From: Candidatus Coproplasma excrementipullorum
Lineage (GTDB): Bacteria > Bacillota > Clostridia > Christensenellales > Borkfalkiaceae
Direction: 5' to 3'
Length of the DNA stretch: 55,620 nucleotides
NCBI GenBank assembly: GCA_018714165.1
Contig: DVNU01000050.1
Coordinates: forward strand, 1 to 55,620
Part shown: one piece after another, positions 1-55,620 of the stretch
Numbering within the stretch: position 1 is the stretch's first letter
Layout of the letters: the number at the start of each line of letters is the position of its first letter
Position numbers and translations under genes: made by a program
Notes under the pieces: model-generated
Database searches by the model: none
The model's input: only the letters and a program-made list of their open reading frames with translations
What the model was told of the DNA's origin: nothing

Positions 1-90
1 GCCCGCCACAACATTGTCTAAAATAAATAATGCGGGCGGCGCAGTTTGCGCCGCACGCATTTTTAACCGCCATTTAAACGGTTTTAAGTT

Positions 91-942
91 TTAATCGTGC
101 ACCTTTAAGGAGTGAATCATCTTGATGAAGGCGGGGTCGGTGTGGTCTACAATGCCGCTCTCAGGCAGGCTGAGGGCGGAAATCTTGTCCATATCTTCCT
201 TAGTCAGTTCAAAGTCAAACACATCTATGTTGGCCTTTATCCTTTCGAGATGGACTGACTTGGGGATGACGACAACGCCCCTCTGAATGTTCCAGCGCAG
301 TGCCACCTGGGCGGCCGTCTTGCCGTATTTTTTGCCGATTTCGGTAAGAACGGGATGGGTGAAAATGCCGTGCTTGCCCTCGGCGAAGGGGCCCCAGGCT
401 TCGGGCGTCACGCCGTATTCCTTCATAACTTTAAGGGCGTCCTCCTGCGCGAAGAAGGGGTGCAGTTCCACCTGGTTAACGGCGGGGATGATGTCCACCG
501 TCTCGCAGAAGTCGGTCAGAACGTGGGGGTAGAAGTTGCACACGCCTATGGCCTTGAGCTTGCCCGCGCGGTAAGCCTCCTCCATTGCGCGGTATGCGCC
601 GTAGTAATCGCCCATGGGCTGGTGAATCAGGTATAAATCGAGATAGTCGAGCCCTAAGTTGTTGAGCGAACGCTCAATGGCGTCCTTTGCCTTTTCGTAG
701 CTTGCGTCCTGCACCCACAGCTTTGTGGTGATGAACAGCTCCTTCCTGGGTATGCCGCTCTTTGCAATTGCCCTGCCAACCGCCTGCTCGTTCATATATG
801 CGGCGGCCGTGTCAATCAGGCGATATCCCGCGTTCAACGCGTCTGTAACCGCCTGTTCGCACTGTGCGGGGTCGGGCACCTGGAATACGCCGAAGCCGAG
901 CGCGGGTATCTTCAATCCGTTGTTCAATGTAAAGTATTGCAT
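91..942 (-). CDS. aldo/keto reductase
   Basis: Protein MQYFTLNNGLKIPALGFGVFQ...DTAAAYMNEQAVGRAI...VNQVELHPFF...VVIPKSV, classic AKR motifs. Confidence 0.93.
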   Translation of the reverse strand: MQYFTLNNGLKIPALGFGVFQVPDPAQCEQAVTDALNAGYRLIDTAAAYMNEQAVGRAIAKSGIPRKELFITTKLWVQDASYEKAKDAIERSLNNLGLDYLDLYLIHQPMGDYYGAYRAMEEAYRAGKLKAIGVCNFYPHVLTDFCETVDIIPAVNQVELHPFFAQEDALKVMKEYGVTPEAWGPFAEGKHGIFTHPVLTEIGKKYGKTAAQVALRWNIQRGVVVIPKSVHLERIKANIDVFDFELTKEDMDKISALSLPESGIVDHTDPAFIKMIHSLKVHD

Positions 943-978
943 AATCTTCCTCCTTGCTTTACTTTATTTTACGCTTCA

Positions 979-1007
979 ATTATAACCCGACTGCTTTTAA
1001 AAGTAAA
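979..1007 (-). promoter_or_regulatory. sigma-A-type promoter for aldo/keto reductase
   Basis: Minus strand TTTACT-N17-TATAAT upstream of the 942 start. Confidence 0.6.
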
Positions 1008-1047
1008 ATGCCCGTTTTGCATTGCAGTATAATTTGCACGCATACTG

Positions 1048-1076
1048 TTGACAGTTCGCCCGCGCCGTTGTATAAT
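1048..1076 (+). promoter_or_regulatory. sigma-A-type promoter for LysR-family gene
   Basis: TTGACA-N17-TATAAT, ending 6 nt before the ATG at 1083. Confidence 0.8.
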
Positions 1077-1082
1077 TCAGAT

Positions 1083-1925
1083 ATGTTCGAGATTAAGGAT
1101 CTGCAACAACTCATAAAGATAGCTGACTGCGGCACGATATCCCGCGCGGCGGAGGAGCTGTACATCTCCCAGCCCGCCCTTAGCCGCTCGATGCAAAAGC
1201 TCGAATCCGAGCTGGGTGTTCAGCTGTTCACCCGCGCCAAAAACAGGGTGGAACTCAACGACAACGGCACATTCTTTGTGCAGACCGCGCGCGAGATAGT
1301 CGCCGCCTGTGAAGAGGGGATTTCCCGCCTGCGTACCTTCGACAGGGAGCGCAATACCTTTGCCATAGGCGCCTGCGCGCCCGCGCCGCTGTGGAAACTC
1401 GTCAGCGACCTATCCCGCGCCCTGAGCGACAGGCGCGTCTCCACCGAGATCAAGGACACGGAGGAGCTGTTGCGCGGCCTCGGTTGTGATGCGTATAAAC
1501 TGATAATAACCAACAGCCCCGTGGCAGTTGAGGGTGTAATATGCCGCAAATACTTCACCGAGCGACTGCTCTTGTGTCTGCCTGCCGAACACAGACTGGC
1601 GGCAAAGAAGAAGGTGACTTTTGACGACATCGACGGCATAACCATGCTCCTGTACGACGGCATAGGCGTGTGGCGGGGCGTGCGCGACAAAATTCCGCAC
1701 ACGCGCTTTATAGTGCAGAACGAGTTCGACGACTTTTCCGACCTCGTCCGACAGTCCTCACTGCCCTCTTTTGCAACCGACGTTATGTACAGCCCCCAAA
1801 CTCACGGCGGCAGGGTGGTGGTGCCCGTCGAGGACGAGGGGGCCGCGCAGACCTTCTACATCTGCGCAAAGGACGATTATAAAAATTTCGTGCGCCGCGC
1901 GCTCGCCGCGGAGGGAGAAAACTGA
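1083..1925 (+). CDS. LysR-family transcriptional regulator
   Basis: MFEIKDLQQLIKIADCGTISRAAEELYISQPALSRSMQKLESELGVQLF HTH; ORF track start at 954 is too long. Confidence 0.92.
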   Translation: MFEIKDLQQLIKIADCGTISRAAEELYISQPALSRSMQKLESELGVQLFTRAKNRVELNDNGTFFVQTAREIVAACEEGISRLRTFDRERNTFAIGACAPAPLWKLVSDLSRALSDRRVSTEIKDTEELLRGLGCDAYKLIITNSPVAVEGVICRKYFTERLLLCLPAEHRLAAKKKVTFDDIDGITMLLYDGIGVWRGVRDKIPHTRFIVQNEFDDFSDLVRQSSLPSFATDVMYSPQTHGGRVVVPVEDEGAAQTFYICAKDDYKNFVRRALAAEGEN

Positions 1926-1926
1926 T

Positions 1927-2985
1927 ATGCCGGACTTCATTCATTGCGCCGATATTCACCTCGGCTCGGCGCTCACCGCCAATTTCCCGCCCGAAAAGGC
2001 CGCGGAGCGCAGGCGCGAAGTGCGCGCAACCTTCGGGCGGATGGCCGACTATGCCGCAGACAACGGCTTTGCGGCTGTGCTCATTTGCGGCGACGCGTTC
2101 GATTCGGACAGGCCGCTCAAAAAGGACAAGGAGTACTTTTACAGCGTAATCAGAAGCCGCCCCGACGTCGACTTTTTATATCTCCGCGGCAATCACGATG
2201 CCGTCGGAGGGAATGAGGAGAACTTGCCCAATTTAAAGACCTTTTCCACCTCGTGGACTTACTACAACTACGGCGGCGTTACTGTCGCCGGCATCGAGCT
2301 GTGCCCCGAAAACGCCCGCTCGCTGTACTCCACGCTCCGCCTCGACCTCGCCCGCACAAACATTGTAATGCTTCACGACCAGATAGCCGACGGCGCGGGC
2401 ACAATCAACCTCAATAAACTGCGCGGCAGAAACATCGACTACCTCGCCTTAGGCCACGTCCACTCCTTTAAGAGCGGCAGGCTGGACGAGCGCGGCGTGT
2501 GGGCCTACTGTGGCTGTTTGGAGGGCAGGGGGTTCGACGAGGCGGGCGTAAAGGGCTTCATCGCCGTCCGTGCGGGCGGCGGAGTGCGCAGCACCTTCGT
2601 TCCCTTCGCCTCGCGCACCGTGCACGAGGTTGAAGTTGATATATCGGGCTGTCCCGACTGGCCGTCCGCCGCGCTGGTCGTAAAGCGGGCCTCGCCCCGT
2701 TCGCCGCGGGATATGCTCAAGGTAACGCTGTGCGGCGAGGTAAGCTTCGACAATACCTCGCTGGTTGCCGACATAAGCAAGGAGCTTGAACCCTTCTTTT
2801 TCTGCGTGACGGTCAGGGACGAAACGCGGCCAAAGATAGACGTCGCCGCGCTGACCGCGGACGGGTCTTTAAGGGGAGCTTTCGTGCGTGCCGTGCTCGC
2901 CGCCGAGGGGTACTCGCAGGAGGACAAGTCGCGCATAATAAATGCGGGGCTCAAGGCGCTTTCGGGCAGGGGGGACGAGCTGTGA
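1927..2985 (+). CDS. metallophosphoesterase, DNA repair exonuclease subunit (SbcD/YhaO-like)
   Basis: MPDFIHCADIHLGSALTANFP..., ICGDAFDSD, LRGNHDA, LALGHVHSFK motifs; next to an SbcC-like ATPase. Confidence 0.88.
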   Translation: MPDFIHCADIHLGSALTANFPPEKAAERRREVRATFGRMADYAADNGFAAVLICGDAFDSDRPLKKDKEYFYSVIRSRPDVDFLYLRGNHDAVGGNEENLPNLKTFSTSWTYYNYGGVTVAGIELCPENARSLYSTLRLDLARTNIVMLHDQIADGAGTINLNKLRGRNIDYLALGHVHSFKSGRLDERGVWAYCGCLEGRGFDEAGVKGFIAVRAGGGVRSTFVPFASRTVHEVEVDISGCPDWPSAALVVKRASPRSPRDMLKVTLCGEVSFDNTSLVADISKELEPFFFCVTVRDETRPKIDVAALTADGSLRGAFVRAVLAAEGYSQEDKSRIINAGLKALSGRGDEL

Positions 2986-4847
2986 AACTTATAAGCTGTC
3001 ATATAGAAAATTTCGGCGCGTTGGCCAATTACGACATAACATTCAACGACGGACTCACCGCCCTCTATGCGCCCAACGGCGGCGGCAAGTCCACGCTCGC
3101 GGCCTTCATAAAGGCCATGTTTTACGGCCTGCCCGCCGACTCCTCGCGCTCGCGCTTCAACGAGCGCAGGCACTACTATCCCTTTTCGGGTGGCAAATTC
3201 GGCGGCAACATCCTCTTTGAATGGCGGGGCTCAACATACCGCGCAGAGCGCTTTTTCGACCGCACTTCGGGCGACGATATAAAAGTCTACCGCGACGGCG
3301 CGCCCTATAACGGCTTTCAGGGCGGCGCTGTCGGCCTTGCGGTGTTCGGGCTGGACGAGCAGTCCTTTGTCAACACGCTGTTCATATCTGGCGGCGGGGG
3401 CAGTCTGCAGGCCACGGGCGGCATAACCTCGCTTTTAAGCCGCGAACAGCCCTCCGACGGGCAGTATGATCTTACCGCCGCGCTGACCGCGCTCGACCGT
3501 GCCTGCAAAAATCTTCAGTCGCGCGGCGGCAAGGGTAAGATTGCCGAACTTGAGGAGTCCGTCCGCCGCTGTCAGACGGACATAGCCAACATACGCGCCG
3601 TGTCCGACAGGCTGGAGGGCAAGTACGCCGAGTGTTCTGCCCTTGAGCGCCGCCTGAAGGAGGCCGAGGGTGAGGAGGAGCGCGCGGGCACGGCCGCCCT
3701 CACTGCCGAAAAGTGGGCGAGATACGATGATATGTGCGGGGCAATCGCGCGCAGGCGCGAGCGGCTTTCGCAACTCGATAAAATGTTTGCCGCAGGTCTG
3801 CCAAGCGATGACGAGCTGGGCGTTCTAAACGCGGCGGCGGGAGCGGACGCGCTTTCCGCGCCCGCTCCCGCCCGCCCCGCGGGCGGCAAAAAGCCGTCCG
3901 CGGGCATAGTCGCCCTGTCGTTTGCGCTGTCGCTGGCAATGATAGTCTGCGGTGTTGTGCTCCTGCCCATCAAGGCCCTTGCGGGCGCCCTCGCCCTGGG
4001 CGCGGGCGTCGTGTTTGCGCTTGCAACCGTGGGCATACTTTTTGTCGGCAAACCGCGCAGGCGTACCGGGCAATCAACGGCTGCGGGGAGCGAACTCTAC
4101 CACCGTGCAGATGATATAATCAAAAAGTACAATCTGACCTCAACGGGCTATGCGCAGGCGGCGGCCGAACTGTCGCGCGCGGTCACCGAGCGGCAGACGG
4201 TTGCCGACGAACTCGCCCGTGCAGAGGGAGAGGCCAAGGCATATGCCGCGGCCAACGCCCTCACCGTCCGCCCCGCAGAAACGTCCGCTACCCGGCGCGA
4301 TTCGGACGAGCTCCGCCGCAGGCTTGCCGCCATCAACCGCGACATATCCGACGACGAAAGCATAGTCGAAGGCCTGGGCGAGAGGCAGTCTGCCCTTGCC
4401 GGGGCCGAGCGCAGGCTGGCCGAATGCAGGCGTAAATATGCCGACTACACCGCCGCCGCAAACTTTTTAAAGGAGGCCGAACGCTCGCTCAACCGCGGCC
4501 TCGTCGGGCCCGTTAAGGAGGCCTTCTCGCGCTACTCGGCCCTGCTCAAAAACACCCTCGGCGAGAGCGTGTATGTCGACGGCAATTTCTCCGTCGCCTT
4601 CGAGGGCGGCGGAGAACTTCGTCCCGTCGGGCACCTTTCGGGCGGTCAGCGCGCCGTCGTCTCGCTGTGCTACCGCCTGGCTCTTATCGACAATCTGTTC
4701 GGTTCCGACCTTCCCTTTGTCCTGCTCGACGACCCGTTTGCCGAGCTCGACGGTGAGCATATGGCCCGTGCGGCACAGCTTTTGCGCGAGCTTTCAAAGG
4801 GCAGACAGATGATATATCTTTACTGCCACGACTCCAGGCGGGTATGA
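2982..4847 (+). CDS. SbcC/YhaN-like AAA ATPase
   Basis: Walker A APNGGGKSTL; signature HLSGGQRAVVSLCYRLALID; Walker B PFVLLDDPFAELD; GTG start overlaps upstream gene by 4 nt. Confidence 0.88.
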   Translation: MKLISCHIENFGALANYDITFNDGLTALYAPNGGGKSTLAAFIKAMFYGLPADSSRSRFNERRHYYPFSGGKFGGNILFEWRGSTYRAERFFDRTSGDDIKVYRDGAPYNGFQGGAVGLAVFGLDEQSFVNTLFISGGGGSLQATGGITSLLSREQPSDGQYDLTAALTALDRACKNLQSRGGKGKIAELEESVRRCQTDIANIRAVSDRLEGKYAECSALERRLKEAEGEEERAGTAALTAEKWARYDDMCGAIARRRERLSQLDKMFAAGLPSDDELGVLNAAAGADALSAPAPARPAGGKKPSAGIVALSFALSLAMIVCGVVLLPIKALAGALALGAGVVFALATVGILFVGKPRRRTGQSTAAGSELYHRADDIIKKYNLTSTGYAQAAAELSRAVTERQTVADELARAEGEAKAYAAANALTVRPAETSATRRDSDELRRRLAAINRDISDDESIVEGLGERQSALAGAERRLAECRRKYADYTAAANFLKEAERSLNRGLVGPVKEAFSRYSALLKNTLGESVYVDGNFSVAFEGGGELRPVGHLSGGQRAVVSLCYRLALIDNLFGSDLPFVLLDDPFAELDGEHMARAAQLLRELSKGRQMIYLYCHDSRRV

Positions 4848-4867
4848 TGTAAAAATTAATGCAAAAA

Positions 4868-4905
4868 GGGCGCGGCGCGGTTGCTGTTGCAACCGCGCCG
4901 CGCCC
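4868..4905. terminator. bidirectional hairpin terminator between convergent genes
   Basis: 17-bp perfect stem GGGCGCGGCGCGGTTGC / GCAACCGCGCCGCGCCC, 4-nt loop. Confidence 0.75.
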
Positions 4906-4941
4906 TCATCGTGCTCTCGTCAGCGCCTTTTGCGCCATTAT

Positions 4942-6273
4942 TTAATTTTCAGGCCTGTGCCTGCTTTTCCAGTCCAGAATTTTTTCCAGGCGTTCCTTCA
5001 GTTCCCTCTCCTCGCCCTTGCCGTCGGGCAGGTAGTACCTTCTGCCATCAAGCGAGTCGGGAAGGCACTGCATATTGGTCAGCTTCTCGGCCGTGTCGTG
5101 CGCGTACTGGTAGCCCTTGCCGTAGTCAAGCTCCTTCATCAGCTTTGTGGGCGCGTTGCGTATAACCAGCGGCACGGGCTCGTCCAGCATAGTCAGCGCG
5201 TCCTTTTTGGCGCGCTCGTAGGCCATATACAGCGCGTTGGACTTGGGCGCCAGCGACATATACACCACCGCCTGGGTAAGGTGCACCGTACATTCGGGCA
5301 TGCCTATAAGTCTGCAGGCCTCAAAGGCGTCAATCGCCACCGAAAGTGCCCGCGGGTCGGCCAGGCCTATGTCCTCGCTGGCAAATCTCGTCACGCGGCG
5401 GGCAACGTATATGGGATCTTCGCCTGCCTCAAGCATGCGTGCCAGCCAGTAAACGGCGGCGTCGGGGTCGGAGTTGCGCATGGATTTGTGCAGGGCGGAA
5501 ATGAGGTTGTAGTGCTCCTCGCCCTTCTTGTCGTATAAAAGCGACTTGCGCGACGTGCACTGCTCAATAATCTCCTTGGTTATCGTCACCTTGTCGCCCT
5601 CGCCGCTCTCGCCGTTGAGCACGGCCATCTCCAGGGTGGAAAGCGCGCTCCGCGCGTCGCCGTTGGCGAAGTTTGCAATGGCCTCCAGCAGGTCGTCGTC
5701 AACCTCTATGTTCTGCCCGCCGAATCCGCGCCCGTCGGTCAAAGCGCGCTTTAAAAGTTTTACTATATCCTCGGTCGAAAGGGGGTGGAGCACGAATACC
5801 TTGCACCGCGAGAGAAGCGCCCCGTTTACCTCGAAGGAGGGGTTCTCCGTCGTCGCGCCGATGAGTATTATGCTGCCCTTTTCAACGTAGGGCAGAAATG
5901 CGTCCTGCTGGGCCTTGTTGAAGCGGTGGATCTCGTCCACGAACAGTATGGTCTTCTGGCCGTAGCGGCGCGACTGTTCCGCGCTCTCCATAACGCCCTT
6001 TATCTCCTTGATGCCGCTCGTCACGGCCGAAAAGTCGATAAACTTCGCCTTTGTCATGTGCGCGATTATGCGCGCCAGCGTCGTCTTGCCCACGCCCGGC
6101 GGGCCCCAGAATATCATCGAGCCGACGGAGTCGCTCTCGATTATCCTGCGAAGAATTTTGCCCTCACCCACTAAGTGCTGTTGGCCGCAGAACTCGTCTA
6201 AATTTCTCGGCCTCAGCCTCTCTGCCAGCGGCTGGGGCACGTTGCTTTCAAATAAGGTAGGCTGGTAGTCCAC
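4942..6273 (-). CDS. rarA: replication-associated recombination protein A (MgsA/RarA AAA ATPase)
   Basis: ERLRPRNLDEFCGQQHLVGEGKILRR, GPPGVGKTTLA, FVDEIHRFNKAQQDAFLPYVEKG. Confidence 0.95.
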   Translation of the reverse strand: MDYQPTLFESNVPQPLAERLRPRNLDEFCGQQHLVGEGKILRRIIESDSVGSMIFWGPPGVGKTTLARIIAHMTKAKFIDFSAVTSGIKEIKGVMESAEQSRRYGQKTILFVDEIHRFNKAQQDAFLPYVEKGSIILIGATTENPSFEVNGALLSRCKVFVLHPLSTEDIVKLLKRALTDGRGFGGQNIEVDDDLLEAIANFANGDARSALSTLEMAVLNGESGEGDKVTITKEIIEQCTSRKSLLYDKKGEEHYNLISALHKSMRNSDPDAAVYWLARMLEAGEDPIYVARRVTRFASEDIGLADPRALSVAIDAFEACRLIGMPECTVHLTQAVVYMSLAPKSNALYMAYERAKKDALTMLDEPVPLVIRNAPTKLMKELDYGKGYQYAHDTAEKLTNMQCLPDSLDGRRYYLPDGKGEERELKERLEKILDWKSRHRPEN

Positions 6274-6311
6274 TCTTCACCTCCCGCTTATGCATGCGCC
6301 GCGACTGGCAG

Positions 6312-7334
6312 TCAGTCGCGGCGGAGTTTTTCAAAAAATATATCGTCGTTCAAGTACGCCCCCGCGCTCAGTCCCGCGCCCAGGGCGCACATAACCTTGG
6401 TCAGCGCGCTCTCCGTGCACTCGTCAAAGGCGCAGATTACGCTCTGCGGCAGGCCCACGGCCGAGGCATACACGTTGGCGCGGCTGTCCACCGAGGCAAT
6501 AACCACCTCAACGCCCCTTTCGCGGCAGTACTCGGCAAATTTTTTAAAGTTTAAATTGCGTCCCGCCGTGCACACGGTGTCACTGTGGTATGGCTCCAAA
6601 ACGACGGCGCGCGGCGCGCGCCTGTCAAAGTCGTACAGCGAAAAATTGAGTAGCGACCGCGCGGTTATCAGCATTACGTCGCGGCATATGTCGGGGGCAA
6701 CGGCAAATTTACCGCCCAGCGCCAGCTCTTCGCGCGTAGGGAGGGAGGGGGATTCGCGATATATTACTTCGCCCCCTTCAACTGTGGCCAGGCTCTCGCC
6801 CAGAACGCTTCGGTACCAGCCCGTAATCTGGTCGCAGAACATCAGCCTGCCGGCCAGGTGAATCTCCGCGGGCGAATTGCCGTTGGCAAAGGCCACAAAA
6901 ACGCCCCTCGCGCCGCCCTTTTCAACAAAATCTACGGCGGCGATAAAGTTTTTAAGTCCGTTCTGCCGCCTGTCCTCCAGGGGATACAGCGAGGATACCA
7001 GCACGATGGGTAACCCTAAGTTGCACAGCGTCAGCGAAAAGTAGTGCGCGTTTATGCACAGCGAGTCGGTGCCGTGGGTGACTATCACACCGTCGTAAAC
7101 TTTCGGGTCAACGGCCTTAACTGCGGCATATATGGCGTGTAATTGCTCCTCGTGCACGTTTTCGGACAGCATCGACACGGGTTCGTCGCAGTCAAATGTT
7201 ACGTCCTCGCCGCGCTCGGCGCGGTACATCTCCAAAAGCCGCCTGTTGGCGTTGCCGTCAAGGTCAACCTTGCCGTCTCTGGCCGCACTGCCTATCGTTC
7301 CGCCCGTAAAAATTACCTTAATTGCCTTTTTCAT
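6312..7334 (-). CDS. L-asparaginase family protein
   Basis: VIFTGGTIGSAARDG N-terminus, VIVTHGTDSL motif. Confidence 0.9.
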   Translation of the reverse strand: MKKAIKVIFTGGTIGSAARDGKVDLDGNANRRLLEMYRAERGEDVTFDCDEPVSMLSENVHEEQLHAIYAAVKAVDPKVYDGVIVTHGTDSLCINAHYFSLTLCNLGLPIVLVSSLYPLEDRRQNGLKNFIAAVDFVEKGGARGVFVAFANGNSPAEIHLAGRLMFCDQITGWYRSVLGESLATVEGGEVIYRESPSLPTREELALGGKFAVAPDICRDVMLITARSLLNFSLYDFDRRAPRAVVLEPYHSDTVCTAGRNLNFKKFAEYCRERGVEVVIASVDSRANVYASAVGLPQSVICAFDECTESALTKVMCALGAGLSAGAYLNDDIFFEKLRRD

Positions 7335-7388
7335 CTGCTACCTCGCAAAAATATTATACTTTCCGCTCACACGTATGTCAACTTTCTG

Positions 7389-7417
7389 TTGATTATTGCG
7401 CGCGTTTATTGTATAAT
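7389..7417 (+). promoter_or_regulatory. sigma-A-type promoter
   Basis: TTGATT-N17-TATAAT ahead of the 7449 gene. Confidence 0.7.
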
Positions 7418-7448
7418 AATAGCATTAAATTTTTCGGGGGAAAAATAA

Positions 7449-8633
7449 ATGTACGATTTTACCTATTACGCGCCCACCAAGGTCGCGTTCGGAAAAAACA
7501 GTTTAAGCCGCCTTGAGGGGTTGCTTAAGGAGCAGAACTGTAAAAAGGTGCTGCTCCACTACGGCGGCGGCAGTGCAGAGAGGAGCGGTCTGCTCGCCAT
7601 CGTCCGCTCGGCGATAAGAAGTGCGGGCCTTGCCTGGACGGAGCTGGGCGGCGTTCAGCCGAACCCCAGACTATCCCTCGTCTATAGGGGCATAGAGCTG
7701 TGCAAAAGCGAGGACGTCGACTTCATTCTGGCCGTCGGCGGCGGGTCGGTTATAGACAGCGCCAAGGCCATCGGCTACGGACTTGCAAACGACGGCGACG
7801 TGTGGGATTTTTATGCGGGTACGCGTAAGCCTGCGGCCTGTCTGCCTATAGGCGTGGTGCTCACAATCGCCGCGGCGGGCAGTGAGATGAGCAACTCGTC
7901 CGTCATCACCAAAGAGGAGGAAGGGGGTGACCTCAAGCGCGGTTGCAACAGCGATCTGTGCCGTCCCCGCTTTGCCGTGATGAATCCGGAGCTGACCTTT
8001 ACCCTGCCCGACTACCAGACGGCCTGCGGCTGTACGGATATTCTGATGCACACAATGGAGCGCTACTTCACTTCGGGCGGCAATATGGGCCTTACGGACG
8101 GATTGGCCGAAGGGCTCATGCGTACGGTCATTGCCAACGCGCGCATATTAAAGCGCAACCCCGCCGACTATGACGCCCGCGCCGAGGTGATGTGGGCAAG
8201 CTCCCTTTCGCACAACGGCCTTACGGGGTGCGGCAACGACGGCGGCGACTGGGCCGTGCACGGTATCGAGCACGAACTGGGCGGACTGTACGACGTTGCC
8301 CACGGCGCGGGACTTGCGGCCGTGTGGCCCGCCTGGGCGAACTATGTGTTCAAGGACTGCCTGCAGCGCTTCTATCTCTTTGCCGTGCAGGTGATGGGCG
8401 TGCGCCCCAGCGGCACGCGCGAGGGCGTCGCGCGCGAGGGTATTCGCGCCTTTACGCAGTTTTTGAGCGGAATCGGCATGCCCGTCAACCTCACCGAACT
8501 GGGCGTCAGCCCCACGGACGGGGAGTACAAAAAGATGGCCTCCCGCTGTGCCGCGGCAGGCGGCGGCAAAAAGGGCAGCGCCAGGGTGCTGTACGCCGAC
8601 GATATAGAAAAGATTTTGCGCAACGCGCAGTAA
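7449..8633 (+). CDS. iron-containing alcohol dehydrogenase (butanol dehydrogenase-like)
   Basis: MYDFTYYAPTKVAFGK..., AVGGGSVIDSAKAIG, HGIEHELGGLYDVAHGAGLA. Confidence 0.93.
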   Translation: MYDFTYYAPTKVAFGKNSLSRLEGLLKEQNCKKVLLHYGGGSAERSGLLAIVRSAIRSAGLAWTELGGVQPNPRLSLVYRGIELCKSEDVDFILAVGGGSVIDSAKAIGYGLANDGDVWDFYAGTRKPAACLPIGVVLTIAAAGSEMSNSSVITKEEEGGDLKRGCNSDLCRPRFAVMNPELTFTLPDYQTACGCTDILMHTMERYFTSGGNMGLTDGLAEGLMRTVIANARILKRNPADYDARAEVMWASSLSHNGLTGCGNDGGDWAVHGIEHELGGLYDVAHGAGLAAVWPAWANYVFKDCLQRFYLFAVQVMGVRPSGTREGVAREGIRAFTQFLSGIGMPVNLTELGVSPTDGEYKKMASRCAAAGGGKKGSARVLYADDIEKILRNAQ

Positions 8634-8636
8634 AAC

Positions 8637-8757
8637 AGCGGGTGCCTGCCAAGCAGGCGCAATGCGCAGTTATGAGTTGCGTATAGCGCAACTTTTACAG
8701 TTATGATTGCGCCTTTGGCGCAAACTATGAGCGCGGCGGACATCTGTCCGCCGCGCG
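8637..8757. repeat. mini-hairpin array with AGTTATGA/ACTATGA spacers, ending in a strong stem-loop (8731-8756)
   Basis: GCCTGC..GCAGGC, GTTGCGtatagCGCAAC, TTGCGCctttgGCGCAA, GCGCGGCGGACAtcTGTCCGCCGCGC separated by AGTTATGA / ACTATGA. Confidence 0.7.
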
Positions 8758-8810
8758 TTATGGTTTAATTATGCGGCATCGCGCAAAGATTTTTTACCTC
8801 AACCATTGTT

Positions 8811-8964
8811 TGTCATTTCGACTGAAGCATACGCAGTATGCGGAATGGAGAAATCTATCCGTAGCGATTGGTCGGTGAATATGTCCGTATTAACCGCATC
8901 ACAGACCGCGGTTTACTGATAGATTTCTCCGTGCGTTCGCTCCGCTCACTTAGTCGAAATGACA
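8811..8964. repeat. MITE-like palindromic repeat (TGTCATTTCGA family), full copy
   Basis: Termini TGTCATTTCGACT / AGTCGAAATGACA (13 bp perfect); inner GGAGAAATCTATC / GATAGATTTCTCC also inverted. Confidence 0.88.
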
Positions 8965-9038
8965 GGTGGGGGGGTGAGGCGTCGCCGGCGGCTGCTTCGC
9001 GCGAATACTACAGTTTCGCGCGAGTTCCAAAAAAATAA

Positions 9039-9365
9039 CGTCGCAAGGCGAATTCATTTCGCCGCCAGCTCGTCGGAGTAAACTACGCCCTATGCAAGTT
9101 ATGTAACCATACCTTGCAATTTTGCTCCGTTACTCCTCCTCTTCGCGCGAATACTACAGTTTCGCGCGAGTTCCAAATAATAATGGTGCAAGCGAAGTCA
9201 CGCCTTCGCGCAGCACAACTCAATTTGCGCATACTTGCGGCTCACCGGGGTGAAGGCGCGCAATTATATAATTGAGGGCTATTAAAGATTGCGCGCTGAG
9301 GGGCTGGCCCCTCCACCTAACGGAAAGTCGCAGGCGTCGCCAGCCAAGACTTTCGTTAACAAGTC
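9039..9365. repeat. degenerate/modular copy of structured intergenic element (family 2)
   Basis: Shares ACGTCGCAAGGCGAATTCATTTCGCCGC, GCGCAATTATATAAT and GGCGTCGCCAGC modules with 22671-22844; contains TCGCGCGAATACTACAGTTTCGCGCGAGTTCC. Confidence 0.65.
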
Positions 9366-10289
9366 TTATATCTCCGCACTGTCCGGCGGCAGATACCCCT
9401 CGCCGTATATCTCCTTGGCGGAGGAAACTATCATAAACGCCTTTTTATCCTCCTCGCGCACAATGTCGCGCAGGCGGGGGTATATCGTGGGCTTTACCAC
9501 GCACAGCAACACCTTTTTGTCCTCGCCCGTGTATGCACCCTTGGCGTCGATGTAAGTCGCGCCCGCGTCCAGTTCCTTAAGCACCCTGCCGCATATGCGC
9601 GCGGCGGGCTCCTCTTCTGAGATTATGAACACCATCTTGGCCGAATTGCCGCCGTAAAGCACCCAGTCGAATACCAGCGTGAACACCACTACGGACAGCA
9701 CGGTGTAAAAGAGTACCTCCAGCTTGTCGTCGTAGGCGAACACGGAGCACGCCACGATGATTATGTCTGTAACCATAGTTATGGTGCCTGTGCTGAGGTG
9801 ACGGAACTTCTTTTTTAAGATTTTCACGGGAATGTCCGTGCCGCCCGACGACGACCCGCATCTGAAAATGAGGCCCATTCCGAATCCGAATATGGCCCCG
9901 CCCGTGACGGCGTTTATCAGGCGGTTTTGCGTGAGGGGAAGAAGGTTGAGTCCGTAGGAGGCGGGCAGCCAGTCAAAGAAGATATAGTCTGCCAGCCACA
10001 TCAATACGGCCGAAAGGCCTATAACGTACAGTGTGGAGAAAAAGAACTCTCTGCCGAATACCTTCCAGCCCCACAATACAAGGGGCGCGTTAATTATGAA
10101 GGACAGTATGCCCGTCGGCACGCCCGTCACCTCGTTGATGATGAGCGATATGCCCGTTGCGCCGCCCGTGGCCAGTCCCCCCGCCTGAAGGAAAATTATA
10201 ACTCCCACTGGGTAGAGTATGCAGCCCAGCGTTATCAGAAGATACCGCTTTACATAGCTTTTAACAATAATCTTGCGTTCGTTATCCAT
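9366..10289 (-). CDS. YitT family membrane protein (DUF161 + DUF2179)
   Basis: GGLATGGATGISLIIN, FGMGLIFRCGSSSGGTDIPVKILKK, C-terminal DUF2179-like YIDAKGAYTGEDKKVLLCVV. Confidence 0.9.
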   Translation of the reverse strand: MDNERKIIVKSYVKRYLLITLGCILYPVGVIIFLQAGGLATGGATGISLIINEVTGVPTGILSFIINAPLVLWGWKVFGREFFFSTLYVIGLSAVLMWLADYIFFDWLPASYGLNLLPLTQNRLINAVTGGAIFGFGMGLIFRCGSSSGGTDIPVKILKKKFRHLSTGTITMVTDIIIVACSVFAYDDKLEVLFYTVLSVVVFTLVFDWVLYGGNSAKMVFIISEEEPAARICGRVLKELDAGATYIDAKGAYTGEDKKVLLCVVKPTIYPRLRDIVREEDKKAFMIVSSAKEIYGEGYLPPDSAEI

Positions 10290-10361
10290 TGCAGTTTTAT
10301 TTTATTCTCATTTGCGCTTCAAGTCAACCGGCTTTTAAAAAATTCGGTCAAACGCGTCCGC

Positions 10362-11198
10362 TTATTTCCTGTATGCCCGCGGCGTAACGCCGTACTTCTT
10401 TTTGAATGCGTCCTTAAAGTAGTTGCCGTCCGAAAAACCGCACCTGAGCGCAATCTCCGTCACGGAGTCGTCGGTAGACATCAGCTCCAGCGCCGCGTGC
10501 TGGAGGCGGATGAACACCAGGTATTCGTGTACGCCTATGCCCGCAGCCTCGCGGAATTTGCGGCTTAAATAGTTTGGACTGTACCCGGCTGCGGCGGCTA
10601 TGTCGGCCATGGCAATGTCGTCCATATACTTCTCGCTTATGAACTGCGCCGCCTTTACTATCTGGCTGTCCGTCGTGTGAATGGCGTCGGGCAGACTGCT
10701 CAGAAAGCGGCATTCGCGGCTGCACAGCAAAAGCAGTTCGCTGAGCAGTGTCTCAAGCATGGGTGCCGAGCGCTCGTCGCCTATCTTCTGTTCCCTCATC
10801 ATCCGCGCGATCAGCGCCGAAATCTGTCCGCGGTAGGCCTCAGGCACCTGAAAGATGCGCGTCTGTGCAAAAAATTCGCCCTTAAGCGGCATCACGGCTC
10901 TCACCTTCTCGCCAGCAACCTCCTCGCGGAAGAATATGTTGCTGCGCTTGCAGGCTTCGTACGGATAGCGCGTATAGTGGAATACCTGGGGCGGTATGAA
11001 CATAAAGTCGCCCTCGTGCAGGTCGAACATGTTGTTGCCGATAAAAAAACTGCACGCCCCGCTCTCCACATAGAACAGTTCGCAGTAGGGGTGGCAGTGG
11101 GGCGCGGGCATAACAAAACCCGCCTTGTTCAGGCGGCTCTCGGCGTAGATGTTGTCTGTCATTTTGTCCGAAATTACCTTCTGTACGCTGTCGGCCAT
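10362..11198 (-). CDS. AraC-family transcriptional regulator with N-terminal cupin
   Basis: MADSVQKVISDKMTDN...HCHPYCELFYVESG; C-terminal IAAAAGYSPNYLSRKFREAAGIG...IALRCGFSDGNYFKDAFKKKYGVTPRAYRK. Confidence 0.92.
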   Translation of the reverse strand: MADSVQKVISDKMTDNIYAESRLNKAGFVMPAPHCHPYCELFYVESGACSFFIGNNMFDLHEGDFMFIPPQVFHYTRYPYEACKRSNIFFREEVAGEKVRAVMPLKGEFFAQTRIFQVPEAYRGQISALIARMMREQKIGDERSAPMLETLLSELLLLCSRECRFLSSLPDAIHTTDSQIVKAAQFISEKYMDDIAMADIAAAAGYSPNYLSRKFREAAGIGVHEYLVFIRLQHAALELMSTDDSVTEIALRCGFSDGNYFKDAFKKKYGVTPRAYRK

Positions 11199-11261
11199 GG
11201 CTGTTTTCTCCGCTTTGTGTTGAAAAATCTGTATTCTTATAATAATTGTAGTATATAAACC

Positions 11262-11312
11262 GTAGAAAATCAAGAAAAACCGTTGTAAAATATCTGTAAT
11301 TGTTGTAAAATA
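11262..11312. promoter_or_regulatory. phased direct repeats, candidate AraC-family operator
   Basis: GTTGTAAAATA at 11282 and 11302 (20-bp period); degenerate CCGTAGAAAATC one period upstream; in the divergent intergenic region. Confidence 0.5.
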
Positions 11313-11333
11313 AATTGGCCGCGGAAGCGCGGC

Positions 11334-12857
11334 ATGGGTGAGAGATTGTATACGGTACAAAAGGTTAAAAAGAAATACACGCTTTTCACGGGCAAACAGC
11401 TGCTGTGGCTCATTCTGCCCATCGTCATCGAGCAGATTTTTTCGACGTCTCTGGGCATGTTCGACTCTATGATGGTCTCCAGCATAGATGAATATGGCTA
11501 TGCCAACCTCGCCGTTGGCAACGTTGACCAATTAAACAACCTTGTAATACAGCTCTTTTCGGCGTTTGCCACGGGCGGCGCGATAATAACTTCGCAGTAC
11601 CTCGGCGCTAAGGATATAGAGAGCGCTCAAAAGAGCGCCAAACACATGCTCGTCATTGTGCTCATTTTCTCGCTTATAATCGCCGGCCTCTGCCTCGCGC
11701 TCAATCCCTATCTTTTACAGCTCTTCTACGGCGATGTCAGCGAAGACGTCATGGCCAACCAGCGCATTTACTTTTACATAACGGCGGCGTCCTTCCCGCT
11801 TATAGGCATATTCAACGGCAGCGCGGCTCTCCTCCGCATACAGCGCAAGAGCATGTCCACCATGGTCAGCTCCGGCGCGAGCTGCGTTATAAATATAGGT
11901 CTCAACGCCCTCTTTATCTGGGTTTTCAATATGGGCGTTGCCGGCGCGGCGCTTGCAACCTTAATTGCCCGCGCAATACCCGCCGTGTATATGCGCGCCC
12001 TGCTCATGAGCGACAAAAACACGCTCACGGTAAAACTGTTTACAAAGTTCCGCTTCGAAGGCGCAATGGTAAAAAAGATACTCTTCCTCGCCATTCCCAG
12101 CGGTGTGGAGAGTTGCCTCTTCCAGCTCGGCAAGCTCATGACGGTTTCCTTTGTCAATTCTGGTTGCTACTATGTCTACGATGCTACACTCGGAAAGGAA
12201 GTAAACGTTCAGGGCAACGCCAACACAATCGCCAACAACCTCAACAACATTGCTTCCGTCGTTGGCAGCGGTATTGGCACATCCTGCCTGACCGTCATCG
12301 GCCAGGCAGTCGGCACAGGCGATGCCGACTGCGTAAAGTACTACATAAAAAAGATGTTCATCATCTCTTTCATCGCCAACGCCATAACGGTGGCAATCAT
12401 CATGGGCACCAGTCAATGGCTCATATACCTGTGGCAACAACCTGCCGAGGCTTACCCCATCGCGCTTAAGTGCCTCTATTTCTGCCTGTCCTTCCAATTT
12501 GTTACATATCCCCTGTCCTTCACCACGCCCGCAATACTCAAGGCCACGTCGGACGTAAAGTATGTGATGTGGTCGGCCATATCGTCCATGATAATCATGC
12601 GCGTGGGCCTGTGTTTCTTGTTCACCAGCGACGCGCTGACGCCATGGCTTATGTCCACCTTCGGCTTCAAGTTCGAGTTCGGCGCCATGGGCTACTGGAT
12701 AGGCATGTGCGCGGACTGGTGCGTGCGCTCCATACTCTTCGTTGCCCGCCTTTTAACCGGCCGCTGGAAGAAGGCTTCTGGAATGTTGAAAAACGACAAC
12801 AGCGAAGAAAGGGACAATGAAGAGGAAAGCGAAGAAGTAAAAGTTAAGAGTGAATAG
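11334..12857 (+). CDS. MATE family efflux transporter
   Basis: 507 aa polytopic protein; LLWLILPIVIEQIFSTSLGMFDSMMVSSID, ATGGAIITSQYLGAKD. Confidence 0.9.
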   Translation: MGERLYTVQKVKKKYTLFTGKQLLWLILPIVIEQIFSTSLGMFDSMMVSSIDEYGYANLAVGNVDQLNNLVIQLFSAFATGGAIITSQYLGAKDIESAQKSAKHMLVIVLIFSLIIAGLCLALNPYLLQLFYGDVSEDVMANQRIYFYITAASFPLIGIFNGSAALLRIQRKSMSTMVSSGASCVINIGLNALFIWVFNMGVAGAALATLIARAIPAVYMRALLMSDKNTLTVKLFTKFRFEGAMVKKILFLAIPSGVESCLFQLGKLMTVSFVNSGCYYVYDATLGKEVNVQGNANTIANNLNNIASVVGSGIGTSCLTVIGQAVGTGDADCVKYYIKKMFIISFIANAITVAIIMGTSQWLIYLWQQPAEAYPIALKCLYFCLSFQFVTYPLSFTTPAILKATSDVKYVMWSAISSMIIMRVGLCFLFTSDALTPWLMSTFGFKFEFGAMGYWIGMCADWCVRSILFVARLLTGRWKKASGMLKNDNSEERDNEEESEEVKVKSE

Positions 12858-12862
12858 TTGTG

Positions 12863-12943
12863 GCGGGAAGTATTTAAAAATAATACTTGCCGCAATGCAA
12901 GCATAGCTTGCAATTCATGCGCATATATTATGCGCAATTCATC
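12863..12943. repeat. mini-hairpin array (AATTCATG type)
   Basis: GCGGGAAGTATT..AATACTTGCCGC hairpin, then TGCAAGcataGCTTGCA-ATTCATG-CGCATAtatTATGCG-CAATTCAT. Confidence 0.65.
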
Positions 12944-12963
12944 TATATTTAGGGAGTCAAAAT

Positions 12964-13830
12964 ATGTCCAAAGTATTCCGTCAGATGTTTGAAGAAAAGT
13001 ATATGCGCTTCCCCGAAGGCAAGACAAAGGCCGTAACTTTCAGCTACGACGACGGCGTAAAGGCCGACAGGCATCTGCTGTCAATTTTCGATAAATACGG
13101 CCTCAAGGGCACGTTCAACCTCAATTCCAGCCTCTTCGACTGCGTAAACTGGCACAACCGCATGGGCGAGGAGGAGACGTATGCCGCGTTTAAGGATACC
13201 GGGCACGAAATTGCCCTGCACGGCGCGCGGCACATCTTTTTAAACAAGGTGCCCCTCGCCGAGGCGGTGAGGGAGGTGGTCTTAAACCGCGACTGGCTGG
13301 AGCATAAGTTCGGCCGGATAATTAATGGCATGGCCTACGCCTACAACGGCTTTAACGACGACGTAAAGCGCGTGCTTGCCGACCTCGGCGTAAAGTATGC
13401 CCGCACCACCAAATCCACATACTCCTTCGCTCTGCCCCGGGATATGCTGGAGTGGAACCCCACCCTTCACCACAGGGAGGCGGATAAGCTTATAGAACTC
13501 GCAGACAAATTTATCTCCTCTTCGCCCGACGCCGAGTTCAAAAACCGCGAACCCTGGCTGTTCTATATCTGGGGCCACAGCTACGAATTCGACGACGATG
13601 ACAACTGGAACCTGATTGAGGAGGCGGCGCAAAAACTTTCGGGGAAGGCGGACACCTGGTACGCCACCAACGGCGAGATATGCGATTACATAAATGCCTA
13701 CCGCTCGCTCGTCTTTTCGCTCGACGGCGAAAGGGTGTTCAATCCAGCATATATGACAGTCTGGCTTGAAATCCGCGGCAAAACTTATGCAATCGGACCG
13801 GGTGAAACGGTGCTCTTCGATGTCGAATAA
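12964..13830 (+). CDS. polysaccharide deacetylase family protein
   Basis: KAVTFSYDDGVKADRHLLSIFDKYGLKGTFNLNSSLF, GHEIALHGARH. Confidence 0.85.
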   Translation: MSKVFRQMFEEKYMRFPEGKTKAVTFSYDDGVKADRHLLSIFDKYGLKGTFNLNSSLFDCVNWHNRMGEEETYAAFKDTGHEIALHGARHIFLNKVPLAEAVREVVLNRDWLEHKFGRIINGMAYAYNGFNDDVKRVLADLGVKYARTTKSTYSFALPRDMLEWNPTLHHREADKLIELADKFISSSPDAEFKNREPWLFYIWGHSYEFDDDDNWNLIEEAAQKLSGKADTWYATNGEICDYINAYRSLVFSLDGERVFNPAYMTVWLEIRGKTYAIGPGETVLFDVE

Positions 13831-13841
13831 TTGCGCAAAAT

Positions 13842-13889
13842 ATGGGTCGGGTGCGGCAATTTTGCCGAACCCGACCCATTTATTTTTAC
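13842..13889 (+). terminator. intrinsic terminator
   Basis: ATGGGTCGGGTGCGGCAA / TTGCCGAACCCGACCCAT stem (1 mismatch) followed by TTATTTTTACTTTT. Confidence 0.75.
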
Positions 13890-13964
13890 TTTTCCCCTTG
13901 ATTTGTGGCAAGGTTTGGTGTAGAATATATTCATAGAGATTTTGTTAAGGAGGGAATACTCAAA

Positions 13965-14720
13965 ATGATTTTAGATCAGTTCAGCTTAAAGGGCAAAGTA
14001 GCCATAGTCACGGGCTCCAACACGGGCCTTGGCCAGGGCATATCCAGGGCCTTTGTGGAGGCGGGCGCAAAGGTCGTCGGCGTCTCGCGCAGGCCCTCGA
14101 CCGAGACGGAGGAGATGCTCGGCAAGGAAAATTTTTATAATGTATTGGCCGACCTCTCGTCCTGCGACGTAATCCCCGAAGTTGTGGGCAAAACGCTCGA
14201 ACATTACGGCAGGGTGGACATCCTCGTCAACAACGCGGGCATAATCAAGAGGCAGGATTCAATCGAATTTTCGGAGGAGAACTGGGATTCGGTTATAAAC
14301 GTCAACTTAAAGACGGTGTTCTTCCTGACCCAGGCTGTGGCAAAGCAGTATATAAAGCAGGGCACGGGCGGCAAGGTCATTAATATCGCTTCAATGCTGT
14401 CCTACCAGGGCGGCATCAGGGTGCCCTCATACACGGCCTCAAAGTCGGCCATCCGTGGCATAACCATGACGCTCGCCAACGAGTGGGCCAAGTACAACAT
14501 CAACGTAAACGCAATCGCGCCCGGATATATGGCCACCAACAATACTCAGCAACTCCGTCAGGACGAGGAGCGCAGCACCGATATTTTAGCGCGCATCCCC
14601 GCCGGCCGCTGGGGCACTCCCGCCGACCTTGAGGGCGCGGCTGTATTCCTCGCGTCGTCCGCATCAGACTACGTAAACGGCTTCACGCTGGCTGTCGACG
14701 GCGGCTGGCTTGGTCGCTGA
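13965..14720 (+). CDS. kduD: 2-deoxy-D-gluconate 3-dehydrogenase / KduD-type SDR
   Basis: MILDQFSLKGKVAIVTGSNTGLGQGISRAF, NNAGIIKRQDSIEFSEENWDSVINVN, SYTASKSAIRGITMTLANEWAKYNINVNAIAPGYM. Confidence 0.88.
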   Translation: MILDQFSLKGKVAIVTGSNTGLGQGISRAFVEAGAKVVGVSRRPSTETEEMLGKENFYNVLADLSSCDVIPEVVGKTLEHYGRVDILVNNAGIIKRQDSIEFSEENWDSVINVNLKTVFFLTQAVAKQYIKQGTGGKVINIASMLSYQGGIRVPSYTASKSAIRGITMTLANEWAKYNINVNAIAPGYMATNNTQQLRQDEERSTDILARIPAGRWGTPADLEGAAVFLASSASDYVNGFTLAVDGGWLGR

Positions 14721-14734
14721 GCGACAAGCAGACT

Positions 14735-14820
14735 AACGTTGCGGCGCGATGGCGCCGCAACTCATAGGGCCGCGCTATTGCGCGGCAATTATCACGGTTG
14801 CGAAGCGGCTTATAACTCCT
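14735..14820. repeat. degenerate mini-hairpin array (TTATGA type, reverse orientation)
   Basis: GTTGCGGCGCgatgGCGCCGCAAC-TCATAGG-GCCGCGCtattGCGCGGC-AATTATCAC. Confidence 0.5.
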
Positions 14821-14864
14821 AACAAACAGGCGGGGACTGCGAATGCAGTCCCCGCCTGTTTGTT
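14821..14864. terminator. bidirectional terminator between convergent kduD and P-type ATPase
   Basis: 20-bp perfect stem AACAAACAGGCGGGGACTGC / GCAGTCCCCGCCTGTTTGTT, loop GAAT. Confidence 0.85.
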
Positions 14865-14881
14865 TACGGTTTATTGCGCAA

Positions 14882-17533
14882 TTACTTGTTCTTTTTCTTT
14901 TCGATAGCCTTTTCGATGAGCTTCTGGATTTCGACGAGGGGAATGATTGCCAGCGCAACCGCGATGGATACAATCCACTCCACGGCCGAGAGCATGAAGT
15001 TGTTGTCGGCACCTTCGATGAATACCGTCTTTACGCCGGGCGTAAGTACTACGAACAGCGTGAGCGCCACGCCTACGAGTGCGGAGAGGTCAAGCGGCTT
15101 GTTGGAGAAGAAGTTCTTGTTGAGCACGCTGTTTCTCTGCGAGCGCAGGTTGAATGCGTGGAAGAGCTGTATGAAGCACAGCGATATGAACGCCATTGTC
15201 ATGGGCTCTGCGTGGTGTTGTACGCCGTCGGTCAGCACGTACTGACCCAGCAGGTACGAAAGCATTACCAGCGCAGTCTGCATTATGCCCTGAATGATTA
15301 TGTCCTTGCCCATCTGGCCGGCAAACAGCGAGGAATCGCTCTTTCTCGGCGGCATCTGCATAACGTCGCGTTCGGCCTTCTCGGTGCCCAGCGAGAGTGC
15401 GGGGAAGGAGTCGGTTACAAGGTTTACCCACAGTATCATTATGGGCGACAGGAATACCTGGGGCTGGCCGGAAATGAGGGATATCATTTCGACTATGAAC
15501 AGGCAGAGCACCTCTGCAATGTTGGCCGAAAGCAGGAACTGTATGGCCTTGGTGATGTTGGAGAATATCTTTCTGCCTTCTTCTACGGCGCCGACGATTG
15601 TTGCGAAGTTGTCGTCGGTGAGCACCATGTCCGCGGCTTCCTTGGAAACCTGCGTGCCCGTGATGCCCATGCCTATGCCTATGTCGGCCTCCTTTATCGA
15701 AGGCGCGTCGTTTACGCCGTCGCCCGTCATAGCCGTAACCTTGCCGTTTGCGCGGAAGGCCTTGACTATTCTCACCTTGTTTTCGGGGGACACGCGCGCG
15801 AATACGGAGAACTTTTCGATGTTTTCATACAGGTATTCGTCGCTCATCTTGTCGAGCTCTGCGCCCGTCGCCGTCAGATCGCCGTCGCGCAGGATGTCAA
15901 GCTCGCGCGCGATTGCGCAGGCGGTTTCCATATGGTCGCCCGTAATCATCAGTGCCTTTATGCCTGCCGTGCGGCACTCTGCAACGGCCGCCTTTACTTC
16001 GGGGCGGGGAGGGTCTATCATGCCCATCAGGCCTACGAAAATCATGCCCTCTTCGGACACGTCGTCGCCCTCTTTATATGCCGCCGCAAGCACGCGCAGC
16101 GCGCGCTGTGCCATGCCGCGGTTGGCGTTGGCAATGGCCTCTCTGTCGGCGTCGGTAATGGGCATAACGCCCTTGTTTGTCAGTATGTGTGTGCAGCGCG
16201 CAATCAGCATATCGGGCGCGCCCTTGGTGTAGCTGTAGGTGTTGCCGCCGTTGGTGTGTACGGTGGTCATCAGCTTGCGGCCCGAATCGAAGGGCTTTTC
16301 ATTTACGCGGGGATAGTCGGCCGTCAATGCCGCATAGTCGCCGCCCTGGTTGATGAAGTAATCTACAAGCGCCGTCTCCGTGGGGTCGCCCTGAAGTCCG
16401 CTCTTGGTGGCCACGGTGTCGTTGCACAGCGCCATTATGCGCTTTAAAAGCTCGTCCTCGCCGGAGGGGCAGTAGCCGTCCTTTACGGTCATCTTGTTTA
16501 AGGTCAGCGTGCCCGTCTTGTCCGAGCAGATTATCTCGCAGCAACCGAGAGTTTCAACAGAGGGCAGGTTCTTTACGATTGCGTTGCGCTTGGACATCTT
16601 CTGCACGCCCATTGCAAGCACTATGGTAACGACTGCGGGCAGACCTTCGGGAATTGCCGCAACGGCTATGGCTACGGCGGTCATGAAGGCGTCCATAAAT
16701 ACGTCTACGTTGATGCCCGTGGATATGTGCGCGCATATATTTACAATAAATATTACTATTGCAATGCCGAGGACAAGGAAGGAGAGTATCTTCGCCGTCT
16801 TGGCCAGCTGCTTGTTGAGGGGGGAGGGATCTTCCTGAACCTCGGTAAGCATCTGCGCTATCTTGCCCATCTCGGTCGCCATTCCCGTGGCTACAACCAC
16901 GCCGCGGCCGCGGCCGTAAGTCACCGTGCTGCCCGAAAAAGCCGTGTTGTGTCTGTCGCCCAGGGGCGCCTTTTCGTCGACAATCGCGTTGCAGTCCTTT
17001 TCAACGGGCACCGATTCGCCCGTCAGCGCGGCTTCCTCTATCTTTAAAGAGGCCGACTGTATCAGGCGCATGTCCGCAGGCACAACGTCGCCCGCTTCAA
17101 GAATTACCATGTCGCCGACTACCAGCTCTTCAGAGGGGATAACCACCTGTTCGCCGTCGCGTATGGCCTTTACAAAGGGTTTGTTCTTTGCTTTCAGTGC
17201 CTCAAGCGCGTTTTCCGCCTTGTTCTCCTGAACAAAGCCTATAATTGCGTTGATGACTACGATGAGAAGGATTACGCCGCTGTCGATAAGTTCGATCCAT
17301 TCGGTCTGAACGATGGCGAGCACTGCGGAAACTACGGCCGCGGCCAGCAGAACGATGATCATCGGGTCGGTGAACTGACCCAAAAACTTTAAGATTGCGG
17401 GCTTTTTCTTGGCTTCGGCCAGCGCGTTTCTGCCGTTTTCGGCAAGGCGCTTGCCCGCTTCGGCCGTCGAAAGACCCTTCTCCGAAGAGCCTATCGCCTG
17501 ATAGGTCTCTTCAATGCTCTTGTTGTGAAACAT
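14882..17533 (-). CDS. P-type cation-translocating ATPase (Ca2+/Mn2+ type, PMCA-like)
   Basis: MFHNKSIEETYQAIGSSEKGLS, CSDKTGTLTLNKM, MTGDGVNDAPSIKEADIGIGMG; start trimmed from ORF track. Confidence 0.95.
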   Translation of the reverse strand: MFHNKSIEETYQAIGSSEKGLSTAEAGKRLAENGRNALAEAKKKPAILKFLGQFTDPMIIVLLAAAVVSAVLAIVQTEWIELIDSGVILLIVVINAIIGFVQENKAENALEALKAKNKPFVKAIRDGEQVVIPSEELVVGDMVILEAGDVVPADMRLIQSASLKIEEAALTGESVPVEKDCNAIVDEKAPLGDRHNTAFSGSTVTYGRGRGVVVATGMATEMGKIAQMLTEVQEDPSPLNKQLAKTAKILSFLVLGIAIVIFIVNICAHISTGINVDVFMDAFMTAVAIAVAAIPEGLPAVVTIVLAMGVQKMSKRNAIVKNLPSVETLGCCEIICSDKTGTLTLNKMTVKDGYCPSGEDELLKRIMALCNDTVATKSGLQGDPTETALVDYFINQGGDYAALTADYPRVNEKPFDSGRKLMTTVHTNGGNTYSYTKGAPDMLIARCTHILTNKGVMPITDADREAIANANRGMAQRALRVLAAAYKEGDDVSEEGMIFVGLMGMIDPPRPEVKAAVAECRTAGIKALMITGDHMETACAIARELDILRDGDLTATGAELDKMSDEYLYENIEKFSVFARVSPENKVRIVKAFRANGKVTAMTGDGVNDAPSIKEADIGIGMGITGTQVSKEAADMVLTDDNFATIVGAVEEGRKIFSNITKAIQFLLSANIAEVLCLFIVEMISLISGQPQVFLSPIMILWVNLVTDSFPALSLGTEKAERDVMQMPPRKSDSSLFAGQMGKDIIIQGIMQTALVMLSYLLGQYVLTDGVQHHAEPMTMAFISLCFIQLFHAFNLRSQRNSVLNKNFFSNKPLDLSALVGVALTLFVVLTPGVKTVFIEGADNNFMLSAVEWIVSIAVALAIIPLVEIQKLIEKAIEKKKNK

Positions 17534-17714
17534 TTCACTCTCCTTAAATATTATTTTCGCCCTCCCAAAGAATGGGTATGGGTTTTTATACTGGATAACG
17601 CGGCCGCGCCGCGCGTGCCTTCGGCGCATCAATTTATCGTTCGCAGGCGCATATTATCGGGTCAATTGCACAAATCCTATGTTATTATGTGCAAAATAAC
17701 TGGCAAAAAAAGTA

Positions 17715-17771
17715 CAAAAAAAGACTTCAAGCACGGCGATGTTGTTCAGTCACGGCAATGCTAAAAGTCTT
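17715..17771 (-). terminator. riboswitch expression-platform terminator
   Basis: Minus strand AAGACTTTTAGCA ... TGCTTGAAGTCTT then TTTTTGTACTTTTTTT; left arm overlaps the 3' strand of aptamer P1. Confidence 0.75.
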
Positions 17772-17848
17772 GTTACCGAAGTGCGGTGGCGCAACCGGGA
17801 CATACGCCCGTGATTGTCGGCTGCGCGCTTATAACTACTCCCTTTTAA
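17762..17848 (-). ncRNA. yybP-ykoY (Mn2+-sensing) riboswitch aptamer
   Basis: Minus strand AAAAGGGAGTAGTTAT...CCGACAATCACGGGCGTATGTCCCGGTTGCGCC-ACCGcacttCGGT-AACAAGACTTTT: conserved GGAGTAG, P1 AAAAG/CTTTT and CAAGACTTTT tail; upstream of a P-type ATPase. Confidence 0.85.
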
Positions 17849-17873
17849 GTATGTTTAAGTTTGATATGCCAAT

Positions 17874-17902
17874 ATATTAGCATACAACTGCTGTAATGTC
17901 AA
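17874..17902 (-). promoter_or_regulatory. promoter for riboswitch/P-type ATPase transcript
   Basis: Minus strand TTGACA-N17-TAATAT. Confidence 0.8.
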
Positions 17903-17922
17903 ATATTTTTGGTAAATTATTG

Positions 17923-17970
17923 TAAAAAGCGGCGCGGGCGGTACGGGATTGATACCGCACCGCCCGCGCC
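17923..17970 (-). terminator. orphan minus-oriented terminator-like hairpin between divergent promoters
   Basis: GGCGCGGGCGGT / ACCGCCCGCGCC 12-bp stem; on minus strand followed by GCTTTTTACA. Confidence 0.45.
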
Positions 17971-18017
17971 TCCGACAATTATATCCGAATTTTCTATAAA
18001 TTAATCCGTTTTGTATA

Positions 18018-18046
18018 TAGACTTGCAGGCAATTATTATATATAAT
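18018..18046 (+). promoter_or_regulatory. candidate promoter of uronate catabolic operon
   Basis: TAGACT-N17-TATAAT 50 nt ahead of the kdgA start. Confidence 0.5.
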
Positions 18047-18096
18047 AATAACGCACAACAACAGTGCGCCCATCTGGGCAAATAAGTGAGGTTAAT

Positions 18097-19080
18097 ATGA
18101 CAATCAAAGAAAAAATGGACGCCATCGTAGAGCAGTTCAGCTGTGTGGGCATCGTGCCCGTAATCAAGCTGGACAAGGTTGAAAACGCTGAAAAGCTCGC
18201 CAAAGCCCTGCGCGACGGCGGCATCAACTGTGCTGAAGTCACCTTCCGTGCCAAGGGTGCGGACGAGGTCATCTCCCGCATGGTAAAGGCCTATCCCGAC
18301 ATGTTTGTCGGCGCGGGCACCGTACTCACCTGCGAGCAGGCAGACGCGGCGTATGCCGCGGGCGCTAAATTCTGCGTCGCCCCCGGTCTCAATCCCAAGG
18401 TGGTAAAGCACTGCCTGGATAAGGGCATACCCTTTGCTCCCGGTCTCTCCTCGGCCAGCGAAATAGAGCAGGCCATAGAGCTGGGGCTTGATTTTGTAAA
18501 GTTCTTCCCCGCAGAGCAGGCGGGCGGCCTGCCCTACATAAAGTCTGTGTGCGGCCCCTACACGTCAATGCGCTTCATGCCCACGGGCGGCATCACTGCG
18601 GACAACCTCAATTCCTACCTTGCATACGAAAAGATAGTATGCTGCGGCGGCAGCTGGATAGTTCCCGCAAAGCTCCTCGACGCCGAGGACTGGGACGGCA
18701 TAACGGCGCTCTGCCGCGAGGCTGTGGACAAGATGCTCGGCTTCCAGATGGTTCACGTGGGAATCAACTGCGCCAACCCCGAAGAGGCGGAGGGCGTGGC
18801 CGATATGTTCGATAACGCCTTCGGCTTCACAAAGAAGGTGGGCAACAGCTCGGTGTTCGCCTCAACGTATGTCGAGTGCATGAAAAAGCCCTTCAAGGGC
18901 AGGATGGGCCACATCGCCGTCGCCACCAACTCTGTAAAGAGGGCAATGTACCAGCTCAAGATGCGCGGCTTCACCGTCGACGAGGAATCCATAAAGTACG
19001 ACGCCAAGGGCAACACCACGGTGGCGTATCTGAAGGACGACTTCGGCGGCTTTGCAGTACACCTTGTGCTGAAAAAGTAA
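18097..19080 (+). CDS. KDPG/KHG aldolase with C-terminal VOC (glyoxalase-like) domain
   Basis: Aldolase part: VGIVPVIKLDKVENAEKLAKALRDGGINCAEVTFR, VGAGTVLTCEQADAAYAAGAKFCVAPG, FFPAEQAGG; C-terminal ~110 aa MVHVGINCANPEEAEGVADMFDNAFGF...HIAVATNSVKRAMYQLKMRGF...FGGFAVHLVLKK. Confidence 0.88.
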   Translation: MTIKEKMDAIVEQFSCVGIVPVIKLDKVENAEKLAKALRDGGINCAEVTFRAKGADEVISRMVKAYPDMFVGAGTVLTCEQADAAYAAGAKFCVAPGLNPKVVKHCLDKGIPFAPGLSSASEIEQAIELGLDFVKFFPAEQAGGLPYIKSVCGPYTSMRFMPTGGITADNLNSYLAYEKIVCCGGSWIVPAKLLDAEDWDGITALCREAVDKMLGFQMVHVGINCANPEEAEGVADMFDNAFGFTKKVGNSSVFASTYVECMKKPFKGRMGHIAVATNSVKRAMYQLKMRGFTVDEESIKYDAKGNTTVAYLKDDFGGFAVHLVLKK

Positions 19081-19299
19081 GCGCAAGGCAGTGAAATGCC
19101 CCTTAAGCCCGATTGTAAAGGGCGTGCATTATCATAGGGGCGTGAAATGCGCATTTTCAACGCGCGTTGAGGTAAGAGATTATTATTTAAAATAATTTGT
19201 TCCGCAACGCACAGCGCAGCTGTGTATTTCACGCAGTCGCAGACTGTATTTCACGCGCCGAAGGCGTATTTCACGCAAACGCAGTTTGCATTTCACGGG
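19081..19299. repeat. mini-hairpin array B (ATTTCACG type, two arms)
   Basis: Left arm GTGAAATG x2; AT-rich centre flanked by GCGTTGAGG...CCGCAACGC; right arm CACAGcgcagCTGTG-TATTTCACG-CAGTCgcaGACTG-TATTTCACG-CGCCgaaGGCG-TATTTCACG-CAAACgcaGTTTG-CATTTCACG. Confidence 0.85.
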
Positions 19300-19354
19300 C
19301 TATATTACAAAGAAAACGGATATAAAAAATATTTAATTAAATGGAGACTATATA

Positions 19355-20386
19355 ATGAAAAAGATCGTAACCATGGGCGAGATCATGCTCCGCCTTTCCA
19401 CCCCCAACAACGAAAAGTTCATCCAGGCCGACGAGTTCGACATCAACTACGGCGGCGGCGAGGCCAACGTTGCAGTTTCCTGCGCCAACTACGGCCACAA
19501 GGCTGAATTCGTGACCGCCCTTCCCGAAAACGAACTGGGCGACTGCGCGATCGCCGCTCTCCGCAAGTACGGCGTTGAAACCGACCACATCGCACGCTGC
19601 GGCGAAAGACTGGGCATCTACTACCTTGAAACGGGTTCGTCCATGCGCCCCTCCAAGGTCGTATATGACAGAGCTCATTCATCCATAACCACGGCCACCG
19701 CCAAGGATTTCGACTTCGACGCAATCTTCGAGGGCGCCGACTGGTTCCACTTCACTGGCATCACCCCCGCCGTATCGGACAGCGCCGCCGTCCTCACCGA
19801 GGAGGCTTTAAAGGCCGCTAAAAAGCACGGCGTAACCGTCTCCGTCGACCTCAACTTCCGCAAAAAGCTGTGGTCGTCCGAAAAGGCACAGAAGGTCATG
19901 ACCGGCCTTATGAAGTACGTAGACGTCTGCATCGGCAACGAAGAGGACGCTGAACTCGTCCTCGGCTTCAAGCCCGGCAAGACGGACGTAACGAGCGGCG
20001 AGCTTGAGCTTGCAGGCTACAAGTCCATCTTCGAGCAGATGGTTGCAAAGTTTAACTTCAAGTATGCCATCTCTTCCCTCCGCGTATCCCACTCCGCATC
20101 GGATAACGGCTGGTCGGCATGCATCTATTCGGCGGAGACCAAGGAATTCTACCACTCCAAGACCTATTCCATCCATCCCATCGTAGACCGCGTCGGCGGC
20201 GGCGACTCGTTCGCGGGCGGCGTCATCACCGGCTTCCTCGACGGCAAGGATTTCAAGTCTGCGCTTGAATTCGGCGTTGCGGCTTCCGCGCTCAAGCACA
20301 CCATCCCCGGCGACTTCAACCTCGTCTCCCGCAAGGAAGTTGAGGCTCTCGCAGGCGGCGACGGTTCGGGCCGCGTTCAGAGATAA
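19355..20386 (+). CDS. kdgK: 2-dehydro-3-deoxygluconokinase (PfkB family)
   Basis: MKKIVTMGEIMLRLSTPNNEKFIQADEFDINYGGGEANVAVS; C-terminal DRVGGGDSFAGGVITGFLDG; operon context. Confidence 0.88.
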   Translation: MKKIVTMGEIMLRLSTPNNEKFIQADEFDINYGGGEANVAVSCANYGHKAEFVTALPENELGDCAIAALRKYGVETDHIARCGERLGIYYLETGSSMRPSKVVYDRAHSSITTATAKDFDFDAIFEGADWFHFTGITPAVSDSAAVLTEEALKAAKKHGVTVSVDLNFRKKLWSSEKAQKVMTGLMKYVDVCIGNEEDAELVLGFKPGKTDVTSGELELAGYKSIFEQMVAKFNFKYAISSLRVSHSASDNGWSACIYSAETKEFYHSKTYSIHPIVDRVGGGDSFAGGVITGFLDGKDFKSALEFGVAASALKHTIPGDFNLVSRKEVEALAGGDGSGRVQR

Positions 20387-21225
20387 TGAAGATAGCATTT
20401 CGCACGCACGACCTCGGCGAAAAGGGCATTGACGGCCTGATATACCGCCTCCAACAGTATAAAATAGAGGCCGTTCAGCTCGTCGTCTATAAATTTATGG
20501 ACGGCATAAAGCAGAAGCCGGGCAGTTTATCGCCCGAAATGGCGGAATATATCGGCAAGGCCTTAAAGGGGGCGGGCGTCTCCGTCCCCCTGATAGGTGC
20601 CTACTTCAACCCCGTTCACTCCGATAAGCATAAGGTGGCCGACTGCAAGCAAACTTTCAAGGAGTATCTGCAGTACGCCAAGGTGCTTGGTTCAAACATA
20701 GTAGGCAGCGAAACTGGCTCCTTCAACGACGACAAATGGACGTACAACCCTCTCAACCGCACGGAAGAGGCCCTTCAGACGGTCATTGAAACATTCACCG
20801 AACTTGCCGACTACGCGGCCGAACAGGGAGCGTATATAGGAATGGAGGGCGCCGCGGGGCACTGCTGTTACTGCGTAAAGCAGTTGAAGCGCGCCATAGA
20901 CGGCGTCAACCGCCCCAACGTCAAGGTCATATTCGATCTTTACAACTACCTCGATATGTCCAACTATGATAAGTATATGGACATTCTCGATGAAGGCCTT
21001 GCAACCTTCGCAGGTAGAATAGTCGTGTTCCACATGAAGGACTTCGTCATAGAGGACGGCAAAGTAAAGCAGGTCGCGCCCGGCAAGGGCAACTTCGACT
21101 ATCCCGCCATACTCAAAAAGATAAAGGCCTACGATAAGGACGCCGTGCTGGTGCTTGAAGGCACCACGGGCGAGGATATTGGGCCTTCGATTGAGTTTGT
21201 AAAAAACACATGGGCGCAAGCATAA
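20386..21225 (+). CDS. sugar phosphate isomerase/epimerase (xylose isomerase-like TIM barrel)
   Basis: AP-endonuclease 2-type fold: GSNIVGSETGSF, NVKVIFDLYNYLD, VVFHMKDFVIEDGKVKQVAPGKGNFDYPAI. Confidence 0.8.
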   Translation: MKIAFRTHDLGEKGIDGLIYRLQQYKIEAVQLVVYKFMDGIKQKPGSLSPEMAEYIGKALKGAGVSVPLIGAYFNPVHSDKHKVADCKQTFKEYLQYAKVLGSNIVGSETGSFNDDKWTYNPLNRTEEALQTVIETFTELADYAAEQGAYIGMEGAAGHCCYCVKQLKRAIDGVNRPNVKVIFDLYNYLDMSNYDKYMDILDEGLATFAGRIVVFHMKDFVIEDGKVKQVAPGKGNFDYPAILKKIKAYDKDAVLVLEGTTGEDIGPSIEFVKNTWAQA

Positions 21226-21503
21226 TGCGGGCGGTGCCCGCGTGAAATGCGCGGCTATGCCGTGCGTGAAATGAAAACGGCGAGCCATTTTCGTGAAATG
21301 CCGCCTCAACTCCTCTTTTCAATTGAGTTTATCAAAGGCGGCGTGAAATGCAACCTTGTGGTTGCGTTTAGGTGAGCATCTTTGCGCCCTTGGCGCATAA
21401 TTTACGCCACAACGCACAGCGCAGCTGTGTATTTCACGCAGTCGCAGACTGTATTTCACACGCCGAAGGCGTATTTCGCGCAAACGCAGTTTGAATTTCA
21501 CCA
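21226..21503. repeat. mini-hairpin array C (4 left + 4 right units)
   Basis: GTGAAATG at 21242, 21266, 21293, 21343; ATTTCAC (one ATTTCGC) at 21431, 21453, 21473, 21495; a hairpin between each pair. Confidence 0.88.
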
Positions 21504-21540
21504 GATATTAGCGGCGTAAGCCGCACAGGAGATTTTAACA

Positions 21541-22410
21541 ATGAAATTCGACGTCAGGTATGCAAATCATCCCGATGATTCAAAACATTACGACACTACA
21601 GAGCTTCGCAAAAAGTACTTAATTGAAAAGCTTTTCGAAGCTGACGACATTTTACTCACCTATTCCCATCAGGACAGAATTATCGCGGGCGGCGCTATGC
21701 CCGTAAACAAAGCTCTGTCCCTCGGCACCTTCAAGGAGCTTGCAACCAACTACTTCCTTGAGCGCCGCGAGATGGGCGTCATCAATATCGGCGGCGCGGG
21801 CGTCATCGAGCTCGACGGTAAAAAGTACGATATAGGCTTTAAGGAGGGCATCTACATCGGCAAGGGCACTAAGGAAGTAACCTTCTCCTCAGTCGATAAA
21901 AATAATCCCGCAAAGTTCTACATCAACTCCAGCCCCGCGCACAAGGAATATCCCACAGTTAAAATCGTAAAGCCTGTAGAGGGCAAGGAACCTCCCGCAG
22001 GCACAAGATACTGCATCCAGCGCCACCTCGGCACGGTTGAGGGCATGAACAAGCGCACTATCAACCAGTTCATTATCGGCGGTGTATGCGAGAGCTGCCA
22101 GCTTTCGATGGGCATGACCGAACTTGAAGTCGGCTCCTCGTGGAACACCCTGCCTTCGCACACCCACGAGAGGAGAATGGAGGTATATATGTACTTCGAG
22201 CTCCCCGCCGACCAGACCGTGTTCCACCTCATGGGCACCCCGCAGGAGACGCGCCACATCGTTATGCACAACGAGCAGGCCGTAATCTCTCCTTCGTGGT
22301 CGATTCACACCGGCGTGGGCACTATGAATTACACCTTCATCTGGGATATGTGCGGCGAAAACCAGACCTACGACGATATGGATAATATTGCAACGCAGGA
22401 CTTGCGTTAA
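21541..22410 (+). CDS. kduI: 5-dehydro-4-deoxy-D-glucuronate isomerase
   Basis: [78 protein letters not shown]. Confidence 0.95.
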
Positions 22411-22620
22411 GCAAGTTGCGTTGAGTGAAATGCGGGCTCTGCCCGCGTGAAATACGCTTTGGCGTGTGAAATACAGTCTGCGACTGCGTGAAATACACAG
22501 CTGTGCTTGTGCGTTGTGGCAAAAATTATTATAAATATAAGTGTTTACCATAACGCAACATTTTATGTTGCATTTCACGCGCCGTAGGGGTATTTCACGC
22601 AAACGAAGTTTGCATTTCAC
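22411..22620. repeat. mini-hairpin array D (4 left + 3 right units)
   Basis: GTGAAATGCGGGCTCTGCCCGC-GTGAAATACGC..., centre GCGTTGTGG...CCATAACGC, right arm GCATTTCACG x3; left arm is the inverse of the array B/C right arm. Confidence 0.85.
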
Positions 22621-22670
22621 CCATTGCTGGCAATGCAACCAAGACTTTCGTGAAACTCTAAAATAAATAA

Positions 22671-22844
22671 CGTCGCAAGGCGAATTCATTTCGCCGCAAG
22701 CGGCCCCAATTTGTTGCGCAAGCAACCTCAGCGAGGGGAATTTGCGCGATTATATAATACGAGTGCCCTTCGGCATCGCGCAAAGGGGAGCAGGGCTCCC
22801 CGAATCACGAAAAATTGTTGCGCGTCGCCAGCGCACAATTTTTG
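22671..22844. repeat. structured intergenic element family 2, copy X
   Basis: About 175 bp aligning nearly end to end with the reverse complement of 28611-28783; multiple nested hairpins. Confidence 0.8.
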
Positions 22845-22871
22845 TGAAAAATTATTAAGGGGAAATAAAAA

Positions 22872-23981
22872 ATGGCACAACTTAAATTTGTAAACGTAAA
22901 CAAAGTGTATCCCAACGGATACCACGCCGTACACGATTTCAATATGGAGATCAAAGACGGCGAATTTATCTGCCTCGTAGGCGATTCGGGCTGCGGTAAG
23001 TCCACAACGCTTCGTATGATTGCCGGCCTTGAGGATATCACCGCAGGCGAATTCTATATCGACGGCAAGCTCGCAAACCAGATGTCGTCGAGGGAGAGGG
23101 GAATAGCCATGGTATTCCAGTCCTACGCGCTCTATCCCCACTTAACCGTCGCCGAAAACCTCGGCTTCGGTCTCACTCTTGAGGGCATCGATATGGATGT
23201 AATCGATAAAAGGGTCGCCGCCACGGCAGAGATTTTAGGCCTCACGCCCTATCTCGACAGGTTCCCCCGCAATCTTTCGGGCGGCCAGTGTCAGCGTGTC
23301 GCCGTCGGTCGCGCGCTCATAAGAAAGGTGTCCATATTCCTCATGGACGAACCCCTTTCCAACCTCGACGCAAAACAGCGCGTCACCATGCGTTCGGAGA
23401 TAAAGCAGATCCACCGCACGGTAGGCGCTACCACCATCTACGTCACCCACGACCAGACCGAGGCCATGACCATGTCCGACAGAATAGTTGTAATGAAGTC
23501 GGGCGGCTACGTTCAGCAGATAGGCACCCCCTACGAGCTGTACTTCAATCCCGCAAACCTCTTCGTTGCAGGCTTCATAGGCGAACCTCCCATGAATTTC
23601 CTGCGCGGCACGGTTGAAGGCGGCCACTTTGTAAACGGCTCCGTGGACTTCGATATCTCCGGCATAGTAGACGACGTGGCTTCCATCGAGGGTAAAGCGG
23701 TGGTATTTGCCTTCCGTCCCGAAGCTATCCGTCTTCCCAAGGACGGCAAGGCCGCAGACGACGAGTACCTTGTAACTTCCAATGTTGACCTCACCGAGCT
23801 TCTCGGCGACACCACCAACGTATACGCAAACGTCGGTTCTGTAAACGTAATCTTAAAGGTCAATCCTCACCATGCGCCCCGTATGGGCGACGAGTTCGAC
23901 TTCGTCGTTCCCCACAAGGCGGCATACATCTTCGACGCTGAGACCGGAAATGTCGTTCCGTCGAGCATAAAGAGGAACTGA
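22872..23981 (+). CDS. sugar ABC transporter ATP-binding protein (UgpC/MsmX family)
   Basis: GDSGCGKSTTLRMIAGLEDI, LSGGQCQRVAVGRALIRK, FLMDEPLSNLDA, C-terminal TOBE. Confidence 0.93.
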   Translation: MAQLKFVNVNKVYPNGYHAVHDFNMEIKDGEFICLVGDSGCGKSTTLRMIAGLEDITAGEFYIDGKLANQMSSRERGIAMVFQSYALYPHLTVAENLGFGLTLEGIDMDVIDKRVAATAEILGLTPYLDRFPRNLSGGQCQRVAVGRALIRKVSIFLMDEPLSNLDAKQRVTMRSEIKQIHRTVGATTIYVTHDQTEAMTMSDRIVVMKSGGYVQQIGTPYELYFNPANLFVAGFIGEPPMNFLRGTVEGGHFVNGSVDFDISGIVDDVASIEGKAVVFAFRPEAIRLPKDGKAADDEYLVTSNVDLTELLGDTTNVYANVGSVNVILKVNPHHAPRMGDEFDFVVPHKAAYIFDAETGNVVPSSIKRN

Positions 23982-23995
23982 TAATAATTTGCGCG

Positions 23996-24021
23996 CCGCC
24001 GCGCAGTTTACTGCGCGGCGG
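23996..24021 (+). terminator. intercistronic GC-rich hairpin 3' of msmX-like gene
   Basis: CCGCCGCGCAGT-tt-ACTGCGCGGCGG, no clear poly-T. Confidence 0.4.
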
Positions 24022-24110
24022 ACGTTGCCGTGTTCTGCCGCTTTGCCCTGTGCTTCCCTTGCGCAAGGGAGGTGACAATAAGGTATTGCGCCGCAGGCGC
24101 ACTGATACCC

Positions 24111-24241
24111 ACCGCAATGCACGCGCAGCGTGCAATTCATGCGCACAGTCAGTAAACCTCATAATATATCGCGGGCAAAGTGCGCAATTCATGAAAACGG
24201 TCTGCCGTTTTCAATTCATGCACCGCAGGTGCAATTCATTG
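24111..24241. repeat. mini-hairpin array E (AATTCATG type)
   Basis: CACGcgcaGCGTG-CAATTCATG-GCGCAC..GTGCGC-AATTCATG-AAAACGGtctgCCGTTTT-CAATTCATG-CACCgcaGGTG-CAATTCATT. Confidence 0.85.
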
Positions 24242-24282
24242 TCATATAAAGGGAATATCCCACTGAGGAGAGTTTTTTTCAT

Positions 24283-25731
24283 ATGGAAACTTTAAGCAAA
24301 AAAATACACAACAAACCCCAAAGACCCATTAAGATTATGCAGTTCGGCGAGGGTAACTTCCTTCGCGCGTTTGTAGACTGGATAATCCAGAATCTCAACG
24401 ATAACGGCGCCATCAACTCGTCCGTTGCAGTCGTTCAGCCCATGCCCTTCGGCAGAGTGGCTGATATCGCCGCGCAGGACGGCCTGTACACCGTCCGTCT
24501 CGAAGGCATAGACAAGGGCGAAAAGGTTAAAAAGAGCCAGATCATCGACGTGATCGGCGACTGCATCAACCCCTTCACCGATTACGAACACTTCCTCTCC
24601 TACGGCGAGAGCGAGGATTTGCAGATAATTATTTCCAACACCACCGAGGCGGGCATTGCCTACGACCCTGCCGACACCGATTTTACCCAGTGTCCCAAGT
24701 CATTCCCCGGCAAGCTTCTGGCCCTGTTGAAGCGCAGATATGACCACTTCAACGGCGATATGACCAAGGGCCTTGCGATAGTTCCCTGCGAGCTTATCGA
24801 CAACAACGGCGACGAGCTGTACAAGTGCCTCACCCAGCTTGCCGAACACATCGGCTACGACAAGGCGTTTATAAACTGGCTGCACAACGCCAACCATTAT
24901 ACTTCCACGCTCGTAGACCGCATCGTCCCCGGCTATCCCAAGAACGAGATAGACGCTATCCGCGAGGAGTGCGGCTATATCGACAACAACGTCGTCAAGG
25001 GCGAAATTTTCCACCTTTGGGTACTTAAAAAAGAGCCCTATATCCAGAGCATATTCCCCGCCGATTCAACGGGCCTCAACGTCATCTTCGCCGATGACAT
25101 CAAGCCCTACAAACAGCGCAAGGTAAAGATACTCAACGGCTCGCACACCGCAATGGTGCCCGTCGCATATCTCTGCGGCATAGACACCGTCGGCGAGGCC
25201 GTAAACGATCCCACTATAGGCAAGTTCGTGCGCGACTTCGTATTCGACGAGGTCAATCCCACGATAGATCTGCCCCAGGATCAGATGGTGGCCTTCGCAA
25301 CCTCCGTCATAGAAAGATATCAGAACCCCTATATCCGTCATGAGCTCATGTCCATTGCGCTCAACTCGACGACCAAGTTCCGCACCCGCCTTCTGCCCAC
25401 GCTTACGGACTACGTGCGCATCAAGGGCAAGCTGCCTCTGCACCTCGTGTTCGCGTTTGCGGCGCTCTGCCTCTTCCACAAGGGCAAGAGGGGGGACGAG
25501 GCAATCGCCCTGAAGGATGATCCCGCCCTTTTGGAGCACTGGACGAAGATGTGGAACGAATGCGGCACAGACTATAAGAAGTTCGCCAAAGAGGCTCTCG
25601 GCTGGAAGGAAGCGTGGGAGATGGATATGAACACAATTCATCCCGCCCTTGCGGACACCGTTGCCGGCTACCTCAAGGAGATGGAACAGAAGGGCATGAG
25701 AGCCGCCGTAGAGGAATTTGTAAATGGCTAA
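24283..25731 (+). CDS. uxaB: tagaturonate reductase
   Basis: IKIMQFGEGNFLRAFVDWIIQNLND, KVKILNGSHTAMVPVAYLCG, mannitol dehydrogenase fold; overlaps uxaA. Confidence 0.9.
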   Translation: METLSKKIHNKPQRPIKIMQFGEGNFLRAFVDWIIQNLNDNGAINSSVAVVQPMPFGRVADIAAQDGLYTVRLEGIDKGEKVKKSQIIDVIGDCINPFTDYEHFLSYGESEDLQIIISNTTEAGIAYDPADTDFTQCPKSFPGKLLALLKRRYDHFNGDMTKGLAIVPCELIDNNGDELYKCLTQLAEHIGYDKAFINWLHNANHYTSTLVDRIVPGYPKNEIDAIREECGYIDNNVVKGEIFHLWVLKKEPYIQSIFPADSTGLNVIFADDIKPYKQRKVKILNGSHTAMVPVAYLCGIDTVGEAVNDPTIGKFVRDFVFDEVNPTIDLPQDQMVAFATSVIERYQNPYIRHELMSIALNSTTKFRTRLLPTLTDYVRIKGKLPLHLVFAFAALCLFHKGKRGDEAIALKDDPALLEHWTKMWNECGTDYKKFAKEALGWKEAWEMDMNTIHPALADTVAGYLKEMEQKGMRAAVEEFVNG

Positions 25732-27196
25732 AAAATCTATAATCATCAACCCTTTGGACAATGTGGCCGTCGCCCTCACAGACCTCGTTAAAGGGGACAT
25801 ATATGAGGGTGTAACGCTCACAGAGGACATAACTAAGGGTCATAAGTTCGCCCTCAGACCCATAAAGGAAGGGGAGAACATCATAAAGTACGGCACGGCC
25901 ATCGCGCACGCCACCAGGGATATCGTCCCCGGCGAGCACGTGCACACGCACAACGTGGCCACCAACCTCAACGAAAATCTTGAGTACACCTACAACCCCG
26001 TCGACTGCACCCTGCCCAAGGGCAAGATGAGGCAGGTCAACGTATATCACCGCAAGAGCGGCGAAGTGGGCATACGCAACGAGCTGTGGGTAATCCCCAC
26101 CGTCGGCTGTGTAAACGGCCAGGCCAAGGAGATTGTTGAAACCTTCAAGGCAAAGTACGGCGAGGAGGGCACGGACGGCGTGTTCACCTTCCCTCACCCC
26201 TACGGCTGTTCGCAGCTGGGCGACGACCACGAGCGCACCAAGTTCATGCTCCAGAAGATGGTTCGCCACCCCAATGCGGGCGGCGTGCTGGTGCTCGGTT
26301 TAGGCTGTGAAAACAACCAGATGGCGGCCTTCAAGGAAGGGCTCGGCAAGGTGGACGGGAGCAGGATAAAGTTCCTCGTCTGCCAGGAAGTCGAGGACGA
26401 GATAGAGGCGGGCGTGGAGCTCTGCCGTCAGATTGCCGAAGAGATGAAGAAGGACAGGAGGGAGCCTACCGACATCTCCTGCCTCAAAGTCGGCTTAAAG
26501 TGCGGCGGTTCGGACGGCCTTTCGGGCATAACCGCCAATCCCCTCGTGGGCTTCTTCTCAGACTACATCGTCTCCGTCGGCGGCACGTCCGTCCTGTCCG
26601 AAGTGCCTGAAATGTTCGGCGCCGAACAGCAGCTTATGAACCGCTGCAAGGACGAGGCTACGTTCAAAAAGGCTGTAAAGCTCATAAACGACTTCAAGGA
26701 CTACTTCCGCGCCAACGGCCAGCCCGTGGGCGAAAATCCTTCGCCCGGCAACAAGGCGGGCGGCATAACGACGCTTGAGGACAAGTCGTGCGGTTGCACG
26801 CAGAAGTCGGGTTCGGGTCCCATAACCGACGTCGTGTTCGACGACGGATATGTCACGGCCAAGGGCTTAAACCTCTTAAACGGCCCCGGCAACGATATGT
26901 GCGCCGTAACCAACCTCGGCGCGGCGGGTTGCCATCTCGTGCTCTTCACCACGGGCCGCGGCACGCCATTCGGCGGGTTTATCCCCACCCTTAAAATCGC
27001 CACCAACAACGAGCTCGCCGCCAAGAAGTCCAACTGGATAGACTTCAATGCGGGCGCCGTGCTCGACAGCGACTTCGATACCCAGCTTGAAAAGCTCATC
27101 GACCTCATTGTGGAGGTTGCCGGCGGCAAACAGACCAAAAACGAAATCAACAATACTAGAGAAATTGCAATCTTCAAAACGGGAGTTACATTATAA
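25724..27196 (+). CDS. uxaA: altronate dehydratase
   Basis: N-terminal SAF-like domain, GYPHPYGCSQLGDDHE-type motif (FPHPYGCSQLGDDHERTK), LKCGGSDGLSGITANPLVG. Confidence 0.94.
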   Translation: MAKKSIIINPLDNVAVALTDLVKGDIYEGVTLTEDITKGHKFALRPIKEGENIIKYGTAIAHATRDIVPGEHVHTHNVATNLNENLEYTYNPVDCTLPKGKMRQVNVYHRKSGEVGIRNELWVIPTVGCVNGQAKEIVETFKAKYGEEGTDGVFTFPHPYGCSQLGDDHERTKFMLQKMVRHPNAGGVLVLGLGCENNQMAAFKEGLGKVDGSRIKFLVCQEVEDEIEAGVELCRQIAEEMKKDRREPTDISCLKVGLKCGGSDGLSGITANPLVGFFSDYIVSVGGTSVLSEVPEMFGAEQQLMNRCKDEATFKKAVKLINDFKDYFRANGQPVGENPSPGNKAGGITTLEDKSCGCTQKSGSGPITDVVFDDGYVTAKGLNLLNGPGNDMCAVTNLGAAGCHLVLFTTGRGTPFGGFIPTLKIATNNELAAKKSNWIDFNAGAVLDSDFDTQLEKLIDLIVEVAGGKQTKNEINNTREIAIFKTGVTL

Positions 27197-28608
27197 TGAA
27201 AGCATTTATGGATAAAGATTTTCTTCTCGACACCGAGACGGCCAAAAAATTGTACCATGAGCATGCTGAAAATATGCCCATAATCGACTATCACTGCCAT
27301 CTTCCTCCCAAGGAGATCTACGAGGACAAAAAGTTCCGCAACCTCACCGAGGTGTGGCTGGGCGCGGGCGACAGGTTCGGCGACCACTACAAGTGGCGCG
27401 CCCTCCGCGCAAGGGGATACGAGGAGGATTCAATCTCCGGCCCCGACGACGATTACAAAAAGTATATGCAGTTCGTAGAGTCCATGCCCTACTTTGTCGG
27501 CAACCCCTTATACCTCTGGTCTCACCTCGAAATGCAGAGGTATTTCGGCATCAACGACGTAATCTGCCCCAAGAATGCGGAAAAGATCTGGAAGCAGGCC
27601 AACGAGGTCCTTGAAACGCTCTCCGCCCGCAAGATGATGGAAAAGTTCAACGTCAAGACGGTGTGCACGACGGACGATCCCGTCGATTCACTCGAATGGC
27701 ATAAGAAGATGAACGAGGACAAGACCTTAAAGGTCAGCGTTCGCCCCGCGTTCAGACCCGACAAGGCCATAAATGTAGAGCTGTCCTGGTTCAAGGACTG
27801 GGTTGCCCAGCTCAGCAAAGTCGTCGGCCGCGAGCTCAAAACGCTCGAAGATTTTACAAACGCCCTCGCAGAGCGCATTGCCTTCTTCGATTCGATGGGC
27901 TCCAAGCTGTCCGACCACGCTCTCGACGTAGTTCACTACGCTCCCGCGACCTATGAGGAGGCAAACGCCATCTACCTCAAGGGCCTCAAGGGTGAATACA
28001 TTTCCGAAGAGGAGCAGGATAAGTACAAGGGCTATATCCTCGTGTTCCTCGGCAAGCAGTATGCAAAATACGGCTGGGTACAGCAGTATCATATAGGGGC
28101 TCTTCGCAACAACTCCAAGTCAATGCTCAAAAAGATCGGCCCCGACACCGGCTTCGACGCAATCGAGGATGCGGTATATATGGAAAAACTTTCCGCCCTT
28201 CTCGGCGCGCTCGACGAGCAGGACGCTCTGCCCAAGACCATCTTGTACTGCCTCAACCCCCGCGACAACTATGCTTTAACCGTCCTTGCCGGTTGCTTCC
28301 AGAAGGAAGGTGTCAAGGGCCGCGTTCAGGTCGGCACCGCATGGTGGTTCCTCGATCAGCTCGACGGAATGAAGCAGAACTTAGAGACGCTGATGCAGGT
28401 CGGCCTTATCGCGCAGTCCGTCGGCATGCTTACCGACAGCCGTTCCTTCCTGTCCTATCCCCGTCACGAGCTGTACAGGCGCCTTCTCTGCCAGATGCTC
28501 GGCCACTTGGTTGAAAACGGCCAGTATCCCGCCGAGGAGATGGATACGCTCGGCAAGATTGTCGAGGACGTCTGCTACAATAACGCGAAAGAGTACTTTA
28601 ACTTTTAA
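27196..28608 (+). CDS. uxaC: glucuronate isomerase
   Basis: MPIIDYHCHLPPKEIYEDKKFRNLTEVWLGAGDRFGDHYKWRALRARG; GRVQVGTAWWFLDQLDGM; LSYPRHELYRRLLC. Confidence 0.96.
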   Translation: MKAFMDKDFLLDTETAKKLYHEHAENMPIIDYHCHLPPKEIYEDKKFRNLTEVWLGAGDRFGDHYKWRALRARGYEEDSISGPDDDYKKYMQFVESMPYFVGNPLYLWSHLEMQRYFGINDVICPKNAEKIWKQANEVLETLSARKMMEKFNVKTVCTTDDPVDSLEWHKKMNEDKTLKVSVRPAFRPDKAINVELSWFKDWVAQLSKVVGRELKTLEDFTNALAERIAFFDSMGSKLSDHALDVVHYAPATYEEANAIYLKGLKGEYISEEEQDKYKGYILVFLGKQYAKYGWVQQYHIGALRNNSKSMLKKIGPDTGFDAIEDAVYMEKLSALLGALDEQDALPKTILYCLNPRDNYALTVLAGCFQKEGVKGRVQVGTAWWFLDQLDGMKQNLETLMQVGLIAQSVGMLTDSRSFLSYPRHELYRRLLCQMLGHLVENGQYPAEEMDTLGKIVEDVCYNNAKEYFNF

Positions 28609-28610
28609 CG

Positions 28611-28783
28611 CAAATTAAGCGCTGGCGACGCGCATAATTTGCCGTTATCTGAGGAGCTCCGCTCCTCTTTGCGCGATATATAGGGGCACTCCAATATATA
28701 ATCGCGCAAATTCACCTCAGGTGAGCTCGCTTGCGCGACAAATTGGGTCCGCTGGCGGGGAAGTGAATTCCCCTTGCGACGTG
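28611..28783. repeat. structured intergenic element family 2, copy Z (reverse orientation)
   Basis: Reverse complement aligns with 22671-22844, with paired changes in stems. Confidence 0.8.
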
Positions 28784-28793
28784 AATTAATTAG

Positions 28794-28890
28794 TTTCGCT
28801 CGTGTCGTGCAGTAGCGCGACACGCAGCGAGGTTGCTGTGGTCGGCGGCGTTTAACGGCAGAAATGAATTCCGCCTACGCCGCTCGGCAT
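28794..28890. repeat. structured intergenic element family 3, copy 1
   Basis: CGCTCGTGTCGTGCAGTAGCGCGACACGCAGCGAGGTTGCTGTGGTCGGCGGCGTTTAACGGCAGAAATGAATTCCGCCTACGCCGCTCGGC. Confidence 0.8.
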
Positions 28891-29022
28891 TAAGATATTT
28901 AAAATAATCGCGGCAATTCACTGTGCTGCGCGAACGCAATGTTGCTCTGCCGAGGCGCAGGTATGCGAAAATTGTGACTACTTCGGCGAAATGAATTCGC
29001 CTTGTAACGTAAGTAAATTTTA

Positions 29023-29066
29023 ATCGCCCGTTTCACGCTGTTGTGTGAAACGGGCGATATATTTTG
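29023..29066 (+). terminator. intrinsic terminator after uronate operon
   Basis: ATCGCCCGTTTCAC / GTGAAACGGGCGAT 14-bp stem followed by ATATTTTGTT. Confidence 0.7.
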
Positions 29067-29170
29067 TTCCTTCCCTAATCCCTATACCCTAACCTCTTAT
29101 CCCTTAAAATTTAGTTATTTGGCATATATTGGCGGGGCAATTAATAAAATAGATATGGCTTGTCCCGCAA

Positions 29171-30160
29171 TTATTTCATTTCTTTGCTTTCGTGCGCGGC
29201 CCACGCGGCCTTGGCTTTGGTCAGTCTGTCTTCGGCGTCGGCAATTTGACGCTCGTTCAATTGATTGCACCATACTACGGGGTCTGGCTCACTTTCGCAC
29301 GTCAGGTTGCCGTAGGCAAAGCGCGCCGTGCGGTTGCGGTAGGTGTCGTTCCATCTGTCAAACAAGGCGGGATTGATGTGCCTGCCCAGCGTGCAGTTTA
29401 TAAACTGACACTTGCCAAAGTCTCTCCAAGGTCTGGCCAGGTAAACGCTGCCTTCCTTTGCACCGCCGTCGGCGAATCTGCAGTTTATAAAGGTGTATCC
29501 GTTGGCCTGTTTCAGACTATGCGCGGGTGCCGCAACAAAACCGTACTCCCTTTGGTCGTGCAAACTTATCAGCTCGCACCCGTCAAAGTACGCCTCGGCG
29601 CAGCCGAAAATATAGTCTACGGTGCCATATATGCGGCACTTTTCGTAAATCTGCACCGAGCCGCCCTCCATATACAGCTGTTCTCTGGGGATAAACCCGT
29701 CATAGTAGGCGGGGTCGTCCGTAAGTCCCGAATATCTCACAACCAGATCATCGGGGAAGGGTGCGGTGAACAGGGTGTCCTGTTCGGACTTTAAATCAAT
29801 GTTTTTGGCATAGAACAGGGGGGTGTTTACCGAAAGCGCAACGCATTGCCCTACCTTGCGCGCGTCTTTATTTGTATTTGCTATGGTTAGATTCTCTAAC
29901 GAGCAGCCGTTACCCGTAACGCAGGCCGTATATGTGCGGAATGTGTTGTATTCCCTGCCGTCGGAATGGGATTTTCTGGCGAAATCGTTCCATTTTATTA
30001 TAGTTGTTTCACGGTTCGCGCCAATAATTTTAACGTTGTCGCATTTTATCCACAGTTTGTCTATATACTCACCCTCGGCCAAATATATTGTGGTGGGGCG
30101 GGTCAGTTTATCCAATATATTCTGCAAATTATCTCTTGGTGTAAGGTGTAAAACGTCCAT
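29171..30160 (-). CDS. pectinesterase (pectin methylesterase, CE8)
   Basis: TIYLAEGEYIDKLWI, VDYIFGCAEAYFDGCEL, SVYLARPWRDFGKCQFINC; start trimmed to MDVLHLTPRD; no signal peptide seen. Confidence 0.88.
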   Translation of the reverse strand: MDVLHLTPRDNLQNILDKLTRPTTIYLAEGEYIDKLWIKCDNVKIIGANRETTIIKWNDFARKSHSDGREYNTFRTYTACVTGNGCSLENLTIANTNKDARKVGQCVALSVNTPLFYAKNIDLKSEQDTLFTAPFPDDLVVRYSGLTDDPAYYDGFIPREQLYMEGGSVQIYEKCRIYGTVDYIFGCAEAYFDGCELISLHDQREYGFVAAPAHSLKQANGYTFINCRFADGGAKEGSVYLARPWRDFGKCQFINCTLGRHINPALFDRWNDTYRNRTARFAYGNLTCESEPDPVVWCNQLNERQIADAEDRLTKAKAAWAAHESKEMK

Positions 30161-30189
30161 AAAAAAGCTCCTGAAAGGTTTGTAAAGAT

Positions 30190-30219
30190 ATTGTAGCACA
30201 CGCCTAGGGGCATTGTAAA
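30190..30219 (-). promoter_or_regulatory. promoter of pectinesterase gene
   Basis: Minus strand TTTACA-N18-TACAAT. Confidence 0.6.
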
Positions 30220-30270
30220 TATAATGTAAAAACTTTTTTGTGAAACAATTAAAAATTTGCTGGATTTGTA

Positions 30271-30299
30271 TTGATTTTTTAAAAAGTGCGTGTTATAAT
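30271..30299 (+). promoter_or_regulatory. promoter of ABC importer operon
   Basis: TTGATT-N17-TATAAT. Confidence 0.75.
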
Positions 30300-30315
30300 G
30301 TGTACGTTAAATGTG

Positions 30316-30330
30316 ATTATGCAACATAAT
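30316..30330. promoter_or_regulatory. candidate operator
   Basis: ATTATG-caa-CATAAT just downstream of the -10 at 30294. Confidence 0.3.
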
Positions 30331-30361
30331 TCGTGCACAAAAATGTGTAAATAATATTGAT

Positions 30362-31066
30362 ATGCGAAAAAACGGTTCAAGACTAATTTCAATTCAACAG
30401 TACAAAGCTACAGATTTGTTTTTATTTGCTTTAATTTTAATTGTTTTTGAGGTTTTGAATTTTTTTGCCGTTACAAAATGGTTTGTCGGGGCTGCTTTTT
30501 TCACTTTCTCTCTTGCAATTCCCATTTGTGTTGTTGTTATGATGAGGTGGGGATGGATAAGCATTATATATGCTGTGTGTGACGGATTATTTTATTGCTT
30601 GATGCTCTGTATTCAATATAATCAGTCGGGAAATATATTTGAATGGTTCCGTTGGATACAATATGGTATTGGGGGAGCGTTTATTGCGTTGACAATGGTT
30701 TATTTTCATTTTGTCGGCAAGGAACGTATACGACAGTCCTGGTGGTTATCTGCTCTTTCAGTAGTTATTGCTTGGATATCAGTGATGCTTGGACGTTCAA
30801 TTATGTACTCGGCATGCACAGGAGAAAATTTTGTTGGCGTATTGCTTAGTATTTTATCTACTGATTTCCTGTCTATGGTGATAGGTGTGGTTGTGATACT
30901 GGTTCTGCGCAAACTCGATGGGATGTTTGAAGACCAGAAGTTATATCTTGCAAGGCTGGATAAGGAAAAGCGTGATAAAATGCAGCGCGATACGTTTGGC
31001 GATGGACCTGTTGAGATAAACGAGGAGTTGTTGTCTGCCTTCAATGATAACAATGATTTATATTAA
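30362..31066 (+). CDS. uncharacterised polytopic membrane protein (importer operon)
   Basis: 234 aa with several hydrophobic segments and acidic C-terminal tail; first gene of operon. Confidence 0.75.
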   Translation: MRKNGSRLISIQQYKATDLFLFALILIVFEVLNFFAVTKWFVGAAFFTFSLAIPICVVVMMRWGWISIIYAVCDGLFYCLMLCIQYNQSGNIFEWFRWIQYGIGGAFIALTMVYFHFVGKERIRQSWWLSALSVVIAWISVMLGRSIMYSACTGENFVGVLLSILSTDFLSMVIGVVVILVLRKLDGMFEDQKLYLARLDKEKRDKMQRDTFGDGPVEINEELLSAFNDNNDLY

Positions 31067-31143
31067 TTTTCGGTGCGCGGAAAAGTGCACCCATAAATAA
31101 ATCTATATAAATGTATTCTTTTTTATGGTAATGGAGGGATTGC

Positions 31144-32223
31144 ATGTTTAAACTCAAATATGATGATTTCCTTGTCTATGATGAGTCGACCGGTACGTAC
31201 TCAATGTCGGCAGAGCAGCAGGTAAGGGATCAAACGGAGAAGAGTCACTGGAAGAACACAGGACTAACAATTTTAAAAGATTGGCGCCTGTATATAATGC
31301 TCATTCCGATGATCCTTGTTTACTTGTTGTGGAAGTATATGCCGATGTACGAGCTAATTGCCAGCTTTAAGTACGGTACGGAGATATCTGCTCTCGACAG
31401 GGATTGGGTAGGAGCGTCAAATTTTGAGACAATTTTTACGAATGTTACTTATTCGGTTCAATTCTGGAGGGCTTTCCGCAATACGTTTACGTTGGCGTTT
31501 TATGGATTGCTTTTCGGCTTCCCTATGCCAATAATTCTGGCGCTCTTTTTCAACGAGGTTCGCTCAAATATAACTAGAAGTATTATTCAGGTTTGTGTTT
31601 ATCTGCCTAAATTTCTCTCAACCGTCGTCGTAACCACTTTGGCAATATCGCTTTTCCGCGGTCCTAACGGAGCCGGTACTGAAATGGGTATTGTGTCGAA
31701 GTTTATTACGATGATCTGCGGTGCCAATTCAGATATTGGTATGCAAGCAGATGTTGTTGGTAACGGCCTGATTTACTCTACAAGATACTTTAGAGCAATC
31801 TATATTGTCACCGACTTATGGGAGCACGCGGGCTATGATTCAATCGTATTCTTTGCGGCGATAATAGCTGTATCGCCCACATCGTATGAGGCGGCGCAGA
31901 TAGACGGCGCCGGCAAGATGCAACAGATGCGTTACGTCGTTCTGCCCAGCATCCTTTCGACCGTTGTTATAATGCTCATTATGAAGATGGGATCGTTGTT
32001 ATCCATAGGTTACGAAAAATTGTACCTTTTCTGTAGCGGACCCACCATAGGCAACTACGAGGTTGCAAGCGTTGTGTCTACTTTGGCTAATAGCTGGGGT
32101 GCTAATCAGAATACGGCGGCTTATGGTATTGCGGGCGAGATGATGAATAATATCATTGGTATGATTTTAGTCATCGGCTCCAACTTTATTGCCAGAAAAG
32201 CGTCTGACGTATCGCTGTATTAA
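31144..32223 (+). CDS. sugar ABC transporter permease (LplB/YteP-like)
   Basis: LYIMLIPMILVYLLWKYMPMYEL; EAA loop PTSYEAAQIDGAGKMQQMRYVVLPSI. Confidence 0.93.
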   Translation: MFKLKYDDFLVYDESTGTYSMSAEQQVRDQTEKSHWKNTGLTILKDWRLYIMLIPMILVYLLWKYMPMYELIASFKYGTEISALDRDWVGASNFETIFTNVTYSVQFWRAFRNTFTLAFYGLLFGFPMPIILALFFNEVRSNITRSIIQVCVYLPKFLSTVVVTTLAISLFRGPNGAGTEMGIVSKFITMICGANSDIGMQADVVGNGLIYSTRYFRAIYIVTDLWEHAGYDSIVFFAAIIAVSPTSYEAAQIDGAGKMQQMRYVVLPSILSTVVIMLIMKMGSLLSIGYEKLYLFCSGPTIGNYEVASVVSTLANSWGANQNTAAYGIAGEMMNNIIGMILVIGSNFIARKASDVSLY

Positions 32224-32244
32224 GTATTTAAGGAGATAAAAATT

Positions 32245-33204
32245 ATGAAGAGAAAAATGGAAATATCCGAATTAATCTTTAAGATTGTTTCGTATGTGTT
32301 TCTTATAATTTTTGCTGTAATGTGTGTTTATCCCCTTATATACGCTTTGAGTGCAGCGTTCAGTTCCAGGGGAGCGATTGATGCGAACCAGGTTGTCCTT
32401 TGGCCTATGATAGGAAATTCAACGGACGGCTATAAATTTGGTGCTATGATTGATGCGTTTGCCTACGTTGTAATAGAAAGAGGCAATGAGTTTTGGATAT
32501 CTTATTCAAATACGCTGTTTCTGTGCTTTATAGGAACTATATGGTGTCTTGTATATTCTATTTTGGGCGCATATGCTCTATCCAAAAAAAGGCTGGTGGG
32601 TAGAAGAGGGTTCAATTTCTTCCTTGTATTTACAATGTGGTTCTCTGCAGGCATCGTTCCTCAGTTTCTAAATTATCAGCGCACAGGTAATATAATGGCC
32701 GCTATGGTCGGCAGTTCTTATAATGAAATTGATCTGAAGTGGCTGATTATTCTTGCAATGGGCATGAATGCTACAAACCTTATTCTTCTTCGCAATTCAT
32801 TTGAAGGTGTTCCTTCAGAGATTGAAGAAGCGGCAAGAATAGACGGTGCCACCGAAATGCAGATACTTTTTAAAGTTTATATACCTATGAGTAAGGCTAC
32901 AATTGCTACTGTTGCTCTGTTCTTTGGTATCTCTCGCTGGAACGGATATTTCTGGGCGCAAAAAGTTTTACCCCAGGGGCAAAGTTATTCTTGGCCGGTG
33001 CAAGTGTTTATACGTACCTTCCTTGAAGAATATACTGATTTAATTTCGCCTCTTCAAGACGGTTTCGTTTGGGATGAGTCTTTCTCTACTGTATCTGCGG
33101 CATACGCAATGGTTGTATGTGGTGTTATACCGATACTGATAATCTATCCCTTCATCCAGAAGTACTTTGCGAAGGGCGTAAATATGGGCGGCGTAAAGGA
33201 ATAA
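32245..33204 (+). CDS. sugar ABC transporter permease (LplC/YtcP-like)
   Basis: EAA loop PSEIEEAARIDGATEMQILFKVYIPMSKATIATVALFFGISRWNGYF. Confidence 0.93.
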   Translation: MKRKMEISELIFKIVSYVFLIIFAVMCVYPLIYALSAAFSSRGAIDANQVVLWPMIGNSTDGYKFGAMIDAFAYVVIERGNEFWISYSNTLFLCFIGTIWCLVYSILGAYALSKKRLVGRRGFNFFLVFTMWFSAGIVPQFLNYQRTGNIMAAMVGSSYNEIDLKWLIILAMGMNATNLILLRNSFEGVPSEIEEAARIDGATEMQILFKVYIPMSKATIATVALFFGISRWNGYFWAQKVLPQGQSYSWPVQVFIRTFLEEYTDLISPLQDGFVWDESFSTVSAAYAMVVCGVIPILIIYPFIQKYFAKGVNMGGVKE

Positions 33205-33335
33205 TAAAGTTTTCAATTTTCACACTTATTGTGAATAAGCCTTTGCGGGGCAAAGCGTTCCCCTGCTTTGCAAAGGTAAAATAGGGCGGGAACGGAAAAA
33301 GACCTAACAATAAAATAAAAATAAGGAGAAATATA

Positions 33336-36017
33336 ATGAACAAACAAAAAACCAAAAAACTTGCCTTTGCGGCAGTGGCTATGGTTATGGCAGGGTCGAT
33401 GATGTTCTCGCTTGCCGCATGCACGCCTACGAATAGCGGCGACAACGGCAATAACGGCGGTAACAACGGCTCTGGTAATACCAATCAGGGCAACACCTAT
33501 CCTGATTTGACTATACCCGAAGCAAAAGCTACGACTTCCGCATCTGATATTTACGATAAGCTGCGTGAAAAAGACTCTCTTGGCGAATATATCGCTGCAA
33601 AGAATTCAGCTTGGCAGAGATTGTGGGACATGTATGAAAATGGCAGTTCTACATCCACTTCAGGCAAGCAGGAGAAATATACTGTTGCTGAAAGTTATCC
33701 TTCAACGACAGAGCTAAGATTCGATATAGGCGATAAGCCTACGAGGTCGGTATCTTATGCCAATGCAGGTATTATTTCCGGTACGGCTACTCTTCCAGAT
33801 GGAAAGTCTTATACCGCAACCTCTTTAAAACCTGCTTGGGCCGCTCTTCAGGAATCGCTTGACCTTCAGGTTGTTGACGCTTACAGTAAAGACTCAAATA
33901 AGGTTACAGAGGCGCTTACTAACGCATCTGATCCTCTTTCCGCCAGGGATGTTATTACTGATGGCGTAACCCAAATCAATAATAATAGTGAACATTTCCT
34001 TGACCTTTCAAATTATCTCGAATATATGCCCAACTATGCAGAGTTCCTTGAAGAGAACCCCGTAGTTCGTCTGTCGCTTACTTCGAGCACTACAACTGGC
34101 GCAATGTATGCCGCGCCTTACTTTGATGGTTATAATGATATTGAAAAGTATGAGCTTTTCAAGACCAACTGGGTAGAGGCATTGCTTGACAATACGACTG
34201 GCGGCGATACAAGTACCACGTTCAAGAGCCATGCACAAACTAAGGAGCTCAGCGCAACTACTTATGCTTCTATTGAATCATTCATGGGTACGACAGGCAA
34301 ATGGAACACATCTGTTCTTGACAAAGATGGGAATGTAGTCTCTGCAGGCATTGATGTTAACTATGACAAAGCTCTTGAGGCTGCCAAGGCTGAATCTTCT
34401 CCTCTCGGTGCAGCAATCAAAGAAGCTGCAGGCAGGGCATATACCACAGAGGGCGCGGTGTCCGGTAATATCGTTGATATTATGAACTTTGCCATCAATT
34501 ACTCCGCAGGCGAAGTTACCGGCGCTGAACTCCTCAAGATTCTTCAGGAATATATCAAGGTCGCCTATTATGTCGGCGGCACTGATACTCCTTTCTACAC
34601 TCAGTCCGGCTATAATCTTTCTGATGTTTTTGTCGGTTATTGTGCCGCTTGGGATGTAGATCTTTATGCAGCGCTCGGCCGTGTCCTCGTCACCAATCCT
34701 TCTCTTATCAAATCTGGTAGTTCAGGCAGCACTATAGGTGGCGCCAACGCAACATCACTTGCCAACCTCTATCTTGTTGCTGCTCGTCAGTCGAATATGC
34801 AGCGTATGATTGATACAACTTCGCTTGTTGGTGAACTGTATGGTGTGCGCGGGCTCGAAAGCAAGAACTTATATAGCTATATTGATGCCAACGGTAATCT
34901 TCAGGATCCCCGTGGTGATCTTGAGTCATATGAAGCCTTCAATAACTTCAGCAAGTTCTATGCAGAGGGCCTTGTATTTGCGGGTGGTAACGCCAAAGAT
35001 GCGGAAACATCTTTCTATACTGAAAACGGTATTGAAGCATTGTCCTATCACGACTATGTAAATACGCAGACTCCCACAGGCTACCAGCTTGATGGTACTA
35101 TTTCAGGTCAGTATGCTCTTGAGGATGGTTATTATTTCACACCTGTGCTCACTCCCGTATCAAAGTGGAATACACAGAGTAAATATGATGCAGAGACTCT
35201 TGAGCCTGTATACGATACGTATATGAGATTTACTGAGTCTTGGCGTACAGTAAAGGATACGGGCTTTGCTGTTCCTGTAGATGCTGTTAAGAATAATCCT
35301 GAAAAGCTGGCAGCAGTTCTTGCTTTCATAGATTATCTTTTCTCAGATGATGGTCAGATTGAAATGACATATGGTCCTATGGCTTCCGACGCAGAAAGTA
35401 CTGGCGGTTTCTGGTATAACCGTGAAGCTACCGCAACAGAAGTTAAGGCAGGTACCTACTTCACTTACAAGGGAAAGAATTACTATTCTGAAACAGAATA
35501 TTCCGGCAAGTATCAGCCTACTGTTACGGATAAGGTTCAGGATCTCTATGTAGGCCAAACTGTTAATGGACTAAATGTTAGCACAAACAGCACCGGTGGT
35601 TGGCAGTCCGGCGCAGCATGCGCAAGGTCTTATACTAACTTTGCAAGGCACGTGATCGGTTCGGCTCTTCCTATAGGCAACAAGCTCCAGTCTTTCGAAT
35701 TCCAGATGACCAGTGCAATGGGCCGTGATGGCGCCCTTAAGGTCGACAGAGCTCTGTCAGCCGGTGTTATCAAGCACACCGAAGTTGCCTTTGATGTCAA
35801 TTCTTGGTATATCTGTGTTCCTACACTTCTGCCTTATACTGATGCTGAAAAACTGACCAATACGCAGGCAATAAACGTATCAGACTTTGCTGAGACGAGA
35901 TATTTCACAAACAATAAGAAAGCGACGACTAACCTCTATTGGGAAATCATTAAATATGGTTTCGATGCTTCTCAGTATTCAGAGATGTTCAATCAGCTTG
36001 GTTTGTCCAAGGCATGA
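33336..36017 (+). CDS. large lipoprotein, extracellular solute-binding protein (893 aa)
   Basis: Signal peptide with lipobox SLAAC, Gly/Asn-rich linker, position after two permease genes; C-terminal region SBP-like. Confidence 0.8.
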   Translation: MNKQKTKKLAFAAVAMVMAGSMMFSLAACTPTNSGDNGNNGGNNGSGNTNQGNTYPDLTIPEAKATTSASDIYDKLREKDSLGEYIAAKNSAWQRLWDMYENGSSTSTSGKQEKYTVAESYPSTTELRFDIGDKPTRSVSYANAGIISGTATLPDGKSYTATSLKPAWAALQESLDLQVVDAYSKDSNKVTEALTNASDPLSARDVITDGVTQINNNSEHFLDLSNYLEYMPNYAEFLEENPVVRLSLTSSTTTGAMYAAPYFDGYNDIEKYELFKTNWVEALLDNTTGGDTSTTFKSHAQTKELSATTYASIESFMGTTGKWNTSVLDKDGNVVSAGIDVNYDKALEAAKAESSPLGAAIKEAAGRAYTTEGAVSGNIVDIMNFAINYSAGEVTGAELLKILQEYIKVAYYVGGTDTPFYTQSGYNLSDVFVGYCAAWDVDLYAALGRVLVTNPSLIKSGSSGSTIGGANATSLANLYLVAARQSNMQRMIDTTSLVGELYGVRGLESKNLYSYIDANGNLQDPRGDLESYEAFNNFSKFYAEGLVFAGGNAKDAETSFYTENGIEALSYHDYVNTQTPTGYQLDGTISGQYALEDGYYFTPVLTPVSKWNTQSKYDAETLEPVYDTYMRFTESWRTVKDTGFAVPVDAVKNNPEKLAAVLAFIDYLFSDDGQIEMTYGPMASDAESTGGFWYNREATATEVKAGTYFTYKGKNYYSETEYSGKYQPTVTDKVQDLYVGQTVNGLNVSTNSTGGWQSGAACARSYTNFARHVIGSALPIGNKLQSFEFQMTSAMGRDGALKVDRALSAGVIKHTEVAFDVNSWYICVPTLLPYTDAEKLTNTQAINVSDFAETRYFTNNKKATTNLYWEIIKYGFDASQYSEMFNQLGLSKA

Positions 36018-36056
36018 GTGTAAACTCAAATTCAAATAAAATTTAATCTTGTTTGC

Positions 36057-36088
36057 TCGGCCGCCCGTCCGTTGGGGTGGGCGGCCGA
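36057..36088 (+). terminator. intercistronic stem-loop 3' of the SBP gene
   Basis: TCGGCCGCCC ... GGGCGGCCGA, 10-bp GC stem in AT-rich surroundings. Confidence 0.5.
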
Positions 36089-36110
36089 TAAAACATTTGG
36101 GGAAGATGAA

Positions 36111-36749
36111 ATGAAAACTCAAATGAGATTCCAAAAAATATTAACGTTAGTTTCCTTGGTTACCGCAGCACTTTCGTTTGTGCTTGCAGTATTCTATTGT
36201 AGCGGTATAATATATCAGTCTCAGGCCTATACGTCTGTTAAGAATGCTGATAGTACTACTTTAGGAAATAACGTTATAAACGCTGATGCTTTATACGAGT
36301 ATACGCAGAGCGCTAATAATACACTCGTAATTTTAGCGATAGTATTTATCCTTGTAATAACTACTTTGTATATCACGTCCACAAATAAAAGGCGCAATTA
36401 TTATATAACCAATTATATTTCGATTGCGTTGGTTGTCATTTATTCAACGGTTTTTGCGATAATTTTATTTTCGATTTGCAGTCAGACGGCTGTGCTTGCC
36501 GGACAAATAGATATGGCTAAGTGGCAGGAGTTGGTTGCAGAGTTTACTACCGATAGATATGGGAATAAAACTTTTGTTAATCCCCAAAATTATTCCGAAA
36601 GTTACATAACCGTAATACTTGGATTTATCCTTGGTGTGGTTATAATAGTTGAAGTCGCCGCTTGGGTATTAAACACTGTTTGGAAAATTAAATTGATGAA
36701 AGGGGAAAAGGCTCTTCTTGCAGGAAATATTTCTAAGGAGGTAGCGTAA
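36111..36749 (+). CDS. uncharacterised membrane protein (importer operon)
   Basis: MKTQMRFQKILTLVSLVTAALSFVLAVFY... about 4 hydrophobic segments. Confidence 0.75.
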   Translation: MKTQMRFQKILTLVSLVTAALSFVLAVFYCSGIIYQSQAYTSVKNADSTTLGNNVINADALYEYTQSANNTLVILAIVFILVITTLYITSTNKRRNYYITNYISIALVVIYSTVFAIILFSICSQTAVLAGQIDMAKWQELVAEFTTDRYGNKTFVNPQNYSESYITVILGFILGVVIIVEVAAWVLNTVWKIKLMKGEKALLAGNISKEVA

Positions 36750-37328
36750 ATGAAGTTGCTTAAACCCGTTAAGCATAGCGTTTTGCAAGACGACATTCTT
36801 CGTTATAAAAAGAATAAGTTTGCAGGAAATTTTGCGTTGCTTGCTTTGGTTTTCAATTGTTTATATTTTACAATGTTATATGCTGTACATGCTACTCAGA
36901 TATATAATGCGCTGATTGGCTTGTCTGTTATAGTAAATCTTCTTGTATTGCTTGCTGGTTTTTATTGCTCAGAAGGAATCAAGAACTATAATAAAAAATT
37001 TAGTTTTGCTCTGTTTGTATTAGCAGCAATTCAGATAGTCAGAATTTTCGTTTACCCTATAATGGGTATAACTAACGGTTGGCTTACAGGCAATTATTAT
37101 TTTGGAACTTCAATGTCTGTTGGAGCAAATGGCGCGATAATGATAATTTATCTTGTCGTGTCAGCGGCCTGCTTTATTGTTTCTGGCGTGCAAGGATTCT
37201 TAGCAGCACAACGTCTTGAAGGGTTTCAGAAAAAGATTGACAGCGGTGAAATTTCCGTTGAAAAATCCCTTGCTGAACTTGATGAGGCAGATAAGTTGGC
37301 TTCTGCCGAGGAGGTAGATAATGGCTAA
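36750..37328 (+). CDS. uncharacterised membrane protein (importer operon)
   Basis: ATG directly follows the previous stop; ends in overlap with the ATPase gene; acidic tail SLAELDEADKLASAEEVDNG. Confidence 0.75.
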   Translation: MKLLKPVKHSVLQDDILRYKKNKFAGNFALLALVFNCLYFTMLYAVHATQIYNALIGLSVIVNLLVLLAGFYCSEGIKNYNKKFSFALFVLAAIQIVRIFVYPIMGITNGWLTGNYYFGTSMSVGANGAIMIIYLVVSAACFIVSGVQGFLAAQRLEGFQKKIDSGEISVEKSLAELDEADKLASAEEVDNG

Positions 37329-38388
37329 CGTAAGCTTGCAACATATAGAAAAAATATATGATGGTGGAGTTCAGGCTGTTTGGGATTTCAATATTGATAT
37401 CAATGATGGCGAATTCATAGTACTTGTCGGTCCATCGGGATGTGGCAAGTCTACTACCCTTCGTATGGTAGCAGGTCTTGAAGACATTACTAGTGGTAAA
37501 CTGATAATTGATGGGAAAGACTGCACTCGTGTTCCTCCTAAGGACAGAGATATTGCAATGGTTTTCCAGAATTATGCCTTGTACGGCCATATGACTATTT
37601 ATGAAAATATGGCTTTCTCGCTTACACTTCGTAAAGAGAATAAAGAGATTATTCACCGCAAAGTTATGGCTGCGGCTGAAATTCTCGATCTCAAGACGCA
37701 ACTTAATAAAAAGCCAAAGCAACTTTCAGGTGGTCAGCGCCAGCGTGTTGCAATGGGACGAGCAATAGTTCGCAATCCAAAGGTCTTTCTTTTCGATGAG
37801 CCTCTCTCAAACCTTGATGCTAAGCTTCGTGGTTCAATGAGAAGAGAGATAATGCTTTTACACAAAAAGCTGAATGCGACGATGATGTATGTCACACACG
37901 ATCAAACTGAGGCCTTGACTTTGGCAGACAGAATTGTGTGTATGTCTATGGGACATGTTCAGCAGATAGGTAAGCCTATTGAGCTTTACGAACATCCTGC
38001 AAATACTTTTGTAGCAACATTCATTGGGCTTCCGCCAATGAATATGTTTGAAGGAAAGATTGAAGGGAATAAGTTTGTCAATGAGTTATTTACATACACG
38101 CTCAATGATGAACACACTCGAATGCTTAAGGACTATGATGGCAAGGAAGTAATTCTTGGTGTTCGTCCTGAAAATATGACGAGGGAGGGGAATATACCTT
38201 TCACCGTTACGAACAACGAAAATTTGGGGATGAATACTCTTGTTCATGGTAAAATTGCCGATAAAAAAATAGTGGTTTGCAAGTTTGCCGAGTGGTCAAC
38301 ATATAAATTTGGTGATAAAATTAAACTGGGTTTCAATGAAGAGAAGATGAATTTTTTCGATAAGGAAACCACATTGGCTATATTATAA
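37321..38388 (+). CDS. sugar ABC transporter ATP-binding protein (UgpC/MsmX family), second copy
   Basis: GPSGCGKSTTLRMVAGLEDI, LSGGQRQRVAMGRAIVRNPKVFLFDEPLSNLDAKLRG. Confidence 0.94.
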   Translation: MANVSLQHIEKIYDGGVQAVWDFNIDINDGEFIVLVGPSGCGKSTTLRMVAGLEDITSGKLIIDGKDCTRVPPKDRDIAMVFQNYALYGHMTIYENMAFSLTLRKENKEIIHRKVMAAAEILDLKTQLNKKPKQLSGGQRQRVAMGRAIVRNPKVFLFDEPLSNLDAKLRGSMRREIMLLHKKLNATMMYVTHDQTEALTLADRIVCMSMGHVQQIGKPIELYEHPANTFVATFIGLPPMNMFEGKIEGNKFVNELFTYTLNDEHTRMLKDYDGKEVILGVRPENMTREGNIPFTVTNNENLGMNTLVHGKIADKKIVVCKFAEWSTYKFGDKIKLGFNEEKMNFFDKETTLAIL

Positions 38389-38399
38389 GGAGGTGTTCT

Positions 38400-39113
38400 A
38401 TGGCTGAGTTTAAAGATGAAGCGACATCAGTTGCTGTTGGCCGCAAAGAATCCGTTGGAGCCAAGATCAAAGAGTGGGGACGTAAAAAAATTGTGGCTCT
38501 AAAAAGAAGGCCGCAGAATATTCCTTTTGTAGCTCTTATTATCACGTCATTTACTTACCTTATCGCACTGAATATTTTGTCTCAGGGGCCTGTTAAGGAT
38601 CTTCCTGGTGCACCTTGGTTAGGATTTTGTGTCTTTGCGAATACTTTATTTTCAATTCTTATTTTAGCACTATACCTCAACATCTTTCCTAAATACCCTA
38701 AAGTAAATAAAAAAACGGGTAAAAAAACAAAGACAAATTATGTTATGCTTGTTTTAGTCTTTGTTTTTATTGCAATACTTATAACATGTGATATAATGTA
38801 TTATAACATTTCTCTTTCGCAGATTGCGGGCAGTGAAAGCCTTTTCTTTGGTACGATAGAACAAGCAGAGGCGTTCAGTGCCTATTGGAGTGAAAGTTTT
38901 GCTTCTAATCCTGTTTTGAATATTACATATTATAGGGAAAATCTTGTTGCTGCAATGGAGTTTTCAATAACCCATCTTGTAATGGTCTGTGTTAGCGCAG
39001 TGTTACTAGCCACATTGCCTTTATATAAGAAGTTGATCATGAAAATCAATACAAGCAAGGAGCTTGAATCTACGCAACTCTCTGAAGCGATTGACGTGGA
39101 AGATGGTGATTGA
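38400..39113 (+). CDS. uncharacterised membrane protein (importer operon)
   Basis: Basic N-terminus, several hydrophobic segments, acidic tail SEAIDVEDGD. Confidence 0.72.
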   Translation: MAEFKDEATSVAVGRKESVGAKIKEWGRKKIVALKRRPQNIPFVALIITSFTYLIALNILSQGPVKDLPGAPWLGFCVFANTLFSILILALYLNIFPKYPKVNKKTGKKTKTNYVMLVLVFVFIAILITCDIMYYNISLSQIAGSESLFFGTIEQAEAFSAYWSESFASNPVLNITYYRENLVAAMEFSITHLVMVCVSAVLLATLPLYKKLIMKINTSKELESTQLSEAIDVEDGD

Positions 39114-39137
39114 GATTAATTAATTTTAATTCTTACG

Positions 39138-39171
39138 ACAATAACCGGCAAGTATACTTGTCGGTTATTGT
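39138..39171 (+). terminator. hairpin, possible attenuator inside importer operon
   Basis: ACAATAACCG-gcaagtatacttgt-CGGTTATTGT. Confidence 0.4.
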
Positions 39172-39185
39172 TAAAATCTGTAAAA

Positions 39186-39887
39186 ATGGCAAAGAAAAAG
39201 AAAGATAAAGAGACTACAATTACAAACTATTACGATCTTAAGAAAGATGATATTGACGAGCTGGTAGCTGCTCTTAAAGGCGAAGAAACAACCCAACCCG
39301 ATAATCTTTCGATGAACATCGAAGAAATCACAGGGGAGAAGGCTCCTTCGGCTAAGGGAAAAGATCAGGAGTTTGATCCGTACAAACGTGATAAGCTTTC
39401 GAAGTTGCCTGCATGGTTTAAGGCTTTTTTTATAAAATTTTGGTTTGCCGGGGCGGTTTGCTATTTTGTAAATATGGGATTGGGTGTTTATATTTCAAAT
39501 GCCGAAGACCTACTGTTGCTTGACGGTGTAGTTATGGGTATACTTGTTGATTGCATTGTTAACCCAATATTTAGAATGATTGAATCTGATAGGCGTGAAT
39601 ATGATTGGTATATTATGTTCCCCTTCCCATTCAAAAAATTTTGGACATTTTTTGCTAATATCCTTTATTATATCATTGTATTTATAGGTGTAAATTATGT
39701 TTACATGGGCATCAATTTAGTGCTACAAGCAATAAACGAGAACTGGTATTTGGCCTTAGAGCCGCTACTATTTGGCGTATTTGCTTTTTTCATCGATATG
39801 GTCTTTATCGGAATTAAAGATTTAATTGTATATCTTATAAAAAAACATAAACGTAAAAAGGCAGAGGAGGTACCCACCGATGTTTAA
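39186..39887 (+). CDS. uncharacterised membrane protein (importer operon)
   Basis: MAKKKKDKETTITNYYDLKKDDIDELVAALKG then hydrophobic segments; overlaps GH28 gene by 8 nt. Confidence 0.72.
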   Translation: MAKKKKDKETTITNYYDLKKDDIDELVAALKGEETTQPDNLSMNIEEITGEKAPSAKGKDQEFDPYKRDKLSKLPAWFKAFFIKFWFAGAVCYFVNMGLGVYISNAEDLLLLDGVVMGILVDCIVNPIFRMIESDRREYDWYIMFPFPFKKFWTFFANILYYIIVFIGVNYVYMGINLVLQAINENWYLALEPLLFGVFAFFIDMVFIGIKDLIVYLIKKHKRKKAEEVPTDV

Positions 39888-41418
39888 GCAACTCTTTGTG
39901 TCGAGCGTTTCGGCATGCTTCGAGCTTCAAAACAGCAATCCCTATTACAGCCCTGAAAAATATACCGTCTGTCTCAACGGAAAGGCTGCCGGGGAGAAGG
40001 ACAGCAACGTCTTTTCTCTCTTCAACCTCACTCCCGATACCGAATATACCGTAAAAATTTCGTGCGGCCCCGAAGAATTGAAATTCCGCACGCTCAAAGA
40101 GAGCGGCTGCGTTAATGTCAAAGACCTGGGCGCCAAGGGCGACGGCGTGACGGATGATACTTACTATGTTCAGATGGCCATCGACAGCTGTCCCAAAAAC
40201 GGCCGCGTCGTCATCCCCGAAGGCTCCTTCTATGTCCGCCCCATCGTCTTGAAGAGCGACATCACCCTGGAGATCAAAAAGGGCGGCGAGCTCCTCGGCG
40301 ACATTGTGGAGGAGCACTATCCCTACGTTCCCGCAAAAATCGAATACGACGACGGCACTGAGGATATCTTGGCCACGTGGGAGGGCAATCCCTATCCCTG
40401 CCATCAGTCCTTTGTGTCGGCCTACAAGCAGAAAAATATAAAAATCGTCGGCGAAGGCACGATAAACGGCAATGCCGACAAGTCCACGTGGTGGGCCACC
40501 CCCAAGGGCAGGGCAGTTGCGCGCCCTCGTCTCGTCACGCTCAATAAGTGCGAGGACGTCGTCATGCACGGCGTAACCTGCAGGAACTCGGCGGCGTGGA
40601 ACCTTCATCCCTTCTTCTCGAAGAACCTCGGTTTCTACGACCTGCGCGTGCAAAATCCCTACACCGGCCCCAACACCGACGGCCTCGATCCCGAAAGCTG
40701 CGACAAAGTCGATATAATGGGCTGCATCTTCTCGGTCGGCGACGACTGTGTGGCCATCAAAGCCGGCAAGATTTATATGGGCTCAAAATATAAGACGCCT
40801 GCCAGCCGCCATACGTTGCGCAACAACCTCTTCCAGGACGGCCATGGCGCGATAGTGCTGGGCTCCGAAATTTCAGGCGGCGTAAAGGATCTCACCGTCT
40901 GCCAGTGCGTGTTCAAGCATACCGACAGGGGTCTGCGCATAAAATCGCGCAGGGGCAGGGGCAAGGATTCGATTATCGACGGCGTACTCTTTGAAAATAT
41001 CAAGATGATAAACGTCATCACGCCCCTTGTTTTGAATATGTATTATTTCTGCGATCCCGACGGCCACACCGAATACGTCTGGTCGCGCGAGAAGCGCCCC
41101 GTCGGCGACGACACGCCGTATATGGGCAAGTTTACCTTCAGAGACATCGAGTGCACCGACTGTGAATGTATGTGCGCCTATTTCGACGGCCTTGTCGAAC
41201 AGCCCGTAAAGGAGATCGTTCTCGAAAACGTGTCCTTCTCCTTTAAGGCAGATGCCAAGCCCTTCAAGCCCGCCATGCTTGAATTTGTGCGCGAGTACTG
41301 CAAGGAGGGCATATATATAGACAATGTCGAAAAGGTCACGCTCAAAAACGTCACCTTTGAGGGCGTAGAGGGCCCGACCATAATCAAAAAGAACTGCGGG
41401 AAACTTATCGCGGAATAA
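39880..41418 (+). CDS. glycoside hydrolase family 28 (polygalacturonase-like) with N-terminal FN3-like region
   Basis: VKDLGAKGDGVTDDTYYVQMAIDSCP, NTDGLDPESCDKVDIMGCIFSVGDDCVAIKAGK, GHGAIVLGSEISGGV, RGLRIKSRRGRG. Confidence 0.93.
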   Translation: MFKQLFVSSVSACFELQNSNPYYSPEKYTVCLNGKAAGEKDSNVFSLFNLTPDTEYTVKISCGPEELKFRTLKESGCVNVKDLGAKGDGVTDDTYYVQMAIDSCPKNGRVVIPEGSFYVRPIVLKSDITLEIKKGGELLGDIVEEHYPYVPAKIEYDDGTEDILATWEGNPYPCHQSFVSAYKQKNIKIVGEGTINGNADKSTWWATPKGRAVARPRLVTLNKCEDVVMHGVTCRNSAAWNLHPFFSKNLGFYDLRVQNPYTGPNTDGLDPESCDKVDIMGCIFSVGDDCVAIKAGKIYMGSKYKTPASRHTLRNNLFQDGHGAIVLGSEISGGVKDLTVCQCVFKHTDRGLRIKSRRGRGKDSIIDGVLFENIKMINVITPLVLNMYYFCDPDGHTEYVWSREKRPVGDDTPYMGKFTFRDIECTDCECMCAYFDGLVEQPVKEIVLENVSFSFKADAKPFKPAMLEFVREYCKEGIYIDNVEKVTLKNVTFEGVEGPTIIKKNCGKLIAE

Positions 41419-41427
41419 GGGGGGAAT

Positions 41428-42555
41428 ATGGATTACGCAATAATAGACAGGTATATCGACAGGCTGATTGAGGACACAAAGCCCGAAGCGCCCATCTGGA
41501 ATATAGAGAACATCCGCCACGGCAAGGCACCGGGCTGGAACTATATCGACGGCTGTATGATGACCTCGCTCTATTCTATCTACCAGAGCACGGGCAACAA
41601 GAAGTACTTAGATTTTATCGACAGCTTTGTCGATTACTATGTCTATGAGGACGGTTCTATAAGGGGCTACGAGCTGGAGATGTACAACCTCGACAACATA
41701 AACGAGGGCCGTATTCTCTTTGATCTGTATAAGGAGACGGGCAAGGAGAAGTACAACAAGGCCATAGAGCTTCTTCACCGCCAGCTCGAAGGCCAGCCCC
41801 GCATTACGATCGGCAACTTCTGGCACAAGAAGATCTACCCCAATCAGGTCTGGCTGGACGGCCTGTATATGGCGCAGGTATTCTCCGCGCGCTATGCGGG
41901 CGAACGCAGCGGCGGTGATTATTCCGATGTGCTCAGGCAGTTCGCCAACGTATATGAGCACATGTACGACAGAGAGAAGAGGCTTTACTACCACGGCTGG
42001 GACTATTCGAAGTCGGCCTTCTGGGCGGATAAGCAGACGGGTCTCTCCAAGTCCTTCTGGCTGCGCGCGGACGGCTGGTATACCGTCGGACTCATCGACG
42101 CAATCAGTTACATAACCGACGAAGAGGTAAAGGCCAAGCTCTCCGACATCTTCCTCACGACAATCGAGGGGCTGGAGCAGTATATTGACCCCCAGGGTCA
42201 TATGTTCTATCAGGTCATCGACCAGGGCGGCCGCGAGGGCAACTACCTCGAAACTTCGGGTTCTGCGATGATAGCCTATGCAATGATGAAGGGTGCAAGG
42301 TTGGGCATTGTAGATAAGCGCTTCGCGCAGGTCGGCAAGGCCGTGTTCGACGGCATCTGTGCAAGGTACCTCAGTGAGACTGACGGCAAACTCAACCTGG
42401 GCGGCATATGCCTGGTTGCGGGCCTCGGCCCTGAAAACAACCGCCGCCGCGACGGCACGTTTGAGTACTACATCTCCGAACCTGTCGTTGAAAACGATGC
42501 CAAGGGCACAGGCCCCTTCGTTATGGCATATACCGAGCTCAAGCGCATAATTTAA
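41428..42555 (+). CDS. glycoside hydrolase family 105 (unsaturated rhamnogalacturonyl/galacturonyl hydrolase)
   Basis: GWNYIDGCMMTSLYSIYQSTGNKKYLDFIDSFVDYYV; HKKIYPNQVWLDGLYMAQVF; GTFEYYISEPVVENDAKGTGPFVMAYTEL. Confidence 0.93.
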   Translation: MDYAIIDRYIDRLIEDTKPEAPIWNIENIRHGKAPGWNYIDGCMMTSLYSIYQSTGNKKYLDFIDSFVDYYVYEDGSIRGYELEMYNLDNINEGRILFDLYKETGKEKYNKAIELLHRQLEGQPRITIGNFWHKKIYPNQVWLDGLYMAQVFSARYAGERSGGDYSDVLRQFANVYEHMYDREKRLYYHGWDYSKSAFWADKQTGLSKSFWLRADGWYTVGLIDAISYITDEEVKAKLSDIFLTTIEGLEQYIDPQGHMFYQVIDQGGREGNYLETSGSAMIAYAMMKGARLGIVDKRFAQVGKAVFDGICARYLSETDGKLNLGGICLVAGLGPENNRRRDGTFEYYISEPVVENDAKGTGPFVMAYTELKRII

Positions 42556-42568
42556 TATGTAAAATGTG

Positions 42569-42603
42569 AACGCGGCGCCGACTTTTTAAGTCGGCGCCGC
42601 GTT
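42569..42603 (+). terminator. intrinsic terminator-like hairpin after GH105
   Basis: 16-bp perfect stem AACGCGGCGCCGACTT / AAGTCGGCGCCGCGTT. Confidence 0.7.
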
Positions 42604-42718
42604 GCGGCGTGTCGCCGCGGCCGTGCCCCGCAATCTTGCTTTAGCGCATTTCCGGGCTTGTTCTGCGGCCGGCCGTAAGTGAACAGTAAATAAGGAATAG
42701 TTGCCGCGTCCACTCTGT

Positions 42719-42756
42719 AAAAAACAGCGGCGGCAAGCTGAAAGCTTGCCGCCGCT
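42719..42756 (-). terminator. intrinsic terminator for 42771-43007
   Basis: 14-bp stem AGCGGCGGCAAGCT / AGCTTGCCGCCGCT, minus strand followed by GTTTTTTAC. Confidence 0.8.
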
Positions 42757-42770
42757 ATAAAATGCTAAGT

Positions 42771-43007
42771 TTATGCAAAAATGAGATGTCCCTTGACGAC
42801 AAGATAGATGAGGTCAATGAGGCAAAGAATCCAGCTCCAGCCTACAATAAGGAAGAGGAGGAATACTACGATGTGCAGAATGCTCTTGGTGCGGAGCATG
42901 ATGCTCAGGCGTACAAGGCACTCAACAATCCAGCCTATAATGGGGATAATAAGCAGAATTACTTTAACCAGTCTGTCCTGCGAATTAAACCATCTGTCAA
43001 AATTCAT
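42771..43007 (-). CDS. small membrane protein, tandem paralogue 1
   Basis: MNFDRWFNSQDRLVKVILLIIPIIGWIVECLVRLSIMLRTK...; own terminator; similar neighbour. Confidence 0.72.
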   Translation of the reverse strand: MNFDRWFNSQDRLVKVILLIIPIIGWIVECLVRLSIMLRTKSILHIVVFLLFLIVGWSWILCLIDLIYLVVKGHLIFA

Positions 43008-43067
43008 AATATCTCCTTATTTAAGCCGCCCGTATGGCAGGCAAAATCGGCGTTGCGCCGCTTAAAA

Positions 43068-43292
43068 TTACTGAAGGAACAATTTTTTGAACAAGAGCAC
43101 CCAGATGAGGTCGAGCCAGCCGAAAACGATACCTGAAGGAATAGTTACCAGAATACAGATGATAAGTCTGATAAGTCCGCCCTTTTTGAGGAATGTTGAC
43201 CATCTTACGATAATTTCAACGATCCAGTTGACGCCGGGGATGAGCAGCAAAAGAATCTGCACCAAGCGGCTCTGTCTGTTAAACCACGTCAT
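43068..43292 (-). CDS. small membrane protein, tandem paralogue 2
   Basis: MTWFNRQSRLVQILLLLIPGVNWIVEIIVRWSTFLKKGG...; AGGAGAT ahead of start. Confidence 0.72.
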   Translation of the reverse strand: MTWFNRQSRLVQILLLLIPGVNWIVEIIVRWSTFLKKGGLIRLIICILVTIPSGIVFGWLDLIWVLLFKKLFLQ

Positions 43293-43465
43293 TTTTAATC
43301 TCCTTATAATATTTATTCGGAACGCCGCACATTGTGTGCAGAGGCCCGTATCATGCGCGCGAACGCGCAGATTGCCATATATCTATATATATTATATCAC
43401 ACTTTGGCCGTATGTCAAAGTATTTGAGATAATTGGTTTGCGCCGATTTTTACTCTTTCGCTGCG

Positions 43466-43999
43466 CTATACCTTGCGGACATCCTTTATGTTGCCCTCAA
43501 AATCCTTGAAGAGGAAGGTGTTTGAGTCGTAGATGATATAGCCGTTCCAGCTGTCCTCCTTGGGCAGGGAGGTAGAACCGGGGTTGAGGTGGATAAAGCC
43601 ATCGCCCTCAACGGCGTTCAAAGGCACGTGGGTGTGGCCCGTGAGGTACACGTCGCCCTTTCCCATGGGCGGCGCCGCCCTGTGTCCGTGCGAAAGGTGT
43701 ATGTTTATTCCGTCGACAAACATGGTCGCGTAATCCGAAGAGCAGTTGAAAGGCAGAACCATCTGGTCGACTTCACTCTCGCAGTTGCCGCGCACGCAGG
43801 TTATCTTTTGTGCCAGCGGCGTCAGCAGTTCAACCACTTTCGCGGGCGCATAACCCTGGGGCAACGGGTTTCTGGGGCCGTGGTAGAGTATGTCTCCCAG
43901 CAGTGCCAGCCTGTCCGCGCTCTCGCGTTTAAAGGCCTCGACCAGCTTTTTGCACCAGTATGCCGAGCCGTGAATGTCCGATGCAATTAAAATTTTCAT
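43466..43999 (-). CDS. YfcE-type phosphodiesterase/metallophosphoesterase
   Basis: MKILIASDIHGSAYWCKKLVEAF, LALLGDILYHGPRN, VRGNCESEVD, LSHGH, YLTGHTHVPL; start trimmed. Confidence 0.92.
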   Translation of the reverse strand: MKILIASDIHGSAYWCKKLVEAFKRESADRLALLGDILYHGPRNPLPQGYAPAKVVELLTPLAQKITCVRGNCESEVDQMVLPFNCSSDYATMFVDGINIHLSHGHRAAPPMGKGDVYLTGHTHVPLNAVEGDGFIHLNPGSTSLPKEDSWNGYIIYDSNTFLFKDFEGNIKDVRKV

Positions 44000-44790
44000 A
44001 GATGCATTATCTCTCCTATCTTTTTTATTACGCTCAGTTCGCGGTGGGGGCCGATTATCTCGCCCACGCCGCTCTCCTTGAGTTTGGGGAAGGCGTTTTC
44101 GGGTATGTACGCCTTGCCAGCGGCGCACAGCATCTCGTAGTCGTTCATGTGGTCGCCGAAGGCTACGCTCTCCGAGCGGTCTGCGCCGAGATACTGCAAA
44201 ATGGCGTCAAACGCTCTGCCCTTGTTGGCGTGCGGGGCGGATACGTCCAGCCAGTCGTAGCCCGAAATCATCGCGCGCATACCTTTTATCAGCGGCGGCA
44301 GAATTATCCCGCCGTGCTCGGCGCAGGGCTGGCTGTCCCACACCGAAATTTTTAAAACCTCCTCGCTGTCGGCCACCCTTTTCAGATCATCCACGCGCTT
44401 TGCCGAGGAGTAGGACTTGTTCAGAACGGTCACAAAGGGTTCGTAGTCGCTGGAATAATACGCGCAGTCTGCGCAGGACAGCAGGGGGTACAGCCCCTCC
44501 TGACCATCTATGATGTCCAGCGCGTATTTGACCCCCTCTGCGGGGGTGGGGTCGCGAAAGATAACCCGCCCGTCCGCCCAGGCCAGGCCGCCGTTCTCGG
44601 CGATTATGGCTATCTTGTCCAGCACGGGGGCAAACAGTTTTTTAAGGTTTGGCAACTGCCTGCCGCTGGCGGGTGCAAAGGTAACGCCCATGCCCTTCAG
44701 CCTCTGTATGTAGTCAAAGGTCTGGGGCGGCATAATTTTGCTGGGCGGCAGAAGGGTGCCGTCCAGGTCGCTTGCAATCAACTTTATCAT
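43996..44790 (-). CDS. HAD-IIB (Cof-like) hydrolase
   Basis: MIKLIASDLDGTLLPPSKIM; SESVAFGDHMNDYEML. Confidence 0.92.
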   Translation of the reverse strand: MIKLIASDLDGTLLPPSKIMPPQTFDYIQRLKGMGVTFAPASGRQLPNLKKLFAPVLDKIAIIAENGGLAWADGRVIFRDPTPAEGVKYALDIIDGQEGLYPLLSCADCAYYSSDYEPFVTVLNKSYSSAKRVDDLKRVADSEEVLKISVWDSQPCAEHGGIILPPLIKGMRAMISGYDWLDVSAPHANKGRAFDAILQYLGADRSESVAFGDHMNDYEMLCAAGKAYIPENAFPKLKESGVGEIIGPHRELSVIKKIGEIMHL

Positions 44791-44817
44791 ACCATCATTT
44801 TATCACACCGCGCGCGA

Positions 44818-46185
44818 TTAGGCAAGCGGAGAGAGCAGTCTGGCCAGCCTTCTTTTGCGCCCCTCAATCGGCGCGGACAGGGCAAGGCAGCCTTCAAAGT
44901 CGCGCGCCACATCGTCTGTTATGCCGTCTTTAAAGCGGGCTCCGCACTCATAGTTGAGCCACAGCGAGCGGCAGTCCAGGTTGTAACTGCCCAAAAAACA
45001 GCCGCCGTCGCATATCACTGCCTTGGCGTGCATAAAGCCGGGTGTGTAGGCATACACCTTTACGCCCCGCCGCACAAGCCTGGCCGTGCAGTCGAGCGTG
45101 ATGGCGTAGGCCGACTTTTTGTCGGGCACGGCGGGCACTAAAATTTTTACGTCCACGCCGCGCGCGGCGGCGTCGCACAGCGCCGCAAAAATGCGTTCGT
45201 CGGGGCATAGGTAGGGGGTAAATATCCAAACGCGCGCCGTGGCATTAAAGATTGCGCGCGATATAAGCGCGCTCGCCCGCCCGCGCAAAGCGGGCGGGCT
45301 GTCGTGTACGGGCACAAATCCGCGTTCACCCGAAAGCTGCGGGCAGGCCATGTCGCACCCGCGCCAGCCCGCCAGGAACAGCCCTTCAAAGTGCGCGGCG
45401 GCGCTCCCCGTCACGGCAAAGGCGCTGTCCTTCCAGTGGCCGTGCGGGCGGGTGATGTTTGCGTACTCGTCGGCTATGTTCATACCGCCCGCAAAGGCAA
45501 TCTTTCCGTCTATGACGGCAATCTTTCTGTGGTCGCGGAAGTTGAGGCGGGACAGGGGCGGGGGAATGAGCCGGTTGAAAATTTTTACCTGTGCGCCCCG
45601 TTTTTTGAGGCGTTTTAATTGTTTTTTGGGCAGTCTCAGCGCGCTTCCTAAGCCATCGGTAATAATTTTTACCTCCACGCCGCGTTCAAGGGCGCGCTCC
45701 AGTCCCGCGCACAGGCCGTCAAATACGCGCCCTTTGGCCAGAATGTAGAATTCCAGATAAATTGTGCGCTCGGCGCCGTCTACGGCCGAAAACAAACTGT
45801 CAAAAAACTCGCCGCCGTCGGCAAAATAGCGGCAGGATTGGCACTCCGCGGGCCCGCACGGGCAGGGCGCCTTTGCGCAGGGCCGTGGTTTGTAGAGCGT
45901 TAAAAAATATACCGCCGCGCCGATGGGCGGCAGAGCTGCTATCACACACAGCCAGGCACAGCGAAATTCGGCGGGGTACTCTCCCGAAGCCGCCCTTACG
46001 GCCGCCGCAAGCGTAAACAAAAAGGTTGCGCACGCCGCCGCGCCGGCGGACAATACACCGGGCAGCCACAGGCATAAAAGCACAGTGCCCGCCATATATG
46101 CCGCGATCAACAGCATACACAGGAATAATTTTGAAAAAATGAATGTAAAAAAACCGCGCATAACCTTTAAAGGTCTGCGCGGCAA
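44818..46185 (-). CDS. cardiolipin synthase/phospholipase D-family protein
   Basis: Two HKD-like motifs: FRDHRKIAVIDGKIAFAGGMNIADEY and FMHAKAVICDGGCFLGSYNLDCRS; start could be internal Met at 46161. Confidence 0.9.
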   Translation of the reverse strand: MPRRPLKVMRGFFTFIFSKLFLCMLLIAAYMAGTVLLCLWLPGVLSAGAAACATFLFTLAAAVRAASGEYPAEFRCAWLCVIAALPPIGAAVYFLTLYKPRPCAKAPCPCGPAECQSCRYFADGGEFFDSLFSAVDGAERTIYLEFYILAKGRVFDGLCAGLERALERGVEVKIITDGLGSALRLPKKQLKRLKKRGAQVKIFNRLIPPPLSRLNFRDHRKIAVIDGKIAFAGGMNIADEYANITRPHGHWKDSAFAVTGSAAAHFEGLFLAGWRGCDMACPQLSGERGFVPVHDSPPALRGRASALISRAIFNATARVWIFTPYLCPDERIFAALCDAAARGVDVKILVPAVPDKKSAYAITLDCTARLVRRGVKVYAYTPGFMHAKAVICDGGCFLGSYNLDCRSLWLNYECGARFKDGITDDVARDFEGCLALSAPIEGRKRRLARLLSPLA

Positions 46186-46189
46186 AATA

Positions 46190-47206
46190 TCAGAAAATAA
46201 GTTTTGCTATCGTCATCTTCATTCCGTGCGAGAGGTCTGTAAGCATCCCGCTTAAAATGGCGGCGGGGTCGTACTCGGTCAGCACCTGCCGTTCGAATAC
46301 GTCCAGATTGAGCGCACCGTGTAAAATCATGTTTATCGCCGATTCGGTGTACCCGAACCCGTCTGTCACGGTTATAACGCGCGTGTTGTGTCTGAACAGT
46401 GGAATGGAGTCGAGCTTGAATCTGAGCGATGCCATTCCCTCAAGCACCAGGGTCTTGTCCCGCGCAAGCGCGCGCGAGGCGACGTCGGGATTTATCTTGG
46501 AGCACGGTATATAAACTGCGGCGTCGCATTTTAAGCCGCTCGTCGCTTCGGCGATGTTTGCGTCCAGATCCTCGTCGTTGGCGATTGAGTAGTATATTCC
46601 CGCCCTCCTGAACTTTTCCACGGCTTCGGCGCTGTCGTCAATTACGACGGGCACCAGCTTGTGGTACATTGCCACCTGCGCAAGAATGAAGGCCGTTGCG
46701 TTGCCGCCCACGATAGCCACTTTACTGCCCGCAGACAGATTGAGCTGATCGTAAATATTTTCGGCAAAAGCCACGTGTTCTATGCACAGCGCGTGCATAT
46801 CGTCCACCTCGTTGGGCAGAACGGCTACTTTGCGGTAGTCGCACACCACAAAATCGCGCAAAAAGCCGTCAAAGTCGATGCCGGCTATCTGCACGTGTTC
46901 GCAGTTGTCGGTGTCGCCCCGCTTGCAGTGCAGGCACTTACCGCAGGGACGGGCACCCTTAATGAATACGCGCGCGCCCTTTTCAACGCCGTAAACCTTG
47001 TCCCCGCACTCGGTTACGATGCCGATGGCAAATCTGCCCACCGTCTTGGGGTAGGCTACGGGCAGTTCGCCCGAATAGCACAGGGCGTCGAAGTTGGTCA
47101 TCAGAACATGGGTAACTTTAACCTTAACCTGCTCGGGCGCGAGGCTCTGCTCGCCCTGGGGCCGGTTGCTGAGCGTTCTGGGGCCCATTAAAATCCAATT
47201 ATCCAT
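46190..47206 (-). CDS. zinc-binding (MDR) alcohol dehydrogenase
   Basis: GIVTECGDKVYGVEKGARVFIKGARPCGKCLHCKRGDTDNCEHVQIAGIDFDG. Confidence 0.88.
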   Translation of the reverse strand: MDNWILMGPRTLSNRPQGEQSLAPEQVKVKVTHVLMTNFDALCYSGELPVAYPKTVGRFAIGIVTECGDKVYGVEKGARVFIKGARPCGKCLHCKRGDTDNCEHVQIAGIDFDGFLRDFVVCDYRKVAVLPNEVDDMHALCIEHVAFAENIYDQLNLSAGSKVAIVGGNATAFILAQVAMYHKLVPVVIDDSAEAVEKFRRAGIYYSIANDEDLDANIAEATSGLKCDAAVYIPCSKINPDVASRALARDKTLVLEGMASLRFKLDSIPLFRHNTRVITVTDGFGYTESAINMILHGALNLDVFERQVLTEYDPAAILSGMLTDLSHGMKMTIAKLIF

Positions 47207-47322
47207 ATATGCTTATTATACGACAAAGCCGCCGCTAAATCAACCCTATTTCACGCAAAAGCTGAAAATTAAGTAAATTTGCGGGCAAAATCAAAAAAAT
47301 TTGTCTGCAAAGGGAAAATTAA

Positions 47323-47351
47323 TTGACTTGAAGTTTATTTTTATATATAAT
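47323..47351 (+). promoter_or_regulatory. promoter of rpmE
   Basis: TTGACT-N17-TATAAT. Confidence 0.75.
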
Positions 47352-47394
47352 AGTTTAGCATTATAAGAAATTAACAAACAGCGAGGTGAGATAA

Positions 47395-47598
47395 ATGAAG
47401 CCCGAAATACATCCCGATTATCACGAGGTAACGGTAGTATGCGCGTGCGGCGCAACCTTCAAGACGGGTACCACAAAAAAAGTGGACACGTTAAAGGTTG
47501 ATATCTGCAACAAGTGCCATCCTTTCTTCACTGGCAAGCAGAAGCTCGTGGATACCGGCGGCCGCGTAGACAAGTTCAAGAAAAGATACAATATCTGA
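47395..47598 (+). CDS. rpmE: 50S ribosomal protein L31 (zinc-type)
   Basis: [27 protein letters not shown]...[30 protein letters not shown]. Confidence 0.97.
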
Positions 47599-47614
47599 AT
47601 CTTACAAAAATGAT

Positions 47615-47646
47615 GGCTTCAATACTTTTTTGAAGCCCTTTTTTGT
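47615..47646 (+). terminator. rpmE intrinsic terminator
   Basis: GGCTTCAA-tactttt-TTGAAGCC-CTTTTTTG. Confidence 0.85.
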
Positions 47647-47650
47647 ATCC

Positions 47651-47701
47651 GCGCGCGTGCGTGTATGCGCCTGCGCGCAGGCGGCGCACACGCACGCGCG
47701 C
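47651..47701. repeat. alternating purine-pyrimidine palindrome
   Basis: GCGCGCGTGCGTGTATGCGCC ... GGCGGCGCACACGCACGCGCGC. Confidence 0.7.
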
Positions 47702-47743
47702 AAAGCGGGCGGCTGAGCCGCACATTCTTCAGGAAGGCCGGTT

Positions 47744-49573
47744 ATGGAAAAAACTAACAAAAACAGCAAAGTCAAGTGCACGTCCATAGGCGGGCAGGCC
47801 GTAATGGAGGGCGTAATGATGCAGGGCGCAACCGCTTACTGCACGGCCGTGCGCGACCCCGAAGGCGTCATTCAGGTCGAGCGCCTGCGCCTCAACCGCT
47901 CGCCCGCGGCGGTAAAAGCTTCAAAAATTCCCTTTGTCCGCGGCGTTGTAAATATGTTCTCCTCGCTCGTGCGCGGCACCAAGACGCTCATGCGTAGCGC
48001 CCAGGTCTACGGCGGCGACGACGAGGAGCCCGGCAGGTTCCAGCGCTGGCTGGCAGAAAAGTTCAAAGTTGACTTAATGGAGGCAGCCACCTTTGTCTCC
48101 GCCCTCATAGGCGTGCTTCTGGCCGTGGCGCTCTTTATGATACTGCCCAACCTCGCGGTAGAGGGGCTCGTCGGCCTCTTTCCTTCGCTTGCGGGCAGTG
48201 TGTGGGAATACGTCCTTTTAGGCGTGTTCAAACTCATAATATTTTTGGCATATCTCGGCCTCATTCTGCTTTTAAAGGATATCCAGCGCCTCTATCGTTA
48301 CCACGGCGCCGAGCACAAGACGATTAACTGCTACGAAAAGGGTCTGCCCCTGACGCCCGAAAATGTAAAGGGCTGTTCGCGCATTCACGACCGCTGCGGC
48401 ACGTCCTTTCTGTTTATAGTGCTCATCATCAATATACTAATAATCTCCCTCGTCTGCTGGGGTGTGGGCGTAAACCGCATTGAAAACAACGCCCTGCGCA
48501 CGCTGGCAAGGCTGGGCATAGAGGTAATTCTTCTGCCCCTCATCGCGGGCATCGGCTACGAAATTTTAAAGCTCCTGGCTAAATTTCACGGCCCCATATC
48601 CCTCATCTTCAAATCGCCCGGCATACTCTTGCAGAAGGTATTTACCACCCGCGAACCCGACCTGGAGATGATAGAGGTGGCCATCGCCGCCTTCAACGCC
48701 GCCCAGGAGATGGACGCCGACCCCGACATGCCCGAAACGCACTTCGTCATCGGCGGCATACTTTCGCCCATGCTCAAGGACACAAAAAAGCTCTTTGCCG
48801 AAAAGGGTATAGACGAGAGCGATGCCGAGTGGATATATTCGCTCGTTTTAAATATCCCCCGCAGTCAGCTTGAGGACAAGGAGCGCGTAGTCAAGCCCTC
48901 CGAGGCCAAGAAGGTGGAGGAGATTGTGCATAAGCGCCTCACCGGCAGACCGCTGTGGTATGTAATAGGCGATACCGAGTTCTACGGCTGTAAGATAAAG
49001 GTGGACGAGCGCGCGCTCATTCCCCGCCCCGAAACGGAGATACTCGCCGAGCACGCCATAAAGACGGTGGAGGAGGGCGACAAGGTTCTGGACCTCTGCA
49101 CGGGCAGCGGCTGTATAGCCATAGCCATCGCCAAAAACTGTGCGGGCAAGCGCGTTCAGGTCACCGCTTCCGACGTGTCCGATGCGGCAATAATGCTCGC
49201 CAAAGAAAACGCCAACTACAACTCAGTGGATATAACCTTTATCCAGAGCGACTTATTCTCTAAAATACACGGCAGGTTCAACCTCATCGTCTGCAACCCG
49301 CCCTATATAAAGACATCCGAAATCCCCGCCCTCCAGCGCGAAGTGCGCGACTGGGAGCCGCGCATTGCACTCGACGGCGGCGAGGACGGTCTCGATTTCT
49401 ATCGCCGTCTCGCGCGCGAAATTTCGCGCTACATCGCCAAGGGTGGCATGCTCATGCTCGAAGTGGGCGAAGGCCAGGCCGAAGAGGTGTTAAAGCTCTT
49501 CGAAAAGCGCGACTATGCCATGGTCGTCAAGGATTACCAGGGTGTGGATAGAATACTTAAAATAGCATTTTAG
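47744..49573 (+). CDS. prmC: DUF1385 (YqhQ-like) domain fused to PrmC release-factor glutamine methyltransferase
   Basis: N-term SIGGQAVMEGVMMQG, YRYHGAEHKTINCYE; C-term RPLWYVIGDTEFYG, ALIPRPETEILAEHAI, VLDLCTGSGCIAIAIAK, VCNPPYI. Confidence 0.9.
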   Translation: MEKTNKNSKVKCTSIGGQAVMEGVMMQGATAYCTAVRDPEGVIQVERLRLNRSPAAVKASKIPFVRGVVNMFSSLVRGTKTLMRSAQVYGGDDEEPGRFQRWLAEKFKVDLMEAATFVSALIGVLLAVALFMILPNLAVEGLVGLFPSLAGSVWEYVLLGVFKLIIFLAYLGLILLLKDIQRLYRYHGAEHKTINCYEKGLPLTPENVKGCSRIHDRCGTSFLFIVLIINILIISLVCWGVGVNRIENNALRTLARLGIEVILLPLIAGIGYEILKLLAKFHGPISLIFKSPGILLQKVFTTREPDLEMIEVAIAAFNAAQEMDADPDMPETHFVIGGILSPMLKDTKKLFAEKGIDESDAEWIYSLVLNIPRSQLEDKERVVKPSEAKKVEEIVHKRLTGRPLWYVIGDTEFYGCKIKVDERALIPRPETEILAEHAIKTVEEGDKVLDLCTGSGCIAIAIAKNCAGKRVQVTASDVSDAAIMLAKENANYNSVDITFIQSDLFSKIHGRFNLIVCNPPYIKTSEIPALQREVRDWEPRIALDGGEDGLDFYRRLAREISRYIAKGGMLMLEVGEGQAEEVLKLFEKRDYAMVVKDYQGVDRILKIAF

Positions 49574-49800
49574 TTTCGCTCAAGTCGTACTCACCGCAGG
49601 CGGTTCCGTGCGTTCTCAAGCGGCGTAAGGGTAACGCCGCTTTCGGTCACCGCGTCGGGCTTTCATATGCCCTCGCTCACCTCGCAAGGCAAAACAGCAC
49701 ACTGTGCTGTTTTGAGAAAACCTTGCTCGCCTTGCAGCGAGGTGAGAGGTCGGAAAGAGCTTAACGACGGAAGTAAATTCCGTCTACTCTTTCTCGGCGT
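49574..49800. repeat. structured intergenic element family 3, copy 2 (expanded)
   Basis: TTTCGCTCAAGTCG...GCAGCGAGGTGAGAGGTCGGAAAGAGCTTAACGACGGAAGTAAATTCCGTCTACTCTTTCTCGGC with extra hairpins inside. Confidence 0.75.
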
Positions 49801-49824
49801 TATTAATAAAAATATTTCTCACCA

Positions 49825-49975
49825 CAACGCAACCTGAAAGGTTGCATTTCACGCGCCCGTTGATTAACCTTGTAATATGTCGCAGGTTGAGGGCGCAATT
49901 CACGAACGCAAAGCGTTCAATTCACGCAACCGCGAGGTTGCAATTCACGCACGACATCGCCGTGCATTTCAGGTA
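49825..49975. repeat. mini-hairpin array F (5 right-arm units)
   Basis: CAACCtgaaAGGTTG-CATTTCACG-GCGCCC..GGGCGC-AATTCACG-AACGCaaaGCGTT-CAATTCACG-CAACCgcgaGGTTG-CAATTCACG-...-CATTTCAG. Confidence 0.85.
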
Positions 49976-51054
49976 TGTCAGATATTATAGAAAGACTCAA
50001 AGATATTTATGATAAGTATAACTCCCTTTCGGAAAAGTTAGCCGATCCCGCCGTCATTGCCGACGCACAGGAATGGGCCAGGCTTGCAAAGGATCAGGCC
50101 GAGCTCACAGAGCCCGCAGCCAAGTATTCGGAGTACGCCGAAGTGGAGCGCCAGATGAACGAGGCGGAGGCGGCGGCCAAGTCCGAATCCGACCCCGAAA
50201 TGCGCCAGCTTTTAAACGATGAGGTCTACGCCTGCAAGGCCAGGCTCGAAAAACTGCGCGAGGAGATAAAAATCATTCTCCTGCCCAAGGACAAGAACGA
50301 CGAGCGCGACTGCGTTATGGAGATCCGCGCGGGCGCAGGCGGCGAGGAGGCGGCTCTGTTTGCCTACGAGCTGTACAGAATGTACATCAACTACTGCGAG
50401 CGTCACCGCCTGAAGATTGAGGAAGTCGACAAAAACGAGACAGAACTGGGCGGCATAAAGGAAGTCGTTTTAAATATTTCGGGCAAGGGTGCCTACAAAC
50501 AGCTCAAGTTCGAAAGCGGCGTTCACCGCGTTCAGCGCGTGCCCGAAACGGAGTCCCAAGGCCGCATACACACCTCCACGGCCACCGTCGCCGTGCTTCC
50601 CCAGGCCGAGGACGTCGAAGTGGAGATTCGCGACGAGGACATAAGGGTTGACGTCTACCGCTCGTCGGGCGCGGGCGGCCAGAAGGTAAACAAGACTGAA
50701 ACGGCCATACGAATAACCCACTTCCCCACGGGCATTGTCGTCACCTGCCAGGACGAGCGCAGTCAGCTCAAAAATAAGGACAAGGCCTTCAAGGTTCTGC
50801 GCTCGCGGTTGTACGATTACTACAACAGCCGCAACCAGTCCGAACACGACGCCCGTCGCAAGAGCCTCGTCGGCCGCGGCGACCGTTCTGAGCGCATCCG
50901 CACCTACAACTTTCCCCAGGGGCGCGTAACCGACCACCGCATAGGCCTTTCGCTGTACTCGCTGGATAGTTTCATAATGGGCGACATCGACGAGATGATC
51001 CAGGCCCTGGCCGTTGCCGAGCGCGAAAATGCCTTGGCGGGAGAAGAAAACTAA
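49975..51054 (+). CDS. prfA: peptide chain release factor 1
   Basis: [59 protein letters not shown]. Confidence 0.98.
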
Positions 51055-51160
51055 TCGCTCAAGTCGTGCGGCAGCGCGACTTGCAGCGAGGTTGCTTTGG
51101 TCGTGAAATCGCTTAACGGCAGAAATGAATTCCGCCTTGCGATTTCCGTCATTGATTAAT
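51055..51160. repeat. structured intergenic element family 3, copy 3
   Basis: CGCTCAAGTCGTGCGGCAGCGCGACTTGCAGCGAGGTTGCTTTGGTCGTGAAATCGCTTAACGGCAGAAATGAATTCCGCCTTGCGATTTCCGTC. Confidence 0.8.
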
Positions 51161-51229
51161 CGTGTAAAAGCGCGGTTTCGCTTGCAAACATTATTTATTT
51201 AGAAAGTAGTCAGGTCGACCAGTTTTCTT

Positions 51230-51279
51230 TGTCATTTCGACCTAAGCGAGCGCAAGTGAGCGAAGCGGAGAAATCTATC
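51230..51279. repeat. MITE-like TGTCATTTCGA repeat, half copy
   Basis: TGTCATTTCGACCTAAGCGAGCGCAAGTGAGCGAAGCGGAGAAATCTATC with no matching right arm. Confidence 0.75.
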
Positions 51280-51375
51280 TGAAACATACGGTCGATTGCA
51301 AAGTGAATACGGATAGCACACATAAACGCCGCATAGTGCGTAGGCAATTTGTAAAACTTATCAAGGGATAAATGT

Positions 51376-51750
51376 ATGAAAAACACCAACAACCGTTCAA
51401 GTGAAGATTATCTTGAGGCAATATTGCTTCTGTCGCGCGAGCTTGAGTATGTGCACCGCATAGACATCGCGCGTCGCATGGGCGTGTCTCAACCCGCCGT
51501 GCAGAAGGCCATAAAGCTTCTCATTGACGGCGGCTACATAACCACCGACGGTATGCACATATACCTCACCGAAGCGGGTAAAACGTATGCCGAGGCAGTG
51601 TATAACCGCCACTGCACGATACGCACATTTCTCGTTCTCCACGGCGTTAATGAGGCCGACGCCGACAACGACGCCTGCGAGCTTGAGCATGTCATCTCCC
51701 AGGCAACGTTTGAGATGATGAGCCGCTACGTGTCCGAAAACGGCAAATGA
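51376..51750 (+). CDS. DtxR/MntR-family metal-dependent regulator
   Basis: SSEDYLEAILLLSRELEYVHRIDIARRMGVSQPAVQKAIKLLIDGGYI; dimerisation segment but no SH3-like domain. Confidence 0.85.
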   Translation: MKNTNNRSSEDYLEAILLLSRELEYVHRIDIARRMGVSQPAVQKAIKLLIDGGYITTDGMHIYLTEAGKTYAEAVYNRHCTIRTFLVLHGVNEADADNDACELEHVISQATFEMMSRYVSENGK

Positions 51751-51802
51751 AATTATATATAATATGGTGAATGGCCCCGCAATAGCGGGTAAAATAAAGT
51801 TA

Positions 51803-51845
51803 AAAAGCGCGGGAGCGGAAAATTTTTTTCCGCTCCCGCGCTTTT
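51803..51845. terminator. terminator after the DtxR-like gene
   Basis: 20-bp perfect stem AAAAGCGCGGGAGCGGAAAA / TTTTCCGCTCCCGCGCTTTT. Confidence 0.8.
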
Positions 51846-51941
51846 GCGCTGTTGGCGCAGTGAATAGATAATAGTGAATAGTTGCGGTGTGAGTATGCGA
51901 AAAATGTTGACTTTCTTTTCTGTTGGGTCGATTGACTTGTT

Positions 51942-52075
51942 TGTCATTTCGAGCATAGTCGAGAAATCTATCTTATCGCTTCGGTCGATAAGTCCGTACT
52001 AGCTTTGCTGCAGGCCGCATTCTATTGATAGATTTCTCCGCGCCGCACCCTTCGGGTGCTCTGGTCGAAATGACA
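51942..52075. repeat. MITE-like TGTCATTTCGA repeat, full copy
   Basis: TGTCATTTCGA ... TCGAAATGACA with inner GAGAAATCTATC / GATAGATTTCTC. Confidence 0.87.
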
Positions 52076-52128
52076 GGACTGGCCACGCCGCAGTAAATAG
52101 GAGTAACGAAAATTTTTTTAAAAAATTT

Positions 52129-52190
52129 ATTAACTTGGGTTAATTTCTGTTGACAGGAGCATAAAACTTAACTATAATTAATTTTGTTAA
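52129..52190. promoter_or_regulatory. candidate metalloregulator operators at feo promoter
   Basis: ATTAAC-TTGG-GTTAAT (52129-52144) just upstream of -35; TTAAC (52168) and GTTAA (52186) flank the -10. Confidence 0.45.
52150..52178 (+). promoter_or_regulatory. promoter of feo operon
   Basis: TTGACA-N17-TATAAT. Confidence 0.85.
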
Positions 52191-52274
52191 ATAAAGGAAG
52201 CGCACGGGCGCATATATATAAAGCGGCCCTGCGAGCGTGGCGGCTTCGGCCGCAAGTGGAGTGGAGGTAGAAAA

Positions 52275-52487
52275 ATGCCTGTAAGTTTAGCGCCGGCCAA
52301 TACGCCGGTAAAAATCGTAAAGATTACTGCGGAGGACAAAATAAGGAAACATCTTCTCGAACTCGGCATAACCGAGGGCAGTCAGATCACCTTGGTATCG
52401 TCCACGGCAAACGGCGTAATAGTCATCGTAAAGGAGGGCAGGCTGTGTCTTGACGGCGCCCTCGCCAGAAAGATTTTAGTTGCTTAA
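52275..52487 (+). CDS. feoA: FeoA-domain protein (first copy)
   Basis: KITAEDKIRKHLLELGITEGSQITLVSSTANGVIVIVKEGRLCLDGALARKILV. Confidence 0.88.
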   Translation: MPVSLAPANTPVKIVKITAEDKIRKHLLELGITEGSQITLVSSTANGVIVIVKEGRLCLDGALARKILVA

Positions 52488-52574
52488 CCGCCGCTTAGAT
52501 TGTCGTCAGCTTTTAATTAATCTGCATATATGCCGTGTTTAACGCGGAATAAAAGATTTTTTCAGGAGAATTTT

Positions 52575-52805
52575 ATGAACAAATTGTTGTCTGATTTTGC
52601 CGTGGGAGAAAGCGGCAGAATAGTCAAGGTCAACGGCGACGGCGCCGTCCGCCGCAGACTGTTCGACATGGGCGTAACACCCGGTGCAAACGTGATGTTG
52701 CGCAAAAAGGCGCCGCTAGGCGACCCCATAGAGGTCAATCTGCGCGGCTATGAACTCACCCTTCGCAAAGTCGAAGCGGCGTGCGTGGAGGTGGAAGTGC
52801 AATGA
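52575..52805 (+). CDS. feoA: FeoA-domain protein (second copy)
   Basis: GESGRIVKVNGDGAVRRRLFDMGVTPGANVMLRKKAPLGDPIEVNLRGYELTLRK; overlaps feoB by 4 nt. Confidence 0.92.
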   Translation: MNKLLSDFAVGESGRIVKVNGDGAVRRRLFDMGVTPGANVMLRKKAPLGDPIEVNLRGYELTLRKVEAACVEVEVQ

Positions 52806-55081
52806 AAACTTTTGCATTGGCCGGCAACCCCAACTGCGGCAAAACAACGCTTTTCAACGCGCTCACCGGCTCTACCGCGCACGTCGGCAACTGGCCGGGC
52901 GTCACGGTCGACAAGCGCGAGGGCATATACAAGGGCTCGACCGAAAAGGTCAACATAGTCGATTTGCCCGGCATCTATTCGCTCTCGCCCTACACCCCCG
53001 AAGAGGTCATCTCGCGCAACTTCATTCTCGATGAAAAGCCCGACGGCATAATAAACATCGTCGACGCGACCAACCTTGAGCGCAACCTGTATCTCACCAC
53101 CCAGATTCTGGAGATGGACGTCCCCGTAATCGTCGCCCTCAATATGATGGACGAAGTCGAAAAGGTGGGCGACAGCATAGACGTAAAGGCCCTTGAACGC
53201 GCCATAGGCGTGCCCGTAGTGGCAATTTCCGCACTGCGCAAAAAGGGCATCAAGGAGCTGATGGACAGGGCGATTGCCATGAGCCCTCAGCGCAAGGGCA
53301 CAACCGTGCTCGGCGGCGACCTCGCGCCCAAGATAGAGCGCGCAAAACAGTTCTTCGCCGCAACCGACGTCTCCTCGCCCCTCTTCCATGCAATAAAGAT
53401 GCTCGAAGGCGACGAAATAGAGCTCAGGCACGAGGGTGCAAAGGAGCTCTTCACAGAAATTTCGGCGGGCCAGGATATGGAGGCCACCGTCGCGGACGAG
53501 AGATACAAGTACATATCGGCGCACTTCTCCACAGCCAAGAACAAGAAGGAGAAGGCCGAGCTGACAAAATCGGATAAGGTCGACAGAGTGCTCACGCACA
53601 GGATTTGGGGTCTGCCCATATTCGCCGTGATACTCTTTGTCATCTTCCACCTCACTTTCTCGGAGGATCTGTTCTACATAAACGCCATAGCCTCGGCCGC
53701 GGGCAGTCCCCTGCCCACCTTTGAGGATATGGGCTACGCCTTCATCGAGGACACTGAAATTTATGAGAATTTCGGCATAGCTCTGGCCGCGTGCTTTTAC
53801 GACGGCGCAGTGTTCTCGCCTGGCGTGATGTTCACAAACCTGTTCAACCTGCTTTTAAACTACATCTCCTACGGCATCGGCCTGGGAGTGGAGGCCGCGG
53901 GCGCCGCAGAGTGGGCGGCCAGCCTCATTAACGACGGCATAGTCGGGGGTATAACGGCCGTACTCGGCTTCCTTCCCCAGATACTCACCCTGTTTTTGTT
54001 CTTCTCCATACTCGAAGATACGGGCTATATGGCGCGCGTGGCGTTCATTCTCGACAGAATTTTCCGCCGCTTCGGCCTTTCGGGCAGGGCGTTCATGCCA
54101 ATGATAATGGGCTTCGGCTGTTCCCTTCCCGCAATGATAAATACCCGCACGCTCGCGGACGACAAGGAGAGGACGGCAACCATAAGGGTAATTCCCTTCT
54201 TCTCGTGCGGCGCAAAACTGCCCATACTCACGGCCATAGCCGGCGGTATGTGCGAGCTTTTTGGCCTGCCCAGCGTCGAGCTGATAACCTATTCAATGTA
54301 CGTGCTCGGCGTCGTTACCGCCATAATATGCGTCATCGTAATGCGTGCAACCACAATGCGCGGCGAGGTTCCGCCCTTCATCATGGAACTGCCCGCATAC
54401 CATCTGCCCGGCTTCAAAAACTTAATGCTCCACCTGTGGGATAAGACCAAACACTTTGTAAAGAAGGCGTTCACGATAATCTTCGTGTCCACGGTGCTCA
54501 TATGGTTCCTTCAGTCCTTCCGCTGGAACTGGACGTATATTGCGGACGGCTCCATTCAGGACTCCATTTTAGCCTCGATAGGTCAGCTCATTCAGCCCCT
54601 GTTCACGCCGCTCGGCTTCGGCTCACAGCTCGGCGAATACGGCTGGGTGTTCGCGGTCGCGGCCATCACCGGCCTCATCGCCAAGGAGAACGTCATCTCC
54701 ACCTTCACGGTGCTTGCGGCAATGCTCGTTGCAGGCTTTGAGGGCACCGAGGACGGCGTAGGCGAGGCCGTAGTTATGATAAGCGCCACGGGCATGACCC
54801 CCGCGGCCTGCATTTCCTTCATAATGTTCAATATGACGACTATCCCCTGTTTTGCGGCGGTAGCCACGGCCAAGGCAGAGCTCCCGGCGCACAAATTCGG
54901 CGGCACGCTCGTGTTCTGGCTGGTAACTTCTTACCTCGTCGGCACAGTAATATATACTGTGGGCAACTGGTGGTGGACAGTGTTCATCTGGCTGGTCGCC
55001 GCGGCTGTTGCGGGTACGGTCATAGTGCTCAACAATATGGGCAAAATCAAACTGCCCAAGTTCAGAAAGAATAAGGTTTAA
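52802..55081 (+). CDS. feoB: ferrous iron transporter B
   Basis: LAGNPNCGKTTLFNALTGSTAHVGNWPGVTVDKREG, DLPGIYSLSPYTPEE, FMPMIMGFGCSLPAMINTRTL. Confidence 0.97.
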   Translation: MKTFALAGNPNCGKTTLFNALTGSTAHVGNWPGVTVDKREGIYKGSTEKVNIVDLPGIYSLSPYTPEEVISRNFILDEKPDGIINIVDATNLERNLYLTTQILEMDVPVIVALNMMDEVEKVGDSIDVKALERAIGVPVVAISALRKKGIKELMDRAIAMSPQRKGTTVLGGDLAPKIERAKQFFAATDVSSPLFHAIKMLEGDEIELRHEGAKELFTEISAGQDMEATVADERYKYISAHFSTAKNKKEKAELTKSDKVDRVLTHRIWGLPIFAVILFVIFHLTFSEDLFYINAIASAAGSPLPTFEDMGYAFIEDTEIYENFGIALAACFYDGAVFSPGVMFTNLFNLLLNYISYGIGLGVEAAGAAEWAASLINDGIVGGITAVLGFLPQILTLFLFFSILEDTGYMARVAFILDRIFRRFGLSGRAFMPMIMGFGCSLPAMINTRTLADDKERTATIRVIPFFSCGAKLPILTAIAGGMCELFGLPSVELITYSMYVLGVVTAIICVIVMRATTMRGEVPPFIMELPAYHLPGFKNLMLHLWDKTKHFVKKAFTIIFVSTVLIWFLQSFRWNWTYIADGSIQDSILASIGQLIQPLFTPLGFGSQLGEYGWVFAVAAITGLIAKENVISTFTVLAAMLVAGFEGTEDGVGEAVVMISATGMTPAACISFIMFNMTTIPCFAAVATAKAELPAHKFGGTLVFWLVTSYLVGTVIYTVGNWWWTVFIWLVAAAVAGTVIVLNNMGKIKLPKFRKNKV

Positions 55082-55084
55082 TTT

Positions 55085-55249
55085 ATGGGCCCTTTAGAAA
55101 TTGTTTTGATTATAGTCTGCGTTGCCGTAGTGCTCGGCGTGATCGGCGCGGCCATATACCGCAAAGTAAAGGGTAAACCCTCCGGTTGCGGCTGCGGCTG
55201 TGAAGGGTGCCCCCATGCCTGCCACGGCAAAACAGACAAAGACAAATAA
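55085..55249 (+). CDS. FeoB-associated Cys-rich membrane protein (54 aa, not in ORF track)
   Basis: MGPLEIVLIIVCVAVVLGVIGAAIYRKVKGKPSGCGCGCEGCPHACHGKTDKDK: one TM plus CGCGCEGCPHAC. Confidence 0.9.
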   Translation: MGPLEIVLIIVCVAVVLGVIGAAIYRKVKGKPSGCGCGCEGCPHACHGKTDKDK

Positions 55250-55284
55250 ATTGCATACACAACAAAAGCATATACAACACTCCA

Positions 55285-55322
55285 CAAAGAGTGGCGGCGC
55301 GCTTCGGCGCGCCGCCACTCTT
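55285..55322 (+). terminator. feo operon terminator
   Basis: 17-bp perfect stem AAAGAGTGGCGGCGCGC-ttcg-GCGCGCCGCCACTCTTT. Confidence 0.85.
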
Positions 55323-55620
55323 TTGCGCCGCCTTCAGCCGTGCGGCGAGTGTGATAAAGTTGTGAAAAAATCTTTGAAACAGCCCGTATAAATGCTTTAC
55401 TTTCAGTTGTCGTTTGTGGTATTATATTGTTAGATTTTTTCAAATTGTTGTAGTTTTGTTCACTGCAAAAAACTTTGTGCGCTGTGCGCACAAAGGGGCG
55501 GCGCGCGTCGGAGCAAATCTTGCATTTATGCAAGCCGTGCAGAGCCCGCCTTGCATGTTAAAAAGATTGCTCCTCCTTTTCGCGCAAATACTACAGTTTT
55601 GCGCAAGTGGCTGAGGAACA

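Follow-up and report, generated by a model that had tools for sequence, protein, structure and literature searches.

A mirrored array of 7-nt words and hairpins in a clostridial uronate operon is probably a gene-less copy of an S23p-encoding interspersed element

The protein family PF05635 / TIGR02436 (23S-rRNA-intervening-sequence or four-helix-bundle protein, here called S23p) was discovered some thirty years ago within ribosomal RNA genes, and its genes are common and have no assigned function. The intervening sequences (IVSs) of 23S rRNA are cut by RNase III. In IVSs such as that of Coxiella, an inverted-repeat stem surrounds an open reading frame (ORF) of the S23p family, the distribution is patchy, and mobility has been suspected (PMC4990558). 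According to that paper, Ralph and McClelland (1993) suggested that the IVS ORF is a mobility component. The Xanthomonas protein is a homopentameric toroid, the Coxiella protein apparently is not made in vivo, and the function and origin of IVSs are still unclear after 25 years (PMC4990558).

REP/BIME elements with RAYT are intergenic hairpin mosaics with a short constant word and are copied in both orientations. The heptameric intergenic repeats form a further group, to which the cyanobacterial STRRs belong. They are multi-copy, have a 7-nt period, occur in both orientations, and are described as simple sequence repeats of unknown role; examples are GGGAATC / GGGGAYT in Xanthomonas and Nostoc (PMC4692102) and TAACTGA in Beggiatoaceae and cyanobacteria (PMC4679880). 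Terms for S23p or a four-helix protein are absent from both papers. Gut-1 entered the literature as a non-coding RNA known only from human gut DNA (PMC2864571). Gut-1 RNA, S23p with its IVSs (PMC4990558), and the heptameric repeats (PMC4692102, PMC4679880) are known separately. The present data add an association that ties together three puzzles, namely, S23p, the heptameric intergenic repeats of cyanobacteria, Xanthomonas, and Beggiatoa, and the orphan RNA Gut-1. No prior report of a link among the three, or of one between S23p and heptamers, was found in the open-access PMC literature.

We analyzed a 55,620-nt stretch of Candidatus Coproplasma excrementipullorum DNA (contig DVNU01000050.1 of assembly GCA_018714165.1), referred to here as the window. 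In DNA comparison, it is about 87% identical to a contig of Candidatus Coproplasma avicola. The focal copy occupies positions 21226 to 21503 and consists of mirrored arms built on the constant 7-nt word GTGAAAT / ATTTCAC around a conserved centre. An earlier note on this DNA had described mirrored arms with a closing centre, a hairpin in every interval, and a site between co-oriented uronate genes. All of its GTGAAAT and ATTTCAC/ATTTCGC coordinates agree with ours, each interval of the focal region does hold a hairpin, and the arms and centre are seen in the focal copy and in most other copies. The neighboring genes, by NCBIfam, encode KDPG aldolase (kdgA), KDG kinase (kdgK), 5-dehydro-4-deoxy-D-glucuronate isomerase (kduI), tagaturonate reductase (uxaB-like), and glucuronate isomerase (uxaC), which agrees with the setting described. 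The parts of the focal copy, as read from the sequence and, for the centre, also from comparison of copies, are as follows.

21226-21241, no strand assigned: outermost left hairpin, GCGGGC-GGT-GCCCGC, directly 3' of the stop codon of the upstream gene.
21242-21365, + strand: left arm, with four GTGAAAT words (21242, 21266, 21293, and 21343), each followed by a hairpin.
21249-21265, 21273-21292, 21300-21342 (long-loop), and 21350-21365, + strand: hairpins of the left arm.
21300-21342, + strand: long-loop hairpin of the third left interval, GCCGCC(N31)GGCGGC.
21366-21414, no strand assigned: conserved centre, GTTTAGGTGAG ... TGCGCC-CTT-GGCGCA (21383-21397) ... CGCCACAACGC.
21415-21501, - strand: right arm, with hairpins at 21415-21429, 21438-21452, 21460-21472, and 21480-21494; this arm corresponds to Gut-1 on the - strand.
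21431, 21453, and 21495 (ATTTCAC) and 21473 (ATTTCGC): words of the right arm.

The hairpin at 21226 to 21241 is the probable outer edge of the element. The long-loop hairpin is found in one arm only in most copies, where it adjoins the innermost hairpin. Its loop (21318-21336) contains TTCAATTGAGTTTATCAAA, which has 84% similarity to the end of the gene upstream (3' end, 21186-21204, TTCGATTGAGTTTGTAAAA); this likeness is likely a coincidence, because similar loop sequences occur in other copies. No S23p ORF is present in the focal copy (21226-21503).

The window contains 28 occurrences of ATTTCAC, compared with an expectation of 7.1 (maximum of 100 shuffles, 15), a four-fold enrichment, and the excess lies mostly within three elements of one uronate operon (19091-19296, 21226-21501, and 22425-22620). 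Besides the focal copy, the window contains the following copies and half elements.

19091-19296, no strand assigned: second copy, between the KDPG-aldolase and KDG-kinase genes, with two left and four right words found.
22425-22620, no strand assigned: third copy, 3' of kduI.
24082-24239, no strand assigned: half element belonging to a second family, whose word is AATTCAT; the plan is the same, with the long-loop hairpin included.
12857-12942, no strand assigned: short half element of the AATTCAT family.
49820-49920, no strand assigned: half element, consisting of the centre end, innermost hairpin, ATTTCAC, long-loop hairpin, AATTCAC, and a hairpin.

The left arm of the third copy repeats right-arm modules of the other two copies in inverted form. 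The species' own genome holds about 25 copies of an intergenic element of about 255 bp, usually with four hairpins per arm. When 27 two-arm elements from three congeneric genomes were parsed, the commonest arrangement was 4+4 words and the median length was 255 bp. The pattern ATTTCAC-N(11-40)-ATTTCAC occurs 81 times in the 1.72-Mb assembly, compared with once for the reversed control pattern, and nearly all 81 intervals are palindromes. The earlier note had named words without hairpins between them as a sign against its reading. This is not what the species' own genome contains, but it is the case in unrelated genomes, in which most occurrences of the bare word pattern are due to chance or to coding repeats. 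The ATGAATT family, to which the half elements at 24082-24239 and 12857-12942 belong, has 85 dispersed intervals in the own genome (control, 0). These results establish the element as a dispersed family with a fixed anatomy.

The earlier note had recognized no named family with this design. Searches with Rfam model RF01706 (Gut-1) showed otherwise for one arm, with scores of 57.6 bits at 19221-19298 and 53.4 bits at 22423-22499 (cut-off, 50). The focal right arm (21426-21503, - strand) scored 49.9 bits against the cut-off of 50 (E value, 4.6e-08), and the left arm matched weakly on the + strand (28.6 bits). The likeness to Gut-1 RNA (Weinberg et al. 2010, PMC2864571) covers the sequence and structure of one arm, with its GUGAAAU words and three hairpins. 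Unlike that stand-alone half, the element here combines two mirrored arms with a centre, and some of its relatives carry a gene. The 37 matches to the model in the own genome lie largely as facing mirror pairs. Most copies show both arms and the centre, and the model spans half of this unit.

The hairpins are real. We examined 108 distinct intervals, taken from this species and two congeners. Of these, 77% hold a perfect stem of at least 4 bp, compared with 6% when the spacer is shuffled. Loops of 3 nt occur in 56 of the 108 intervals and are closed by C-G in 52 of the 56. On the ATTTCAC strand, 31/56 triloops are GNA and 0/56 are TNC, a strand bias relative to the word. The claim that stem sequences vary while the geometry is kept held up in 25 hairpins of 17 nt, in which 97.7% of stem cells are paired, double changes occur at 6 of 7 pairs, and 55 cells are doubly changed, compared with 18.6 in shuffles (0/500 shuffles reach 55). 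These 25 hairpins were chosen by length and are palindromic by selection, so the result speaks for conservation of pairing, not for its cause.

Pairing between the arms is a different matter. In RNA folding, the focal region proved much more stable than shuffled sequence (z = -4.6, none of 100 shuffles being as stable), but the symmetric ladder of rungs, which the earlier note had thought possible, is absent from the minimum-energy fold; there, the outer left word (about 21242-21256) pairs with the inner word of the right arm (about 21423-21437). In 14 equal-arm elements, 21 rung cells deviate from the consensus, and 0 of these are compensatory. The ladder as a folded state thus found no support from covariation or from the fold. 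Two elements with plain arrays fold with 45 to 50 pairs that join both arms into one long stem around the gene, and a ladder is therefore geometrically possible.

We compared the sites of the element between related genomes, which are metagenome-assembled genomes (MAGs), several of them incomplete. The copy at contig 33:12035-12312 is missing from the orthologous gene boundary in two congeners (G001 and G080), where the flanks are about 34 nt and about 72 nt apart, respectively, compared with about 333 to 353 nt with the element. The relatives are too diverged at this empty site for a target-site duplication (TSD) to be read. At the same site, the nearest relative (G082) carries an element with another word, ACTTCAC, on one arm. 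The spacer that holds the focal copy is much shorter in many congeners, and the family is patchy within the genus, the Gut-1 model being positive in 4/37 genomes. One genome (G222) has a 230-nt element at about 10 sites 5' of different genes, in copies that are mostly 90 to 99% identical, and a near-identical copy of it was found in a genome placed in another family (G145). The G222 copies have TA at both edges, in this one family only, and their left flanks are also partly shared. The orthologous empty site, the patchy distribution, and the near-identical copies at many sites indicate that the element has inserted and dispersed.

The ATTTAGC elements of G222 and G145 (L440-L452) share an asymmetric tail, GGCATCTAAATTATACAGTCTTTATA, before the next gene and often are preceded by TTTTTGTCCCTAACTTGACAAAA. 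These tail and edge pieces (GGCATCTAAATTATACAGTCTTTATA, TTTTTGTCCCTAACTTGACAAAA, and TA) could be true element ends or promoter pieces.

In other Clostridia, arrays found by DNA pattern often end beside a small ORF, which belongs to PF05635 / TIGR02436 by family matches of the own-genome copies. The own genome contains such a gene (L334; G000:C52:10831-11133) between a GTGAAAT left arm and an ATTTCAC right arm on contig 52, where it occupies the place of the centre (PF05635, 5e-27; TIGR02436, 1.8e-31). In a second S23p gene of this genome (L336, contig 7), arms with the word ATGAATT precede the gene, and the innermost hairpin and GTTGAGGTAAAAATTA lead straight to the start codon, with AGGT at what reads as the ribosome-binding position. 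The position of the centre in the focal copy is that of the S23p gene in gene-bearing copies, and the AGGT motif, which stands there at the ribosome-binding position, is kept in gene-less copies. S23p matched the solved structure 2rld (E value, 2.5e-27), an entry with five chains.

The association between arrays and S23p was apparent from both directions. Among 61 relatives, S23p scored over the cut-off in 6/7 genomes with Gut-1 arrays and in 4/54 without. Starting from DNA, a blind scan of genome and viral contigs for ATTTCAC-N-ATTTCAC-N-ATTTCAC yielded 57 hairpin arrays and 10 plain heptamer arrays. S23p was present at 9 of the former and 3 of the latter and at 0/160 (47 + 113) non-array matches. 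In genome contigs only, 11/63 arrays have an S23p ORF, which lies within 155 bp of the array in 10 of the 11 cases. Clustering of the ORFs within 700 bp of these 63 arrays left S23p as the sole recurrent protein family, the other large cluster being largely translated repeat; no recurrent transposase that might serve as the moving enzyme was found among them. Virus-borne spread was considered and set aside: 4 of 119 pattern matches in viral contigs pass the hairpin test, and at least one of them (L187) is a direct repeat.

Starting from the protein, we looked for at least three linked 7-nt words in the 400-nt flank of S23p genes, a test that replaced a one-sided word count in 300-nt flanks that was too blunt against AT-rich sequence. 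Linked heptamers were present at 25/36 loci of one S23p subtype (18/28 without those loci that had come via arrays) and at 10/24 of the other, compared with 2/53 segments elsewhere in the same loci and 0/60 shuffles. A period scan gave 7 in 15 loci, its multiple 14 in 10 loci, and 11 in one, and none of the other periods from 4 to 12. In a later set of eight S23p loci from phage and plasmid records (Nostoc, Pseudanabaena, Gloeocapsa, Planktothrix, Euhalothece, and two gut phages), six of eight were positive by the same measure and eight of eight by eye; in the two gut phage records, S23p stands beside degenerate arrays. The Nostoc flagelliforme gene, for example, lies between a run of AATTCGT repeats and a run of ACGAATT repeats. 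Where plain arrays lie on both sides of S23p, they are inverted in 19/22 loci. These data show that S23p genes in several phyla have inverted 7-nt-word arrays at their flanks, either plain or spaced by hairpins; the hairpin arrays of Clostridia are plain inverted arms with a hairpin between successive words. Some S23p genes look inserted between co-oriented or paired partners (hsdS-hsdR, cas2-cas1, and helicase-methyltransferase).

Words beside S23p genes were used to predict dispersed arrays elsewhere in the same genome. ATTTAGC arms flank S23p in four genomes; dispersed ATTTAGC arrays were found in two of these (87 and 64), the other two had only a handful of matches, which in one genome lie at the copy that holds the gene, and 0 to 1 were found in six further genomes. 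A prediction of ACTTCAC from G186 was borne out there (38). The word also is abundant in G051, G082, and G048, in which no matching S23p arm was seen, and strict one-word-one-gene matching is thereby ruled out. No PF05635 gene was found in the array-rich congeners G029 and G082, whose assemblies are 76% and 85% complete. The tie between arrays and S23p, seen DNA-first and protein-first and sharp at a period of 7 nt, thus yields predictions that mostly hold, and it provides S23p with its first concrete genomic partner.

We consider it probable that the focal feature is a copy, gene-less and MITE-like, of a selfish interspersed element, the gene-bearing form of which encodes S23p (PF05635, TIGR02436). 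In the mechanism that we propose, S23p would recognize the arms, by their 7-nt words or their hairpins, in the form of RNA or single-stranded DNA. That it may recognize the 7-nt word is suggested by the sequence pattern, and the word, with or without hairpins, becomes a candidate ligand for binding by S23p. The S23p fold is without known catalytic activity, so another, catalytic partner would be needed, and S23p may help a putative host or co-resident enzyme to copy the element or to insert it, chiefly at intergenic sites. Copies that lack the gene would be moved or maintained in trans. Insertion into an operon may be tolerated because the arms would fold out of the transcript as hairpins, like 23S IVSs. 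More tentatively, and with somewhat less than even confidence, we propose a class of mobile elements in which a nonenzymatic pentameric S23p, guided by inverted 7-nt arrays, moves itself and gene-less arrays, possibly through an RNA intermediate, and of which heptameric repeats, Gut-1, and 23S IVSs would be facets. The long-standing suggestion of a role for the IVS protein in mobility becomes directly testable, and there are laboratory organisms in which both 7-nt arrays and S23p occur.

The element resembles several described systems in part. The arrangement known from 23S IVSs, an S23p ORF inside an inverted-repeat stem, is present at L334, while the focal copy is gene-less. In contrast to IVSs, the element is intergenic and multi-copy, its arms are arrays of 7-nt words, often with hairpins, and most copies lack the gene. 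The S23p loci are not classical rRNA IVSs, since no rRNA match was found in 16/16 tested and the focal copy lies between uronate genes; we therefore place the element near the 23S IVS kind and not within it. Membership in REP/BIME by a conserved tetranucleotide and palindrome was rejected, as the stems vary freely and the constant word has 7 nt; among the ORFs within 700 bp of the 63 arrays, S23p recurs and no RAYT or other transposase does. With regard to a MITE of a DDE transposon, the arms are inverted and a gene-bearing copy exists, but its gene is S23p and not a transposase. The array is not a CRISPR array, because its spacers are palindromes and its arms are mirrored. Avd of diversity-generating retroelements (DGRs) is a distant four-helix-bundle relative of S23p (one own-genome S23p gave sub-threshold matches to Avd, 29.7 bits with a cut-off of 80, and bAvd, 24.2 bits with a cut-off of 40), but no reverse transcriptase or template repeat was seen at the array loci that were read.

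The main rival to a mobile element is that S23p is an RNA-binding regulator and that it binds the arrays in mRNA leaders and between cistrons, the arrays spreading through the regulation or transcript protection that they confer. This would suit the location of arrays between genes of an operon and in 5' leaders, the leader of S23p among them, as well as the covariation of the stems and the strand-biased loops (GNA in 31/56 triloops, TNC in none). An RNA reader would need no inversion, however, and the mirrored arms show both strands of the word; words and copies also shift quickly between close species, whole genomes are without arrays, and the copies near the stop codon of an upstream gene share no common regulon. 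We regard the regulator as unlikely. Highly unlikely, in our view, is a REP/BIME-type element moved by RAYT (a Y1 HUH transposase), or a MITE of a DDE transposon, with S23p as a passenger. Hairpins that follow a short constant word in both orientations do recall REP/BIME, and dispersal with empty sites suits any transposable element, but the ORFs within 700 bp of the 63 arrays speak for S23p and against a transposase, there is no GTAG-type tetranucleotide, stem sequence is not conserved, and the element sites examined have no terminal inverted repeat beyond the words and no clear TSD.

Template switching converts quasi-palindromes into perfect ones and can mimic covariation. The arrays could in principle be a replication artifact of this sort, in which template switching or slippage creates and keeps short palindromes and S23p genes merely lie in permissive intergenic DNA; heptamer slippage has indeed been proposed for bacterial 7-mer repeats (PMC4692102). 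Such a process hardly explains why the 4+4 plan is fixed, why the centre is conserved and the long-loop hairpin one-sided, why the association is specific to one protein family across phyla, or why the orientation is inverted in 19/22 loci, and we give it the least credence of all the readings. Little better placed, and still less probable than a RAYT or DDE transposase, is the view, taken in the Gut-1 entry of Rfam, that every arm is a small RNA gene in its own right. RF01706 matches one arm above or at its cut-off, and Weinberg et al. graded Gut-1 a certain RNA in 2010 (PMC2864571). Against this, the model describes half of a mirrored element and its matches come in facing pairs, a larger unit is evident from the two arms, the centre, and the copies that bear a gene, and the stem sequence at a given position is not conserved.

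Several further observations were made during this work. S23p genes stand beside or between defence genes at five loci (L462, on a plasmid of Nostoc sp. TCL26-01, L464, L369, L372, and L373). Two loci (L050 and L053) are ATTTCAC hairpin arrays in MAGs of Akkermansia/Akkermansiaceae, a phylum other than that of Clostridia, for which contamination is possible; L050 also holds an S23p ORF 2.9 kb from the array. Weak PF05635 matches in congeners (L327-L330) apparently are DGR Avd genes beside reverse transcriptase-like and repeat regions, with no arrays. The window also contains a second dispersed intergenic repeat, CAATTTGTTGCGCAAGCAACCTCAGCG...GCGCGATTATATAATA...GGAGCAGGGCTCCCC (22640-22870), which is unrelated to the hairpin array. 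This repeat also is found 5' of kduI at L289, L295, L304, and L312, and it recurs at the same and at other gene boundaries in several species of the genus.
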